Source: Candidatus Sumerlaeota bacterium (GTDB lineage Bacteria > Sumerlaeota > Sumerlaeia > MWCT01 > JAUWMI01). From it: 59,067 nucleotides of DNA. The stretch covers positions 1 through 59,067 of the forward strand of contig JAUWMI010000029.1 in assembly GCA_030613245.1 (NCBI GenBank), read 5' to 3'. Made by a program: the position numbers and the translations under genes. Positions 1-59,067 of this stretch are shown here, piece by piece. Below the pieces are notes generated by a model. It was not told the DNA's origin, did no database searches, and saw nothing but the letters and a program-made list of their open reading frames with translations. Within the stretch, counting starts at the first letter, position 1, and each line of letters begins with the position of its first letter.

Positions 1-333
1 TCACCAGGCTACTACTTGACCCTACATATAATACATGATTATTCTTGTTTGTAAGAACATATACATATCCTAATCTATTTCTCATATCATTAGTCATTAT
101 AGGAGTAAGATCCTTCGTCGCTTCGCTCCTCAGGATGAGCAGTCGGTGTTATAGAAAACTCCCCGACTGCTCAGATAATTGCAATTCATTATAGGGTATT
201 TGGAACGCGACGTCTTGAAATTGAATTTAGAGTTTTTCCCCCTAAGGGTCAACCAGAAAAATTTTTGTTCGGTACCATAAAAATGCTAGCCCATGCTCGA
301 AAATGTTCTGCACGTTGCGCCTGGCAAGCAATC
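1..333. other. non-coding left edge with palindromes
   Basis: No convincing gene lies here; the short open frames have no recognisable composition or ribosome binding site. At 109-138 there is a stretch beginning GATCCTTCG and ending CAGGATGA, which resembles a REP-like palindrome common in bacterial intergenic DNA. At 137-146 and 163-172 there are perfect 10-bp inverted arms (GAGCAGTCGG and CCGACTGCTC) with a 16-nt loop. The region is downstream of the minus-strand gene at 334-4242. The hairpin has no T-run on that strand, so it is not an obvious terminator. Confidence 0.5.
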
Positions 334-3300
334 TCAGGGTGTGAGCGCAAGGCGATACTGTATAAACTTCTGGTTGTGGCCAAAGGTTATCGTGTCGTAT
401 CGCTTTTCCGCATAGCCGGGAGCACTGGCATACAGGTCGTACGTCCCGTCCGGAAGTCCGTAAATAAGGAATTCGCCGGCCATATTCGAGTCGGCGCTCC
501 ACTCCAGTGCCTTAAGGATTTTCGTAGAATTCGTATGTGGCGCAGTCGTTGAAACGAGGATAATTGTAGCTCCTGCAACTGGTTGCTGGCTGCCATTTTC
601 GACCACTATGCCGCTGAATTCCGCATTAAGAAACTCGATGTCCTTCTGTATTTCTTTCGTCACCAGGCTGACATAGTCGCTCGTGGCAATGAATCGCGGG
701 GGCGTCCCAGGGGGTGGCGTAATTACCTTCGCCTCGGCAAGCAGGTAGTATGTTCCCGGAGTGAGATTCTCGATGACGTATTGGCCGTTCTGGGCCACTC
801 TGGCTGTAATGCCGTGCGACCCATTAATAAAATTATTGCTGTCAACAAGATATACCTTCAGGCGGAAATCCTGTAATCCCAGGGCATAGCTGAACAGGGT
901 TCCGCGGAGCGTATGCGAGGTGTCCAGGATAAAATCGACCGTGATGGATTCGTCAGCCAGAACGTATGCCTGCTCGACAGCGTAGACCTTCTGGCCACTA
1001 ATAGTTTTTTCTGCAGTCAGCGTAGCATAGCCGGGAGGAATCCCGTCAATAATATAGTGGCCTCCCGTGTCAGTTGATGCTTTCTTAGTCACATCACCCG
1101 AGCTGGCGGAGACAGTTACCCGGGCCATAGCCTTTCCATCACCGTCCACCACTGTGCCTTCCACAATTCCGCCAGGGTCCATCAAAATGTCGCCAAGCAC
1201 AGTGGGCTCATCTTTAGAGACGCGAATGCCGCGAATGTGTGTGGTTAGATAATGGCTATGGCGCAAAGTCAGGATGTAAGTATCAGGGACAAGGGAGGTA
1301 AACCGGATCATCCCATCATTGCTTGACCTTGCGGTATTCTTCCATCCCTTATTCAATTTCCCTTGGACGCCGCCAATTGGCAAATTCGTTGCCGAGGAGA
1401 CAATCCGGGCTTTTATGCTTCCTCCTGGATCCAGCATAATGGTGCCTATCTGTGTCGTGCCGGGCGAGAAAACCGAGATGTGCTCAACGCGTTTCTTAGC
1501 GTACGCATCAGAAATGATTTCCAGCCGGTAAGTGCCGTCGGGAAGATCTGTAAGCAGAAATTCCCCCCGGTCGTTTAAAAAAGACCTATTGCGAATGGCA
1601 AAATTGCCGGTTGCGCCGTCCCCCTGGTCAACCGTTGCGTCGGCGTTCACCACAAAATTGGGCACTGGCAGAAGCGTGGAGCTATCCAGGACATTTCCGC
1701 TGATAGCCCCATTAATGGGGAAGATGAAATCCACATCCCCTCGACCGCTCTCAACATTTCTTTTGCGCAGGCGATACGATTGCGTTCCGCTTGCCGTCTT
1801 CTTCCTTGCGGTGGCGGTCACCGTGAATTGTCCCTCCCCAATGTTCGAAATAGCATAGTACCCCGTGGCATCCGCAGTTGCTGATCCACTTCCTCTAGCG
1901 CTGCCCTGGGGTCTGGCATTTACTCGGGTATCCTTCAGCGCACTCCCTTTATCATCAATAACCATGCCTGAAATCTGGTAACCACGGGCAAGGGTAAAGT
2001 TGACGTCAGACAGGTGTTCCTCTTCGGCAAGTTCGAGTGAGCGTCGCTGCGTGACGTAGCCATCTGCGGACGTCCTGATGTTCACACGGCCCTCGGCAAC
2101 GTAAAAAAACCTGTACCGGCCATCAGACATCGTCCATGCCTCTGGCTGGTCCGAATAGCGATCTCCTTCAAAGCTGCTATGATTGAGCTGGAGTCGGGCC
2201 TGGCTTATTGGCGTCCCGTCGGAATTGGTGACTTTCCCCGCAATAGAGCCCCCTCGTTTCAGGATGATGTTGACGGAAGCCAAGGGCTGCTTCTCGCTCA
2301 GCAAGATATGTTCGCTTTTTCCTTTTGCGAAATTCTCTGCACATGCACTGGCATAGAGTTCAAGTGTTTTGGCAACGTTAATGCCGGAAATCTTGAAATA
2401 CCCATTCACGTCAGTGGCTGTCTTGAGCTTACGCGTGTTTATGCGATTTTGAGTTCTCGGCGGTTGAAAGATTTGCACCATGGCACATGGTATTGGCTGA
2501 TGCGCTGACGTGTAGACGTAACCGTCAACGCTTCCGCCGCTATAGAGCTTGAGGATCACGCGCGGAGAAGGTTGATCTCGATCCAGAACCACCCTATATT
2601 GCTGACGATAGGAAGTAATACTTACATAACCTTCTGCAGAGGCAGTTAAATAATAAATGCCAGCCGGAAGATTCTTGAACGTGAAGTCTCCCATGTCGTC
2701 GGTGGTGGATTGCATTTTTCGGCCTGCGGGGAACTTGTTGCCAACCTGTGTACGTGCCGCCACTACAGCCTGGGCAACGCCTTTCTTGGTCACGGCGTCC
2801 ACAACAAAACCATTGATGGTTAGCCCCTCATAGACTTCAAAGTCTATACCTGTGACTTGCTTGCCGGGCTCAACTTTTACTCCGTGTTTTTCGGGAGCCG
2901 TAAGCCGGTTGGAAACAACCGCGAGCGAGTACGTATCGCCTGGCAGATTGTCAAACACATAGATGCCCGCACTGTCGCTGGCTGCTCGTTTGCTCAAGGC
3001 ATACTTTCCACCGCTACCCCGTAATTGTATCCGCAGATTTGTCACCGGTTCTCCCGTATCGAGGTACGTAGCCTTGCCTGTAATTGACCCACCGTGTCCC
3101 AGCACGAGGACGTTGTCACTACTGTTAGGTTGGATGCCGGGAAAAACGCCTTGCGCAAAACCCGGAGCTTCAGCCATAAGATCGTACCAGCCTTCTGGAC
3201 GCACATCTTTGATTGCAAAATGTCCTTCACTATCGGTCAGCACAATGAGCGGCTTTTCAATTACCGTTTTACGACTCTGGGGAGCAGTGTATGAGTGTAC

Positions 3301-4242
3301 CCAGACCTTGGCGCCTTGAATGGGTTTCTTTTGTGCAGTGACTACCTTCCCCTCAATCGTCGCGGCAGCGGAAAGTACAATAGTTATCGGAGCGGGAGGC
3401 GTTTGGGGATTCAGGGTGATGTTTTGCGCTGCGGGGGCGAATCCTTGCTTCTCTGCCTTTAACAAGTTAGCTCCAGTGGCAAGGTGAGCCAGGATGAAAC
3501 CACCGTCAGGCCCTGACATCGTGCTGCTGTATCGGTAGGAGGCGGAGAGTGGTTTCCCACCAAACAAATTCAGACGCGAAATAGTCTTTTCCACAAATAC
3601 ACGGGTGTCTCTTACTGGTTGTTGACTTGCATCAACCACTTTACCCTCTAAGCTTAGGCCCGGGTTCAGTGTAAAGTCCAAACCCTCGAGCTGCTGTCTG
3701 TCTTTTAACGCGATGTTAGTGAGACATGCTGAAGCGTAATCGGGATGAAATACACGAATTTCGTAAGAGCTGGCAGTAAGATTTGAAACCCTGTACTGAC
3801 CGTCCGATCCGGTTGACACTGTGGCAACAGGTTGATCAGAATCGTTGGAGATATTCAGAGCGGAGACATCTACGCCAGGCACTGGAGTTTTTGACTCGTC
3901 GGTTATTATTCCAGCAATAGAGGCGAGGAGCGGTGCGCCGACCTTACTCGGTTGGCGAGGCATCGTTTGAGTACTTGCGGCAGCATGTGTGACCAGGGAT
4001 TGCGCGAGCGTTGGACTCGTTGTCCGGATCACAGGCGACTGGGTCACCAGTCCGCTTCGTGCATCTAATGGGCCGAGTATTGTAGTTTCATCAGGCGCCG
4101 GTTTTGAAACAGCGGGAACAGTATCAGGCGATACGGCACTCGGCTGCCGAGCCTGGTCACTCACAAACCTGTATACTGCGAGAGCAACCAGCACGCAGAA
4201 TATGCTGAGCAGGAGAAGTGTACTGGGCTTAGGCGCTGTCAT
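334..4242 (-). CDS. surface protein of tandem carboxypeptidase-regulatory-like domains
   Basis: About 1302 residues. The N-terminus has a short basic stretch and one hydrophobic segment (about residues 8-25), a signal peptide or signal anchor, so the body is probably outside the cytoplasm. The rest is about 13 repeats of 85-100 residues, each opening with a pattern like GxVVD...PVxxAxV and closing with a G-Y-x-L-x-A type strand (for example IEGKVVTAQKKPIQGAKV and VEGTVVDGDGKAMARV). This is the signature of the CarboxypepD_reg or Cna-B-like beta-sandwich, found in adhesins, stalks and substrate-binding proteins. No peptidase domain is present. I chose the ATG at 4242 because GGAAGGA lies just upstream; the frame is open to a TTG at 4275. 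It is divergent from pal, and nothing similar is adjacent. A structural or adhesive role is inferred from architecture only. Confidence 0.8.
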   Translation of the reverse strand: MTAPKPSTLLLLSIFCVLVALAVYRFVSDQARQPSAVSPDTVPAVSKPAPDETTILGPLDARSGLVTQSPVIRTTSPTLAQSLVTHAAASTQTMPRQPSKVGAPLLASIAGIITDESKTPVPGVDVSALNISNDSDQPVATVSTGSDGQYRVSNLTASSYEIRVFHPDYASACLTNIALKDRQQLEGLDFTLNPGLSLEGKVVDASQQPVRDTRVFVEKTISRLNLFGGKPLSASYRYSSTMSGPDGGFILAHLATGANLLKAEKQGFAPAAQNITLNPQTPPAPITIVLSAAATIEGKVVTAQKKPIQGAKVWVHSYTAPQSRKTVIEKPLIVLTDSEGHFAIKDVRPEGWYDLMAEAPGFAQGVFPGIQPNSSDNVLVLGHGGSITGKATYLDTGEPVTNLRIQLRGSGGKYALSKRAASDSAGIYVFDNLPGDTYSLAVVSNRLTAPEKHGVKVEPGKQVTGIDFEVYEGLTINGFVVDAVTKKGVAQAVVAARTQVGNKFPAGRKMQSTTDDMGDFTFKNLPAGIYYLTASAEGYVSITSYRQQYRVVLDRDQPSPRVILKLYSGGSVDGYVYTSAHQPIPCAMVQIFQPPRTQNRINTRKLKTATDVNGYFKISGINVAKTLELYASACAENFAKGKSEHILLSEKQPLASVNIILKRGGSIAGKVTNSDGTPISQARLQLNHSSFEGDRYSDQPEAWTMSDGRYRFFYVAEGRVNIRTSADGYVTQRRSLELAEEEHLSDVNFTLARGYQISGMVIDDKGSALKDTRVNARPQGSARGSGSATADATGYYAISNIGEGQFTVTATARKKTASGTQSYRLRKRNVESGRGDVDFIFPINGAISGNVLDSSTLLPVPNFVVNADATVDQGDGATGNFAIRNRSFLNDRGEFLLTDLPDGTYRLEIISDAYAKKRVEHISVFSPGTTQIGTIMLDPGGSIKARIVSSATNLPIGGVQGKLNKGWKNTARSSNDGMIRFTSLVPDTYILTLRHSHYLTTHIRGIRVSKDEPTVLGDILMDPGGIVEGTVVDGDGKAMARVTVSASSGDVTKKASTDTGGHYIIDGIPPGYATLTAEKTISGQKVYAVEQAYVLADESITVDFILDTSHTLRGTLFSYALGLQDFRLKVYLVDSNNFINGSHGITARVAQNGQYVIENLTPGTYYLLAEAKVITPPPGTPPRFIATSDYVSLVTKEIQKDIEFLNAEFSGIVVENGSQQPVAGATIILVSTTAPHTNSTKILKALEWSADSNMAGEFLIYGLPDGTYDLYASAPGYAEKRYDTITFGHNQKFIQYRLALTP

Positions 4243-4761
4243 TGCAATGCTCGTCCTTCCCGGACTCAGTACCAATAATCGTTCGCTTTATAAAAATCTC
4301 CGGTCTCTTATAAAACGAATGGCAATTTCGAGCGCAAAGATCGCGTGAAACATTGGAAGCGGTGGCTCTCTTTCAGAATTTGACCGTCTATAATAAGACT
4401 AGACAGAACTCAGAAAAGTTTATCAATTGGCGGTCTGGTATGGCAAGGTAAATTCAAAGGAGATATGGGGTGTAGGAAGAATTTAATGGGGTGTTGGTGG
4501 TGGGTTTGCGCCTGAGAAACGTAGATTCCCGCGCAGAAGCGAGCTCTTCTGTATTATGCGAAGGCTTTTTCAGTGCAGAGGTCAGGTTCAGACAGGTGAA
4601 AAAATCGGCGTTGGTGAGTTCTGATACACGGACTGCACGCAGCATTTAACTCTTGACATAGATTCATCGGTTAGAGCTAGAATACAAACCGATTTGCAGA
4701 AAGGGGTGAGAAAGAAAGTTATTGCCACGCAGGCTTGCCATTAAACTCTGAGGAGGATGTT
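4243..4761. other. divergent intergenic region upstream of pal
   Basis: This 519-nt region separates the minus-strand repeat protein from pal. It contains the pal promoter listed separately. I see no other gene; a 63-codon minus frame at 4454-4645 lacks a ribosome binding site and recognisable content. Confidence 0.5.
4653..4683 (+). promoter_or_regulatory. sigma70-like promoter of pal
   Basis: A perfect -35 TTGACA (4653-4658) and a near-consensus -10 TAGAAT (4678-4683) are separated by 19 nt, slightly longer than the ideal 17. The predicted transcript starts about 70 nt before the pal ATG. Confidence 0.5.
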
Positions 4762-5337
4762 ATGAAGCGCATGTGGACGTATCCCGTGGAATCTCTGCTC
4801 ATAGTAGGTTTGATTTCATTGTTGTCGCTGAGTTGTGGAGTGCTGAGCAAGAAAGAACGCGTTTCTACGATTCCTATCTCCCAGCCTGAGCAGGTAACCA
4901 GCGAGATAGAAAGGAAAGCCCAGGTTCCTGAACAGGCTCCCCCCGTAACAGGTGAAGAAGCTGCGCGGCGCATTAGGCCACTTCCAGGTCTTCATGAAAT
5001 GGCCGGCATGCTGAAGACGGTTTACTTTGATTACGACAAATCTAGCATTCGGGGTGACCAGCGCCCGGGGCTGGATCAGAACGCAGAGTTCCTGCTTATC
5101 AATCCTGATATCAATGTGTTGCTTGAAGGACACTGCGACGAGCGGGGCACGGTAGAGTACAATTTTGCCCTGGGCGGACGTCGGGTGACATCGGTCAAGG
5201 ATTACATGATCAAGAAAGGGATTGTGGAGCATCGGCTGGCAACGCTGTCCAAGGGCGAGGAAGAGCCCGTAGTTCCCGGGCACAACGAGGAAGCGTGGGC
5301 GAAGAATCGGCGGGTTAAATTCATCATTATTGAATAG
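4762..5337 (+). CDS. pal: peptidoglycan-associated lipoprotein, OmpA family
   Basis: 191 residues. An N-terminal hydrophobic segment ends in a cysteine (LLSLSC), a weak lipobox, suggesting a lipoprotein. The C-terminal half is a Pal/OmpA peptidoglycan-binding domain. It has VYFDYDKSSIR, then GHCDERGTVEYNFALGGRR, in which D and R contact diaminopimelate in known family members, then a C-terminal NRRVKFIII strand. Pal anchors the outer membrane to peptidoglycan with TolB, but no tol genes lie in the window. I chose the ATG at 4762 because GAGGAGG sits directly upstream; an in-frame upstream start at 4735 has no such site. It appears monocistronic. Confidence 0.85.
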   Translation: MKRMWTYPVESLLIVGLISLLSLSCGVLSKKERVSTIPISQPEQVTSEIERKAQVPEQAPPVTGEEAARRIRPLPGLHEMAGMLKTVYFDYDKSSIRGDQRPGLDQNAEFLLINPDINVLLEGHCDERGTVEYNFALGGRRVTSVKDYMIKKGIVEHRLATLSKGEEEPVVPGHNEEAWAKNRRVKFIIIE

Positions 5338-5954
5338 CCTTTCCCGAAGGTCGAGAAATTTATAGTGGCCGTTTGTAAATTGTAAATGCTCTTACAGCCG
5401 TTACATAGCTGGTCTTTAACGCTCATCCTGAGCGGACAGGCTAACGGATGTTCAGTGGAGGGCTGATTGCGCAGTCAATGGAGCCCCATTGGCAAAAGGG
5501 GTTCTGACTGTAGATCGTACCCTCCATAATTTTATGTCCTGTGCCATACAAAATCGAGGTCCCGTTCCTGCTGTAGGACGATAGTGGTATGTAGTCTGGT
5601 TCTGACCAAGCGCACATGATTCAGGTTGGTGTTCAACGCATTGAGGAGTTTTAGGTCTGGCAGAGAGAGCTTGCCTCTGATTGTCTCTTCATTTTTTCTT
5701 CACGCCTGTGCTAACCGTAGTGCTCCGAAAGTTCGGTCATGTTTAACGCATGGTGAGTGACGTCCTGTGGGGGTATATTTTTCTTGATTCTTGCAGCAGC
5801 GGTGTGAGATGTACACTGCAAGTCTTCTTTGCCCTCCGGTCTTCCGGTAGAGAGATTTCCTGCCTCGCAGGCCGAGGCCGGACGGTCACGCGTCGGAGCC
5901 GCAAGAAGACATCTTTTCCTCTGTTATTAGGCGCTGTGAGAAAGGACAGGAAGT
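5338..5954. other. 617-nt intergenic region
   Basis: No gene recognised. Around 5418-5432 the string CTCATCCTGAGCG is part of a widely dispersed palindromic repeat type. At about 5870-5890 there is a GC-rich inverted repeat (GCCTCG / CGAGGC). The open frames of 80-90 codons here overlap on both strands and resemble no family. Confidence 0.4.
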
Positions 5955-6857
5955 ATGTTGCGCCAGCTATTGCCGGGAGATTTGGAGGCAATTACAGAGA
6001 TTTGCCAGGTAGGGATGCCCCATGACCGCTTCTTCGCGGAGTTAGTTAAAGAGAAGACCTTAGGGGCAAGAGACTACGACCCTGGGCTGTCGCTGGTGGA
6101 TGAGAACTCCGGATGCATTCGAGGGTTTGTTCAAGGCGTATTTGGTGAGGTTCTTGGTGTCGCCCATGGATGGATCCGGCTGATGGTCGTGCACCCCTCA
6201 TTTCGAAAGCAAGGTGTTGGCTCGCTGCTGCTTCAGGAGATCGAGAATCGCCTTCGGGCGAAAGGAGCCAGAAAGATTTCAACTATGGACAGCACGCCGA
6301 ACTATCTGACTCCTGGAGTTGATTCCCGCTATACCGAGGCGTATGGTTTCTTTGAGAAGCATGGCTATCAGCGAGTCAGGGAAAATATGAATCTTATTTG
6401 CGACGTGCGACCTGATCAATTCGATGTATCCGCGGACATTGATCGCTTAGAGCGCGAGGGATTTCAGATCAAGCGGGCTGACTCCGCAGACAAAGAGCGC
6501 GTGCTGAAATTCTTACGCGCTGAGTTTCCCGCGTGGGTTGGCGAGGTTCTAGAATGCTACAGGAACCGTCCCGTTAGTCTTTATATTTGCTATCACCAGG
6601 GAGAGGTTGTGGGATTTTCAGCCTATGAGGCAAATAATCGAAACACCGGGTGGTTTGGCCCGATGGGTGTGCTGCCGATGACTCGCGGCCGGGGCATTGG
6701 AGGCATTTTGTGTCAGCTTTGCCTCGGTGATATTGGCCGCCAGGGCCACACTCAGAGCATTATTCCCTGGGTTGGGCCGGTGCGATTTTACTCGAAGGTG
6801 TGCAATTCGCGCATTGACCGCATTTTCTGGATTTACGAGAAGGAATTGGCCGGGTAG
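5955..6857 (+). CDS. tandem GNAT N-acetyltransferase
   Basis: 300 residues with two GNAT-like halves. The first has a clear acetyl-CoA motif A (VVHPSFRKQGVGSLLL, about residues 77-93), matching the Q/RxxGxG/A signature. The second has GVLPMTRGRGIGGILC (about 237-252), a second copy of the same signature. Both loops look intact, which is less common in tandem GNATs, where one half is often inactive. The substrate cannot be told from sequence. The ATG at 5955 has an AGGAAG site. It is followed 30 nt later by a small zinc-ribbon gene, so the two are probably cotranscribed. Confidence 0.8.
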   Translation: MLRQLLPGDLEAITEICQVGMPHDRFFAELVKEKTLGARDYDPGLSLVDENSGCIRGFVQGVFGEVLGVAHGWIRLMVVHPSFRKQGVGSLLLQEIENRLRAKGARKISTMDSTPNYLTPGVDSRYTEAYGFFEKHGYQRVRENMNLICDVRPDQFDVSADIDRLEREGFQIKRADSADKERVLKFLRAEFPAWVGEVLECYRNRPVSLYICYHQGEVVGFSAYEANNRNTGWFGPMGVLPMTRGRGIGGILCQLCLGDIGRQGHTQSIIPWVGPVRFYSKVCNSRIDRIFWIYEKELAG

Positions 6858-6887
6858 TGCAATATTTTGGAAGGAGCACAGTTCGAC

Positions 6888-7199
6888 ATGGAATACGAAG
6901 AGATGCTGGTCACGAACGAATTTTCCGAGATCATCCGGTATCACAATAGGGCGTTGGAGCGCCTGAAACGCTTCCAGGAGGGCTATCCGTACCTGATTGC
7001 CCCCAACGTGTTTTCGGCTGTGGAATTCAATCTAAAGGAGAATATCACCGTTCTTTATAGGGAATTTCAAGGCCTGCAGAACCAGAAAGAAAAGAAATAC
7101 GATACGAAGCACACCTGCCGAAGGTGTAATCAGGTGTTTTTCACGTCGTTGCCCGATGGGCTGTGTGACGAATGTCGAGGGAAAGGCGCGCCGGAATAG
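6888..7199 (+). CDS. small zinc-ribbon protein
   Basis: 103 residues, no recognised family. The first 70 residues are charged and helix-forming. The C-terminus has two CxxC knuckles (CRRCNQ and CDECRG) about 13 residues apart, the spacing of a zinc ribbon. The ATG at 6888 is preceded by GGAAGGAG; an in-frame TTG at 6867 lies within that site. It sits between the acetyltransferase and the sugar dehydratase. A role in protein or nucleic-acid contact is only a guess from the ribbon. Confidence 0.6.
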   Translation: MEYEEMLVTNEFSEIIRYHNRALERLKRFQEGYPYLIAPNVFSAVEFNLKENITVLYREFQGLQNQKEKKYDTKHTCRRCNQVFFTSLPDGLCDECRGKGAPE

Positions 7200-7255
7200 C
7201 CTATATTAGCCTCTTTAGGCGCAAATCTGAGTACTATACGGAAGAATTCTACATC

Positions 7256-9142
7256 ATGCTGAGTCGTAAGGTCCATAGAATTGTGTTGCTGGCCATTGAT
7301 GCGCTGCTCGTCGCAGTAGCGTTTGGCGTTGCTTATCAGCTGCGCTTTGACTTTCACGTATTGCCAGGGTACAAGCCCCAGTTCCTTTACCTGGTCGGGT
7401 TCGTAGTCGCACTTCGACTTGTTCTATTTGGCTTGTTTCACCTCTATAAGGGCATCTTACGCTATGCAAGCATCTATGAGTTACGTGCGATTATTTTTTC
7501 CGTGACGGTTGGCACGGTCATTGTGATGCTCTTCAATTTGCTGGTGGAGTACCTGGCACGTCTGGGCCCCTTGCCGCTGAACCCCTCAGGAACGCATGTT
7601 TTGCGGATTCCCTGGAGCGTGGTGATTATGGAGTGGGGATTGGCCATTATCCTGATAGGTGGGGAGCGCTTGTCGCGCCGAATGTTGCTCACTGCGGGGC
7701 AGCGGCTGCCAAGCGATGCTCTGCGAGTGCTGGTTATCGGTGCAGGTGATGAAGGGGAAGCAGTGGTTCGTGACATGCTGAATAATCCACAGCGAGGGTA
7801 TCGGCCGGTTGTTTTAATTGATAATGATCGGCGTAAGATCGGGCGGCGTATTCACAATCTCCAGGTGGTGGGCGACATTTCCTGTCTGCGCGATGCTATT
7901 GATCGCTATCGCATTGATACAGTGCTGATTGCCTTGCCTGATGCCTCGCCGAAAAAGATCCAGGAAATCGTCGTGGAGTGCAAAAAGACACCTGTCTCCT
8001 TCAAGATAGTTCCCAGCATGCATGACCTTATTGAGGGGCGGATTTCAGTTAGTGAAATTCGGCCCGTGGAGATTGAAGATCTGCTCGGCCGCGAGCCAGT
8101 TCGGCTGGAGCTCCCGCCAGACAAGAACTACATCCGCGGCGAACGGGTCATGGTTACAGGAGCAGGAGGCTCGATAGGGTCGGAGATCTGCCGCCAGGTT
8201 GTCCTCTACCATCCGCAGAAATTGCTCCTTTTTGGCAAAGGCGAGAATAGCATCTACGAGATCGCCACGGAGCTGGGTTTCCATTTTCAAGACGACACGA
8301 TCGCCGTGGAGATTGGTGATGTCCGCGATCCCGAGAAGCTCGAGCACGTCTTTGCCTCTTTTCGGCCGACCATTGTTTTCCACGCTGCAGCCCATAAGCA
8401 CGTACCGCTCATGGAGCTGAATCCTGATGAGTCTGTGCGGAACAATATTATAGGCACCTATCGCCTGGCCCGGACAGCAGACAAATATCAGGTGAGGAAG
8501 TTTATATTTACCTCCACCGACAAGGCCGTGAGGCCCACCAGTATTATGGGGGCAACCAAGCGGGTAGGCGAAATGGTGATCTATGGCCTTGGTAAGCACT
8601 CTGGCACGAACTTCATGGCCGTGCGGTTCGGCAATGTGCTGGGAAGCCGCGGCTCAGTCATTCCTCTGTTTAAACGCCAGATCCAACGTGGCGGCCCAAT
8701 TACGGTGACGCATCCAGAGGCCTCGCGCTACTTTATGACAATCCCCGAGGCCGTGAGTCTGGTTATTCATACCGGAGCGATCGGAAAGAAGGGCCAGTTG
8801 TTCCTCCTTGACATGGGCACGCCGGTGCGGATCGCTGATCTGGCCGCTACTCTGGTTACGCTTTCAGGCTACGAGCCTGGAGTGGATGTTGACATTGTTT
8901 TTACCGGTCTGCGGCCCGGCGAAAAGTTATCCGAGGAGCTCCTGACAAAAGGCGAAGGGGTACGCTCAACTGAGATGGGCAAGATTTTTGTTGTGGAGTC
9001 AGAGGCCGTAGATTGGGAAACTCTGCAGCGCCAGATTGCGCTGCTGGACGAATGTGCTGCGAGGAACGATCGGGCCAAAATTGTTGAGCTCCTCAAACAG
9101 CTTGTACCCGACTTCACCCCGGCGTATTATAAGAGTGGCTAG
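7256..9142 (+). CDS. CapD/PglF-type NDP-sugar 4,6-dehydratase, membrane-bound
   Basis: About 628 residues. The N-terminus has four membrane segments (roughly residues 5-130). A first Rossmann motif VIGAGDEGE follows at about 159 and a second, VTGAGGSIGS, at about 299. The catalytic region has STDKAVRP (about 420) and MGATK (about 431-435), where Met replaces the SDR tyrosine as is usual for PglF, WbpM and CapD. Known members convert UDP-GlcNAc to a 4-keto-6-deoxy sugar at the cytoplasmic membrane, the first step to bacillosamine, QuiNAc or FucNAc-type sugars. I prefer the ATG at 7256; an earlier frame start at 7172 would overlap the zinc-ribbon gene. No aminotransferase partner follows directly. 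Confidence 0.88.
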   Translation: MLSRKVHRIVLLAIDALLVAVAFGVAYQLRFDFHVLPGYKPQFLYLVGFVVALRLVLFGLFHLYKGILRYASIYELRAIIFSVTVGTVIVMLFNLLVEYLARLGPLPLNPSGTHVLRIPWSVVIMEWGLAIILIGGERLSRRMLLTAGQRLPSDALRVLVIGAGDEGEAVVRDMLNNPQRGYRPVVLIDNDRRKIGRRIHNLQVVGDISCLRDAIDRYRIDTVLIALPDASPKKIQEIVVECKKTPVSFKIVPSMHDLIEGRISVSEIRPVEIEDLLGREPVRLELPPDKNYIRGERVMVTGAGGSIGSEICRQVVLYHPQKLLLFGKGENSIYEIATELGFHFQDDTIAVEIGDVRDPEKLEHVFASFRPTIVFHAAAHKHVPLMELNPDESVRNNIIGTYRLARTADKYQVRKFIFTSTDKAVRPTSIMGATKRVGEMVIYGLGKHSGTNFMAVRFGNVLGSRGSVIPLFKRQIQRGGPITVTHPEASRYFMTIPEAVSLVIHTGAIGKKGQLFLLDMGTPVRIADLAATLVTLSGYEPGVDVDIVFTGLRPGEKLSEELLTKGEGVRSTEMGKIFVVESEAVDWETLQRQIALLDECAARNDRAKIVELLKQLVPDFTPAYYKSG

Positions 9143-9695
9143 TAGGCCCGATTGAGCTGGACATGGGTGCCAGGGCGTTATACGTTAGCTGGCACGAATC
9201 TGATGGTCGGCTGGAAAAGTGAGTCAGTTGCACAGGAGCGATTCCGGCAGGGCGGGTATGGGTGTACTTGCTGTGTTGAGGAGATCTGGTCTGGGGAGCA
9301 TAACGCCGCAGAAACTAACCAGAAGTGCTCGTGTCGATCGTACACAAATAGTGCCCTTTTTTGTTGAAATCGCTTTAGGATTCCTGGTACTGTCTAATAA
9401 GAAGATTAACAGAAAGCGCGTTTCAGCCTTTTCTTAGTGCAAAGTGACCGGTCCGAGAGTCGGCTGGTTAGAACGGCTGTAGCTGGCGGTCGGTTTTTAG
9501 GTTTTTTCCTTCATAAGGCTTTCACCTCTCCATGCTCCTTTTGTCCGCGGGTTTTTTCAGCGTTGTACGGCTTTATAAGTTTGACAGACGTATATACAAG
9601 TGTCTGGATGTGGGTAGAGAGGTGCGGCGGAGTGGAAAGGCGAGATGAATTGCCATTCCAGGGCGCTGAGTGCTTGTCCAAGGTGGTGAACGACT
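9143..9695. other. 553-nt intergenic region before the KamA-type gene
   Basis: No gene, RNA or known riboswitch recognised. Three overlapping frames of 70-92 codons have no ribosome binding sites and unlikely compositions. An untranslated leader for the downstream radical SAM gene may begin here, but I see no convincing promoter pair. Confidence 0.35.
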
Positions 9696-11486
9696 ATGAA
9701 AAAGAAACTTTCTGACCTTATCCGCGCATCAAATTACGATGTGTACAGAATCTTAAAGAATAGCGAAGAATTGCCCTCGGCGCGGACTATGCTGTTGCTC
9801 TACCTGACGAATTGCGAGCTGGCAGTCGAGGGCACTCGGCAGAGTCTGCACTCGCTGGAGATTTGTCTGATTCGCGAATGCATCATGGCGTTCCGCAATA
9901 TGCTTAAGCCGCGCAGCGAACGCCTCGCGCAGTTCAGTGTGCTTCAGTGCCTGTATGATGCGGTGTACAACCAGCAACAGAAATTTGACTATCCGATTAC
10001 CAGGGCCTTTCTGGAAGAGATGCGTCACCTGTTGCGGGGCATTACGGGCCGGGTCAAGCTGTATAATATGAAAACCGTTCCGCAGTACCTGTACAAGAGT
10101 GGGCGCGAGGCAGCCATTGGGCGCTCAAATGATCTGGATAGTCTGGGTGAGTATACGTGGTCGTATATAAATCGGTATGCTTCGGGACTGGATGCGGATG
10201 TGAAGAAGCGGCGCGCAGCTAATCGAAAGCGGATTCTAAAGTATTTCAAGGGCAAGCCCGAGGACTGGCGAAATTACAGGTGGCATCTGCGGCACGTGAT
10301 TCGTGACTCTGAGACTCTGGGAGCTCTGGTTACATTAACCAAGCAGGAGAAAGCCGCTATTGATCTTGCGGTCAAGAACAACGTCCCTATTGGCATCACG
10401 CCTTACTATGCCTCTCTGCTAGATGTTGAGCCATCGCGCGAGTATGACCATGCAGTACGGGCACAGGTGATTCCGCCACTGGACTATGTGGAGAAAATCA
10501 TTGAGGGCCGCCAGCGAGGCGACAGCTCTCTGGATTTCATGCTGGAGTACGATACCTCACCCATTGAGCACGTCACGCGGCGCTATCCATTGATTGTGGT
10601 GCTTAAGCCATATAATAGTTGCGCACAGATTTGTGTCTATTGCCAGCGCAACTGGGAAATCGAACGAGTGCTCTGCGACCAAGCGACTATTTCCAATGAA
10701 AAGCTTGAGGCTGCGTTGAACTGGCTCAAGCAGCGACCTGTGATCCGCGAGGTGCTCGTGACAGGCGGTGATCCTTTCATTCTTGGCGATGCGTACCTTG
10801 ACCGGCTGATGGAAAGCCTGAGTGCCATCTCGCATATCGAGCGTATTAGGATAGGAACCCGGACGCCCGTGGTTCTACCTCAGCGGATCACGACCAAGCT
10901 GGCCAACATCATTGGTAAGTACTCAAAGCCAGGGCAGCGCGAAGTATGTCTGGTGACTCACTACGAACATGTCTATGAAATTACAGAGGAATCAATCGAG
11001 GCCATTGAGCGATTTCGACGAAAAGGGATTGCAGTTTTCAATCAGCTTGTCTTCACGGTAGAGACAAGCCGGCGGTTTGAGAGCGCGGCGCTCCGGCGCC
11101 TGCTTCGGCTGATCGGGGTGATTCCCTACTATACGTTTAACACAAAGGGGAAGGAAGAAACCAAGAAGTATCGCGTGCCGATTGCCCGTCTGCTGCAAGA
11201 GCAGAAGGAGGAGGCACGGCTGCTAACGGGTGTGATGCGCACGGACGAAGCGGTGTACAATGTGCCTGGGTTAGGAAAGAACTACCTGCGGGCCGGCCAG
11301 CATCACAGTCTTATTTCCGTGCTGCCGGATGGAAGCCGGGTCTACGAATTTCATCCATGGGAGAAAAAAATTGCCCTGGCAGACACATTTGTCACGCGCG
11401 ATGTTCCAATCTATGATTACCTCCAGGATTTGAAACGGCGCGGCGAAAACATCAAGGACTACGAGTCAATCTGGTTCTATTTCTAG
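9696..11486 (+). CDS. KamA-family radical SAM protein with long N-terminal extension
   Basis: 596 residues, against about 400-440 for lysine 2,3-aminomutase. The cluster-binding motif CAQICVYC is at C309, C313 and C316, followed by QRNWEIERV. A GGDPF motif and the late VPGLGKNYL stretch match the KamA family, where a nearby lysine carries PLP. About 300 residues precede the barrel, much more than in characterised aminomutases, and I do not recognise that part. Family members shift amino groups (lysine or glutamate 2,3-aminomutase) or modify EF-P, but many KamA-like proteins are uncharacterised. It could supply a beta-amino acid or act on a sugar-linked substrate; I cannot choose. Confidence 0.8.
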   Translation: MKKKLSDLIRASNYDVYRILKNSEELPSARTMLLLYLTNCELAVEGTRQSLHSLEICLIRECIMAFRNMLKPRSERLAQFSVLQCLYDAVYNQQQKFDYPITRAFLEEMRHLLRGITGRVKLYNMKTVPQYLYKSGREAAIGRSNDLDSLGEYTWSYINRYASGLDADVKKRRAANRKRILKYFKGKPEDWRNYRWHLRHVIRDSETLGALVTLTKQEKAAIDLAVKNNVPIGITPYYASLLDVEPSREYDHAVRAQVIPPLDYVEKIIEGRQRGDSSLDFMLEYDTSPIEHVTRRYPLIVVLKPYNSCAQICVYCQRNWEIERVLCDQATISNEKLEAALNWLKQRPVIREVLVTGGDPFILGDAYLDRLMESLSAISHIERIRIGTRTPVVLPQRITTKLANIIGKYSKPGQREVCLVTHYEHVYEITEESIEAIERFRRKGIAVFNQLVFTVETSRRFESAALRRLLRLIGVIPYYTFNTKGKEETKKYRVPIARLLQEQKEEARLLTGVMRTDEAVYNVPGLGKNYLRAGQHHSLISVLPDGSRVYEFHPWEKKIALADTFVTRDVPIYDYLQDLKRRGENIKDYESIWFYF

Positions 11487-11772
11487 GCAAGATATCGCAC
11501 GCTCTCAGTGCGTTCGCGCCAAGCGCATAAATTATGGTTTCCTTGTCTAATTTCTAAGGTAATATATTCTGTCTACTGTTTACTATCTACTGTCTACTTG
11601 CTTTAGGCTGTCCCAGCGCAGCAGATGGAGATCTTCTCTGCTGCGTTGCCAGACAGAATCTCATAATACAGGCATTGGAAAATGTGTTGACAGTAGAAAT
11701 AATGGCTGGGTACGCTATGATTTCTGAATGCGCAGTTGATAGTGTAGACTTTTCTCTGGTGGAGGCTAGTGG
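11487..11772. other. intergenic region with short direct repeats
   Basis: Contains a run of near repeats of the form CTGTxTACT (about 11570-11600) and a TTGACA (about 11685) with no good -10 at standard spacing. No gene seen. Confidence 0.3.
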
Positions 11773-12744
11773 ATGCAATATCTAATGGGAATTGATGGAG
11801 GTGGCACTAAAACCCTGGGGCTCTTAGCAACGAAAGAGGGCCGCATTATCAAGCAAAAAACCGCAGGCCCGGGGAATTATCATGCTGTAGGTCGTGAGAT
11901 GGTTGAGGCCAACTTGAAAGAAGTTATTCACGGCCTGCTCGATAAGAATTTTGACAACCTGGCCTGGTGCTACTTAGGACTTTCAGGTGTTGGGCGGCCA
12001 AGCGATCATGAAGTTATGGAGCCGATTCTTGAGCGGATTGGAATAAAAGCGAACTTCACGCTTACGAACGATGCGGCTATTGCACTGATGGGCGGTGCAT
12101 TGTCAAATGTAGGAATTCTGGTTATCGCTGGAACTGGCTCTATTATTTACGGAATAGACGAGCGAGGAAATGTGCGTCGTGCAGGGGGCTACGGCCAGTA
12201 TCTCGCCGACGAAGGTAGCGGGTATCGCCTCGGTCTGAAAGGGTTGGTCAGCATGATGAAAGGCTACGATGGCCGAGCACCAAAACCGTCATACAACGAC
12301 CGAATCCTGGAGGTGCTCTCGCTGGAGAGCCCGATGCAGCTGGTGCCGTGGATATCCGGTCTCAAGTCAATTAAAGAAGAAGTTGGCAAGTTCGCGGCGA
12401 TGGTGCTGGAAGCAGCGGAGGCAGGAGACCCGATTGCCAAACGCATCATGAATGAAGAGATTGGTGATTTGCTGGAAGGTGTCCGGGCTGTACGCAGCGG
12501 CCTGGAGCTTCAGGCAGATACTGTACAAATCATCCTCACAGGTGGCGTGTTTGAACACAGCGAATACTATTTTAATCGTATGCGGGACGTAATAGGAAGC
12601 GGTGTGTCTGGCGCGGAGGCGATTCGGCCTAAGAGCTCTGCAGGTGTTGGGGCGATCATTGGCGCGGCTGCGAAATTGGAAATACGATTGACGCCGGATT
12701 TCCTGAACAACCTGACGACATCGTGGGAAGAATTCAAAGAGTGA
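11773..12744 (+). CDS. BadF/NagK-type ASKHA sugar kinase
   Basis: 323 residues. It opens with the phosphate loop GIDGGGTKT (residues 5-13). A second phosphate motif, VIAGTGSIIYG, follows at about 117-127, and then GGYGQYLADEGSGYRLG, the pattern of the BadF/BadG/BcrA/BcrD and N-acetylglucosamine kinase family. Known relatives phosphorylate GlcNAc or act as redox-ATPase activators. The lack of cluster-binding cysteines and the sugar neighbours favour an amino-sugar kinase. GGAGG lies upstream of the ATG. It precedes a GT2 and a nucleotidyltransferase, consistent with amino-sugar activation or recycling. Confidence 0.8.
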   Translation: MQYLMGIDGGGTKTLGLLATKEGRIIKQKTAGPGNYHAVGREMVEANLKEVIHGLLDKNFDNLAWCYLGLSGVGRPSDHEVMEPILERIGIKANFTLTNDAAIALMGGALSNVGILVIAGTGSIIYGIDERGNVRRAGGYGQYLADEGSGYRLGLKGLVSMMKGYDGRAPKPSYNDRILEVLSLESPMQLVPWISGLKSIKEEVGKFAAMVLEAAEAGDPIAKRIMNEEIGDLLEGVRAVRSGLELQADTVQIILTGGVFEHSEYYFNRMRDVIGSGVSGAEAIRPKSSAGVGAIIGAAAKLEIRLTPDFLNNLTTSWEEFKE

Positions 12745-12937
12745 GAGGCCTCCGCGGCGTACCGATACCCCGGAAGGATGCTCTGCACATTCTGAAACCG
12801 GGAGATGACATCTGTATCAGAGGCTTTTAAGGCAAATTTAACAATAATAACACAGCCAGAAAGGAGGAGGGGAGAAGTATTCATCTGAGAAGGGGTACTT
12901 CGCGTGCTACTTTGAATACGTCTCCCAGGTGAGGGCT

Positions 12938-14563
12938 ATGCATGACAAACCGCTCATAAGCATCGTGATGTACTATGTAGAGGATCTGCCGTACGACACT
13001 AAGGCCATTTCGCAGATCATAGACAGCGTCTGCAGACAGCACTATACGCCGCTTGAGCTGATTATCGTGGATAATCGCGGGACGAAGTCGAAGCTTGACT
13101 TCATTGACACGATCCGCATAAGTGGCGACTTTTCGGTGGAACATCTGCCAGGATCATTCAAGAATCGAGCGGCCATGCTCAATGCCGCCGTGAAGCGGGC
13201 GAAGGGAAAATATATAGTTCACCTTGACAATCTTGCCAGTTCAGTCGTGCTTAAACACAGCGCGGTTGATGCCTTCTTCTGGGCAATGCAGCGTGATACG
13301 AAGGTAGGAATGATCTACGCAGATTACGAACTGGCAGATGAGGCAGGTGGGTGCATGGAACAGCATCTTCTTGACTATCATGCTGGTCGCCTGCGGGACA
13401 ATATAGATTTTGGCCATGTTATCATGTATCGCAAAGAAGCAGTGGAAGCAGTAGGTGGACTTTGCGAAGACTGCGCGATTGGGGAGCTGTATGATTTGCG
13501 GCTGAAGCTGTCGGAGCGCTACGGCATCCGGCACATCTCGAACAAGAACCGCGGCTCGCTCTACACTGTGGTGGCAAGCAAGAAAGGACACGACGTATTC
13601 GACTATCTCCTATCGAGCAAAGAGAACCAGCTGGAACTCGAACGCATCTTGACAGAGCATTTAAAGCGGATCGGAGCATATCTTGCACCAGCAGCCAACT
13701 TTCATCGTGTCACGTATACGCCAGAAGAGGAGAAGAAATTTAAGGAATGCATTGCAAGTGTGGTGATTCCGGTAAATAACCGCCCGGAATTCATCGGCAC
13801 TGCCATTGAGAGCGTACAAAACCAGACAGTGAAAAACGTGGAAGTTATTGTGATGGTTAATGGTGGTGGGAAAGATGCAACGGCCGAGGAGGTTGAGCGC
13901 TACATGCAGGGGGGAGATGCATACGACCCCGATGCTCCTAAGGTTCGTCTATTCGTTCTGGACATCAATAATATTGGCCTCTGTTTGAACATGGGAATTG
14001 TTGCGGCGCAGGGAAAGTACTATGTGCAGCTCGACTCAGACGATCGGCTTAAGCCGAGTGCGATCGAGAAAATCATTGCGGAATTTGAAAAGGATCCCAG
14101 CGTGGGCATGGTCATCGGCTCTTATGAGGTCTGGGAGAAGAACGAAACCACCGGCGAGATCACGCAGAAAGAGGAAATTCCGGTTGTCACGCACGATGAG
14201 TGGACGCATGAAAACGGTCGCAATAACCTGTTGCGGATCAATGGGGCAGGAGCACCACGGGCCGCGCACATTAAGATTATCAAGGAGCTGGGATGGTTTG
14301 GCCTGAATGACGAACGGTTCTCTCGCAACTACGGCGAGGATTACGACCTTGTGCATCGCGTCAGTGAGACCTATAACATTGCCCGCATCTTTGATCCCAT
14401 TTATGACGTGATTCGCCACACGGGCGGAACAGATCATAGCATTGACCAATCTACAATTGATCGCAACGACGAAGCCAAGGATTGGATGCGCCTGAAGACC
14501 TTGCAGCGTAGGAAGGCAATTAACAAAATATTACAGCAACAGCAGCAGAAGCAAGGGACGTGA
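12938..14563 (+). CDS. tandem family 2 glycosyltransferase
   Basis: About 541 residues with two GT-A folds. The first (about 6-220) has LISIVMYY, LIIVDN and KYIVHLDN, but its DxD position reads DNL, so it may be degenerate. The second (about 270-520) is canonical: SVVIPVNNRPEFI, then YYVQLDSDDRLKP with the metal-binding DSDD at about 366-369, and later NYGEDYDLVHR, which fits the ED/HxxR acceptor motif. Donor and acceptor are unknown. I chose the ATG at 12938 over an in-frame GTG at 12929. It is followed 79 nt later by a sugar nucleotidyltransferase gene. Confidence 0.85.
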   Translation: MHDKPLISIVMYYVEDLPYDTKAISQIIDSVCRQHYTPLELIIVDNRGTKSKLDFIDTIRISGDFSVEHLPGSFKNRAAMLNAAVKRAKGKYIVHLDNLASSVVLKHSAVDAFFWAMQRDTKVGMIYADYELADEAGGCMEQHLLDYHAGRLRDNIDFGHVIMYRKEAVEAVGGLCEDCAIGELYDLRLKLSERYGIRHISNKNRGSLYTVVASKKGHDVFDYLLSSKENQLELERILTEHLKRIGAYLAPAANFHRVTYTPEEEKKFKECIASVVIPVNNRPEFIGTAIESVQNQTVKNVEVIVMVNGGGKDATAEEVERYMQGGDAYDPDAPKVRLFVLDINNIGLCLNMGIVAAQGKYYVQLDSDDRLKPSAIEKIIAEFEKDPSVGMVIGSYEVWEKNETTGEITQKEEIPVVTHDEWTHENGRNNLLRINGAGAPRAAHIKIIKELGWFGLNDERFSRNYGEDYDLVHRVSETYNIARIFDPIYDVIRHTGGTDHSIDQSTIDRNDEAKDWMRLKTLQRRKAINKILQQQQQKQGT

Positions 14564-14642
14564 CGCAACGCAAGGTTGTAGACCTGCCGTAGCCTTGGCG
14601 TAGGAATGCGTACCTACAGGGAAAGGATCGGATGGAACTGCC

Positions 14643-15332
14643 ATGCAAGCTGTAATTATTGCCGCGGGGGAAGGGACCAGGTTACGGCCGCTCACGTATC
14701 AGACGCCAAAGCCGTTGCTGAAAGTCGCAGGCAAGCCGATTCTCCAGTATAACCTCGAGCACCTTAGAGGTTTGGTTGACGAGGTTATTCTGGTGATTGG
14801 CTACAAAGGCGATCAGATCAAGGACTATTTTGGCACACAGTTCCAGGGCCTGCCGATTCGTTATGTCCAACAGAAAGAAAGGCTCGGAACAGCGAATGCC
14901 GTGGCGCAGGTGGAGCCGCTGGTTACGGGTCGCTTCATCGTGCTGATGGGTGACAATATCTATCATCGCGACGACATTCAGCGTTGTCTGAACTACGACC
15001 TAGCGGCCCTGGCAATGGAGGTTGACGATCCGTCTAAGTATGGCGTCTTTATCGTGGAAGATCACTTGATTCGGGACGTAATTGAGAAGCCCAGCGAGCC
15101 GGTATCGCAATTGGCAAATACTGGCTTATATGTTCTGACCGACGAAATCTTTGATGAAATTAGGCACCTTAAGAAGACGCACCGTGCAGAGTACGAGTTT
15201 ACCGATGCGCTGCGCACCCTGTGCAAAAAGCGCAATATCCACTGTGTGCTGGTTTTGCGGATGTGGATTCCCATTGGCTACAAGGAGGATCTGGAGCGGG
15301 CGAATCAGCTGCTTTCGGGCCGGACTGACTGA
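14643..15332 (+). CDS. sugar-1-phosphate nucleotidyltransferase
   Basis: 229 residues. The N-terminal signature AAGEGTRLRPLTYQTPKPLL, with conserved G-x-G-T-R and PKPLL, is that of the RmlA/GlmU/GCD1 nucleotidyltransferases. MGDNIYHRDDI carries the metal-binding aspartate, and EKPSEP and NTGLYV contact the sugar in this family. No left-handed beta-helix acyltransferase domain is present, so this is a stand-alone pyrophosphorylase that makes NDP-sugars. The base and sugar are uncertain. It fits as supplier of activated sugars for the neighbouring GT2. Confidence 0.88.
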   Translation: MQAVIIAAGEGTRLRPLTYQTPKPLLKVAGKPILQYNLEHLRGLVDEVILVIGYKGDQIKDYFGTQFQGLPIRYVQQKERLGTANAVAQVEPLVTGRFIVLMGDNIYHRDDIQRCLNYDLAALAMEVDDPSKYGVFIVEDHLIRDVIEKPSEPVSQLANTGLYVLTDEIFDEIRHLKKTHRAEYEFTDALRTLCKKRNIHCVLVLRMWIPIGYKEDLERANQLLSGRTD

Positions 15333-15496
15333 GCCGGGTTGGCTGTCCGCGTATCTACTCATGCGCGGCTGTGCAAAGGCGCGATTCTGCGAATGAGTGG
15401 TGTGCCCTCAGGGTTCAAAGTGCCGGCCATAGTCATAGGTTTCAATGCATGCTTTTCACTCAGACCGGTGCCAACACGTAGGAGGAGTTGTAATTG

Positions 15497-16114
15497 ATGT
15501 CCAAAAAGACCACGCCTGTTTCGCGACAGATACCCATTCCGTCTGACCGTCGCAGGGCTTATCGGCTACGGCGGCGTCACTACGTGGAGAGGTATGATCT
15601 GATCGGTCTTGAGTTTGCGGATCAGGCGCCACAGCTCGAGCAAGAAAATCAAAAGCTGATGGATCAGGTGAAGACACTTAGTGAGCGCCTTCTACGGACA
15701 CGTGCCGACTTTGAGAATTTCCGCAAAAGGACTGCACGAGAGCGTAACGAACTCGTCCAGCTAGCTCATGCCGATCTTGTTGCTCAGCTCCTTTCTGTGC
15801 TGGATAATTTCGAGTTGGCCCTTTCTTCATCTGCGGCGGCGACCGATGCCAGCGCTTTATTGGAGGGAGTCCAGATGATCCAGAGCCAGCTGCTTACTGC
15901 GCTAGGCACTCTTGGCTTGGAGAAGATCAAGGCTGAAGGAGAAATGTTCAATCCGCACTTGCACGAGGCGGTGGGTGTAGTGGAGGCATCAGGCGCGAAA
16001 GAAAATACTGTGGCGGAAGTGCTTCGTCCTGGGTATATGCTTAAGACGAAGGTGCTGCGCCCTGCTATGGTCAAAGTGAGCAGACCGAAACCTGCTCGCC
16101 GCAAAGAAAAATAG
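15497..16114 (+). CDS. grpE: GrpE nucleotide exchange factor
   Basis: About 205 residues. A basic N-terminus is followed by a long heptad helix (about 45-95) containing RLLRTRADFENFRKRTARER, the hallmark of GrpE, then the beta-head with GxEMFNPHLHEAV and a C-terminal KTKVLRPAMVKVS. GrpE releases ADP from DnaK. No dnaK, dnaJ or hrcA is in the window, so the gene sits outside the usual heat-shock cluster. GGAGG at 15481 lies 11 nt before the ATG; a TTG immediately upstream is also in frame. I see no CIRCE element. Confidence 0.92.
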   Translation: MSKKTTPVSRQIPIPSDRRRAYRLRRRHYVERYDLIGLEFADQAPQLEQENQKLMDQVKTLSERLLRTRADFENFRKRTARERNELVQLAHADLVAQLLSVLDNFELALSSSAAATDASALLEGVQMIQSQLLTALGTLGLEKIKAEGEMFNPHLHEAVGVVEASGAKENTVAEVLRPGYMLKTKVLRPAMVKVSRPKPARRKEK

Positions 16115-16213
16115 GACAAAGAGGCCGTGCCGCTGTACTTCCATGTGCTTCACGGCGCGTGACTCACAGAAAAAACACCGCCTCATATCTTCGTCCGCAC
16201 TCATTCACGTCGC

Positions 16214-17083
16214 ATGGCACTCCGCACATACCTACAACATCTACGCCCACTCTCATGGCCGGTTGTGATGTTTCATTTCAGCGTAGGAGCGCTGCTGGCT
16301 TCGGCATTTTCTCGACCTTCTTTATGGCAATTTGTTTCATTAGCATGCGGCGCAGCGATCTGGGGTATCTGTTTAAATGGTGGCACGCTGGCGTTTAACA
16401 GCGCGTTTGACAGGGACAAGGGTGATATCGGGTACCTCGATAATCCACCGCCAGTGCCGCCTCGTTTGTCTCTGGTTGCCATTGTATTGATGCTGGGAGG
16501 GGCTGTTGGGGCATGGTTTCTGGCACCGTTGTTTTTTATCTGCTACGGCATCTGCGTTGTGCTGTCGGTGCTCTATTCGTGTCCACCGATACGTTTGAAG
16601 GCCCACGCAGGTTTTGACGTAATCATTAATGCTAGCGGGTATGGCGGTCTCACGCTGCTGGCCGGATGGGCAGTGTTTGAGCCACGGTTTGCGACAAAGA
16701 TTCTTCTGCTTGCTCTCGCCTTCGGCTTTCTGTTCGCCGGGTTTTATCCTCTGACGCAGATCTACCAGCACCAGCACGACAAGGCATGTAAGGATAAGAC
16801 GTTCACGGTCTGGGTTGGGCCCCGGATAGCCCTGATTTTCTCGCTTATCAATCTTCTTCTGGCCATGGCCGTTTTTCTCTTTACATATCAATACATTCAG
16901 GGACTAAGGCTGCCGGGGATTGCGCTGGTGGCGATTTTGCTGGCATGGCTGAGTATTGTACTTCCCTGGATGCGGCTTTTTCCAGCGTATGATGGCAAGC
17001 GAGGCATGTATCGCGCGCTTACGGTCTGGGCAATCACCGACACTGCGATTATCTTGCTCTTCTCGCCTCTCCTGGCACTGTAA
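16214..17083 (+). CDS. UbiA-family prenyltransferase
   Basis: 289 residues and about eight membrane segments. The first aspartate-rich motif is NSAFDRDKGD (about 62-71) and the second is YQHQHDKACKDKT (about 184-196). These are the two Mg-prenyl-diphosphate sites of UbiA, MenA and related enzymes. The acceptor (quinone ring, heme, chlorophyll-type or lipid headgroup) cannot be told; no quinone or heme genes are nearby. It lies 99 nt after grpE and before a secreted protein, without clear promoter or terminator between. Confidence 0.85.
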   Translation: MALRTYLQHLRPLSWPVVMFHFSVGALLASAFSRPSLWQFVSLACGAAIWGICLNGGTLAFNSAFDRDKGDIGYLDNPPPVPPRLSLVAIVLMLGGAVGAWFLAPLFFICYGICVVLSVLYSCPPIRLKAHAGFDVIINASGYGGLTLLAGWAVFEPRFATKILLLALAFGFLFAGFYPLTQIYQHQHDKACKDKTFTVWVGPRIALIFSLINLLLAMAVFLFTYQYIQGLRLPGIALVAILLAWLSIVLPWMRLFPAYDGKRGMYRALTVWAITDTAIILLFSPLLAL

Positions 17084-17282
17084 GACCACGGCATAATTGA
17101 TTGGTGAATGTGCCCGCAATGAAGGTACCTTATTATGGACTTTGATATAAGACAGGCTATTCAAAAGCAGGAATATCACACTGTGCAGGCGCATTTTCTC
17201 AAGGGCGGACGCTGTAATCAGAAAAAGCCTGACTATTGTTCACTCACTTTGCGCTGAAAAACTTCATAGAAAAGTTTCCAGA

Positions 17283-19151
17283 ATGCCTACACCAGGAAAA
17301 GGGATTTTTCGAGTCACTTCGCTGCTTATATTGTGGTGGGTGCTTCTTTTTTCCCCTGGGCAACGGGCCAGGGCCGACCGCATCGAGTCCTTTGACGCGC
17401 TTTTCCCGGCTGATACGCTTCTCTATTGCTCCATCCAGAACCTTCGGGAGTTTCACGTCCGCTGGCAGGCCAGCCCAGTGCCAGCGCTCGTGAAAGATCG
17501 GGTGCTCTTAGACGTATTGAAAAATGCCGGCGTGGATCAATGGATGCGATCTCGGCTTCCTCTGGCGTATCGCGTTCAGATTTCTCTTAAAGACATGATT
17601 CGTATTTTCCCACAGCGTGGGGCTGTGGTGTTAGTCTCAACGAACCCGTCACGCGTTTCCCTTGAGAATATCCATGTCTTGCTTCTGGCCGACTATAAGG
17701 GGAGCCAGGCTGATGTTGAATCGCTGATTAATACATGCCTTCCCGGTCTGAAGGAAGTTAGCAGGAAGAGCTCAAGCGTAAACGGCGTCACCGTGTATAG
17801 CTGCAATTATGTGCTCACCGAGCCGGTTTCGATCCCTGAAGTGAATGCCAAAAAAGGAAAGTCGGCAGGATCCGACACAACTGTTCCAGCGGAGTCAGCG
17901 TCCTCTCCCGCTACAGTATTGAAAGAATACCAGTATCCCGTTGTATACGCCTTTCATGATTCTGTTTTCCTTTTTGGCCTGGGAACAGACGCCGCATTGA
18001 AAGCCGTGCTGAAGGATTGGCAGACGCCCTCAGCTTCGTCGCTGGCCCAGAAGAGCACCTACCAGGCACTTGCTGCAAACAATCGGAAGTCTGCAGACCT
18101 CTTTCTATACATCAACGCGGGCCTGTGCTTTCAGCTCCTGGAAGATGAGGTAGGCTCCCAACGCGAATCTGCGAGCTCGGGTGGACTTGATATTCGGGCC
18201 CTCGGCTTGTCGGAATTTCAGGAAGCAGGCGTTTGGCTTGAGCTTAAACCGCAGGGGCTGGATATCGTGCAAGAAATTTTGCTATCGCGAAGAGAGTCAG
18301 GTACGTCCGGGCTTCTTTTTCCGCAGGTGGTAAACAGCTTCAGGTCGCTCGGGCTTACGCCACCTGATGCGATTGTCTACAAGAGTTTAGTATGGGATTG
18401 TGCGGCGCAGTGGCGCACGCTTAAGAAGATTCTTCGCGCAAGCTGGCCAGACGCCTTCGCTCGTCTTTCCGACCTGGAAAAGTCTTTGGATGCCCAATTT
18501 GGATTTTCCCTGGAGCAGGAGCTTCTTAGCGTCGTCAGGGGAGAATGCACACGATACGTACGTCGACGCTCAGACCAGGGACAGCCGTTTTATTCAAAGA
18601 CATACATTATTGACGTGAGCGATGCAGCGCAGGTACAGCGCTGCATGGAAAAGATGCTGGAGGCAGCGAAATCCCTCGGCATGATCCAGTATCAGCGCGA
18701 TATGTATCTCGGACACACCGTTTTTGTCATCAGGCCGTTAAATATAACTGGTTCCATGCATCCATGGGGACTTGCCTGTCTTCCTTCATTCTGTGTCGCA
18801 AGCAGCTCCATTGACGAGGTGCGCGAGCTTATCAAACGCATGAACGCCAAGACAGGGCAAAGCCTTGCGGAAAATGCCGAGATTCAGCGTCTTCGCAGTC
18901 GGCATCCCCGTAACGCATTGCGCCTTTCCTACCGTGTGTATGAGCAGCAAGCGCAGCAATTGCAAACTATATTGGTGTGGCTCAAGCCGCTGCTTTCAAA
19001 GACAGCGGCTTCCGTTGTTCAGGCTTTTGAGCTGGCATATGTTGTTAATCACCAAGTTCTTCCGCGATACTTTCACAAAGTCATTTCTCTGTGGACCGTA
19101 ACGAGCAAGTCGGCATATGGCGAAATAAATATTTTCTACCGCAGCCCATGA
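17283..19151 (+). CDS. secreted DUF3352-like protein
   Basis: 622 residues. An N-terminal signal peptide (about residues 1-31, ending near RARA) predicts export. The mature part starts with FDALFPADTLLYCSI and continues with alternating beta strands and helices. This resembles the DUF3352-type proteins that begin 'xLPAdtxxyvxv', a family of unknown function in uncultured and planctomycete-like bacteria. No catalytic motif is seen; a linker rich in Ser, Thr and Ala lies at about 195-215. It ends the plus-strand run and converges on the permease gene. Confidence 0.6.
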   Translation: MPTPGKGIFRVTSLLILWWVLLFSPGQRARADRIESFDALFPADTLLYCSIQNLREFHVRWQASPVPALVKDRVLLDVLKNAGVDQWMRSRLPLAYRVQISLKDMIRIFPQRGAVVLVSTNPSRVSLENIHVLLLADYKGSQADVESLINTCLPGLKEVSRKSSSVNGVTVYSCNYVLTEPVSIPEVNAKKGKSAGSDTTVPAESASSPATVLKEYQYPVVYAFHDSVFLFGLGTDAALKAVLKDWQTPSASSLAQKSTYQALAANNRKSADLFLYINAGLCFQLLEDEVGSQRESASSGGLDIRALGLSEFQEAGVWLELKPQGLDIVQEILLSRRESGTSGLLFPQVVNSFRSLGLTPPDAIVYKSLVWDCAAQWRTLKKILRASWPDAFARLSDLEKSLDAQFGFSLEQELLSVVRGECTRYVRRRSDQGQPFYSKTYIIDVSDAAQVQRCMEKMLEAAKSLGMIQYQRDMYLGHTVFVIRPLNITGSMHPWGLACLPSFCVASSSIDEVRELIKRMNAKTGQSLAENAEIQRLRSRHPRNALRLSYRVYEQQAQQLQTILVWLKPLLSKTAASVVQAFELAYVVNHQVLPRYFHKVISLWTVTSKSAYGEINIFYRSP

Positions 19152-19226
19152 CGCCAATGGCTTGCACAATCTGCAGGATACGATGCGTGGATGTCTGGAA
19201 CTGAAAGGTGTAACTGCAGCGGGGAT

Positions 19227-20291
19227 TCAACGGCGGAGAATTTTGTTCCTGATTGTTCTATGCCAGATGTTAAACATTAGCACCAGAAACACGAGTGCGC
19301 TAAGGAGGCGCAGGTTCTGGGGAATCAGTTCCGATCCGCTTCCCATGTGGGCATAGATGTTAATCGCAAAGTGCTGATAGATCCAATTGAGGAGTAGGCC
19401 GAGGCTAAGACTCAGCATAAAGATGCATGTGAGGTAGATCAGCATTGATCTCTTGCCGAGCATTTTGCCAACCGCGACGATTGTTGCCACGTTGGTGGCC
19501 GAGCCGGCAATGATCAGCACAAATGCAGCTCCCGGCGAAATTCCCTTGAGAATTAACATCGCAGCAATCGGCGTCGAGCAGCTCGAGCAGATGTATAGCG
19601 GAATACTGATCAATAGTGCCGCAAGCAGCGACAGGGCTTCGTACTGCTGGTAGCGCTCGAAATACGACTCTGGAACCAGGGCTCCTACCAGACCAGCAAG
19701 AATAATTCCCGCCATCAGCCAGTTTCCCACTTCGCCCAGCAAGTTCCCAAACGCGTATTGAATGGCCTGCAGGGCGCGAGACCGCGGTGGCTCGCTTGCT
19801 TGGCCACCAGCTGGCGGCAGACATTCGGACGTGCATGCAGCCGGAGCAGTTTGCGCATTCACAGTATCCGCGTCCTTGCGTCCAAACAGCAATTCTGCTG
19901 TTCCGCTCACTACCGCGGTGATTAATGCTCCGATCGGGCGATACACAGTCATCAGCGGATCAAGAAGAGCGTAAGAGAGGGCAACGGAATCAATACCGGT
20001 TTCTGGAGTGGCAATGAGAAAGGCAACCGTCGCTTCGCGATTGGCACCTTTTTGTCTCAGCGAATAAGCCGTAGGAACAACGCCACACGAGCAGAGCGGC
20101 AGCGGCAGGCCAATGAGAGACGCCTTAACTACTGATGCGAATCCTTTCTTGCCCAGAATTTGCCGGACTTTCTCCGTCGGGATATAGATGTGCAGGATCC
20201 CCCCGAGAAGAAAACCTGCCAGGATATAGAAGGATGAATCGAGAATAATATCCCAGATATTCTGCGCGATTTGCTGCACTGTCTGGATCAT
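19227..20291 (-). CDS. SO_0444-type Cu/Zn efflux permease
   Basis: 354 residues, about nine membrane segments in two similar halves. The first half carries PLCSCGVVP (C67, C69) and the second YICSSCSTPIAA (C235, C238). These cysteine motifs at pseudo-symmetric positions define the SO_0444/ArsP-like permease family (formerly UPF0718/DUF318), proposed to export Cu/Zn or organoarsenicals. A linker with two cysteines (TSEC, about 154-157) separates the halves. It follows the MoxR-DUF58-DUF4129 set by about 85 nt, so it may be the end of that operon. The transported ion is inferred only from family. Confidence 0.85.
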   Translation of the reverse strand: MIQTVQQIAQNIWDIILDSSFYILAGFLLGGILHIYIPTEKVRQILGKKGFASVVKASLIGLPLPLCSCGVVPTAYSLRQKGANREATVAFLIATPETGIDSVALSYALLDPLMTVYRPIGALITAVVSGTAELLFGRKDADTVNAQTAPAACTSECLPPAGGQASEPPRSRALQAIQYAFGNLLGEVGNWLMAGIILAGLVGALVPESYFERYQQYEALSLLAALLISIPLYICSSCSTPIAAMLILKGISPGAAFVLIIAGSATNVATIVAVGKMLGKRSMLIYLTCIFMLSLSLGLLLNWIYQHFAINIYAHMGSGSELIPQNLRLLSALVFLVLMFNIWHRTIRNKILRR

Positions 20292-20375
20292 TTATGCTTC
20301 ACCAATCGGAAGATCTAAGCGCCCAACTTAACTGTACCACATCTACTGCTTTCTTCGCGGCACGCGCCCAAAACA

Positions 20376-21557
20376 TCATTCATCGCTCTTCTTCTTTGCC
20401 TTTGCCACGCTATCTTTTGCCCTATTAATCACCATCTCAACCGCATCTTTGAACGCTTTTGCCTCATCCATGACGATGGCATGTGGGCTATATTTCGCCC
20501 GCTGAAACATGTCGGTTATCTGGTCAATAGTTAAGGACTGTTCGCTAGTTGTGATTTTCAAATAGTTCGCATACTCAAGTGGCGTGATCCATGGATTGCG
20601 CCCCCACCCGAGCGTGGTTAGCTGTTCACACAGGAGCCCATAGTAGAAGACGACCATCTCGCGTGGGTTGGAGAAGTGGGTCTTGAAGCGCCGGATGAGT
20701 TTCTTTTTCACTATTTTCTTGAGTGTGGACAAGGATGATTGAGCGGGCAGAAAGGGCTTGGTCCGGGACTTTACTACCTTCTTGTGAATCCAGCCGAGTA
20801 TAGCCAGAGTACCGACGCAGAGAATCAGCAGGATCACGGCGCTAAGCACGAGGTCGAATATCATTTTTGTGTCCAGTGGCTGTGCGGCTAGACCCGAAGG
20901 TCTCACGAGCGATCCCTTTGCAATGGCCCCTGGCTCTGGCAATACCGGCGTCAGGCCGTAAAGCCCCAGAGAGGTGAGGCTAATCAGGATCACGTAGAGC
21001 AGCATACTTTCTCCAACGTCACGGATTTTGATCTGGTTTAGCACGGAATATCGTTCGCCGATGAACACGAAGCGATCGCCAATCATGCAGATAATCAGCA
21101 GTATACCGGCAGCGAGCAACCAGAAGACAGGTACCCCTGGATCAACCAGGGTTGTTGCAATCAGAATAAGAATGTTGTTCGCATAAAGCCGGGTGAAATA
21201 CTGCGAACGCTGCAGCAGCAGGCACAACGGAATATTCAGGAAAAGGAAGCAAGGGATCAGCGACGTGCGCTCAAACAGATATATCGGCATCACGAATAAC
21301 ACTGCGTGCACGAGAAAGAGAGCCAGGCGCTCGCGGTATTGCAGATTCGTCAGCAGGTCAAGGAACAGGAGTCGCAGCGCACTTGCAATCAGGAAGAGTA
21401 ATCCATAGCCGAGTGAGATGAGTGGAAAGTAAATCAGTACCGGGAGATTAAGTCCGTAGCGAATCCCAATCAGCGCAGTCACAACGGTAAAAGCGTATGC
21501 GCTGACATAGAGGCCAATGCGATATAGTGTTGTTGCGGTATGGAGAGTAATCGGCAT
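20376..21557 (-). CDS. membrane protein with C-terminal DUF4129
   Basis: About 393 residues. Several membrane segments fill residues 1-200 and one more lies near 250. A cytoplasmic C-terminal domain follows, with FSNPREMVVFYYGLLCEQL, TPLEYANYL and FQRAKYSPH, the pattern of DUF4129, which usually ends transglutaminase-like membrane proteins (TgpA). The transglutaminase core (Cys-His-Asp) is absent. The ATG at 21557 lies two bases after the DUF58 stop, showing tight coupling; a longer frame opens at 21626 inside DUF58. Function unknown; it probably acts with the MoxR and DUF58 proteins. Confidence 0.7.
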   Translation of the reverse strand: MPITLHTATTLYRIGLYVSAYAFTVVTALIGIRYGLNLPVLIYFPLISLGYGLLFLIASALRLLFLDLLTNLQYRERLALFLVHAVLFVMPIYLFERTSLIPCFLFLNIPLCLLLQRSQYFTRLYANNILILIATTLVDPGVPVFWLLAAGILLIICMIGDRFVFIGERYSVLNQIKIRDVGESMLLYVILISLTSLGLYGLTPVLPEPGAIAKGSLVRPSGLAAQPLDTKMIFDLVLSAVILLILCVGTLAILGWIHKKVVKSRTKPFLPAQSSLSTLKKIVKKKLIRRFKTHFSNPREMVVFYYGLLCEQLTTLGWGRNPWITPLEYANYLKITTSEQSLTIDQITDMFQRAKYSPHAIVMDEAKAFKDAVEMVINRAKDSVAKAKKKSDE

Positions 21558-21559
21558 GG

Positions 21560-22834
21560 TCAGGCGTTTGGTACTCCCAGGCGTTGTTCGATCTTGTCGC
21601 GTTTGGCCAGGGTGTACACCGTACACCCCTCGGCCACGAGCAGTTGTTTCAGCTCGGCCATTGATGGTGCCTTCACGTGCAAGCGCTCTTGCTCTTCCCA
21701 GATTTTGAGGAAGGAGCGATCGTCAATCAACACTACAATAATCTTGATGCGAGAAATCACCAGATAGTGCAATGTTGGGCGTAATCTGGGCAGGGAAAAG
21801 TTCGTCGCGCTCATAATGAGAATGACCGTTGATCTTCGGCGCAGGTGGCGAACCTTCTGGCTGAAAATATCTTCAAACGACCCCTCGCCTTCGGCTTTGT
21901 AGAACGTCATATGATCAAGAATCGTGATGAGGTGCTGCATGCCACCACCAAGTGGAACGTGATTGACTTGCTTGCCCAGGGCAAACACCTGGACAAGGTG
22001 CGATTTTTCGATTGCTGCTTTAGCCACGGATGCGGCTGTTTTGATAAGATACTCCACGGATGTTACGTCGCCAAATCCGGTAAGTGAGAGGCGGTAAAGA
22101 TCAAGGAAGATGGTAACTTCAGTGACGACGTCTTCCTGAAACTCTTTGACCAGCAGGCGGTTGTGGCGGGCAGTTGAGGGCCAGTGAATACGCCTAGGGC
22201 TGTCGCCGCGCTGGTAGTCACGCAAGCCCATAAATTCTTCGCTATGTCCTGGATCCAGTGTCGTCTCAGTCCCGACATTGGCCAGAGTTCCATACCCCAG
22301 AATTGGAAAGTCCTTCAGGTCCAGCGCCTGTGGATATACAAGCAGCTCGGTAAAGGCATCTATGCGGAGCGTTCGAGGAAACACCCCTGCAGGATCTGCA
22401 CACTGAAGCTCAAGCGGTCCCAATACATATAGACCCCTTTTGCGGACACACTTTACCTTGTACTCCATTTGATACAGATTAGTCCGGTCAAAGCAGCATG
22501 GCACGATCGAGTGGACTTTGTAATGCTGGCTCGGGGGAATCCGATCAGCAACCTCTATGAGGTAGTGTGGGACTGCCGATTCAGTAGCGAATTCCAGGGC
22601 GATGGAAATTTCCTGTTCCTCAAATGTTCGCGGATAGTGCTTGCGGGAAATGCGCAGATGCTGAAAAAGCAGAGCTGAGTTCACATAGGTGACGATCAGG
22701 ATCACGAGCAACAGCTCGCCGAGGAAGAAGAGCGCGTTGTTTCCTCTGGCGTATCCGGCGTAGAGCGCCAGAGTGGTGAGAAATAGCAGACAGTTGCGCT
22801 TCGTGAGAACCGGGGTAGGCTCGCTAAAGTTCAT
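21560..22834 (-). CDS. DUF58 protein
   Basis: 424 residues. Two hydrophobic helices (about 15-53) are followed by an extracytoplasmic-like beta segment and then the DUF58 signature LRDYQRGDSPRRIHWP (204-219). A degenerate von Willebrand A-like fold with VTIFLDL follows. DUF58 proteins pair with MoxR ATPases, often with transglutaminase or BatA-type proteins, and are thought to assist assembly or activation of envelope proteins. The gene overlaps moxR by 11 nt and abuts the DUF4129 gene, so all three are one operon. Confidence 0.9.
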   Translation of the reverse strand: MNFSEPTPVLTKRNCLLFLTTLALYAGYARGNNALFFLGELLLVILIVTYVNSALLFQHLRISRKHYPRTFEEQEISIALEFATESAVPHYLIEVADRIPPSQHYKVHSIVPCCFDRTNLYQMEYKVKCVRKRGLYVLGPLELQCADPAGVFPRTLRIDAFTELLVYPQALDLKDFPILGYGTLANVGTETTLDPGHSEEFMGLRDYQRGDSPRRIHWPSTARHNRLLVKEFQEDVVTEVTIFLDLYRLSLTGFGDVTSVEYLIKTAASVAKAAIEKSHLVQVFALGKQVNHVPLGGGMQHLITILDHMTFYKAEGEGSFEDIFSQKVRHLRRRSTVILIMSATNFSLPRLRPTLHYLVISRIKIIVVLIDDRSFLKIWEEQERLHVKAPSMAELKQLLVAEGCTVYTLAKRDKIEQRLGVPNA

Positions 22835-23768
22835 AATTCTTTATGGGGACGTCCACTGTGCGAAGGATCTCGTCAATAATGTGGTCAGGAGTCACTCCGC
22901 CCAGTTGCGATTGCGGTTTCAGAAGCAGACGATGGCGCAGGATAGGGTGGCAGAGCGCTTTCACGGTATCAGGCGTCACAAAGTCGTTGCCATCAATCAC
23001 TGAATAAGCCTGACTCACGCGGTAGAGGGCGAGGGAGGCACGCGGACTTGCCCCCAGCATCAGATTCGCGTGTGCACGCGTTGCTTCCACCAGGCGCACG
23101 ATATAGTCGTTAATGGATTTGTCAACGTAGATGTGTTTCACTCGCTCCTGCAGATCGAGAATGTCGCGGATTGTAGCCACTGAGGCGAGCGAATCAATCG
23201 GGTGCGCCAGCCGCTGATCCTCCAGAATCTGAATTTCATGATAATGTCCGGGATAGCCGATATCAATTTGCATTAAGAATCGGTCGAGCTGCGCCTCAGG
23301 CAGGCGATACACACCCTGTTGCTCTATTGGATTCTGCGTGGCCATGGCAAAGAACACCATCGGCAGTGTGTAGGTTTTGCCATCAACCGTGACCTGACGT
23401 TCTTCCATGCTTTCCAGCAAGCTGGACTGGGTGCGAGGCGTGGCGCGATTGAGCTCATCCGCCAGGAGGATGTTGGTGAAGACCGGTCCTTCGCGAAATT
23501 CAAACGTCAGGTTTTTCTGATTAAAGATCGAGACGCCGGTGATGTCGGATGGGAGCAGGTCGGGCGTAAATTGTACACGCTTATAAATGCCATCAAGGGA
23601 AAGGGCCAGGCTCCTGGCCAGGAATGTCTTGCCAACGCCAGGAACGTCTTCGATGAGAATGTGACCGCGGGCCAGCAGTGCAGCGATCACCTGCTTTACC
23701 ACTGCCTCTTTGCCAATAATGACCTTTTGAATATTCTGGAGCAGGTTGGCGATCGTGTCAGTACTCAT
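22824..23768 (-). CDS. MoxR-type AAA+ ATPase
   Basis: 314 residues. Walker A VPGVGKTF is at 42-49, Walker B LLADELNRA at 101-109, and sensor and arginine-finger stretches (MATQNPIEQQGVY, EAQLDRFLM) follow. These are standard for MoxR chaperone ATPases, which remodel partner proteins carrying VWA-like domains. The C-terminal lid contains GASPRASLAL, also typical. It is first of the MoxR-DUF58-DUF4129 trio and about 130 nt after the GT-C gene on the same strand. Confidence 0.93.
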   Translation of the reverse strand: MSTDTIANLLQNIQKVIIGKEAVVKQVIAALLARGHILIEDVPGVGKTFLARSLALSLDGIYKRVQFTPDLLPSDITGVSIFNQKNLTFEFREGPVFTNILLADELNRATPRTQSSLLESMEERQVTVDGKTYTLPMVFFAMATQNPIEQQGVYRLPEAQLDRFLMQIDIGYPGHYHEIQILEDQRLAHPIDSLASVATIRDILDLQERVKHIYVDKSINDYIVRLVEATRAHANLMLGASPRASLALYRVSQAYSVIDGNDFVTPDTVKALCHPILRHRLLLKPQSQLGGVTPDHIIDEILRTVDVPIKNYEL

Positions 23769-23897
23769 CGGATTGCATTTCTCTTAGTGTGGTGACGTGT
23801 CAGGGCAGGCGATGGCCTGGAGCGAGTATAAATTTGTACGCCAATTTGGCTGAATTGCCCGCCAGGCGTTTTTGCCTTATCGAACTAATAACTATAC

Positions 23898-25520
23898 TCA
23901 CTCCGCTTTCTCCCCGGGAATATACAAATAGTACAGCGTGCCACGCCCAAAATCAAGCGCTTTATGCTCAGGAAAGCAAGGTTGGTAGAAACGCCGCAAT
24001 GCCTCGAGCATCTCCGGGGTGTATCGGGAGAAGAACTGCTGGGGATTCATGATATCCTGTGTAGTGATCACAACGTCAAATCGCTGCTCGCGGATGTCAC
24101 GCACGAATGGCGCTTGATTCCATTTTCCTTCCCGCGCTAATTGTGACATAATAAACGGGTGAAAGAGCACTTGTTTTCCCGCCATGATGTTGAATATCGG
24201 AAACTCGCTCAGCACGTCCCCCGTCTGCTCTTGCACAGCATTCAACACAACGGACGCTTTATTCATATCGGTGAGATCAGGATTATGCGGATAAAAGAGG
24301 ATGGGCCGTTTTTGATGCAGATTGATGGCGTGCATGTAGAGCAACGCGACCAGAAGTACGTACATCATCAGGCGTCCTGGCGCGGCAGCCTGACTGGCAG
24401 CGCGCGTGATGAAGTTGCCCAGACGTATGCACAGAAAGAGCGAAATGGCGATGTGCGGCTCCAGCAGATAGTTCGTGGCTGCTCCCTGTTTTGCCAGGCC
24501 AATGAGCGAGAGTCCAGAGACCAGGAAGTAAACCGTGAACAAATCCAGCCGCTTTAGAACGTTAATAGCGCCTATTGGCGTATCTTCTGGCCCTCCATCT
24601 GACTCGCTGCTCGGTAGGACCCTTGTTCGATGCAAGAGAGGGACAATAATGCTGGCGAGCGCGTACAAACAGATAACCCCTGCTGCAACCAGTAATGCCC
24701 AGTTAAATCGCACGAGATGCTTAAGCATCGCTTTGAGCTGGAAAAAGTCAAAGATGTTCGCATTGTAAAGCACCGTGTGATTGTAGTATTCCCCGCGCGT
24801 GAACACGATTAGCAGGATGAAGATCAGTACGATTGGCGCGAGCAGATTGCCTATGAAACGGAGTCCGCGTCTGTAATCCTGAAGCAGGAGAAAGAGGCAG
24901 CAGCTTAGCGGAACAGCCAGCTGGCTCTGTTTCGTATAGATAGCTAGAACAAATGCGCAAATTGCGAGAATCCTTCCCAACTTGCTGCTCGTGAGAGCAA
25001 TTAGCGTTAACCCGACAAGGCTGAAAAAAATCGCCAGCAAATCAACGCGATAATATGGGAGCCACTCGTATAGATCGTAGGTGATTGTGAAGAGCAGAGG
25101 CGCAAGCAGAGATATCATGACATTCCGGGTATTTTGATACACCAGAATGAACATTAGTGCGAGAATGCCAACCCAGCTTAGCAAACTAATCATTCTTCCT
25201 GATAGCAGGTAATAGCTGCTGGGCCGGAAAATCTTGAGCGTCAGAGCATTGAGTCCTGGATATATCGGTGCGTAGGTGCCGACCAGATATGGCGACTCCT
25301 GGATGGGTTGGTAAATTGACGTCCCCTGGCTAAGCAGAAAGGCCTGGTTTACGAGAAAGCCCTCTTCCGCGTCCAGCTGGTACGGAAACCTGAGCCCCTC
25401 GTATGCCCGCATAAGCGGATAGCGGACCAATAGGAGCAAATAGATCAGCACAGGGAGTAGAACTAAGGAGAGAAGCCAGATACTGGTGTGAGGCTTGCGA
25501 CGGGTTCCAGTGGCGGGCAT
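23898..25520 (-). CDS. GT-C fold membrane glycosyltransferase
   Basis: About 540 residues with about 11-12 membrane segments. After the first segment a periplasmic loop has LDAEEGFLVNQAFLLSQG, the acidic DxE-like motif expected at the catalytic site of PMT/ArnT-like GT-C enzymes that use polyprenyl-phosphate sugars. A C-terminal soluble domain ends in YYLYIPG. I chose the ATG at 25520 because GGAG lies upstream and the GT9 stop is 11 nt before it; the longer frame would overlap that gene. Acceptor unknown. Confidence 0.75.
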   Translation of the reverse strand: MPATGTRRKPHTSIWLLSLVLLPVLIYLLLLVRYPLMRAYEGLRFPYQLDAEEGFLVNQAFLLSQGTSIYQPIQESPYLVGTYAPIYPGLNALTLKIFRPSSYYLLSGRMISLLSWVGILALMFILVYQNTRNVMISLLAPLLFTITYDLYEWLPYYRVDLLAIFFSLVGLTLIALTSSKLGRILAICAFVLAIYTKQSQLAVPLSCCLFLLLQDYRRGLRFIGNLLAPIVLIFILLIVFTRGEYYNHTVLYNANIFDFFQLKAMLKHLVRFNWALLVAAGVICLYALASIIVPLLHRTRVLPSSESDGGPEDTPIGAINVLKRLDLFTVYFLVSGLSLIGLAKQGAATNYLLEPHIAISLFLCIRLGNFITRAASQAAAPGRLMMYVLLVALLYMHAINLHQKRPILFYPHNPDLTDMNKASVVLNAVQEQTGDVLSEFPIFNIMAGKQVLFHPFIMSQLAREGKWNQAPFVRDIREQRFDVVITTQDIMNPQQFFSRYTPEMLEALRRFYQPCFPEHKALDFGRGTLYYLYIPGEKAE

Positions 25521-25531
25521 GCAGGAGCTCC

Positions 25532-26680
25532 CTATGAGCCAGGTCGGTTGGCCAGCACGCGCTTCACTGCAGCCAGGACCTGCTCGGCGGACAACGCATC
25601 CATACAGCTGGGATTTATCGTACACGTGGCCTTATAGCACGGGGCGCAGGGAAACTCAGAGACTACTTTTTCGCCGCGACCGAATAGATCAACCTCAGCA
25701 GGGCATGTAGAACCGAAAAACGCTACGACCTGTTTTTTCAAGCCAATCGCAATGTGCATGGTCAGGCTGTCGGAGCTGACCACCAGATCGCACGTGCTCA
25801 CAATGCCGAGAAAATCTTCCAGACTGTTATCACACCCAGTGTCAATGATGCGCTGATCGCACTGACGCAAGATTTCCGCGTTGAAACTGCGCTCGCGTGG
25901 ACCACCAAGGAGCAAGACGCACACCTCTGGCTCTTTGGTCAGCTGTGCGATTATCTCGACGAAACCGCCTACAGTCCACTGTTTGGTCTGGAAGACCGAT
26001 CCACAGCCAGTATTGACGCCAAGAACTAGTTTTGCCTCGGCAAGGCGATGGATTCTGGCAAATTGCCCGGCGAATTGTTTCGAGCGCTCGCTCAATTCGA
26101 GCACGTACTCTTCATTATGATAAGGGAGACCGGCCATCTCGTATACGATTTGCGGGTACGTTTTAGTGTTCTGGCGAAATTTGAGTTCGTCGGACAAGCC
26201 GAGTTGCAGCGCATATTGACTTTCAGTATTAAAGACCGTCAAGGTGCCAGCCTCCGATGGAGCAAAGCCGCGCTTTTCAGTTGCGCGCACCAGATTAGCT
26301 ACGGCAAGGGCCCTTGGCTCCTTTTCAAAGTTCAGCAGTAAATCAAACTGTTCGGAAAGCAGCACAAGCAAATTCGACGGTTCAAAGCACACGAGGCGTG
26401 CGATATAGGGGTTTGTATTCAGCAGCACTTCTGACGCAGCGGCAGTGAGCCACGTGATATGGCACGGCTGGTACTGCCGGGCCAGACCGGGAAGGATGCA
26501 CGTGGTGCGTAACACGTCACCCATGGCTGCAAGCTTCACCACCAGTATTCGCGTTCCTTGCGGACTATAGTGAGGACATTTCTCGCACACATCTGCCTTG
26601 CCGCATGGCTTATAGCCAGTGTAAAAGCGGCAGTCAAACCTGATCGTATTAAGATTCGGTATATTCTCTGACGAAGGCAT
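25532..26680 (-). CDS. family 9 glycosyltransferase (heptosyltransferase-like)
   Basis: 382 residues. A cysteine-rich N-terminus (CRFYTGYKPCGKADVCEKCP, residues 15-34) precedes the GT9 Rossmann start ILVVKLAAMGDVLRT. The second half has GVNTGCGSVFQTKQW, VLLLGGPRERS and VVSSDSLTMHIAIGLKKQVV, the usual nucleotide-sugar site of ADP-heptose transferases. GT9 enzymes add heptose-type sugars to LPS core or related glycans. The cysteine prefix is seen in many GT9-like proteins of uncultured bacteria, but its role is unknown. The C-terminus has further cysteines (CAPCYKATC). It is the first gene of the minus operon. Confidence 0.85.
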   Translation of the reverse strand: MPSSENIPNLNTIRFDCRFYTGYKPCGKADVCEKCPHYSPQGTRILVVKLAAMGDVLRTTCILPGLARQYQPCHITWLTAAASEVLLNTNPYIARLVCFEPSNLLVLLSEQFDLLLNFEKEPRALAVANLVRATEKRGFAPSEAGTLTVFNTESQYALQLGLSDELKFRQNTKTYPQIVYEMAGLPYHNEEYVLELSERSKQFAGQFARIHRLAEAKLVLGVNTGCGSVFQTKQWTVGGFVEIIAQLTKEPEVCVLLLGGPRERSFNAEILRQCDQRIIDTGCDNSLEDFLGIVSTCDLVVSSDSLTMHIAIGLKKQVVAFFGSTCPAEVDLFGRGEKVVSEFPCAPCYKATCTINPSCMDALSAEQVLAAVKRVLANRPGS

Positions 26681-26803
26681 TGGCTATTCCCTTTGTTCTC
26701 GACGTTAGTAGACCATATGAACCAGGCGCACACTTTGTAAATAGATTTCTGGGTTTCTAAATGTCGTGCTCCGCACACCGGCGAAGGAAATTACACTGGC
26801 AGC

Positions 26804-27121
26804 TTAGTCTCTGGCGGATTTTCTTTTCTCAACTAGCTCGACGGTTGCCCGCGCAACAATCAGTTCCTCATTCGTTGGCAGTACTGAACTTACCTCAGTT
26901 GAAAGAAACCGGATGAGTCGCTCTACCGCTTCTGTGTAGTCATTAACCTTTCTAATTTCAGTGATCTGGTCTTTTCCCTCGACTGCGAATGAAGATTTTG
27001 AAGATGTTCTGGAAATGTCAACGATCTTACCCCAGGCCAAAAGTCGCTCTTTCGTTTCATTGATTTCAAAGAGCTTACACTTTAGAGAAGTGTACCCGAG
27101 GTTTATGGCCAATATTTTCAT
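26804..27121 (-). pseudogene. acetate kinase remnant with large internal deletion
   Basis: 105 codons. Residues 1-85 resemble the N-terminus of acetate kinase: MKILAINLGYTSLKCKLFE matches the family's V-I-N-x-G-S-S-S-x-K start, with the usual SSS reading YTS, and the DYTEAVERLIRFL helix follows. Immediately afterwards come PTNEELIVARAT, which matches the extreme C-terminus of acetate kinase (PTNEELxIARDT). About 300 central residues, with the catalytic arginines, His and Asp, are missing, and the frame is kept. It cannot be an active kinase. It is either a relic from in-frame deletion or a retained small protein. It lies alone, divergent from the M23 peptidase gene, in AT-rich DNA. Confidence 0.75.
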
Positions 27122-27226
27122 TGGTGCGATTCAGTTCTAAAGCTATATAATCTTTACGAGTGCCTTTTATGAGTGCAGGACAAATAACATTTTGCGTTGT
27201 GGATACGACTTTTAACGAATTTTCGT

Positions 27227-27255
27227 TTGACAAAGCTGATGAAAAATACTAAAAG
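27227..27255 (+). promoter_or_regulatory. promoter upstream of the M23 peptidase gene
   Basis: A perfect TTGACA (27227-27232) is separated by exactly 17 nt from TAAAAG (27250-27255) in AT-rich sequence, about 85 nt before the start codon. It would drive the M23 peptidase-bshB1 pair. Confidence 0.45.
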
Positions 27256-27339
27256 AAAAGATAAATTAGTGATTTTAGTAGGATAGAATTTCTTTTTCCT
27301 TATCTTAATTCAGAGTAAAAATCAACGATTATCCGGGGT

Positions 27340-28167
27340 GTGATGATTAGACAAAAAGTCCAGCTGATTCTTGCATCAACCGCTCTGATCCTGGTGATGG
27401 TGATCGGTTCAGTAGCCTTTGGGGGTGGTATGCCACCGAAAGTTCTGAAGGACGTTGATATTCAGCTGATCGGAGTGGTTCTCTATGAAGGCAAGTCAAC
27501 GGCACTCATCCGCGATAGAGCGGCAAGCACGGAGCAATTCTATGAAGTTGGAGATAAGCTTCGGGACTACCGCGTGTCGCAGATTAAGGCAGGAAGCGTG
27601 ACGTTTGAACGGAGAAACGTGAAGTATCTGCTTTATCTGTTTGCGCCGCCGGATCTCGTGCCCCCACGTGCTCAAACGCAAGTTGCTTCTTCAGGCTCCG
27701 CTACACCTTCCCAGAAATCCTCAAAAGCATCCTCCGCGCAAACATCGAAGAATACTCAACGGAGATCCCGAGCGAGGTTTATTATTCCGATGGAGGGAAA
27801 GTTGACATCGGGATTCGGGTATCGCACCCACCCGATGGGAGGGGGACAGAAGTTTCATAATGGTATTGACATTGCGGCAGCCCATGGAACTTCAGTCAAG
27901 GCTGCTGCTGCTGGCAAGGTGATTTTTGTCGGCATGAAACGGAGCCTTGGTAATGTGGTGACTATACAGCATACTTCAGGGTATCAAACCCTTTACGGTC
28001 ATATGTCCAAGATCCTGGTGAAGAAAGGCGAACGGGTAAAACAGGGTCAGGTGATTGGCCGAGAGGGCTCAACCGGTATTTCCACAGGCCCGCATTTGCA
28101 TTTTTCCATTTTGCGATACGGCAAGTATTTAGATCCTGCCCGTTATCTCCCACTCGAGAAAGAATAG
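27340..28167 (+). CDS. secreted M23 (LytM) peptidase
   Basis: 275 residues. A signal peptide (about 1-27) is followed by a small beta domain (about 35-105, VDIQLIGVVLYEGKSTALI) resembling the periplasmic domain of type II secretion or pilus proteins (GspC/PilP). A Ser/Thr/Gln-rich linker leads to a LytM domain. That domain has the zinc ligands HNGID (about 173-177), YGHM and HLHF (about 252-255), all intact, so an active cell-wall endopeptidase is likely. It ends one nucleotide before bshB1, so the two are translated together, although the link between wall cleavage and bacillithiol is unclear. Confidence 0.88.
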   Translation: MMIRQKVQLILASTALILVMVIGSVAFGGGMPPKVLKDVDIQLIGVVLYEGKSTALIRDRAASTEQFYEVGDKLRDYRVSQIKAGSVTFERRNVKYLLYLFAPPDLVPPRAQTQVASSGSATPSQKSSKASSAQTSKNTQRRSRARFIIPMEGKLTSGFGYRTHPMGGGQKFHNGIDIAAAHGTSVKAAAAGKVIFVGMKRSLGNVVTIQHTSGYQTLYGHMSKILVKKGERVKQGQVIGREGSTGISTGPHLHFSILRYGKYLDPARYLPLEKE

Positions 28168-28168
28168 C

Positions 28169-28885
28169 ATGGATTTGCTCGCCTTTGGGGCACATCCCGA
28201 CGACTGCGAGTTATACGCAGGCGGCCTGTTGGCTAAGCTGGTTCGCAAGGGCTATGAGGTTGGGATTGTTGATTTGACACGTGGCGAGATGTCGTCGCGT
28301 GGGTCTGTGGCCGAGCGGCAGCGCGAGATAGGAAAGGCATCGAAGATCCTCGGCCTTAGCCTGCGCAAGACTCTTGACCTTGGTGATACCCAACTGGCCA
28401 ATACGCCCCAGGCTCGGCTTGCCATTATCCGGGTTGTTAGGCAATGCCGACCACGGCTGGTGCTCTACCAGTATCCCATGGATCGCCATCCAGATCACGT
28501 ACGAGGCAGCCTGCTGGTCAGGGAAGCATGCTACTATTCTCACCTGACCAAGATTCGTACCAACCAGAAGCGCTATAGGCCGGGGTATGAATTCTGTTTT
28601 CTTGGAACTATTGTTGGCGAGACCGTCAACCCAAGCTTTATTGTAGATATCAGCGATACATTTGAGCAGAAGATTAAAGCGATCCAGGCGTTCTCATCAC
28701 AGTTTTATAATCCAGATTACCAGGACAAGGAGACCTACATAAGTTCCCGGGCCTTCCTTGAATTTGTAGAAACCCGAGCAAAGTTTTACGGTGCGCTGAT
28801 CGGGGTACAATATGGCGAGCCGTACGTGTCCAAGTCATTTCTCAGGATTAATGATCCGGTAGCATTTTACCTGTCGGCCCCGTAG
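28169..28885 (+). CDS. bshB1: bacillithiol biosynthesis deacetylase BshB1
   Basis: 238 residues. The LmbE/PIG-L fold is shown by AHPDD (8-12, zinc ligands and general base) and HPDH (107-110). The stretches GxTRGEMSSRG, FLGTIVGE and FSSQFYNPDYQ are typical of BshB1 rather than of generic LmbE proteins. BshB1 removes acetate from GlcNAc-malate, the second step of bacillithiol synthesis. bshA lies 2.4 kb downstream; no bshC (cysteine ligase) is in the window. The start codon follows the M23 stop by one base. Confidence 0.88.
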   Translation: MDLLAFGAHPDDCELYAGGLLAKLVRKGYEVGIVDLTRGEMSSRGSVAERQREIGKASKILGLSLRKTLDLGDTQLANTPQARLAIIRVVRQCRPRLVLYQYPMDRHPDHVRGSLLVREACYYSHLTKIRTNQKRYRPGYEFCFLGTIVGETVNPSFIVDISDTFEQKIKAIQAFSSQFYNPDYQDKETYISSRAFLEFVETRAKFYGALIGVQYGEPYVSKSFLRINDPVAFYLSAP

Positions 28886-29259
28886 TAACATATCATAATC
28901 TGTCCTTACTGCTCCCATCTTAAACTTTTCGCCTATCTTTTCAACTTCTCGTGGTGTCCTAATCTGATTTGTTGTGTTCTGTTTGTTTTTTGCAGAGATG
29001 TTATACTTAGCGCCCTTCCTAATACTTTTGCCTGGCCAAAATGCTGTAGGGGCGAGGTTGCCCCGCCCCTACGTCCTTACCGCAGGGATTATCTATCATT
29101 GGTTTAGATTCAATATAAAATAGCCTCTCTGTGGCATTCTTCAATCAAAACAGGACACAAGGCAACTTCTCATTGATTTTCTTATCTGTGGACGTATAGG
29201 GTTTGCTCAGCGGATGGATTCTGGGCAATTGCATTTGCAATCTATCCAAATCTATCAGC
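28886..29259. other. intergenic region with repeat fragment
   Basis: A GTAGGGGC palindrome occupies 29046-29072, followed by a block (to about 29118) that is nearly identical to 58387-58442. No gene seen. Confidence 0.6.
29046..29118. repeat. GTAGGGGC palindrome plus conserved flank
   Basis: The palindrome (29046-29072) starts GTAGGGGCG and ends CGCCCCTAC. The following about 45 nt, including GATTATCTAT and TTTAGATTCAATATA, match 58396-58440 with only a few differences. This stretch leads into a degraded copy of the terminal repeat of the MITE-like element (AGCCTCTCTGT). Confidence 0.75.
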
Positions 29260-31212
29260 ATGGGGCTTGACATGGCTTCGCCGATCTCGTTCTGGGTGCT
29301 ATTTTGTTCTTTTGTGGCACTGTTGGTGCTGCCGGGAGTGACCATATTACTCCTTATGAATCTGGGGCGCCGGATTAATTTTTTTGGATTGATTTCGATT
29401 GGCTTTTTTATCTCCTTTCTTTTGCTGGCACTGCTGGCGTTTATTGGCCTTCGATTTTCTTTTCCCTTCGACTATCTGCTCTACAGTGAATATGTCATTG
29501 TTCTTGTATCAGCACTGGTTCTCCTCTTCCTTTATGAATTTCGCAGGTGGTCCTTCTTTCGGGTGTGGCGATTCTTGCGACGCAACTTTCACATCGAGGA
29601 TCTGGTGGTGCTCGCAATAGCGCTTGCCACCAGTGTGCTCATGCTACTCCACGGCGGCTTCATTGAGTTTGGGGACGTATGGGTTCATGTTGCTTACATA
29701 ACAAAATTTTTGACGCACGGGGTCCTGGCGTCTGCATATCCGTTCTTCGAGTCACCGGTGATAGATATTAACTACAGTTACTGTGCGTATCACCCCGTGC
29801 TTGCCAGTCTGGCGTACCTGCTTAATTGCGACGTGCTATTTCTGTGGTACTATCTGCCGGTACTACTGGCTCCGATGGTCATTATCTGTAACTATTATTT
29901 TGCCACACGCGTAACGCGCAGCCGATTTGTAGGCCTTATTGCTGTCCTGTTTCTGTTTTACAATCTGGCATTCCAAATTCAACCATTGTTTGGATTTTCG
30001 TTTTGTGGGTATCCGGGAAGTTTTGGGGTCTTGATTCTGCTTCCATTACTCTGGGTGTTAACGTTCAATTACCTGCGCGATCTCGGCTGGCGGGATTTTA
30101 TTTTCGTAGGTGTCGGATTCCTCGGGCTTCTAACGGTGCATAAGTTAGTAGCGTTCTACTTCTGTATTGATTTTCTTTTGCTCGGGATTATGTTGCTCAT
30201 TTATTTTCGGAAGCGTTGGTCGAAGCAATTGGGTGTATTGAGGCTGACAGTGCTATTCGGCGTGCTAGGTGGGGCTTATGCATTGATTATTGCTCCGATT
30301 CCTCCTGTTGTGAATCCACTACACGTGGGGTTTCGTATGGATGAGATCGTACAGGTCACCCGGCAGAGCTTCATTGCAAATCCGCGCATCTTTTTGTTTC
30401 AAATGGGGACTGTCATGTCCCATTTCCCTTACACCTTTCTTCCCATGCTGGGTATTCTACTTTTGCCATTTCTCCTCATGGATTTACGGCGCAACGGCAT
30501 AGGGAAGTGCTATCTGCTGTCGGCAACGGTAGCCATGCCGCTCATCCTGTTCAATCCAGTCTTACTGCCGTTGTTCAAGCGGTGGATTACCTTGGAAGGT
30601 GCGGTGCGGATTGTACAGACCGTTCCCTACTTCATTTTGATTCCCTATACGTTATATCTCATCATACAGACAACGCTCACGTCCATGTATCGGACAGTGC
30701 GCTCGGCCCGAAATCGCATGTGGATCAATCTGGTCTTACTGGTTCTATTTATTGGAGTGACGCTGTTTCATTTTTCGCGTGTCGAAATGAAACAGTGGCA
30801 GGTGCGATCGCCCAAATCGTTATGGAATGCTAATGCACTCTTTCCTGTTGCCAAGCTCATTCAGCATGAAGGTCTCACGGGGAAAAGGCTGATTGGTGAT
30901 TTCTATTCGAGCTACGTTGTAGGGGCGCTCTCAGGGGTTGAGGTTCTGGGTATTCCAGAGACTATGAGCTCGCCAAGCCACAATTTCGTGCAGCGCAAGA
31001 ACCAGCAAATCTATACATTTTTCTTGCCGAATGGTTTCACAAGGAAAGTGGAATTTCTAAAGGCGCATGATGTCAAATATGTGCTTCTCAATCGGCTCTG
31101 GATTCGGCAGGAGGTTATGGACTACTTTGTTGACCACTTCGGAGCACGTGCCGATTTGTTTCATCTTATCTATCAGGCACCCGCTGTTAGGCTGTACCAG
31201 CTTGGCGATTAG
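29260..31212 (+). CDS. multispanning membrane protein, GT-C-like
   Basis: About 650 residues with roughly 12-14 membrane segments and a soluble C-terminal tail of about 130 residues. After the fifth segment the loop reads EFGDVWVHVAY, an acidic site followed by a histidine, reminiscent of the catalytic loop of GT-C transferases. Overall family is not recognised with certainty. It lies between bshB1 and bshA on the same strand. The start is uncertain: ATG codons at 29260 and 29272 are possible and neither has a good ribosome binding site. A glycolipid or cell-wall transferase is the best guess. Confidence 0.65.
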   Translation: MGLDMASPISFWVLFCSFVALLVLPGVTILLLMNLGRRINFFGLISIGFFISFLLLALLAFIGLRFSFPFDYLLYSEYVIVLVSALVLLFLYEFRRWSFFRVWRFLRRNFHIEDLVVLAIALATSVLMLLHGGFIEFGDVWVHVAYITKFLTHGVLASAYPFFESPVIDINYSYCAYHPVLASLAYLLNCDVLFLWYYLPVLLAPMVIICNYYFATRVTRSRFVGLIAVLFLFYNLAFQIQPLFGFSFCGYPGSFGVLILLPLLWVLTFNYLRDLGWRDFIFVGVGFLGLLTVHKLVAFYFCIDFLLLGIMLLIYFRKRWSKQLGVLRLTVLFGVLGGAYALIIAPIPPVVNPLHVGFRMDEIVQVTRQSFIANPRIFLFQMGTVMSHFPYTFLPMLGILLLPFLLMDLRRNGIGKCYLLSATVAMPLILFNPVLLPLFKRWITLEGAVRIVQTVPYFILIPYTLYLIIQTTLTSMYRTVRSARNRMWINLVLLVLFIGVTLFHFSRVEMKQWQVRSPKSLWNANALFPVAKLIQHEGLTGKRLIGDFYSSYVVGALSGVEVLGIPETMSSPSHNFVQRKNQQIYTFFLPNGFTRKVEFLKAHDVKYVLLNRLWIRQEVMDYFVDHFGARADLFHLIYQAPAVRLYQLGD

Positions 31213-31280
31213 CGACAATAGCGCCGTTGGGTGTTCTTCGGAGCGAAAGCGAACAGAATTCTGCTACAGGAGTATGTAGG

Positions 31281-32429
31281 ATGCGCATTGGGATCACCTG
31301 TTACCCGACATATGGGGGAAGCGGGGTTGTGGCCACCGAGCTTGGGCGTTTTTTGGCAAAGAGAGGCCATACGATTCACTTTATCAGCTATGCGGTGCCG
31401 TTCCGATTGGCCCGTGAATTTAGCGATAGGATTTTTTATCACGAGGTGGAGACCGTTGACTATCCTCTTCTGGCCCATCAGCTCTACACCATATCGCTTG
31501 GAGCGAAAATGGCGCAGACAATTAAGGATGCGCAGCTCGATATCTTGCATGTTCACTATGCTGTCCCGCATGCGATCAGCGCATTTCTGGCACGGAGTGT
31601 TTTGCGGTCGGAGAAGGTGAAGATTATTACCACACTGCATGGCACAGATATCACATTGGTCGGGCGTTCGCCCTCCTTCTTTCCAATTGTACGATTCTGC
31701 ATAGAGAGGAGCGATGCAGTGACCGCGGTGTCACAATGGCTCAAAAAGGAGACAGTGAGAGAATTTGGGATTCGCCGGCGCATCAGAGTGATCCCAAATT
31801 TTGTAGATACGGATAAGTTTCGACGAGGGCCAACGCCCTGTAAACGGAGCCTGTACGTCAAGCCGGGCGAGAAGATCGTCATGCACATTTCCAATTTTCG
31901 GCCGGTGAAGCGGCTGGGCGATGTAATTCGCACCTTCAAGTTGATCCAAGGAGAGGTTCCGTCGCGGCTGCTGCTCATTGGCGATGGACCGGACCGGGAC
32001 ATGGCAAGGCAGTTGGCGCGGCAGCTGCGGATTCAGAAGCGGGTTGTATTTCTTGGTAAGCAGGACTGCATCGAGCATTTTCTGGCGTGCGCGGACATCT
32101 TTTTGCTGCCCAGCGAGAGTGAGTCGTTTGGCCTTGCTGCTCTGGAGGCGATGAGTTGTGGAGTTCCAGTAGTGGCATCACGGCTTGGAGGCATCCCAGA
32201 GATTGTTATTGACGGAGAGACAGGATTTCTGGCGGAGGTAGGTGATGTAGAGGGGATGGCCGCTAAGGCTATTGAGATATTGCGAAATCCGACGTTAGCC
32301 AGACAGATGGGACAGCGTGCGCGGGGACTGGTGGAAAAGAAATTTAGGGCTGATTTTATTATAAATCAATATGAAAGGCTTTATTTTGACTTGCTCAGCA
32401 AACCCTCAAAGCGGCCTTTCACGTATTGA
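31281..32429 (+). CDS. bshA: N-acetyl-alpha-D-glucosaminyl L-malate synthase BshA
   Basis: About 382 residues, GT4 (GT-B fold). The N-terminus MRIGITCYPTYGGSGVVATE is nearly diagnostic of BshA. Other BshA-type signatures are HFISYAVPFRL, HVHYAVPHA and the donor-site ESESFGLAALEAMSCGVPVV with the E-x7-E motif. The enzyme joins UDP-GlcNAc and L-malate, the first step of bacillithiol synthesis. I chose the ATG at 31281 because CAGGAG lies upstream and it gives the family N-terminus; the frame is open to 31227. Downstream there is a MITE-like element, not bshC. Confidence 0.93.
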   Translation: MRIGITCYPTYGGSGVVATELGRFLAKRGHTIHFISYAVPFRLAREFSDRIFYHEVETVDYPLLAHQLYTISLGAKMAQTIKDAQLDILHVHYAVPHAISAFLARSVLRSEKVKIITTLHGTDITLVGRSPSFFPIVRFCIERSDAVTAVSQWLKKETVREFGIRRRIRVIPNFVDTDKFRRGPTPCKRSLYVKPGEKIVMHISNFRPVKRLGDVIRTFKLIQGEVPSRLLLIGDGPDRDMARQLARQLRIQKRVVFLGKQDCIEHFLACADIFLLPSESESFGLAALEAMSCGVPVVASRLGGIPEIVIDGETGFLAEVGDVEGMAAKAIEILRNPTLARQMGQRARGLVEKKFRADFIINQYERLYFDLLSKPSKRPFTY

Positions 32430-32506
32430 TACGAACGTGATTTGCGCTGGCATGGCAATAGTGGTCGTCTTGTAGGCGATGCGAGCTGTCTCTCAGTTGC
32501 CTTTTA

Positions 32507-32753
32507 AGGCTCTTTCTCAAATGAGGCAGCATTTTAGATCGTAAGCTTGAAAGATTTTGAGGCGGAAGTATTGATGATTGCGAATCCCAGAGGTTCGACG
32601 CTTAATTGCTGCAATAAGGAGATTTTCATAAGAAAGTCCTCGGGTTATAGGGCAAAGTGCGATGAATCTAGAATTTGTTATGCAAGTCTAAAAATACTGG
32701 AGTTGCTGGACGGCTTAAGCATTTATTCTGCTAACTGATTTGACAAATAGCTC
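32507..32753. mobile_element. MITE-like element, copy 1
   Basis: 247 bp bounded by 24-nt imperfect terminal inverted repeats. The left end (32507-32530) starts AGGCTCTTTCTCAAATGA; the right end (32730-32753) starts GCTAACTGATTTGACAAA. Each differs by three to four bases from the end sequences of the copy at 58442-58880. A 63-codon frame inside has no family and is probably chance. No target duplication is clear. It sits immediately upstream of the yajC promoter. Confidence 0.6.
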
Positions 32754-32765
32754 TTTTTAATTTCA

Positions 32766-32794
32766 TTGACAGCGGCGGGATGGGGTGTTAGCGT
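32766..32794 (+). promoter_or_regulatory. promoter of yajC operon
   Basis: TTGACA (32766-32771) and TAGCGT (32789-32794) are separated by 17 nt. The -35 lies 12 nt after the MITE-like right end, so the element may have changed upstream regulation. Confidence 0.4.
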
Positions 32795-32865
32795 CTGTTT
32801 TCGTTTTGGCTTGAGTATCAAGGTGGACATCCCTTATCGGATATTTCGCAAGCAAAGGGAGTATT

Positions 32866-33243
32866 ATGGAATCCTTATCAGGACTGGTAATGGCTGCGGC
32901 TGCCCAGCAGGACTCTGGGCAGAGTATGACGCTAATGATCATGATGTTCGGCACCATTGCGCTGGCCTTTTATTTCATTATTATCAGGCCGCAAAAGCGC
33001 GAGCAGAGACAGCGTCAGGTTATGCTTGAAAGCGTGAAAAAGGGTGACAAGGTGGTCACCGTTGGAGGGATTCACGGCGTTGTGGTGGATGTGGACAGCA
33101 ATGCGAGTATCGTGACTGTTGAAGTGGCGAAGAATGTCAGGTTGAATTTCACCAAAAGTTCAGTTTCCAATATTACCAAGAAAGGAAAAGACGCGAAGGA
33201 AAAAGAGACGGCTCGGGCAATCAGCGAGGAGAAGAAAAAGTGA
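32866..33243 (+). CDS. yajC: preprotein translocase subunit YajC
   Basis: 125 residues. One membrane helix (about 22-41) ends in FYFIIIRPQKREQRQRQ, the YajC signature, followed by the small cytoplasmic domain VKKGDKVVTVGGIHGVVVDV and a charged Lys-rich tail. YajC associates with SecDF and SecYEG. AAGGGA precedes the ATG. It is first of yajC, HD hydrolase and secDF, the order supporting a Sec accessory operon. Confidence 0.93.
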   Translation: MESLSGLVMAAAAQQDSGQSMTLMIMMFGTIALAFYFIIIRPQKREQRQRQVMLESVKKGDKVVTVGGIHGVVVDVDSNASIVTVEVAKNVRLNFTKSSVSNITKKGKDAKEKETARAISEEKKK

Positions 33244-33353
33244 GGACGTGGTGCTTGATTTTTGCGCATGCTGTGCGGGCAAGGAGATTTTCTACACACA
33301 TAGGCAGGTAGCGGCCTCGCAGTGGCGTATTGCCTCTCCGTGTGAATAAGACT

Positions 33354-34088
33354 ATGAAGAAGCAAAACCCTTTTCAGATGCCTCAGATGGATGATCTTGA
33401 GGTGAAGCCCAGTGTTGATCAGTCAGTTTTGGTCACAATGGATGACGTAAAGGCGAATCCCGAGGTTCAGATACTGGTGAACAAGTCTGACGAGTACCTG
33501 GGCATTATCGGATATACGGATCACGGAATTAATCATGTGACCAGGGTATCGGATCGCGCCTACAAGATCATCAAGGAACTCGAATTGCCTGAACGTGAGG
33601 CGCATTTGGCAGGCATTGCCGGATATCTGCACGATATTGGCAATGTGGTACATCGCCACAATCACGCTTACGTCAGTGCACTCTTGAGTTACCATATTCT
33701 TATGAAGATGGGAATGTCGATGGAGGAGATTACCATTATAATGGGCGCCATTGGCAATCATGACGAGAGCGACGGGGATCCAATTAACAATCCTTGTGCA
33801 GCGTTGATTATTGCCGACAAGTCGGACGTCTTGCGCGGTCGGGTACGTAATCCGCGAATGATTAATTTTGACATTCACGACCGGGTGAATTATGCAGTCG
33901 AGGAATCGCAAGTCGTGGTGGATCGGAAGAGCCACTTAATCACCTTAAAGCTGAAGGTCAACACAGACATTTCGCAGGTTATGGAGTACTTTGAGATATT
34001 TATGTCCCGCATGACGATCTCGCGGCGCTCAGCAAATTATCTGAACTGTGATTTCGGGCTTATCATTAACGACATCAAGTTGTTGTGA
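33354..34088 (+). CDS. HD-domain phosphohydrolase
   Basis: About 244 residues. The HD metal site is visible as HGINHVTRV (about 53-61), YLHDIGN (about 91-97) and NHDESDG, plus ADKSDVLRGR, so all expected ligands of the HD family are present. The N-terminal 40 residues are charged. HD proteins hydrolyse phosphate esters such as (p)ppGpp, cyclic nucleotides or dNTPs; the substrate here is unknown. The position between yajC and secDF is notable. The start at ATG 33354 is preferred to a TTG at 33330; no strong ribosome binding site is seen. Confidence 0.8.
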   Translation: MKKQNPFQMPQMDDLEVKPSVDQSVLVTMDDVKANPEVQILVNKSDEYLGIIGYTDHGINHVTRVSDRAYKIIKELELPEREAHLAGIAGYLHDIGNVVHRHNHAYVSALLSYHILMKMGMSMEEITIIMGAIGNHDESDGDPINNPCAALIIADKSDVLRGRVRNPRMINFDIHDRVNYAVEESQVVVDRKSHLITLKLKVNTDISQVMEYFEIFMSRMTISRRSANYLNCDFGLIINDIKLL

Positions 34089-34280
34089 TGGCGTCTACCT
34101 CTCGATTTCCATCCCGTTGAAGGTTTCACGCGCATCGGCAGCCGTTGCGACAAAGACTGCATGTGCGGCATGTATTGCATAATGCTATGAAGAGGACTGT
34201 GCGAAATGGGTGGATGATCGAGGGAAACCGGCCAGCCCACCGAAAATTCTCAATTAACTGTTGCGAAAGGTGAGGGACGA

Positions 34281-37118
34281 ATGCCGAAGGAGTTGAACTG
34301 GAGAATTCTGTTTATCATTGTGGTTACACTGGTGTGCCTGGTGTTGATCTATCCCACGGCACGTTACTTTATCCAGGTGACAACGAGGCCAGTGCCGCGC
34401 GATGTGCTCAGGCTACTGGAAACTAACTTTTCGGAGTACTTTCAAACGGCAAAGCCTGGAACCAATCGGCAATGGCGTGACTTTGAGGCAAATCTGGATG
34501 AGCTTCTGGCTGTTAAGGATATTGTAAGCCAGCGTGATGCCATGTTGGATCAGCTGCAGGTGGTTCCTGCGAAGCGTGAGGAATTTCTCGGACTACTTAA
34601 CGACCTGGCCGAGCAAAGATACTTGCAAAAGTTGCGCGACAAGAGCATCAAGCTGGGCCTGGATCTGCAGGGCGGTGTGGACGTGCTGCTTTCTGTTGAT
34701 CTAGAAAAGGCGGCGCGTGATCGCTTGCGAACGATTCGCGACCGGATGAAGCGCACGTTCCAGAACAACGATATTGATGCTACGCTTGAGCTGAGAGAGA
34801 AGGTCCAATCAGTGCTGATCGCGCTTGAGGATCAGAGAGATTATCGCGCTGCGGCGCATATCGTAGACGATTTTCGGGACTTCTTTGAGTCGTTCGATGT
34901 TGAGGATCTGAAGGAAGGACGTCTCGTGCTAACGTTGAATCCGGAGGTGGCGAAGAACTATGCCAATGAGGCCATTGACAGTGCCTTGAAGGTAATTCGC
35001 CAGCGGGTAGATGAGTTGGGGGTGACTCAGCCATCAGTGGTGAAGCAGGGTGCCAATAGAATTCGGGTTCAGCTACCGGGTGAGCGTGACCCAGAACGGG
35101 TGGTTCGGACAATTATTAAGCCCGCTACGCTGGAGTTTCGTCTGTTGCACGACCGCAACGAGGAACTGGTAGAGACCCTGATGGATGAAAATGGGAATCT
35201 GCTTCCTGATGCTACTGTTCCGACCGAGTATATTGTCTTGAAGGGAGAAATCACCAGTCGTGACCGTGAGACCGGAGTGACCACCACACAGAAAGATGTG
35301 GCATTTCTAGTGCGCGATAAGGTGGAAATTACTGGGAAGAATCTGGTGAATTCCTGGGTCAGCTATAACCAGGTGTCGCTTGAGAGCCCGGTTGAAGTCT
35401 GGCTGGAGTTCGACCGTCAGGGGGCCAGAGACTTTCGCGATATAACGACAAATAACGTCGGCAAGAGGCTGGCGGTTATTCTCGACAACCACGTCTACTC
35501 TGCGCCGGTGATTGACGACCCTATTCCAAATGGCATGTGCTACATTCGGGGCAATTTCACCATGGAGGAAGCGCGGGAGCTCAGCCTGGTGCTCAAGGCA
35601 GGCGCACTGCCAGCAGAGCTCAAGACGGAAGAGAAACGCGCAGTCGAGGCAACTCTGGGCACTGATTCGATCCGAAGCAGCGTGAGGGCATTAGTCTTTG
35701 GGGCAGCAATCGTGATCGTCTTCATGATTCTTTACTACGCCAGCGCGGGGCTGATTGCTGATTTTGCATTGCTCCTGAACCTCTTGCTCATTCTTGCGGT
35801 GCTGGCAATGGCACGAGCCACGTTGACGCTCTCCGGTATTGGCGGCATTCTCCTGACCATTGGCATGGCCGTAGATGCGAATGTCTTGATCTACGAACGG
35901 GTTCGAGAGGAGGCAAGAGGCGGAAAACCGATCAAGGCTGCGGTCTCCAATGGATTTCGACGTGCGTTCAGGGTTATTCTTGATTCGAATATGACCACGC
36001 TCATTGCCGCCCTCGTGTTACTGCAATTTGCCGAAGGGTCGGTGCAGGGCTTTGCCCTCTGCATGACCATTGGATTGCTGGCTAATCTCTATACAGGTCT
36101 CACGGTGACGCACTCGCTTACAGACTTATGGGTGGGCATGAGAAACAAAATTAATGTGGGCTGGCTGGCGATCTTGCGGCACGCAAACGTGAAGTTTCTC
36201 AGTCTGCGACATGCAGGTTACGTCCTGTCAGGGTGCCTTTTTATCTTGTGCCTGGGCACGCTGATAGCGAACAAGGGGCCGAACTATGCGGTGGATTTTA
36301 GCGGTGGCGTGGTTTCGGATGTAGTCTTTCACGAGACGACATCTACTAGTGAGGTGCGAAAGGCCCTGACGCGAGCAGGAATCAGCGGTGAGCGGGTACA
36401 GAAGGTGGCAGGGGAGAATGAATATTCAGTTCGCATCAAGCTCATAGACGATGATCTTGAAAAGACGCAGGATATTCTGGAGACGTCACTGCGAGATTAT
36501 TTTGGCGCGGACAGTTTCACTGTTCTTGGGACGCAGAGCATTGGCAACGAGATCGGACAGGAGTTTGCACAAATTGCCCTTACCGCGGTGATTATTGCGG
36601 GCATCTGTATTCTTATCTACATCTGGTTCAGGTTTCAACTGGCATTCGGGGCGGCGTCGGTCGTGGCCTTGCTCCATGATGCTTTTATAACGCTTGGCCT
36701 CATCACACTGTTCAATCGTGAGATCAGTCTGACTGTGGTGTCGGCCCTGCTGATGGTGATTGGCTATTCGATTAATGACACGATTGTGATATTTGACCGG
36801 ATTCGAGAAAACATGCGCTCAGTGTTTGGCAAGAGTTTTCGCGAAATTGCCGATATGAGTATTAATCAGTCGCTCAGCCGGACGTTTATTACGTCTGGGA
36901 CATCGCTGATGGTTATTCTGACTATGTATTTCCTGGGAGGGAAAGGCCTGAATGATTTTGCGCTGACGTTGCTGATCGGAATCATTATTGGGACCTATTC
37001 GTCGAGCTTTGTTGCCACACCTCTGATCTATGAATACAGTAAGTGGAAGGGACTGCGCACAGAGAAGGAAAAAAAGGAACGAAAGATTCAGTATAAAACC
37101 ACTCGGGTGGCAAAGTGA
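34281..37118 (+). CDS. secDF: fused protein translocase SecDF
   Basis: 945 residues with SecD (about 1-605) and SecF (about 625-945) in one chain, and about 12 membrane segments. SecD motifs include KLGLDLQGGVDVLL, QRVDELGVTQPSV, and the fourth-helix region GGILLTIGMAVDANVLIYER, whose aspartate is needed for proton-driven export. SecF has NYAVDFSGGVV and GYSINDTIVIFDRIRENMR. The first periplasmic domain has an extra helical insert (about 145-200) rich in charged residues. AAGGTGAGGG precedes the ATG. SecDF pulls exported proteins across the membrane using the proton gradient. Confidence 0.95.
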   Translation: MPKELNWRILFIIVVTLVCLVLIYPTARYFIQVTTRPVPRDVLRLLETNFSEYFQTAKPGTNRQWRDFEANLDELLAVKDIVSQRDAMLDQLQVVPAKREEFLGLLNDLAEQRYLQKLRDKSIKLGLDLQGGVDVLLSVDLEKAARDRLRTIRDRMKRTFQNNDIDATLELREKVQSVLIALEDQRDYRAAAHIVDDFRDFFESFDVEDLKEGRLVLTLNPEVAKNYANEAIDSALKVIRQRVDELGVTQPSVVKQGANRIRVQLPGERDPERVVRTIIKPATLEFRLLHDRNEELVETLMDENGNLLPDATVPTEYIVLKGEITSRDRETGVTTTQKDVAFLVRDKVEITGKNLVNSWVSYNQVSLESPVEVWLEFDRQGARDFRDITTNNVGKRLAVILDNHVYSAPVIDDPIPNGMCYIRGNFTMEEARELSLVLKAGALPAELKTEEKRAVEATLGTDSIRSSVRALVFGAAIVIVFMILYYASAGLIADFALLLNLLLILAVLAMARATLTLSGIGGILLTIGMAVDANVLIYERVREEARGGKPIKAAVSNGFRRAFRVILDSNMTTLIAALVLLQFAEGSVQGFALCMTIGLLANLYTGLTVTHSLTDLWVGMRNKINVGWLAILRHANVKFLSLRHAGYVLSGCLFILCLGTLIANKGPNYAVDFSGGVVSDVVFHETTSTSEVRKALTRAGISGERVQKVAGENEYSVRIKLIDDDLEKTQDILETSLRDYFGADSFTVLGTQSIGNEIGQEFAQIALTAVIIAGICILIYIWFRFQLAFGAASVVALLHDAFITLGLITLFNREISLTVVSALLMVIGYSINDTIVIFDRIRENMRSVFGKSFREIADMSINQSLSRTFITSGTSLMVILTMYFLGGKGLNDFALTLLIGIIIGTYSSSFVATPLIYEYSKWKGLRTEKEKKERKIQYKTTRVAK

Positions 37119-37237
37119 GAAGGGGTAATGGGGTATTTTTTAGCATAGGAGATCCCTCGCATTCGCTCGGGATTAAATTCGGCCATACACTACCGCCCTT
37201 TGCCAAAGGGGCAGGATTGTGCCCTCATTAAAAAAAG

Positions 37238-37259
37238 GCCTGGGTTCAAAAACCCAGGC
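37238..37259. terminator. rho-independent terminator after secDF
   Basis: A 9-bp perfect stem (GCCTGGGTT / AACCCAGGC) closes a 4-nt loop. A run of seven A lies to the left and a short T run at about 37265-37269 to the right. It can end transcripts from secDF, and would work even better on the minus strand. Confidence 0.65.
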
Positions 37260-37358
37260 GCACGATTTTTGTTTATGGTTTTGCTTCCCTGTGGTTATCC
37301 ACTAAGAGCGCCAGTTGCTCCAGTTTAATTATATGCCAAATATATATTTTATCAACAT

Positions 37359-37388
37359 TTTACTTTTAAAATCTGATTTTTATATAAT
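37359..37388 (+). promoter_or_regulatory. promoter of the AT-rich block
   Basis: A consensus -10 TATAAT (37383-37388) lies 18 nt after TTTACT (37359-37364) in very AT-rich DNA, about 26 nt before the ATG of the downstream gene. Confidence 0.4.
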
Positions 37389-37413
37389 GTACAAAAAGAA
37401 AACATGGTAAAAT

Positions 37414-38169
37414 ATGCCTGATACCTTTCTAATAACACTGGTATTCATTGCTTTATGCACTATAATCGGTGCCTTTGTTAAAGGTCGCAGCAAGGACAGG
37501 TGCCTTATGGATTTTAAAGACTCGCCAGTCAGTTTAGAACTAAAGGACGGTAAATCAATCTGGGGCAGGCTCAATGTAGAGCATACCGGAATTGAACTAA
37601 TGTATGATTCAGATTATTTTGATGAAAAAGATGGGCATTATGAAAGAAGCTATATTCTTTATAAAAATGAATTTCCCAATATCGAGTTGGTTATCAGGTA
37701 CCAGGATAAACTAAACCAGGAGGAGAAAACCCATCGAGAAAAGACCCTAAAAAGATATTACAAACCAAAGGTTATGCATCGGATAAAGCGAAAATTGAGG
37801 AATTTCTTCTGCGTGGTAAGGGATGCACTGGTTGAGGTATTCAATCTTTTTATGGGTCGTATTCGCACTGCTACTCCCGCAGGTGCTGTCTTATCCGGTC
37901 AGGATAAATATGTCTCTCAAATACAGCAACAATTGATTCCTGCTGCCAACACCTCCTTTGAACCTCTTCTCGAGAAATATATTGGTAAAAAGGTAGTTAT
38001 AAAAATGATGAGGAAGGATAAAGCTGTAGAATATTCAGGGATATTAAAAGACTATAGTACTGATTTTATTGAGATTTTAGATGTAGAATACAAACAGCAA
38101 GATTCAACAAGAAGGGCAGATATTATTACATCACGTCAACTGGCCCTGGTCAGACATTTAGGAAAATGA
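37414..38169 (+). CDS. unknown membrane-anchored protein with two small beta domains
   Basis: 251 residues, no recognised family. One N-terminal membrane helix (about 5-23) is followed by a beta-rich segment (about 35-80, SVSLELKDGKSIWGRL...) and a basic helical stretch (about 100-150). A second beta segment (about 185-245, IGKKVVIKMMRKDKAVEYSG) follows. The two beta segments look like repeated small-barrel modules. Codon use is AT-rich, unlike secDF and the EF-G-like gene on either side. It overlaps the next frame by ATGA, so the two came as a unit. Confidence 0.6.
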   Translation: MPDTFLITLVFIALCTIIGAFVKGRSKDRCLMDFKDSPVSLELKDGKSIWGRLNVEHTGIELMYDSDYFDEKDGHYERSYILYKNEFPNIELVIRYQDKLNQEEKTHREKTLKRYYKPKVMHRIKRKLRNFFCVVRDALVEVFNLFMGRIRTATPAGAVLSGQDKYVSQIQQQLIPAANTSFEPLLEKYIGKKVVIKMMRKDKAVEYSGILKDYSTDFIEILDVEYKQQDSTRRADIITSRQLALVRHLGK

Positions 38170-38444
38170 TTAAAGATGCTATGCTATATAAAAGTTCAGG
38201 TGACTTCAGAGTTGAATGCAGCCTCTGCGCATATCGCTGTAAAATTGCGGATTCAAAGTTCGGCTTCTGTGGTGTAAGACAGAATAAAAACGGTAAATTA
38301 TATACCCATGTTTACGCAGAGGCAATAGCCTCCCACATAGACCCTATGGAAAAGAAGCCTTTATACCACTTTTTTCCAGGCTCAGCAGCATATTCAATAG
38401 CCACTATTGGCTACAATTTTCGATGTCCGTTTTCTCAAAACTGA
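38166..38444 (+). pseudogene. truncated AmrS radical SAM gene (AmmeMemoRadiSam system)
   Basis: 92 codons matching only the N-terminus of AmrS-type radical SAM enzymes (usual length about 330-350). It shows VECSLCAYRC, GFCGVRQN, SHIDPMEKKPLYHFFPGS and then IATIGYNFRCPFSQN before the stop. In the family this last part is GCNFRCxFCQNW, holding the CxxxCxxC cluster site. Here the first cysteine is Tyr and the third is Ser, and the frame ends right after. It cannot bind the iron-sulfur cluster. The start overlaps the preceding gene by four bases. The stop is next to the ribosome binding site of the EF-G-like gene, so the break coincides with the end of the AT-rich block. Confidence 0.82.
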
Positions 38445-38459
38445 AGGAGGGAAGGATCA

Positions 38460-40547
38460 TTGAAAGAGTACACCACAGAACAGCTGCGCAACGTGGCACT
38501 GGCAGGTCACACTAGCGCCGGGAAAACAACGCTGGCCGAGGCACTTCTCTATGCGCTGAAATTTACTGATCGGCTTGGGCGCGTGGATGAAGGCAATACG
38601 ATTTCAGATTATGATCCGGAGGAAATTAAACGAAATCTCTCGATCAATGCGTCTGTGCTGCCGGTTGAGTACAAAGAATTTAAGATAAATGTGCTTGATG
38701 TTCCTGGGTATCGCGATTTCATCGGCGAAATTAAGAGCTGCCTACGAGTGGCTGACGCAGCGATACTCGTGCTTGACGCCACAGCGGGCGTTGAGGTGGG
38801 CACGGAGTTTGCCTGGGAGTACGCGGAGGAATACGGTGTGCCACGTGCGTTCTTTGTGAATAAGCTGGATAAGGAGCGAGCCGATTTCGCGGCCACCATG
38901 CAGAGTATTCGGGACGTCTTTGGAGTTCGTGCTGTGCCGGTAGTGCTTCCGGTTGGCAAGGAAGCGCAGCTGGAGGGTTTGATTGATCTTCTCCAGATGA
39001 AGATGATTACAGAGGAGCCTGGTGGAAAGGCCAGGAGCAGGCCGATACCTGAAGCACTCAAGGCAGAGGCGGAAGCGGCGCGGGCCAAGCTGGTCGAGGC
39101 CGCGGCTGAAGGCGATGACGAGTTGACGATGAAGTTTCTCGATGACCAACCACTGAGCGAAGAGGAAATTCAGCGGGGACTGAAGGAAGGGATGATGGCC
39201 GGCACGCTCTTCCCGGTACTCTGTGGTGCAGCGGCACGCTCGCTCGGATTAGAGAGTCTACTGAACTTTGTAGTGTCCTGCTTTCCATCACCCCTTGAGC
39301 GGCCTGGAATGGTGGGAAAAGTTGCCGGGGGAGACAAGGATATGGAGCGCCGCTATGACGTGTCGCAGCCATTTTCCGCATTCGTCTTTAAGACGGTTTC
39401 TGATCCCTATGCGGGCCGGTTGAGCTTTTTTAAAATCATTTCTGGTTCCCTGAGCAGCGACTCGGTGGTTTACAACAGTACCAAGAGCACGGAAGAAAGG
39501 ATCAGCCACTTACTCTGTGTAAGGGGCAAAAAGCAAGAGAATGTGCACCAGTTGGTCGCTGGTGACATTGGGGCTGTTGCAAAGCTCAGCGCCACCACAA
39601 CGAATGATACACTCTGTGAGCCGAAGCATCAGATTGAATATCCACCAACGGCATTGCCTCCGTTGACGTATTCCATGGCGATAGTAGCCAAATCGAAGAC
39701 AGATGAAGAGAAGGTTGGCCTCGCCATGCATCGCCTGATTGAACAGGATTCCACATTGTCGCTGCGCCGGGACGTGGAAGTGCGGCAGACGATTCTCTCC
39801 GGTATGGGTGACATGCACCTGGATGTAGCTGTGAGCCGTCTGCGCCAGCAGTCTAAAGTCGATATTAATCTGGGGGAGCCACGTGTGCCTTACAAAGAGA
39901 CAATCACCCGGAAAGCTGAGGGACAGGGCAAATATAAGAAGCAATCAGGCGGGCGCGGCCAGTATGGAGACGTCTGGCTGCGGCTTGAGCCCCTCCCTCG
40001 CGGAACCGGTTCTGAATTTTCGTGGAAAGTCGTTGGCGGAGTGGTTCCGAGTAAGTATGAAACGTCAGTGCATAAAGGCATTAATGAAACGATGGAGAAG
40101 GGGATTCTTGCCGGCTACAAGGTAGTGGACGTTAAGACCGAATGCTATGATGGTTCACACCATTCCGTAGATTCGTCGGACATCGCCTTCAAGATTGCTG
40201 CGTCAATGGCCTTTAAAAAAATGGCGCTCGAGGCAAGCCCTATTCTGCTCGAGCCGATTATGAATCTGAAAGTTACAGTGCCAGAGAACTTCATGGGCGA
40301 CGTGATGGGCGACTTGAGCGGGAAACGTGGGCGCATTATGGGTAATCTCGCGCATGGGCGAAAGATTGTAATTGAGGCGCAGGTTCCGCTTGCCGAGATG
40401 TTTGTGTATTCCAAGGAGTTGCGGTCGCTGACTCAGGGACGTGGCGTATACGAGATGGAATTCTCGCGCTACGAGCAGGTGCCGTCAAACCTGCAGGAAA
40501 AGGTTATTGCCGACGCGGCCGAGCGCAAGAAAGAAGAGGAAGGCTAG
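38460..40547 (+). CDS. elongation factor G-like GTPase
   Basis: 695 residues with all EF-G domains. G1 is GHTSAGKTT (about 15-23). The switch I region reads KRNLSINAS instead of RGITI. G3 is DVPGYRDF, where canonical EF-G has DTPGH. G4 is NKLDKE. Domain IV contains GGRGQYGDVWLRLEP and domain V has MEFSRYEQVPSNLQEK. The Tyr in G3 places it with the EF-G2-like paralogs, whose role differs from the main EF-G. It uses a TTG start with GGAGGG upstream, a sign of lower expression. No ribosomal protein genes are near, so it is not the str-operon fusA. Confidence 0.85.
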   Translation: MKEYTTEQLRNVALAGHTSAGKTTLAEALLYALKFTDRLGRVDEGNTISDYDPEEIKRNLSINASVLPVEYKEFKINVLDVPGYRDFIGEIKSCLRVADAAILVLDATAGVEVGTEFAWEYAEEYGVPRAFFVNKLDKERADFAATMQSIRDVFGVRAVPVVLPVGKEAQLEGLIDLLQMKMITEEPGGKARSRPIPEALKAEAEAARAKLVEAAAEGDDELTMKFLDDQPLSEEEIQRGLKEGMMAGTLFPVLCGAAARSLGLESLLNFVVSCFPSPLERPGMVGKVAGGDKDMERRYDVSQPFSAFVFKTVSDPYAGRLSFFKIISGSLSSDSVVYNSTKSTEERISHLLCVRGKKQENVHQLVAGDIGAVAKLSATTTNDTLCEPKHQIEYPPTALPPLTYSMAIVAKSKTDEEKVGLAMHRLIEQDSTLSLRRDVEVRQTILSGMGDMHLDVAVSRLRQQSKVDINLGEPRVPYKETITRKAEGQGKYKKQSGGRGQYGDVWLRLEPLPRGTGSEFSWKVVGGVVPSKYETSVHKGINETMEKGILAGYKVVDVKTECYDGSHHSVDSSDIAFKIAASMAFKKMALEASPILLEPIMNLKVTVPENFMGDVMGDLSGKRGRIMGNLAHGRKIVIEAQVPLAEMFVYSKELRSLTQGRGVYEMEFSRYEQVPSNLQEKVIADAAERKKEEEG

Positions 40548-40793
40548 GCTGATAAAGGCCGAAGCCGGGCAAATGAGACCATGGATCAGCGCGGATTGCA
40601 CTCATTATCCGTGTTCATCCGTGGCTTTATTGTTTCATACGATTTAGTGCATGTATCCGCGTGGTGGGTGTCGAAATTAAGCCCCCAGCCAGGTGGGGAT
40701 GCTCTGAGCGGTCGAAGACCACATGTGGCCTGGTACAGCAACGACGCGTGTAGGCATCTGGAGAGGCGCTGCGCACGGTTCTGTATTTATGCA
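40548..40793. other. convergent intergenic region
   Basis: Lies between the EF-G-like gene and the convergent helicase gene. Around 40600-40625 is TTATCCGTGTTCATCCGTGG, a string I recall as a dispersed intergenic repeat in many bacteria. No clear terminator seen. Confidence 0.35.
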
Positions 40794-43457
40794 CTAGGTG
40801 CGCCCGAAGAACGTCTTCATTTCGCGAAACAAGTCCTCTTCATTGCACTGATATATTTTTCGCGCCGGCAAGGAGCTGAGGAAAATCGTTCCATATTGTC
40901 GGGTGATGACGCGTCGGTCGAAAATCAGCACAGCGCCTCGGTCTGTCCGACTCCGAATTAACCTTCCGAATCCCTGCTTGAATTTAATCACAGCGTGGGG
41001 AACTTCCAACTCATAAAACGGATCCTTGCCCTGCTTTTCCAGGAATTCCGCACGAGCTTCCAGGATTGGCTCAGAAGGAACTTGAAAGGGCAGTTTGGTC
41101 AAGAGCAAGCACTGAAGCGCTTCTCCCTTCACATCCACTCCTTCCCAGAAGCTTGAGGTCGCAAACAGGATAGAGGAGGCATCCTGTTTAAACTTACTCA
41201 GGAGACGATGGCGATTTTCGCTTCCTTGCCGCAGGCAGGTATATCCGAGTGTCTGAGCAATGGGACTCAGGGCTTCGTACATCGCGTTGAGCAACCTGTA
41301 AGAGGTAAACAGTATGAATGCCCGGCCTTCGGAAATTACAATTGACTTCACGATGAGCTGTTTTAAACGGTCGGAGTACTGCGGCGTATTCGGCTCAGGG
41401 ATGTCAAGTGGGACCCCCACGAAGGCCTGCTGTTCGTAGTCAAATGGGGTATCGAGCTGAAGCAGAATGAGGCGACCGGTTTGTTCGGACGATTCCGACC
41501 GAGAGGGCTTGCCGCGCTTGTGGGATTGCGGGGCTGGCCGTTCTTTGGCGACTATCGTTGTATGCTTACGCAGCTGATAGGATTGTAATCCCAGGCGGTT
41601 GCGCAGATAATCGAAGTTATTATCAACGGTCAGGGTAGCTGAGGTCATTACAATGGTTTTATGTGCTTCATAGACGGCGCGCTTCATGTTCTGGCTTATG
41701 TCAATGGGCGCTGAATAGAAGCGCAGGGCTGGTGGCTTCTGATTTTGTGGTCCAATGTATTCAAACCAGTGGCAAAAGGCTTCATTGCGCGAATAGAAGA
41801 AGCGGAGTTTGGCTGCTGCATTCTCCAGGCGGAGGGCCTGGGCGCGCAAGTCAAGCAGCGGAGAGGTCAGCTCTTCCCGTTCCGATTCAGACAACTGTGC
41901 CGTGGCCTTGAGCAGTGCCTTAGTCTTGTCGGTAAACGCGGTAATTCCGGCTGTTATGCTCTTAATCGCCTCGTTTACCGCTGTGTTCCAGAATGACGAA
42001 CAGGCCACTCTTTCAGTCACGCGCAGCTTTATGTCTTGCTCTGCTGTTTGCCCGCTGGCTTCCAGATATTTCTGCAGTTCCTCGATCACGTGATCAAAGG
42101 CTGCATTAATGGTCTCGAGCAGAGCATGGCATTGAGGAATAAGCTCATTGTGAATTGCCTCGAGTATCTGTGTGGTCGTGGTTTTTGGTTCCTTTTTCGA
42201 GAGGGCAAAGAGTTTTTTCGCGAGAAAAGGGAGAAGGCCTTTATTCTCTTTCTGGCTTGATACCATGCGGCCAAGAAACCGGAGCAATCCCCGGCGGGTG
42301 ATGCGGTGGCTGAAGTAAGAGGTAGCAACGTCCTCCAGGTTATGTGCCTCGTCGAACACGATGCGATCAAAGGGAGGAAGGATCGCCGCAGTAGTGTAAT
42401 TGTCAGTTTCCTGACGCAGGGCAAGGTCGGCCATGAGCAGATGATGGTTGGCTACGATGATATCAGCGCGTGCCGCACGCCGCCGCGCCGTGTAGAAGAA
42501 GCATTTTTCATAGTACGGGCAGCGAATGCGCAGGCAATTGTCATACTCGCTCTGGAGGTGCTCCCAGAGGCGCTCGTTCGGCTGAACATTGAGATCACCC
42601 AGACTGCCATCCTGGGTTTTGTCTACCCACGCCAGCAACTCATTGAGCCCCGCCCGTAGCGACTTATCCTCAAGGGCCAGAGGCTCGGTTTTGAGATAAG
42701 CGGCCTTACGAAGGCAAATATAGTTGTTGCGCCCTTTCATCAAAACGCTTGCAAACTTGAGGCCCGCACATTTCTGTAGTAGGGGTATATCCTTATGAAT
42801 GAGCTGCTCCTGGAGATTTATAGTGTTGGTTGAGATGATAACCCGCTCTTGATTCTTCAGACTCCAGAGCACCGCTGGGATCAGGTAGGCCAGCGATTTT
42901 CCCGTGCCGGTGCCTGCTTCGATCACCGCAATGGCGTTTGTATTGAAGGCTGTTACAATACACGAAGTCATATCGTATTGCTGCGGGCGATACTCGTATT
43001 CAGGAAAGTTGCGGGCGAGAGGGCCTTCCGGGCTGATGAGCGAGAGGCATTCGTCGGGACTGAGTGGCTCGATGCGCTTCTCGACCACTGGTTTCACAAC
43101 TACGTAGACGCGTGTACACTCGTTGTCAATGATGTATGATCCAATGTTCATACTCCCCAGAGAAGAGGCGATGTCAATGTCAGCTCCGGAAGGTTCCAGT
43201 GGGCCGTCGGGATGATTATGAATAACGACATCGCCCGGCTGGGCGAGCTGGAGTAGCACTGGAACTGCATTTTGATTGCCAAAGGCGTGGGGCTCAACTT
43301 CAATTATACACTGCTCGGCATTGACCTTGCCGATAAAAAAGACCTCATTGCCTCTATTATCCGCGATGGCCGCGCGCATTTCATCGCGACACTTTTTGCT
43401 AATAAGGCGGGTAATCCTGGCGGTAGACCGCACCGGCTGTTTCTGAGTGTCAGACAT
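40794..43457 (-). CDS. JAMM domain fused to DinG-type XPD helicase
   Basis: About 887 residues. The first 120 form a JAB/MPN domain with a complete JAMM zinc motif: Glu38, then HNHPDGPLEPSGAD giving His80, His82, Ser90 and Asp93, as in RadC and prokaryotic MPN proteins. The helicase follows: Walker A AGTGTGKSLAYLIP (about 181-194), iron-sulfur cysteines (YICLRK, NCLRIRCPYYEKC), DEAH box VFDEAHNLED, and motif VI GFGRLIRSRTDRGAV. DinG-type enzymes unwind DNA, R-loops and G-quadruplexes. DinG is sometimes fused to an exonuclease domain; a JAMM fusion is unusual. I chose the ATG at 43457, but a GTG at 43475 is possible. Confidence 0.85.
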   Translation of the reverse strand: MSDTQKQPVRSTARITRLISKKCRDEMRAAIADNRGNEVFFIGKVNAEQCIIEVEPHAFGNQNAVPVLLQLAQPGDVVIHNHPDGPLEPSGADIDIASSLGSMNIGSYIIDNECTRVYVVVKPVVEKRIEPLSPDECLSLISPEGPLARNFPEYEYRPQQYDMTSCIVTAFNTNAIAVIEAGTGTGKSLAYLIPAVLWSLKNQERVIISTNTINLQEQLIHKDIPLLQKCAGLKFASVLMKGRNNYICLRKAAYLKTEPLALEDKSLRAGLNELLAWVDKTQDGSLGDLNVQPNERLWEHLQSEYDNCLRIRCPYYEKCFFYTARRRAARADIIVANHHLLMADLALRQETDNYTTAAILPPFDRIVFDEAHNLEDVATSYFSHRITRRGLLRFLGRMVSSQKENKGLLPFLAKKLFALSKKEPKTTTTQILEAIHNELIPQCHALLETINAAFDHVIEELQKYLEASGQTAEQDIKLRVTERVACSSFWNTAVNEAIKSITAGITAFTDKTKALLKATAQLSESEREELTSPLLDLRAQALRLENAAAKLRFFYSRNEAFCHWFEYIGPQNQKPPALRFYSAPIDISQNMKRAVYEAHKTIVMTSATLTVDNNFDYLRNRLGLQSYQLRKHTTIVAKERPAPQSHKRGKPSRSESSEQTGRLILLQLDTPFDYEQQAFVGVPLDIPEPNTPQYSDRLKQLIVKSIVISEGRAFILFTSYRLLNAMYEALSPIAQTLGYTCLRQGSENRHRLLSKFKQDASSILFATSSFWEGVDVKGEALQCLLLTKLPFQVPSEPILEARAEFLEKQGKDPFYELEVPHAVIKFKQGFGRLIRSRTDRGAVLIFDRRVITRQYGTIFLSSLPARKIYQCNEEDLFREMKTFFGRT

Positions 43458-43788
43458 GCTGTTCCAAATTCTCACGGAAAATTGTTAAAGGCGTTCCACG
43501 CGAACCGTGGCTCGGGCTATTATTGAGATTTGTATAGATAACGGTACAGCATGTGGGGGCGTTTAGTTAAACGCCCCTACAACTATGCGTGCCATCCGCC
43601 TAGGCAGATGAATCTACACGGGCAAGTTGAAAATGCGCCTGTGGCGTGATGCCCGTGCCACGTTGAATGGCACAGTCGAGGGCCAAGCATTCGCACAAAA
43701 ATAAGGCCTTCAGCGGCTTTGGCTGTTTCTTTATTTATGCAAAAAGTAATAAGACGCATCGGTGGGGATGCGTAGGGGATATCCCGGA
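43458..43788. other. intergenic region with palindromes
   Basis: Contains a GTGGGGGC palindrome (43553-43580) and an inverted pair CACGGGCA / TGCCCGTG spanning 43617-43657 that recurs at 48302-48320. No gene seen. Confidence 0.55.
43553..43580. repeat. GTAGGGGC-family palindrome
   Basis: 28-bp near-perfect palindrome with core GGCGTTTAGTTAAACGCC, the same core as copies at 58598 and 58802. Confidence 0.8.
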
Positions 43789-45282
43789 TCACTGTGTTTT
43801 TGTCACGGACTCGAATTGCAGACAGAGTTCTGTTAGCGTTTTTATACAAGCGCCTGTGGCACCCGCCTTGTAATACTTCCACTCTTTTTCCACCAGCGCT
43901 GTTCCCGCAACGTCAAGATGCGCCCACGGAATGTCTTTGGGAACGAATTCCTGCAGGAACAGGGCTGCCGTGATGGCTCCTGCATTCGGAGAAGAACCAA
44001 TATTATTGATGTCCGCGACATCAGATTTCAACTGTTGTTTGTACTCCTCGTACAGCGGAAGCTGCCAGAGATCTTCACCCACTCGGCATCCCAGGGAGAT
44101 TATCTGCTCAACGAACTCGTTCTTGTTGCCCAGGATACCTGTGATCGAAGTGCCGAGCGCGCGTATAACTGAACCCGTGAGCGTGGCGACATCAACCAGA
44201 TGGGTAGCCCCTTCTTCTCCTGCACGGGCAAATCCATCGGTGAGTACAAGCCGACCTTCGGCGTCCGTATTTTCGATGTGGATGGTTTTCCCATTTTTGG
44301 CCTTTATAATCTCGCCGGGCAACACTGCTTTAGCATCAATCGCATTCTGGGCAGCCGGGATGATTGCAGTCACTTTGATCGAGGGCTTCAGCTGTGCAAT
44401 TGCCTGCATGGTAAAGATCACAGCGGCCCCACCCGCCATATCGCTTTTCATGTGCCACATATCTTTATGAGGCTTGAGGCAGATGCCCCCCGTATCGAAT
44501 GTCAAGCCCTTTCCGACCAGACAGAGATGATGCGTGCTTGCCGTTTTGGGTGGATTGTAGCGAAGGATAATTAACCGCGGCGGGTAGACACTTCCCCGAC
44601 CTACGGCAAGGAGACCTGCGTAACCGGTCTTCTTGAGCGCTGCCTCGTCTAGAATTGTTGCCGATAGGTTGTTGGCACGGGCAACCTCGCGTGCAACGCT
44701 GGCAAGGCTTTCGGGGTAAATCACATCCGCTGGCTCGTTAACAATATCGCGGCAGGCATTGATTGCTGTTGTCAGAATGTTCACTTTCTGGAGCTCTTCT
44801 TGCAATCCTGAGCGATCATCAGGGCGGCAGATGATTTCGAGATTGGGTGCTTTGCCGCGACGCTCCTGCTCGCTTTTGTATTTGGTGAATTCATACGAAC
44901 CGAGTAGCGCGCCTTCGATTACATGTTTGGCAACGGCACTCCCGTCCTTTGTATTGAGCAAGAAGGCGGCATTGCGGAGACCCAGATTTCGACAATGTTT
45001 GAGCGCTTTGTACGTGATGATTTTGACTTTTTCGGATAGAGGGTAATGCGGAATTAGTGTTGTGGATTGTATGTATAGATTTTGAATCTTTGCTTTTGGG
45101 GGGAAGCTATAGATGCACGCTTGTTTAATGGTTTTTTGTTTCACACCCCTGGCAAACCGCCTAACCAGCTTCGTGAGAGTCGGCGACAGGCCGGTAAGGA
45201 ACTGCTGTTGGTCGTCAAGAATACAGATGAGGAGCTGGGTACGTATGCTCGGAATGTGCTTTGCAGTGATTCGAACGTTCAT
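43789..45282 (-). CDS. pepA: leucyl aminopeptidase, M17 family
   Basis: About 497 residues. The C-terminal catalytic domain has VGKGLTFDTGGICLKP (metal-binding Lys and Asp), MKSDMAGGAAV and the family signature NTDAEGRLVLTDGFARA (metal ligands Asp and Glu, catalytic Arg). The N-terminal macrodomain-like part is divergent. These hexameric enzymes remove N-terminal amino acids, and in some bacteria bind DNA. The ATG at 45282 is preceded by AAAGGAGAA; a TTG at 45300 is also in frame. A hairpin lies just upstream. Confidence 0.93.
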   Translation of the reverse strand: MNVRITAKHIPSIRTQLLICILDDQQQFLTGLSPTLTKLVRRFARGVKQKTIKQACIYSFPPKAKIQNLYIQSTTLIPHYPLSEKVKIITYKALKHCRNLGLRNAAFLLNTKDGSAVAKHVIEGALLGSYEFTKYKSEQERRGKAPNLEIICRPDDRSGLQEELQKVNILTTAINACRDIVNEPADVIYPESLASVAREVARANNLSATILDEAALKKTGYAGLLAVGRGSVYPPRLIILRYNPPKTASTHHLCLVGKGLTFDTGGICLKPHKDMWHMKSDMAGGAAVIFTMQAIAQLKPSIKVTAIIPAAQNAIDAKAVLPGEIIKAKNGKTIHIENTDAEGRLVLTDGFARAGEEGATHLVDVATLTGSVIRALGTSITGILGNKNEFVEQIISLGCRVGEDLWQLPLYEEYKQQLKSDVADINNIGSSPNAGAITAALFLQEFVPKDIPWAHLDVAGTALVEKEWKYYKAGATGACIKTLTELCLQFESVTKTQ

Positions 45283-45310
45283 GAACGTTTCTCCTTTCAA
45301 TTATGATACT

Positions 45311-45340
45311 GTGTAGGGGTTCAAAACTTTGAACCCACAC
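45311..45340. repeat. inverted repeat upstream of pepA
   Basis: Perfect 9-bp arms (GGGTTCAAA / TTTGAACCC) extended by GTG/CAC across a small bulge. On the minus strand it falls about 30 nt before the pepA start, so it could be a 5' leader hairpin. No T run follows, so it is not a typical terminator. Confidence 0.45.
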
Positions 45341-45445
45341 AATGGAGCGCGAAAAAAATAGCCTCTGAAGGCTTCGGATCCTCTCGAGAGCGCGGGACGC
45401 CCTGCTTCTTCACGCAGGACAGCGGCGCAGAGGTCGAGCAGTGTA

Positions 45446-46801
45446 CTACCCATCGCTATTGGATGCCTGCTTGCGCGTGGGCGGCGACTTGTCAAGACGG
45501 CGCTTTAAACGATTCAAGCGGTACTGCAAATCGTCAAGGATTGCATCGAAATTTCCAATGCGTGATTGCCGATCCAGCAGATCATCGAGCTCGCGCTGCA
45601 TTTCGAGATACTTGAGTGCCTGCACGACGATTTCCTGTGCTCTGGCGTGGTTCCTGGCCCGGTGTTCGTAGTACTTGGCCAGCTCGACAAAAGCATTCAG
45701 ATTATAAATGTGGGAACCAGAAATCTGGGTGTGCCAGAGCTCTGCAGCATCCTCCCAGCGGTTTTGACGCTTGTAGATTTTTGCAATATGAGCGGTGATG
45801 AGATGCGAGAGATGCTCGTCACGCGCAAACAGCAGGGCGCGTTCCATGCACTCCACAGCCTGATTAATCCGGCCGTTGCGCTCAAACAAATAGCTGAGTC
45901 CAATCAGGTCAAAAGCGTGATTGAGTTCCGGCGAGCTGGGCTTGCGATAGTAATAGGCGAGCCGCGCAAGGAGTGCTGCCATGGAAATCACGTCCTGCGC
46001 ATTATGGTCGAACACCGGAATGATGCGTTCGCGTCGCAGCCCGCGCACGTAGTCAAAGAACACCTGCGGAACAAGGCTTCCGTCTATGTCATGCACTCGC
46101 TCAATGCCGAGAATGTTCTGTTCGATGCTGTCGAGCGAGCAACTCGGCAGGCGCTTGCGCCACAGGCGTCTGGCAAGATGCAGCAAATCTATGTGCGGAA
46201 GCTCCCACACGGATCGAAGACGATTGTAAATAAACCGGGTTCGGAGTAGTGGGACGTCGAATGCCTTGCCATTGTACGTCACCAGGGCCTGAAATTCGGG
46301 CATCCGTTCGCTGAGCCGGTTCATTAAGGCCAGCTCCTGATCGAAGTCTTCCATAAAATACTGCTCAACCACGAATTGCCCGGAGCGAAAGTAGCCAAGG
46401 CCGACCAGAAAAGGATACGTTCCTGTGCCACCCGCCAACCCGGTAGTTTCAACGTCAAGGAAGACTACTCGCTCAAGATCACAGCTGGCGAGTTCTGGAT
46501 TACGGCCAAGGGCTGAGAGAGTTTCAGGGTCAACTGCTTCAACGTGATCTGCGTCAGGGAAGACGTAGCCGCGCTGCGCAGGGGCCGCTAGCAAGGGGAG
46601 AGTGAGCCGTCTTTGCACGACAACGCCGTGAGGAGTAGAAACAGTGGCAGCGTCGGGGATGAGTTTGTCAATAGGAACTGCGGCCTGGCGCGGGCGCTGC
46701 TTTTCTTGCGTAAAATAGTCACTTGCCCGGTAGAGTTTCCCACCCAGCTGCCTGATGAGCGCGTCAGCACTTCGCTTATTCGACTTGTCCGGACTGTTCA
46801 T
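45446..46801 (-). CDS. YprB-like DEDD exonuclease with TPR-like repeats
   Basis: 451 residues. The RNase H-like domain has all acidic motifs: FLDVETTGL (D116, E118), YNGKAFDVPLLRTRF, DLLHLARRLWR and HNAQDVISMAALL. This is the YprB/RNase_H_2 group, related to DnaQ-type 3'-5' exonucleases. The last 170 residues are helical repeats (NGRINQAVECMERALLFA, and a later ARAQEIVVQALKYLEMQ) with TPR character. Function of YprB-like proteins is little known; a nucleic-acid nuclease is expected. It lies upstream of pepA on the same strand, 163 nt apart. Confidence 0.82.
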   Translation of the reverse strand: MNSPDKSNKRSADALIRQLGGKLYRASDYFTQEKQRPRQAAVPIDKLIPDAATVSTPHGVVVQRRLTLPLLAAPAQRGYVFPDADHVEAVDPETLSALGRNPELASCDLERVVFLDVETTGLAGGTGTYPFLVGLGYFRSGQFVVEQYFMEDFDQELALMNRLSERMPEFQALVTYNGKAFDVPLLRTRFIYNRLRSVWELPHIDLLHLARRLWRKRLPSCSLDSIEQNILGIERVHDIDGSLVPQVFFDYVRGLRRERIIPVFDHNAQDVISMAALLARLAYYYRKPSSPELNHAFDLIGLSYLFERNGRINQAVECMERALLFARDEHLSHLITAHIAKIYKRQNRWEDAAELWHTQISGSHIYNLNAFVELAKYYEHRARNHARAQEIVVQALKYLEMQRELDDLLDRQSRIGNFDAILDDLQYRLNRLKRRLDKSPPTRKQASNSDG

Positions 46802-47264
46802 AATTTACATTAGCCACTGAGGCATAGAGGCACGGAGAAACATTTGGAAGCATCCTCACTGGCTCCCTGTCTCCGTGGTTAAATCTAAAGAATTCATTAA
46901 GAAAGTGTGACGGACATACATATAAGAAGTGTGGAAAGAATAATCAAGTCAATTGTGCCAGGCTTACTCGTACACCATCACATTTGAAATGAGGAGTAAA
47001 AAATCGGGGACTGTCCCAAGCGAGGAACGAGCGCGTGGACTGTACACTATTTTTCAGTGCTGAGCCGCAGCTGCAAGAATTCATATCATACCAACCAGCT
47101 ATTGAAACCACGAATTGCGTGCATTTTTCCTCTTTACAAACACTGGTGGTATTGGCCAGAGTATTTTGGATTTGTCCGACAAGTCCGCCTCTGGCGCAAC
47201 GGAATCAGCCTGAGGCTGATAAATTGGGTGCGAATACGCGGCGCAGGGATGAAGGGAGTGCGTG
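46802..47264. other. 463-nt intergenic region between divergent genes
   Basis: Contains GAGGCATAGAGGCACGGAG (about 46818) and GGGACTGTCCC (about 47008), both short repeat-like strings. A 100-codon frame at 47057-47359 has no family and runs into the next gene in another frame. No gene supported. Confidence 0.35.
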
Positions 47265-48026
47265 ATGCGCGTAGTGTTTCTGGGTACAGGTACGTCGTTC
47301 GGCGTCCCGATAATTGGATGTCAGTGTCGGGTCTGTCAGTCAGAAAATCCGAAGAATAAACGGCTTCGCTCTAGCGTTTACTGTGTGGAAGGAGACAGCC
47401 GGGTGCTGATTGATTGTTCCACCGATTTCCGCCAGCAGGCCCTTACGCATCAGATTGATCGTATGGACGCGGTGCTTTTTACGCATAATCACGCAGACCA
47501 TATCTCGGGGATTGATGATTTGCGCATCTACAACCTAGTGCATCATCGGGCAATTGATGTTTACGGCAACGAGAACGTTATTGATGATATAAAGCGCCGG
47601 TATGACTACTGTTTTAGCCCAGTACAGATCGGTGGGGGAGTGCCACAGTTTGAATTGCATCGTGCTGATGCCCCATTCCGTATTGGTGAGATAGCCATCA
47701 CCCCGATTCCGGTGTGGCACGGCAGTATGGAGATTTTAGGATATCGCTTGAATGATTTTTGCTACGTTACTGATGCGAACAAGATCCCTGAGAGTTCGCT
47801 GGCTGAGATGCGTGGGCTGAAGCTATTGGTTATTAATGCATTGCGTGAGAAGCCCTTTGCCACGCATTTCTCGCTGGCCGAAGCGCTTGAAATTGCGAAG
47901 GCGTTACAACCCCGCCAAGCGTATTTCACCCATATTTCTCACCGCCTGGATCACGAGGATATTAACCGCACATTGCCCGCGGAGTATCAGCTTGCCTATG
48001 ATGGGCTGACCGTTGATCTGGACTGA
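47265..48026 (+). CDS. PhnP/YcbX-like MBL-fold metallo-hydrolase
   Basis: About 253 residues. It opens with VVFLGTGTSFGVPIIGCQC and CRVC, typical of the PhnP-like subgroup, where cysteines bind a structural zinc. The catalytic motif FTHNHADHISGIDD (about 74-87) holds the two-metal site, and later HGSMEILGYR and YFTHISHRLDHED supply further ligands. PhnP cleaves cyclic ribose phosphodiesters; this protein may act on a similar phosphodiester. No phn genes are nearby. I chose the ATG at 47265 with GAAGGGA upstream; a GTG one codon earlier is in frame. Confidence 0.85.
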   Translation: MRVVFLGTGTSFGVPIIGCQCRVCQSENPKNKRLRSSVYCVEGDSRVLIDCSTDFRQQALTHQIDRMDAVLFTHNHADHISGIDDLRIYNLVHHRAIDVYGNENVIDDIKRRYDYCFSPVQIGGGVPQFELHRADAPFRIGEIAITPIPVWHGSMEILGYRLNDFCYVTDANKIPESSLAEMRGLKLLVINALREKPFATHFSLAEALEIAKALQPRQAYFTHISHRLDHEDINRTLPAEYQLAYDGLTVDLD

Positions 48027-48178
48027 AGTGGTTAGGCCATAATCCTGCCGACATGTCTCTTCTTGGAAGGGTAATTTAAGCATATCCAGTGATCTTCATG
48101 TGGTTCTTCCCCCAGTCACAATTACATTTACATTATTAGCTGGTGGAGGATATTCTTGCGGAAAAATGTAAGACCCCT

Positions 48179-48251
48179 AACAGAAAGAACTATCAAACCA
48201 CGACGGCACGACGCAAATGCGCCTTAGGCGCACATTTTGATAGTCTCTCTT
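48179..48251. repeat. stem-loop repeat A (left of the BlaI-M56 operon)
   Basis: Perfect 9-bp outer arms ACTATCAAA (48189-48197) and TTTGATAGT (48236-48244) enclose an inner hairpin TGCGCC-TTA-GGCGCA. The left arm region and the string CACATTTTGATAGTCTCTCT recur at 53626-53707 in the same orientation. Confidence 0.75.
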
Positions 48252-48301
48252 TGAGCTCCTAATAAGAAGACTTACATTCCATGTCCTTCTCTCTTTGCCT
48301 A

Positions 48302-48320
48302 CACGGGCAGGATGCCCGTG
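48302..48320. repeat. short hairpin CACGGGCA-GGA-TGCCCGTG
   Basis: Perfect 8-bp stem with a 3-nt loop, followed by CCACC. A longer-loop version occurs at 43617-43657, also followed by CCAC. Confidence 0.6.
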
Positions 48321-48402
48321 CCACCTCCTTATTAAGCTTCCGAGATATCTAAGTCCCGTAGATGTTCGAAACATTCATTTTGTTACGGGCTGTAAAAAGC
48401 TA

Positions 48403-48432
48403 TTGACATAGCCTACAAGTGTAGGCTATCGC
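48403..48432 (+). promoter_or_regulatory. promoter of the blaI-like operon
   Basis: A perfect -35 TTGACA (48403-48408) is followed after 17-18 nt by a weak -10 (CTATCG or TATCGC at 48426-48432). The spacer is filled by the palindromic operator, so repressor binding would block RNA polymerase. Confidence 0.5.
48408..48429. promoter_or_regulatory. 22-bp palindromic operator with BlaI-like core
   Basis: Perfect inverted repeat with 10-bp arms (ATAGCCTACA and TGTAGGCTAT) around a 2-bp centre. The core TACAAGTGTA fits the TACAnnTGTA motif bound by BlaI and MecI repressors. It lies inside the promoter spacer and 56 nt before the gene for a BlaI-type protein, so autoregulation is strongly suggested. 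Confidence 0.75.
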
Positions 48433-48484
48433 CTATTTATGTTGTTAATCAGCTGAAGCTAAAGATTCTGGAGGTTTGGTATTC

Positions 48485-48922
48485 ATGGACAGAAGAGCCA
48501 AAAAAGTTTCCAGCCCACCACGTCTGTCTGAAGCGGAATGGATTATTATGAAGCCATTCTGGGAAAGTGGCGCACTGGCTGCACGAGACCTATTCGCCGC
48601 ACTTTCGTCTAATAATCAGTGGGCTTATAAGACTGTGAAGACAATGCTTGCCCGGCTGGTAAAAAAGGCTGCTCTCGAATACACTCAGGTGGGAAACTCT
48701 TATCTCTACCGTGCTCGATTCGGGCAGGAGGAAATGGTGAGGGCAGCGGTTAAGAATTTTTCCCACCGCGTGTTGGATGGAGCACTCGAACCTTTTCTTG
48801 TCCACTTTTTTGAAGGCAGAGAACCCTCGGCAGAGGAAATCTCCACTCTGCGAGGCGTTCTTAAACAACTTAAGGAAAAGCAGGCGCAGGATAATGAGAA
48901 AAAGGCGAGGAACAAAAAATGA
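48485..48922 (+). CDS. BlaI/MecI-type transcriptional repressor
   Basis: 145 residues. The winged helix is seen in LSEAEWIIMKPFWESG, TVKTMLARLVKKAAL (recognition helix) and VGNSYLYRARFGQEE. The C-terminal dimerisation helices include FLVHFFEGREPSAEEI. BlaI-family proteins bind TACAnnTGTA palindromes as dimers and are cleaved when the partner metallopeptidase is activated. GGAGG precedes the ATG at 48485; an upstream GTG (48476) is in frame. It overlaps the M56 gene by four bases (ATGA), so the two proteins are made together. Confidence 0.92.
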   Translation: MDRRAKKVSSPPRLSEAEWIIMKPFWESGALAARDLFAALSSNNQWAYKTVKTMLARLVKKAALEYTQVGNSYLYRARFGQEEMVRAAVKNFSHRVLDGALEPFLVHFFEGREPSAEEISTLRGVLKQLKEKQAQDNEKKARNKK

Positions 48923-51900
48923 TGAATGAAATTATCAGGTTATGGGGGCAATGGATGCTCGCCACATCGTGGCAGGTAGGGGTAATTATTATGATAGTTG
49001 GTGCTCTATGTTTCTTTTGGCGCACGGCCCCGGTGCGCATGGTGCATTTGCTCTGGCTTTTGGTTTTTATCAAACTTCTTATTCCACCGCATCTGGGACA
49101 TGATTATTCGCTTGCCAATCTTCTTGTGCGTTCGGAAATTTTCACATCGCAGCAGGTAGCGGTTAGTAGTGAACAAGAGCAATGGCAAGTTCCTGCTGCG
49201 CATGTGCCCCCAATTACCATCGCAGATAAGAGCGTAATGAACGACAATGAGGTCGGTTCATCTCTTTCGTCCACGTCAAATCAAGAACCACTGGTTGTCA
49301 CTAGTATAACTCCTCCGTTTACTTACCAGCATATTCTTTTTGTCCTTTGGCTGGTAGGCGCTGCAGGGCTTTTGCTCAGAAGTCTAATGAGTGCCAGGAG
49401 ATTCCGGGGGTGGTTGTCTGCTTACGGACAGCCGCCACCTTCATGGTTTAAAGACAAACTGGCAGAATGGTCTCAGAAAGTCGGGCTCAGAAAACCCCCA
49501 GTATGCGTTATTGTTCCAGGAAGCCATTGTCCGTGCCTTTTCGGCTGGTTCAAGCCCCAATTACTCTTCCCTGAGGAGTTGCTAAAGCGCTTGACCCCGG
49601 AGCAATTACAAATGGCTGTTTATCACGAATTAACTCATATAAAGAGAAGGGATACCATTATGAACGGGCTGCAAAGTTTACTGCAAATTATTTACTGGTT
49701 TCATCCAGCGGTCTGGTTGGCGGGACGCCAGGTTCGGCATTACAGGGAGATGGTGGTGGATGAGACGGTCGTATCCGCTCATAAGAATTTACCCAAGCAT
49801 ACTTATGAGCAAACGATTCTTGCTCTGGCAGAGCAAAGTCCAGCACGCCCGGTGCCTGCGATGGTAGGGATTCTGGAGTCTCGCAGTTTTGTGTTCAGAA
49901 GGGTGATGCGACTCGTCGCCAGCTCCTCCACAAGAATTGGTTGGCAGCGAACGCTATTAAGCTGGGTGATGTTGGCTCTGTTTACTTTCTTCTTAATTCC
50001 AATGGGGATAAGTCAGCCAAAGGTTTCCCCATCTGATAGGCTAAACGTGGAGAAAAAAGCGTTTCCCGAAGTTCTGAATGAGCCGCAGAGGCTCTATATG
50101 CAGTGGACGGAAGAAAAATTTTCCGGGTATCTTGACAGGAGTGAATTTGCCAACCTCTCAGATTCAACCAAAGCGGAGCTTGAAGAGAGATGGATTAGCA
50201 TTCTGGAAGGACCGCGGAGTCGCAAATATTATGATACGATTAATTGTCTTGGGGCTCTAAAGAGCAGACGAGCGGTGAAACCGCTCCTCCATATTGCTGC
50301 CGAGCGTCGGGAAAAGGACAATCGCGATCGCTGGATGGCGGTCAGGGCGCTGGGGATAGTTGGCGATGAATCGGTTGTGCCGGAGCTTATTCACCTGATT
50401 TATCATTACAATCAGAACACACGGTTCTGGGCGCAGATTTCGCTCGCACGAATCACAGGCGTGAATTTCGGCTATGACTGGCAAAAATGGGGTGAGTGGT
50501 GGAATCAGCAAGGTAAGCAACCACCATTCTCTCCTGAAAAAATCACCTGGACCACCAAATACCCTGAATGGGCTGACCCACAGAAGCAAAAGGAAAGTGA
50601 TAGAGAGTTCATTGAGAAATTAAAACCTAGGGACAAGCCTGAAGAAAAACGCAGCTGGGGGCCGGAGCAGGCAACAGGTGAACCTGACACGCCAAAGGCA
50701 GGGGACATTGAAACTGCATGGGCGTCACTGACGCCTGATGGGCAAAAGGAATGGCTGATGCTGGAATATGCCGAATCTGTCGTTCCCAAAGGCGTGAAAA
50801 TCTACGAAACATATAATCCAGGCGCTGTATATAAAATAAGTGTGTTCACACAAGATGGTGAAGAGGTGGAGGTCTGGACTGGAAAAGACCCCACAGCTCC
50901 AGGCAGCGGTAAAGGTGTTTCAGAAATCCCGTTCAGTGTGAACTTCAAAACCAACCGCGTGAAAGTCTATCTCGACTCACCTGGCGTGAAAGGTTGGAAC
51001 GAGATTGATGCAGTGGGACTGGTTGACATTTACGATAAGACTCAATGGGCAATTGCCGCCGCTGCCAGCAGCACTTACGCTGAGAAACAGAGCGGCACCA
51101 CAGAGCAGCCCGCACCAATGACTGTCTCTCAAACAGTCGGCGAACCGATCCCTGACAACACCGTAAAACTGAGCTATGTTGATGACACTGCTGAGGGCAA
51201 ACTTAGTCTGGGCGCTTCAGGGCACGCTGTTCAATTTAAACGTGCCGAAGGCCTTAGGTTTATTGAAGCGGTTCAGATTGCTGCCAGCCGCTACGGCTAT
51301 CCTGAGCCACCAAAAGAAGACTTTCACCTCTATCTGCTAAATGAAGAATTTCAGGTATTGGCGGATTTGCGCTATCCGTATGCTATGGTCGAGCGGACAT
51401 CGGATCTTCGCTGGTACACGTTCCGAACGCCCTCCGTTGAAGTTCCAGATAAATTTTATGTAGCTCTGAATTTCAATCCCAACCAAACCAAAGGTATCTA
51501 TCTGGGTTTCGACAGAAACGTGCAAGAGTCGCACTCATATTCAGGCCTACCTGATAGCGGATATGAAAAAGTGAGAGACACCTATGATTGGATGGTCAGG
51601 GTGTATATGTCCAGCGAGCCTTCCGGTGAGAAAGGCCTCCAGCGGTTAGCGGACTGGAAGCCTCCGGAACATATTGACCCATTTGAGGAATGCATTGAAG
51701 TAAAATTTGATACAGGCACATCAGATGATATGCAGAGCTACGGCGGGCGTGGGCCGGCTATTCGTTTCCGAATCGGAGATGCCTTGCCAGAGGGGGTTCA
51801 TTATCCTGATGTTGCCCTTAGAGGTATTCGATTATACGCCAGTCGCTACGGTTCGGGGTATGATCCCCAGCAGACACTCGTTAAGATCTATATAATTGAT

Positions 51901-53352
51901 GAATCCGAGAAAGTATGCCTGGAGGAAACCTTTCCCTATGCCCTTTTCAGCTACAAAGCCAAGTGGGTTGACCTGGTTTTCACCAAGCCTTTCCCTCTCA
52001 AGAATCTACCAGATGCCAAAGGATTTATGACCATTGCCCTTGACCCGGAGGCGCATCAGTATAGGGGGATTTACTTTCACTATAACAGGAATCCCAAGAC
52101 GTCTCATTCCTTGGCGGGAAACGTTAAATCAGGATTTAAACAAATCGCCGACCGGGAGTGGATGATAAGGGCATATTTTGTAGCTAACGGAAAAGACCAG
52201 GCGGACGAAGCGGCTAAAGCAAAGAAAGTTTTTTTGCTCAGCGAAACCACTGAGATGAAAGAGATTGCCATAAACCTTCAGGAAGAGATAGACAAGGCAC
52301 AATCCGGTGGTGTCGTCATCGTTCCGTCAGGCAAGCACGAGGGCCCCCTGGAAATCACCAAGCCCCTGACGCTGCGTGGCGAGGATGCCGGCACGTGCAC
52401 GATTGAACTGCTCGGCAATGAACCAACCATCACCATCAGAGGTACCAAGAACGTTGTGCTTGAGAATTTGACGGTTCGCTGGGCACCGAAATCAACTGAC
52501 GTGCGTATTGAATCTCCCGCTGCAATATATGTGCGAGACAGCGACGTTGTGATTCGCGGTTGCCGCCTTGAGCCCATTGATCGGCCCAAAACCACGCCTT
52601 ACGCTATAATGGCTGCAGGTAGAACCAACGTGACCTTTACCGAAGGCAGGAGCACGGGCTTCGCCTACGCTCTGATTTTCCTTGAGGGTGCCAACGGCAC
52701 CGTGAGCAACTCGATTCTCACAGATGCCGGGCATAGCGTGGTCACGCTTCATGCCAACTCGCACGTCAAAATCATTGGAAATATCCTTGGCCGATGTGAG
52801 TATCATGCGGTGCGCAATACTGGTGGGACAATGGATATGACGAATAATTTGGTAATCGGCGACAATCGAGCTGGCGCTTATCTCGGTAATAAATCAGCCC
52901 ACGGGCGCATCGCTAACAATCTGTTTTCCAAGAATCGTGGAGCGCTCTGGGCTTATGCTCGTTCCGACGTTGTTATCGAGAACAACGTTTTTTATGCTGA
53001 AAATGCTCCCGGTGTGGGGTTTCAGGATACCTGCAACTTAACCATACGCCGCAATAGCTTCGTGAACAATGCGCAAGGTCTGACCAGGTATTCAAAAGAA
53101 GGCAGACCGCCTGGCATCGGCGCGCGCACCAATGGCAACCACTATTGGAACAATAAAGAAGACTTCGTGAATTTTGACAAAGAGGCCTCTGCGCTATATG
53201 GGGACCCGAAATTCACCGACCCCAGCAATGGTGATTTCTCGCCGCAAAAAGGCTCACCGCTTCTGGATGATGAAGGCAACCCAGTCGCCGGCCTGACTGA
53301 TCCCAAGCCAATTCGGGCTCTCTGGGCAACCTGGACTACGCTGAATCAATAG
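48919..53352 (+). CDS. M56 (BlaR1-type) metallopeptidase with HEAT-like, discoidin-like and beta-helix sensor region
   Basis: 1477 residues. Residues 1-345 are an M56 domain: membrane helices near 20, 45 and 135, then YHELTH (zinc motif H236-E-L-T-H240) and REMVVDE, giving the third ligand at about E277. A final helix lies at about 346-365, after which the chain should be extracytoplasmic. There follow HEAT-like helices (about 437-515), then a discoidin-like segment (about 590-700, with WNEIDAVGLVD). Two copies of a beta domain follow (about 751-898 and 928-1089; compare AASRYGYPEPP with YASRYGSGYDP). A right-handed beta-helix (about 1116-1404, with LTLRGEDAGT) is last. BlaR1 normally has a penicillin-binding sensor there; none is present. 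The ligand may be a polysaccharide or cell-wall fragment, which is inference. Confidence 0.82.
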   Translation: MMNEIIRLWGQWMLATSWQVGVIIMIVGALCFFWRTAPVRMVHLLWLLVFIKLLIPPHLGHDYSLANLLVRSEIFTSQQVAVSSEQEQWQVPAAHVPPITIADKSVMNDNEVGSSLSSTSNQEPLVVTSITPPFTYQHILFVLWLVGAAGLLLRSLMSARRFRGWLSAYGQPPPSWFKDKLAEWSQKVGLRKPPVCVIVPGSHCPCLFGWFKPQLLFPEELLKRLTPEQLQMAVYHELTHIKRRDTIMNGLQSLLQIIYWFHPAVWLAGRQVRHYREMVVDETVVSAHKNLPKHTYEQTILALAEQSPARPVPAMVGILESRSFVFRRVMRLVASSSTRIGWQRTLLSWVMLALFTFFLIPMGISQPKVSPSDRLNVEKKAFPEVLNEPQRLYMQWTEEKFSGYLDRSEFANLSDSTKAELEERWISILEGPRSRKYYDTINCLGALKSRRAVKPLLHIAAERREKDNRDRWMAVRALGIVGDESVVPELIHLIYHYNQNTRFWAQISLARITGVNFGYDWQKWGEWWNQQGKQPPFSPEKITWTTKYPEWADPQKQKESDREFIEKLKPRDKPEEKRSWGPEQATGEPDTPKAGDIETAWASLTPDGQKEWLMLEYAESVVPKGVKIYETYNPGAVYKISVFTQDGEEVEVWTGKDPTAPGSGKGVSEIPFSVNFKTNRVKVYLDSPGVKGWNEIDAVGLVDIYDKTQWAIAAAASSTYAEKQSGTTEQPAPMTVSQTVGEPIPDNTVKLSYVDDTAEGKLSLGASGHAVQFKRAEGLRFIEAVQIAASRYGYPEPPKEDFHLYLLNEEFQVLADLRYPYAMVERTSDLRWYTFRTPSVEVPDKFYVALNFNPNQTKGIYLGFDRNVQESHSYSGLPDSGYEKVRDTYDWMVRVYMSSEPSGEKGLQRLADWKPPEHIDPFEECIEVKFDTGTSDDMQSYGGRGPAIRFRIGDALPEGVHYPDVALRGIRLYASRYGSGYDPQQTLVKIYIIDESEKVCLEETFPYALFSYKAKWVDLVFTKPFPLKNLPDAKGFMTIALDPEAHQYRGIYFHYNRNPKTSHSLAGNVKSGFKQIADREWMIRAYFVANGKDQADEAAKAKKVFLLSETTEMKEIAINLQEEIDKAQSGGVVIVPSGKHEGPLEITKPLTLRGEDAGTCTIELLGNEPTITIRGTKNVVLENLTVRWAPKSTDVRIESPAAIYVRDSDVVIRGCRLEPIDRPKTTPYAIMAAGRTNVTFTEGRSTGFAYALIFLEGANGTVSNSILTDAGHSVVTLHANSHVKIIGNILGRCEYHAVRNTGGTMDMTNNLVIGDNRAGAYLGNKSAHGRIANNLFSKNRGALWAYARSDVVIENNVFYAENAPGVGFQDTCNLTIRRNSFVNNAQGLTRYSKEGRPPGIGARTNGNHYWNNKEDFVNFDKEASALYGDPKFTDPSNGDFSPQKGSPLLDDEGNPVAGLTDPKPIRALWATWTTLNQ

Positions 53353-53625
53353 TGGGGGATAAATGGTAACCCATTTGACCAGTTGCTCACACCTTTGAAA
53401 CAGATTCCCTGCAATAGCATGTGTTCCTATCCATTCCCCTGAAGGTCACAGTATTCCTGCGCCGTCATGAAGTGCGCTATCAACATGTCATTCGGCAACC
53501 AACAGGTCAAATGGAGACGGGATTCTAATTGTTGACTGGCGGGGAGAGTGATGGTATTCTCTTGCTCTTCTTTTAGAGAAGGAAAGCTTTCGGAGCACTT
53601 CGATAATTTTAGAATAAGAGCGCAT

Positions 53626-53707
53626 AACAAAAAGAAATATCAAACCACAACGGTACAACGAGTACTACGTTAATACCCCTTAGGAACACATTTTGATAGT
53701 CTCTCTT
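53626..53707. repeat. stem-loop repeat B (right of the BlaI-M56 operon)
   Basis: Direct repeat of 48179-48251: AGAAATATCAAACCAC and ACACATTTTGATAGTCTCTC are shared, while the middle has diverged. The operon lies exactly between the two copies, 5.4 kb apart. Confidence 0.7.
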
Positions 53708-53773
53708 AGTAGCTTTCAGTCTTACCTCAGTTAATGGTACAGGTATAAGATGACTCAAATAAAATTCTTTTCA

Positions 53774-53787
53774 GAGCAATGTTGCTC
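53774..53787. promoter_or_regulatory. small palindrome before the parvulin gene
   Basis: GAGCAATGTTGCTC, perfect 6-bp arms around TG, directly before the GGGAAAGG ribosome binding site. It could be an operator or a leader hairpin. Confidence 0.3.
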
Positions 53788-53805
53788 CGGGAAAGGTAGA
53801 TAACG

Positions 53806-55113
53806 ATGAAGAAATCGTTTGTTTTAAGTTTTATCCTATTTGTTTTGGCGTTTGCTGTGGCGGCTCAGAATACAGGCGAATGGTCGGCTTCTACGGACAC
53901 CGCACTGCTCACATTTAACGGTGGCAATGTTATGCAGTCGGATTTTAACGCTTTTATTGATTACAAGACGGTGTTTTACAGCAATGGTGACCGGCGAAGC
54001 CCTCAATATCTATTATACAATAATAAAACAGGTCAGGAAGAGACACTTAATAAAATCGCGTTTAATAAAATCGCAAAACTGGTAATACAGCAAAACAAAC
54101 TGGAGGAAAAAGACTACTTCACCCTGAAAATGAAGAATGATTCCTATCGAATGGCCTGGCAGTACTATATGCTGACACAAATGTATCCGGTCATCAAAGA
54201 GGCGAGAGAGCCCTGGAAAGAGAAATGGATGAACTACTATGAGGAAAATATAGACGAATTCAGGGGACCCAACGAAGTGTCTTATCGTATGATTTTCTTT
54301 AACACGGTGAAGCCAAATGAAGAGGAAAAACAGAAAAAATATGCCCTCGCGGAAAGAATAAGAAAGGAACTTGAAAAAGAACCCCATGATTTCCTCCCTC
54401 TGGCAAAAGAGAACTCCGAGGCCGAGGAATCAGTCAGAGGAGAAATCTTAGGACCTTTTCGGCTTGATAAGATTAACCAGACCCTGGCAGAGGCGATAAA
54501 GAATCTCTACATTGGTGAAATCAGTCCGGTAATTCACACTAGCGATGGCACATTTATTATCCTTATCGAAGATATTAAAAAAGGCGAGCCCAAGCCATTT
54601 CCAGAAGTGAGACGATACGTGGTGGCAAATACAGGAGAATTTCATGTATACGACATAGTGAAGGATTTCAAAAAGACACTCATTGGAGATGCAGAACCTG
54701 TTTTCCTGCATGATAATATCAGTACTGCCACAGCTGAGCTTGATAACGTTATTGCACGGCTTGGGGAAACGGAAATAAGGACCAGGGAAGTAGAGTATCA
54801 GCTTTCGGTGCTCTATGATGCTCGATTCAACAATCCCGATGACGTAAAGGATGTACTTGCCTCTCTTTTAGAAAAAAAGGCGATATTTGAATCCGCGAAA
54901 AGAAAGGGTTATTTAAACTCTCAACGGTTTGTTAATTATATGAATGCTTATACAGAAGATCAATACGCCAACCATTTTTTCAGGCTGTATCATGGAAAGG
55001 AGCTGCCAGAGGAATTTCTTAACTTTGAAGGGGTAGAAGAGCTACTGAAGACCCTTCCTTCGAGGTATAATGCCCGCATAATAAGATATCCAGAAATCCC
55101 ACCTGTGGAATAG
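53806..55113 (+). CDS. periplasmic parvulin-type peptidyl-prolyl isomerase
   Basis: 435 residues. A signal peptide (1-20, ending AVAAQ) predicts export. Residues about 150-270 form a parvulin domain, as in PpiC, SurA and PrsA: VSYRMIFFNTVKP, FLPLAKENSEAEES, GEILGPFRLDKI, IGEISPVIHTSDGTFIILIED. The flanking helical parts (about 45-150 and 290-430) are charged, as in SurA-like chaperones. Such proteins help fold exported and outer-membrane proteins. The gene is more AT-rich than its neighbours. Its location after the M56 operon may link it to folding of that large exported sensor, but no direct evidence exists. Confidence 0.82.
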   Translation: MKKSFVLSFILFVLAFAVAAQNTGEWSASTDTALLTFNGGNVMQSDFNAFIDYKTVFYSNGDRRSPQYLLYNNKTGQEETLNKIAFNKIAKLVIQQNKLEEKDYFTLKMKNDSYRMAWQYYMLTQMYPVIKEAREPWKEKWMNYYEENIDEFRGPNEVSYRMIFFNTVKPNEEEKQKKYALAERIRKELEKEPHDFLPLAKENSEAEESVRGEILGPFRLDKINQTLAEAIKNLYIGEISPVIHTSDGTFIILIEDIKKGEPKPFPEVRRYVVANTGEFHVYDIVKDFKKTLIGDAEPVFLHDNISTATAELDNVIARLGETEIRTREVEYQLSVLYDARFNNPDDVKDVLASLLEKKAIFESAKRKGYLNSQRFVNYMNAYTEDQYANHFFRLYHGKELPEEFLNFEGVEELLKTLPSRYNARIIRYPEIPPVE

Positions 55114-55142
55114 GCTACTAACTCAAAATGCCCGTTTTGGAG

Positions 55143-55303
55143 CTTTGGAGTGCGGCAGCGAAGCATAGCGCAGCTGCCGCTTTTGAGATCGCAAGCGCAG
55201 CTTGCGACGGCGAGGCCGAAGCTACGCTTCGGCCAGGCTCAGGGCGTCTTAGGCGGGAAAAGCGTCCGCCTTCGGCCAGGCCTTCGGCGGATGCACTCCA
55301 AAG
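55143..55303. repeat. multi-hairpin element closed by an 11-bp stem
   Basis: Outer arms CTTTGGAGTGC (55143-55153) and GCACTCCAAAG (55293-55303) are perfectly complementary. Inside are four hairpins: GCGGCAGC/GCTGCCGC (55152-55180), TCGCAAGC/GCTTGCGA (55189-55207), GGCCGAAGC/GCTTCGGCC (55214-55234) and TCCGCC/GGCGGA (55265-55291). Two have 3-nt loops. The layout is cloverleaf-like. Confidence 0.8.
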
Positions 55304-55365
55304 GCCTTTCCTCCAACACTTATACCTATGTGCAAAATAAATGACCGAAAACCAAAGAAGCGAAA

Positions 55366-55391
55366 GGGCGAACACATAGGTTCGCCCCTAC
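55366..55391. repeat. GTAGGGGC-family half palindrome
   Basis: GGGCGAAC and GTTCGCCCCTAC-type arms (the right arm reads GGTTCGCCCCTAC); the left end lacks GTAG. Confidence 0.6.
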
Positions 55392-55470
55392 AGGAGCATT
55401 TACGCCAGAGGCGCACAAGTTGCGTGCAACTCGGTGGTTTCATGCAATAGGTGTGAAATGGACGTATGAC

Positions 55471-55497
55471 GTAGGGGCAGACCCGTGTGTCTGCCCC
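55471..55497. repeat. GTAGGGGC-family palindrome
   Basis: Begins GTAGGGGCAGAC and ends GTCTGCCCC; the right GTAC-type end is missing. Confidence 0.65.
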
Positions 55498-55515
55498 ATG
55501 CACTACAAAAAAAAA

Positions 55516-55543
55516 CCCGCAATTGCCTGAGAGCAATTGCGGG
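55516..55543 (-). terminator. rho-independent terminator of the secreted Thr-Pro protein gene
   Basis: An 11-bp perfect stem (CCCGCAATTGC / GCAATTGCGGG) with a 6-nt loop. On the minus strand it is followed by nine T (the A run at 55507-55515). It lies 30 nt after the stop of the minus gene. Confidence 0.92.
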
Positions 55544-55572
55544 CTAAGTTTACCCGTTAGGGATGATTAGTA

Positions 55573-58005
55573 TTAATACTCTACCCAGTTATCCAGCCCC
55601 GTAGGTGTTGGACTTGGTGTAGGACTTGGTGTAGGCGTAGGCGTTGCTGTCGGAGTTGGGCTTGGAGTTGGTACTGGTGTTGGCCCAAAGTAGACCGCAT
55701 CCCACAAGGTAGTGGTATAGTCGCTTGCACCAGGAGGCGCCCAGATCCAGCTGTGTTCCGTAATATTGTGCGCTACCCATATATTTCCAGCAGGAGCAAA
55801 GGAGAGGTTTGCTTGGGTTGCCATACCGATTCCTGTGCCCACGCTGAAAGTACTCTGAAATACGCCTGCGTTCGAGTAGACGACAACATCCGGATAAGTA
55901 GAGCGCTCTAGCAGAGCCACCCAATCCTTGTCATCGGAGTAGTCAATGGAGTAGGTGTAGTTATTCCGATAGAACGCGCCACTAGAATCTGTGGACAGGT
56001 CGTCACCTGTCTTAAGCCAGACGATAGCGTCACCTGTTGGATTAACACAGTCCAGCCTGTCCTGGGGGCCGGCCCATCTTGAATTGGCTAGATAGATGTT
56101 ATGGCTCGGGTCAAGAGTGAAGTCTTTGATCGAGTAGATCAAACTCGATCCAGTGATGCTTGGCCCGTCAATCAGGGTGTTCCTTGCACCGGTGTAATTG
56201 TCGATAGTTTCGCCAATTTCCCAGTAGTACATATCCTGGCCATACGCTAGGTCTCTATCCATTCCAATCAGCCGTTTGCTCGAGCCGGTTCCAGAGGTCA
56301 TGGCTGCGTAAAGACGGCCATGGTTTGCGCCGCCTGCCAACAGCATCCGCCTGGCAGTGGTGCCGGTTCCAACGCCGTAATACATCATGACGTCATCCGT
56401 TACACCATTAGTTCCCCAGTCACCGACGGTTATGACATTGTCATCAACGCCAGCGTGAACTCTCCACGGTGACCAGTTGTCCCCTGAATCCCAGCTGGCA
56501 GATGGGTTATTGTCTGCAGCCGCATAAGCAGCAGCAGCAGTTCCACCATAGAACGTCCCATCACATTTCAGGATATAGACGCCCTGCTGGTCAGCAGTTG
56601 CACCAGGATTGCTGGATGCTTCCGGATAGGAGCTACCCACGAACATGTAGCCAAAGGCATGGCTGGTCTGGTCCTCAATACAGCCGATACCTGTAGCGGT
56701 CCAGTACTGCAGATCGCCTATTCCGCCATATCGTATCTTGCCGAAGAGGTTATAGTCTGGCAAGGCGAAGTAGATATCAAAGTCTGCAGCGCCTACCGGG
56801 TTAATCGTCAGGTCACCATTTCCGCTCCAGGTGGCCCGGCTACCGGGTGGCGACCAGCTGGTAATCTGTGTTCCAGTGTCACCATCAGCGAGCACAATGT
56901 CATTATTGCTGTTGAGGACGACTGCGATTACGTCTTTTCCACCAATACGAGCGTAATCGCCAGCACACGTATTAACTGGCCCAGAGAAACTGGTGTCTTC
57001 AGCCCAAACTCCCGAAGACCTGACCCAGCGCTCAACATTACCGGCGTTCGTGCTGCACCAGATTACGTCGCCATCACCACCGGTGTTGCCATCGCGCCCA
57101 ATGACCATGTGGGAATTAGGCATGACAGCCGTTGATTCCAACAGGCTGAACGTAGTGCCATCGGTGGAAGTATGAATTCTCGTTGCAACTGAGCCTGCGT
57201 TGCCGCCCTCGTAAATAATGGTGCTTGCACCAGCGTTGGCGACGTCAAGCGCCCGGCAGTGAGCCGCCATAAAAGCAACTGCTACTGGGCTTGAGGCAGC
57301 GTCATCGGACTCAAGACGAACGATTGGGAAGCCAGCGCCAAGGTATGACGAGAGATAAACAGTCCCGTCAGTGGCAGTAGCGCCATCATACGGCCCCAAC
57401 CAGCCGCTCAGGGACCACGTCTCATCATAATCCGCATCGTTGTCAGCATCGTAGGTATCAACAACAGTCAAGCCCAACTCGTGCTGGTATTCACCGCTGG
57501 AATTCACCACATACAGCGCATCTGCTGGAGTGGTGGTCGAAATAATGATGTTGGAACCATTAAAGCCAATACCGCGCAGGTTGGCAGTGTTGGCGATTCC
57601 CAATTCCGTGGTTCCGGTTGTCCAGATGTCGTGGACAGTCAGAGGAGTGATGTTCGTCCAGCTGCTGCCATAACCAGCAGATTCTGCCTCAACTGTGAAC
57701 TTATAACCTCCCAAGGCGACATCAACGGCGGATTGGTTTTTGCCATCCCAAGCCACACTCTGGTCACCACGGTCCAGGGCACCCAGATCGAAGGTTCTCT
57801 GCACTGTGCTGGCGGGAAGAGGACCAATGACCTGCACTGTCACGGTAGTGGCGTCGTCACTGAGAGTGAACTCTAGGTCAACGCTTCCACCTGACAAGAG
57901 ATTAGGCGCTGATGAGTCCAGATGTGCCGCAAAAGGAGCGGCATAAGCGATTGTCCCGATGAGACACAGTGATGCAATTACTGCGAACAATGCAACCTTT
58001 CGCAT
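55573..58005 (-). CDS. secreted beta-rich protein with FlgD-like domain and Thr-Pro tail
   Basis: About 810 residues. A signal peptide (about 1-23) is followed by a FlgD-like Ig domain (about 35-110, VDLEFTLSDDATTVTVQV ... WDGKNQSAVDVALGGY). A long beta-propeller-like body follows, with repeated NxxGG/DxDGD loops. The C-terminus is a PxPTPTP linker rich in Thr and Pro, ending GLDNWVEY. Such Pro-Thr tails link enzyme or sensor domains to the surface. The true function is unknown. GGGAGG precedes the ATG at 58005; a TTG one codon earlier is in frame. It ends at a strong terminator and has no cotranscribed neighbour. Confidence 0.72.
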   Translation of the reverse strand: MRKVALFAVIASLCLIGTIAYAAPFAAHLDSSAPNLLSGGSVDLEFTLSDDATTVTVQVIGPLPASTVQRTFDLGALDRGDQSVAWDGKNQSAVDVALGGYKFTVEAESAGYGSSWTNITPLTVHDIWTTGTTELGIANTANLRGIGFNGSNIIISTTTPADALYVVNSSGEYQHELGLTVVDTYDADNDADYDETWSLSGWLGPYDGATATDGTVYLSSYLGAGFPIVRLESDDAASSPVAVAFMAAHCRALDVANAGASTIIYEGGNAGSVATRIHTSTDGTTFSLLESTAVMPNSHMVIGRDGNTGGDGDVIWCSTNAGNVERWVRSSGVWAEDTSFSGPVNTCAGDYARIGGKDVIAVVLNSNNDIVLADGDTGTQITSWSPPGSRATWSGNGDLTINPVGAADFDIYFALPDYNLFGKIRYGGIGDLQYWTATGIGCIEDQTSHAFGYMFVGSSYPEASSNPGATADQQGVYILKCDGTFYGGTAAAAYAAADNNPSASWDSGDNWSPWRVHAGVDDNVITVGDWGTNGVTDDVMMYYGVGTGTTARRMLLAGGANHGRLYAAMTSGTGSSKRLIGMDRDLAYGQDMYYWEIGETIDNYTGARNTLIDGPSITGSSLIYSIKDFTLDPSHNIYLANSRWAGPQDRLDCVNPTGDAIVWLKTGDDLSTDSSGAFYRNNYTYSIDYSDDKDWVALLERSTYPDVVVYSNAGVFQSTFSVGTGIGMATQANLSFAPAGNIWVAHNITEHSWIWAPPGASDYTTTLWDAVYFGPTPVPTPSPTPTATPTPTPSPTPSPTPTGLDNWVEY

Positions 58006-58029
58006 CAACTAGTACCTCCCTTCATAAAA

Positions 58030-58071
58030 TTAGGATATAAAATTTACAAACCTCAAAATGCTAAGTTTCAT
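58030..58071 (-). CDS. possible 13-codon leader ORF
   Basis: MKLSILRFVNFIS, directly after AGGAGG with only 2 nt spacing, upstream of the secreted Thr-Pro protein gene. The short spacing argues against good translation, so this could be chance. Confidence 0.2.
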   Translation of the reverse strand: MKLSILRFVNFIS

Positions 58072-58251
58072 AACCTCCTTTCCTTTGAAATATGGTAATC
58101 CCCTAGGGAAATCCTTACGACATTAAATATGCTATACATGGCTCCCTATGTATTGCAAGAAAAAAATGAACTTTTAACAATTCTTTTTGCAAACTAGAAC
58201 CAAGCGATTACTTATAAGTCAGGTATTAAATATGAAGAAGAGATTGGATAA

Positions 58252-58282
58252 GTAGGGGCTCATCCGCCGCGGCGGATGAGCC
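58252..58282. repeat. GTAGGGGC-family palindrome
   Basis: Starts GTAGGGGCTCATCCGCC and has the palindromic core GGCTCATCCGCC / GGCGGATGAGCC. Confidence 0.8.
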
Positions 58283-58339
58283 TTTATTGTACTGAATCTG
58301 GCAGGTAGAATTACTTTACTTTATTGCAAGTTGGTTTTT

Positions 58340-58395
58340 GTAGGGGCGACCCGCCGCGGCGGGCCGCCCATGGGCGTTTAATTAAACGCCCCTAC
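58340..58395. repeat. fused double palindrome of the GTAGGGGC family
   Basis: A left unit (core GGCGACCCGCCGC / GCGGCGGGCCGCC) lacking its right end is joined to a right unit (GGGCGTTTAATTAAACGCCC) lacking its left end. Together they still begin with GTAGGGGC and end with GCCCCTAC, as if one unit inserted into another. Confidence 0.7.
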
Positions 58396-58597
58396 GTCCT
58401 GACCGCAGCGATTATCTATTATTGGGTTTAGATTCAATATAAGGCTCTTTGTCAGATAGGTTAGCAAGGAAGCCTCTGATGCATTGAATAACTTCAGTGT
58501 TTTCATATCTCGGCAAGTGTACGGCAGTTGCTTGGATCTGTGCCTCATTACGTAATGTGCCTGCTGTGTATTCCCTCTTCACCAGCCAACAGGACGA

Positions 58598-58625
58598 GTA
58601 GGGGCGTTTAATTAAACGCCCCTAC
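58598..58625. repeat. GTAGGGGC-family palindrome
   Basis: Perfect 28-bp palindrome with core GGCGTTTAATTAAACGCC, inside the MITE-like element. Confidence 0.85.
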
Positions 58626-58698
58626 AATTGATGAATGTGAAGCCCAATAAATGCTATGAAAACCACGCATTATGGAATCCCAAGAACCAAAATTTTTT

Positions 58699-58726
58699 GT
58701 AGGGGCGTATTGCAATACGCCCCTAC
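58699..58726. repeat. GTAGGGGC-family palindrome
   Basis: Perfect 28-bp palindrome with core GGCGTATTGCAATACGCC. Confidence 0.85.
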
Positions 58727-58801
58727 CATAGGTGGTTTGATTAAAAATGCTGGTGAGATGGGAAGTCAACTTGAATATCAGGAGGGACAGGCCCTTTAAA
58801 A

Positions 58802-58825
58802 GGGCGTTTAATTAAACGCCCCTAC
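58802..58825. repeat. GTAGGGGC-family palindrome, truncated
   Basis: Core GGCGTTTAATTAAACGCC with the complete right end CCCTAC but no left GTAG. Confidence 0.75.
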
Positions 58826-59067
58826 ATTGTTACGATCAAAGTTACGATGAAAAAACGCTAACTCATTTGACAAAGAGCCTCTTTTTCTATGATCTTGTTA
58901 ATGCATTCATAGCTCTCTTACCCCTTCCCTCTCCCTTGTGGATCGCCATCTCCAGTCATTGCCCAATCTTGCCTCCTCTCCCCTTGCGGGAGAGGATAGA
59001 GGTGAGGGGGAAATGCGCCTTGTGCGTAGGGATTATCTCTCCCAAAATGGTAACTCATTTGAGAAAG

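Follow-up and report, generated by a model that had tools for sequence, protein, structure and literature searches.

A BlaI-linked M56 membrane protease with HEAT, discoidin-like, beta-sandwich and beta-helix modules in place of a penicillin-binding domain in a Candidatus Sumerlaeota bacterium

To our knowledge, BlaR1-BlaI has hardly been described other than as a switch for antibiotic resistance, and a gene pair with the same type of protease and repressor but quite different outer domains raises the question of what such a switch would sense and what it would control. The pair lies on the forward strand (as do the coding features of the operon described below) of a 59,067-nt stretch of DNA, the window, which corresponds to contig JAUWMI010000029.1 of a Candidatus Sumerlaeota genome (GCA_030613245.1; 97 contigs, 4.29 Mb scanned). 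An earlier note, made from the sequence alone, had described a BlaI-type repressor gene overlapping an M56 gene by ATGA, and both frames were confirmed: positions 48485-48922 encode a BlaI/MecI-family repressor of 145 aa (PF03965, Penicillinase_R, E 1e-28), and positions 48919-53352 an M56 sensor-protease fusion of 1477 aa, which is a single unbroken frame with an even G+C content (0.475-0.526 per module). Immediately next to the pair, neither a CAZyme nor a transport operon was noticed, and the metallo-hydrolase encoded at 47262-48026 has its best Pfam match in Lactamase_B_2, not in a classical beta-lactamase family. The operon is flanked on either side by similar stretches (48199-48242 and 53637-53700; TATCAAACCAC.ACGG.AC.ACG... 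to ACATTTTGATAGTCTCTCTT), possibly representing a small dispersed repeat.

Residues 16-331 of the fusion (48964-49911) match Peptidase_M56 (PF05569, E 1.8e-39) and were aligned to the structure of S. aureus BlaR1 (8exp). Hydropathy maxima at residues 14-32, 37-55, 139-157 and 346-364 correspond to four membrane segments in the order known from BlaR1, with the HELTH zinc motif (residues 236-240; 49624-49638) placed between segments three and four. The motif is intact, as had been noted before: H236, E237, H240, E277 (49747-49749) and D281 (49759-49761) align with BlaR1 H201, E202, H205, E242 and D246, which identifies H236, H240 and E277 as the zinc ligands and the catalytic E237 and D281 as conserved (for the roles of the BlaR1 zinc ligands and Asp246, see PMC9834060). 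The gluzincin HEXXH...E arrangement together with four membrane segments, a trait of BlaR1/MecR1, is thus present, and beyond the fourth segment (49954-50010) the chain is probably extracytoplasmic.

In this outer part, however, the resemblance to BlaR1 ends. No Transpeptidase or penicillin-binding model of Pfam matched residues 370-1477, and the NCBIfam BlaR1 models cover only residues 23-362, with blaR1_generic ending at residue 362 and scoring 99 against a cut-off of 400; the earlier statement that a penicillin-binding domain is absent therefore stands. With the BlaR1-BlaI and MecR1-MecI systems of Staphylococcus and Bacillus (8exp, 1sd4, 1okr), the locus has in common the BlaI-family repressor, HEXXH...E, the D246 equivalent, the four membrane segments and the gene pair. 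Whereas BlaR1 and MecR1 carry a class-D beta-lactamase-like sensor and have a beta-lactamase gene or mecA as target, the window protein carries HEAT, discoidin-like, tandem beta-sandwich and beta-helix modules that together make up 1100 residues, and its system has no such target. It would work in the manner of BlaR1-BlaI, yet strictly speaking it is not a BlaR1, as the penicillin sensor that defines one was looked for and is absent. The BlaI-BlaR pair of M. tuberculosis (Rv1846c/Rv1845c) likewise combines BlaI with an M56 protein devoid of a penicillin sensor (PMC9834060), but it lacks an equivalent sensor domain, whereas that of the window protein is very large.

The repressor aligns with the structure of S. 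aureus BlaI (1sd4, E 1e-12), and the bond at which BlaR1 cuts BlaI, Asn101-Phe102 (N101|F102), aligns with His-Phe here; the scissile region is conserved, and the M56 protein would cut the repressor at H|F. Upstream of blaI, a -35-like hexamer, TTGACA (48403-48408, read in the sequence), is directly followed by a perfect 20-nt palindrome, TAGCCTACA-AG-TGTAGGCTA (48409-48428), which fills the promoter spacer 56 nt ahead of the start codon and which we propose as the BlaI operator; TATCGC at 48427-48432 corresponds to a weak -10 element, and the promoter is absent from the consensus-scan list. Its TACANNTGTA core is that of the staphylococcal BlaI and MecI operators of the BlaR1-BlaI and MecR1-MecI systems. 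At up to 3 mismatches, only 0.01 such sites would be expected in the window. The exact core was also found upstream of blaI at 4 further loci (L035, L036, L038 and L039) and as a near-match at L034, all of which encode closer relatives of this BlaI, while it was not found upstream of more distant blaI relatives. Both traits of the BlaI/MecI family, PF03965 and a TACANNTGTA-type palindrome in the repressor's own promoter, are found here and suggest that BlaI represses at the palindrome. Taken together, the zinc ligands, the scissile region of the repressor and the BlaI-type operator argue, at the level of sequence, for the earlier proposal that the proteolytic signalling core of BlaR1-BlaI is kept.

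Across the 4.29 Mb genome, one further site within 3 mismatches of the palindrome was identified (contig C52, 2 mismatches), and the reversed pattern, used as a control, yielded none at the same threshold. The C52 site lies 55 nt ahead of its gene (56 nt in the case of blaI), and GACA precedes the palindrome at the corresponding position. The gene, which has no known link to the switch, encodes a product of 535 residues with CarboxypepD_reg repeats and a start that reads like a signal peptide. These findings point to a two-operon regulon comprising the BlaI-M56 switch and this secreted-protein gene. Genome-wide, a looser 14-nt operator pattern was no more frequent than the reversed control (6 vs 8 sites); a large BlaI regulon was therefore rejected, only the two strong sites were kept, and further targets are not claimed. 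Likewise rejected was the idea that the C52 product is a relative of the CarboxypepD_reg domains fused to M56 proteins, as BLAST gave merely generic repeat similarity. In the window itself, positions 334-4275 of the reverse strand encode a protein of 1313 residues with CarboxypepD_reg-like repeats and distant similarity to the predicted second target.

The outer part of the fusion consists of five modules if both copies of a duplicated domain are counted, and a structure model of residues 370-1477 (mean pLDDT 66) is confident mostly for two of them, HEAT and beta-helix (mostly 80-93). Next to the membrane, a HEAT-repeat domain spans approximately residues 382-569 (50062-50625); the HEAT-like character proposed before is confirmed by a Pfam match to HEAT_2 (residues 424-510, E 4e-8) and by a helical model with pLDDT mostly 80-92. 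This domain is 60% identical to its counterpart in L029 and 48% to those in L034 and L031, and HEAT repeats usually bind proteins. It is followed by a discoidin (F5/8 type C)-like domain (residues 581-740; 50659-51138), which falls below the Pfam threshold for PF00754, matches a CBM32 structure (5zu6) at E 0.07 and is modelled unreliably (pLDDT <50). Its tentative assignment draws on relatives: it is 48% and 38% identical to two secreted proteins (L105 and L106), which themselves match PF00754 (F5_F8_type_C) weakly, at 7e-4 and 7e-3, under the curated cut-off. Scans of the discoidin region and the adjoining beta domains against Pfam at high E and against PHROGs gave no match.

The duplicated beta domain corresponds to two copies of an unnamed beta-sandwich, residues 746-935 (51154-51723) and 936-1100 (51724-52218), each 53-57% identical to L031/L030 and 41% to L103. 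Copy 1 aligns with copy 2 at E ~1e-12, so that the duplication is a genuine internal repeat. The tandem has neither a Pfam match nor a sequence match to solved structures. Modelled separately (pLDDT 82), it had its best hits in a fold search with a Pleurotus lectin (E 6e-5), with BcsB, with a glycan-binding surface protein of Bacteroides and with tandem CBM51/CBM22; lectin 6li7 and viral jelly rolls are among the matches, with low TM-scores of 0.15-0.23 for lectins and CBMs. Two adjacent secreted proteins of a Pirellulales MAG (L085:4288-7376) each contain a single unnamed beta domain, one together with PEGA and the other with a staphylococcal-nuclease domain; this domain family is without an entry in Pfam.

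The C-terminus, residues 1111-1477 (52249-53349), is a right-handed beta-helix, as described before (PF13229, Beta_helix, E 6e-22 for residues 1253-1389; pLDDT 80-93 over most of its length). Fold searches returned GH87, PL6 and other polysaccharide lyases, and a viral fold search only generic beta-helix and tail-spike matches. With PL6 alginate lyases and chondroitinase B (AlyGC 5gkd, 5z9t, 7o78) it has in common the right-handed beta-helix and the position of the catalytic lysine (K1325), which is kept in all 4 aligned copies (window, L032, L033 and L104). In contrast, the PL6 arginine is replaced by Tyr in the window and by Tyr or Phe among these copies, and the two glutamates that bind calcium, located 5 and 7 positions ahead of the lysine, are both Ala (residue roles and glutamate-lysine spacing from PMC12028748). 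With 2 of the 3 catalytic or metal features that were tested absent and the lysine alone kept, PL6 lyase activity was rejected; because the arginine and the calcium glutamates are replaced, the beta-helix probably serves for binding rather than as a PL6 lyase. As regards the earlier suggestion of a circuit that senses a carbohydrate or wall polymer, the fold comparison favours carbohydrate-type modules (with TM-scores <0.25 for lectins and CBMs), and such a polymer may be the signal.

The earlier note had overlooked not only the operator but also that this pair is one among many differently equipped M56-BlaI pairs. A single-sequence scan of the genome contigs returned no relative and a profile scan returned four. 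A BlaI gene lies beside 31 of the 35 Sumerlaeota M56 genes that were scanned, and none of the 35 encoded proteins has a penicillin-binding domain. Instead, their C-termini include HEAT, ankyrin with a PA-IL-like lectin domain, TPR, T2SSG, SPOR, CarboxypepD_reg, LRR, DUF4097, DUF4252, secretin, PDZ, Golvesin_C, CARDB and beta-helix. Searching for the domain order of the window protein, as had been suggested, revealed M56-HEAT (L029, L034) and M56-beta-helix (L032) within Sumerlaeota and, in a different phylum, M56-HEAT-beta-beta in the complete genome G311. There, a BlaI gene overlaps by ATGA a gene for a 1571-residue protein (L103:3724-8849) whose tandem domain is 41% identical to that of the window and 63% to a Planctomycetaceae record (L084); G311 is therefore likely a planctomycete. 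Unlike the window protein, its M56 protein has many more HEAT repeats, a core that is only 26% identical and neither a discoidin-like domain nor a beta-helix that could be found, and its upstream repeats look different. Among the genomes examined, the five-module order is complete in the window only, the junction from the second beta-sandwich copy (B2) to the beta-helix being the sole one with no counterpart elsewhere.

The module exchange is best illustrated by L032 (G034), in which a beta-helix 53% identical to that of the window directly follows the M56 core beside a BlaI gene. The two M56 cores are only 26% identical and fall into separate well-supported clades of the tree, and L032 lacks the HEAT, discoidin and beta-sandwich modules. 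Conversely, L034 (HEAT) and L035 (ankyrin and lectin-like) are sister chassis with unlike outer parts. Since near beta-helices sit on distant M56 cores, modules move between M56 chassis. They also occur free of any protease, as beta-helix and beta-domain genes in L030 and L033, which encode secreted proteins, and in L104 (G174), or anchored to the membrane in L031. The latter (L031:5558-8449, G027) has retained, of the M56 part, the final 54 residues with the membrane helix, followed by HEAT and both beta domains, whereas the zinc site is lost; it is directly preceded by a serine acetyltransferase-like gene, no BlaI was found beside it, and it is probably an M56 remnant.

We consider it an evenly balanced proposition that the locus encodes a repressor-cleavage switch of the BlaR1-BlaI type in which the envelope sensor has been exchanged and would probably bind a glycan or glycoprotein, most likely a polysaccharide or glycosylated polymer. 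BlaI would bind the palindrome in its own promoter as well as the second site before the CarboxypepD_reg gene, keeping both operons off. The M56 protein would span the inner membrane such that the zinc site faces the cytoplasm and approximately 1100 residues extend into the periplasm, where the tandem beta-sandwich, discoidin and beta-helix modules could bind a polysaccharide or a glycosylated polymer of the envelope or matrix and the HEAT domain next to the membrane could relay the change or dock a partner protein. Binding would activate the protease, and cleavage of BlaI at H|F would derepress both operons. Gene order and domain order, their recurrence, the exchange of modules, the intact residues of the protease and the operator can be read from the sequences, whereas we infer repression, cleavage, topology, the class of ligand and the direction of the signal.

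The protease-free secreted or membrane-anchored modules support an envelope location, and they also support a reading in which the modules are the output, as they may act rather than sense. The fusion would then be a surface-displayed binding protein that is autoregulated through its attached protease and BlaI, with the trigger sensed elsewhere, for example at loops of the membrane part or through the assembly state of the surface protein. The remnant L031 and the free secreted versions fit this reading, as does the operator pattern in G009 and G005, which occurs only upstream of their own blaI genes. We nevertheless regard it as fairly unlikely: the segment at the equivalent position of BlaR1 is the sensor (PMC9834060), the neighbouring BlaI is kept by nearly all of the scanned M56 genes whatever their C-terminus, and a second target gene is predicted in the genome of the window. 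Rather improbable, too, is a sensor of envelope proteins or stress, in which HEAT would bind a periplasmic protein or a misfolded envelope component and the carbohydrate-type modules would merely anchor the receptor to the wall or outer surface. While no other module is as well conserved as HEAT on this chassis, and while HEAT occurs alone in L034 and is of a generally protein-binding type, as are the ankyrin, TPR, LRR and PDZ C-termini of other M56 proteins, this reading has to account for three additional carbohydrate-type modules and for L032, where the beta-helix directly follows the membrane helix in the absence of HEAT.

A response to beta-lactams or peptidoglycan damage would be in keeping with the homology of the core to BlaR1/MecR1 and with M. 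tuberculosis BlaR, which has no sensor domain (PMC9834060) and for which a separate protein has been proposed to deliver the signal. The lack of a penicillin-binding domain throughout the scanned phylum members and the Lactamase_B_2 affiliation of the nearby metallo-hydrolase make this very unlikely. Hardly credible is an artefact of assembly or gene prediction that joined unrelated genes in a metagenome bin. Although the assembly is in many contigs and all five modules together occur in no other genome examined, the frame is unbroken, G+C is even, and partial orders recur in L029, L031, L032, L034 and the complete genome G311, which largely refutes this explanation. The preferred reading, an exchanged sensor on a conserved switch, is thus confronted neither with a penicillin-binding domain nor with an isolated fusion, though free beta-helix and beta-domain genes exist.

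The chassis with interchangeable sensors is of greater interest than the single gene. With slightly less than even confidence, we propose that the M56-BlaI pairs of Sumerlaeota and at least one other phylum form a general, modular class of one-component signalling across the membrane, whose constant protease-repressor chassis carries interchangeable envelope sensors (HEAT, ankyrin, TPR, LRR, PDZ, CarboxypepD_reg, secretin-like, lectin-like and beta-helix), most of them unrelated to beta-lactams, and which here would read extracellular polysaccharide and control a secreted surface protein. The open-access literature yielded no survey of M56-BlaI pairs with alternative sensors, which argues only weakly for novelty. 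Should this protease and repressor routinely be combined with other outer domains, the sensing of antibiotics would be a special case among the uses of a general chassis for envelope signalling, and annotating such genes as "BlaR1 family beta-lactam sensor" would mislead. A polysaccharide-responsive repressor-cleavage switch would furthermore constitute a new route of bacterial glycan perception.

Different palindromes, e.g., TACGAA...TTCGTA and ACTAATTAATTAGT, were observed upstream of blaI in L040, L045, L046, L047, L051 and L103, which suggests BlaI subfamilies with distinct operators. Furthermore, contig C46 of the same genome as the window contains a second BlaI-family gene (L028:10808-12524), located ~115 nt before a gene for a 393-residue protein with no intervening M56 gene. 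This protein starts with a hydrophobic N-terminal stretch and contains, in two copies, an unnamed module that is 54% identical to a protein encoded near the BlaI-M56 pair of G311 (L103:239-1507), and the locus may represent an M56 system that has lost its protease.
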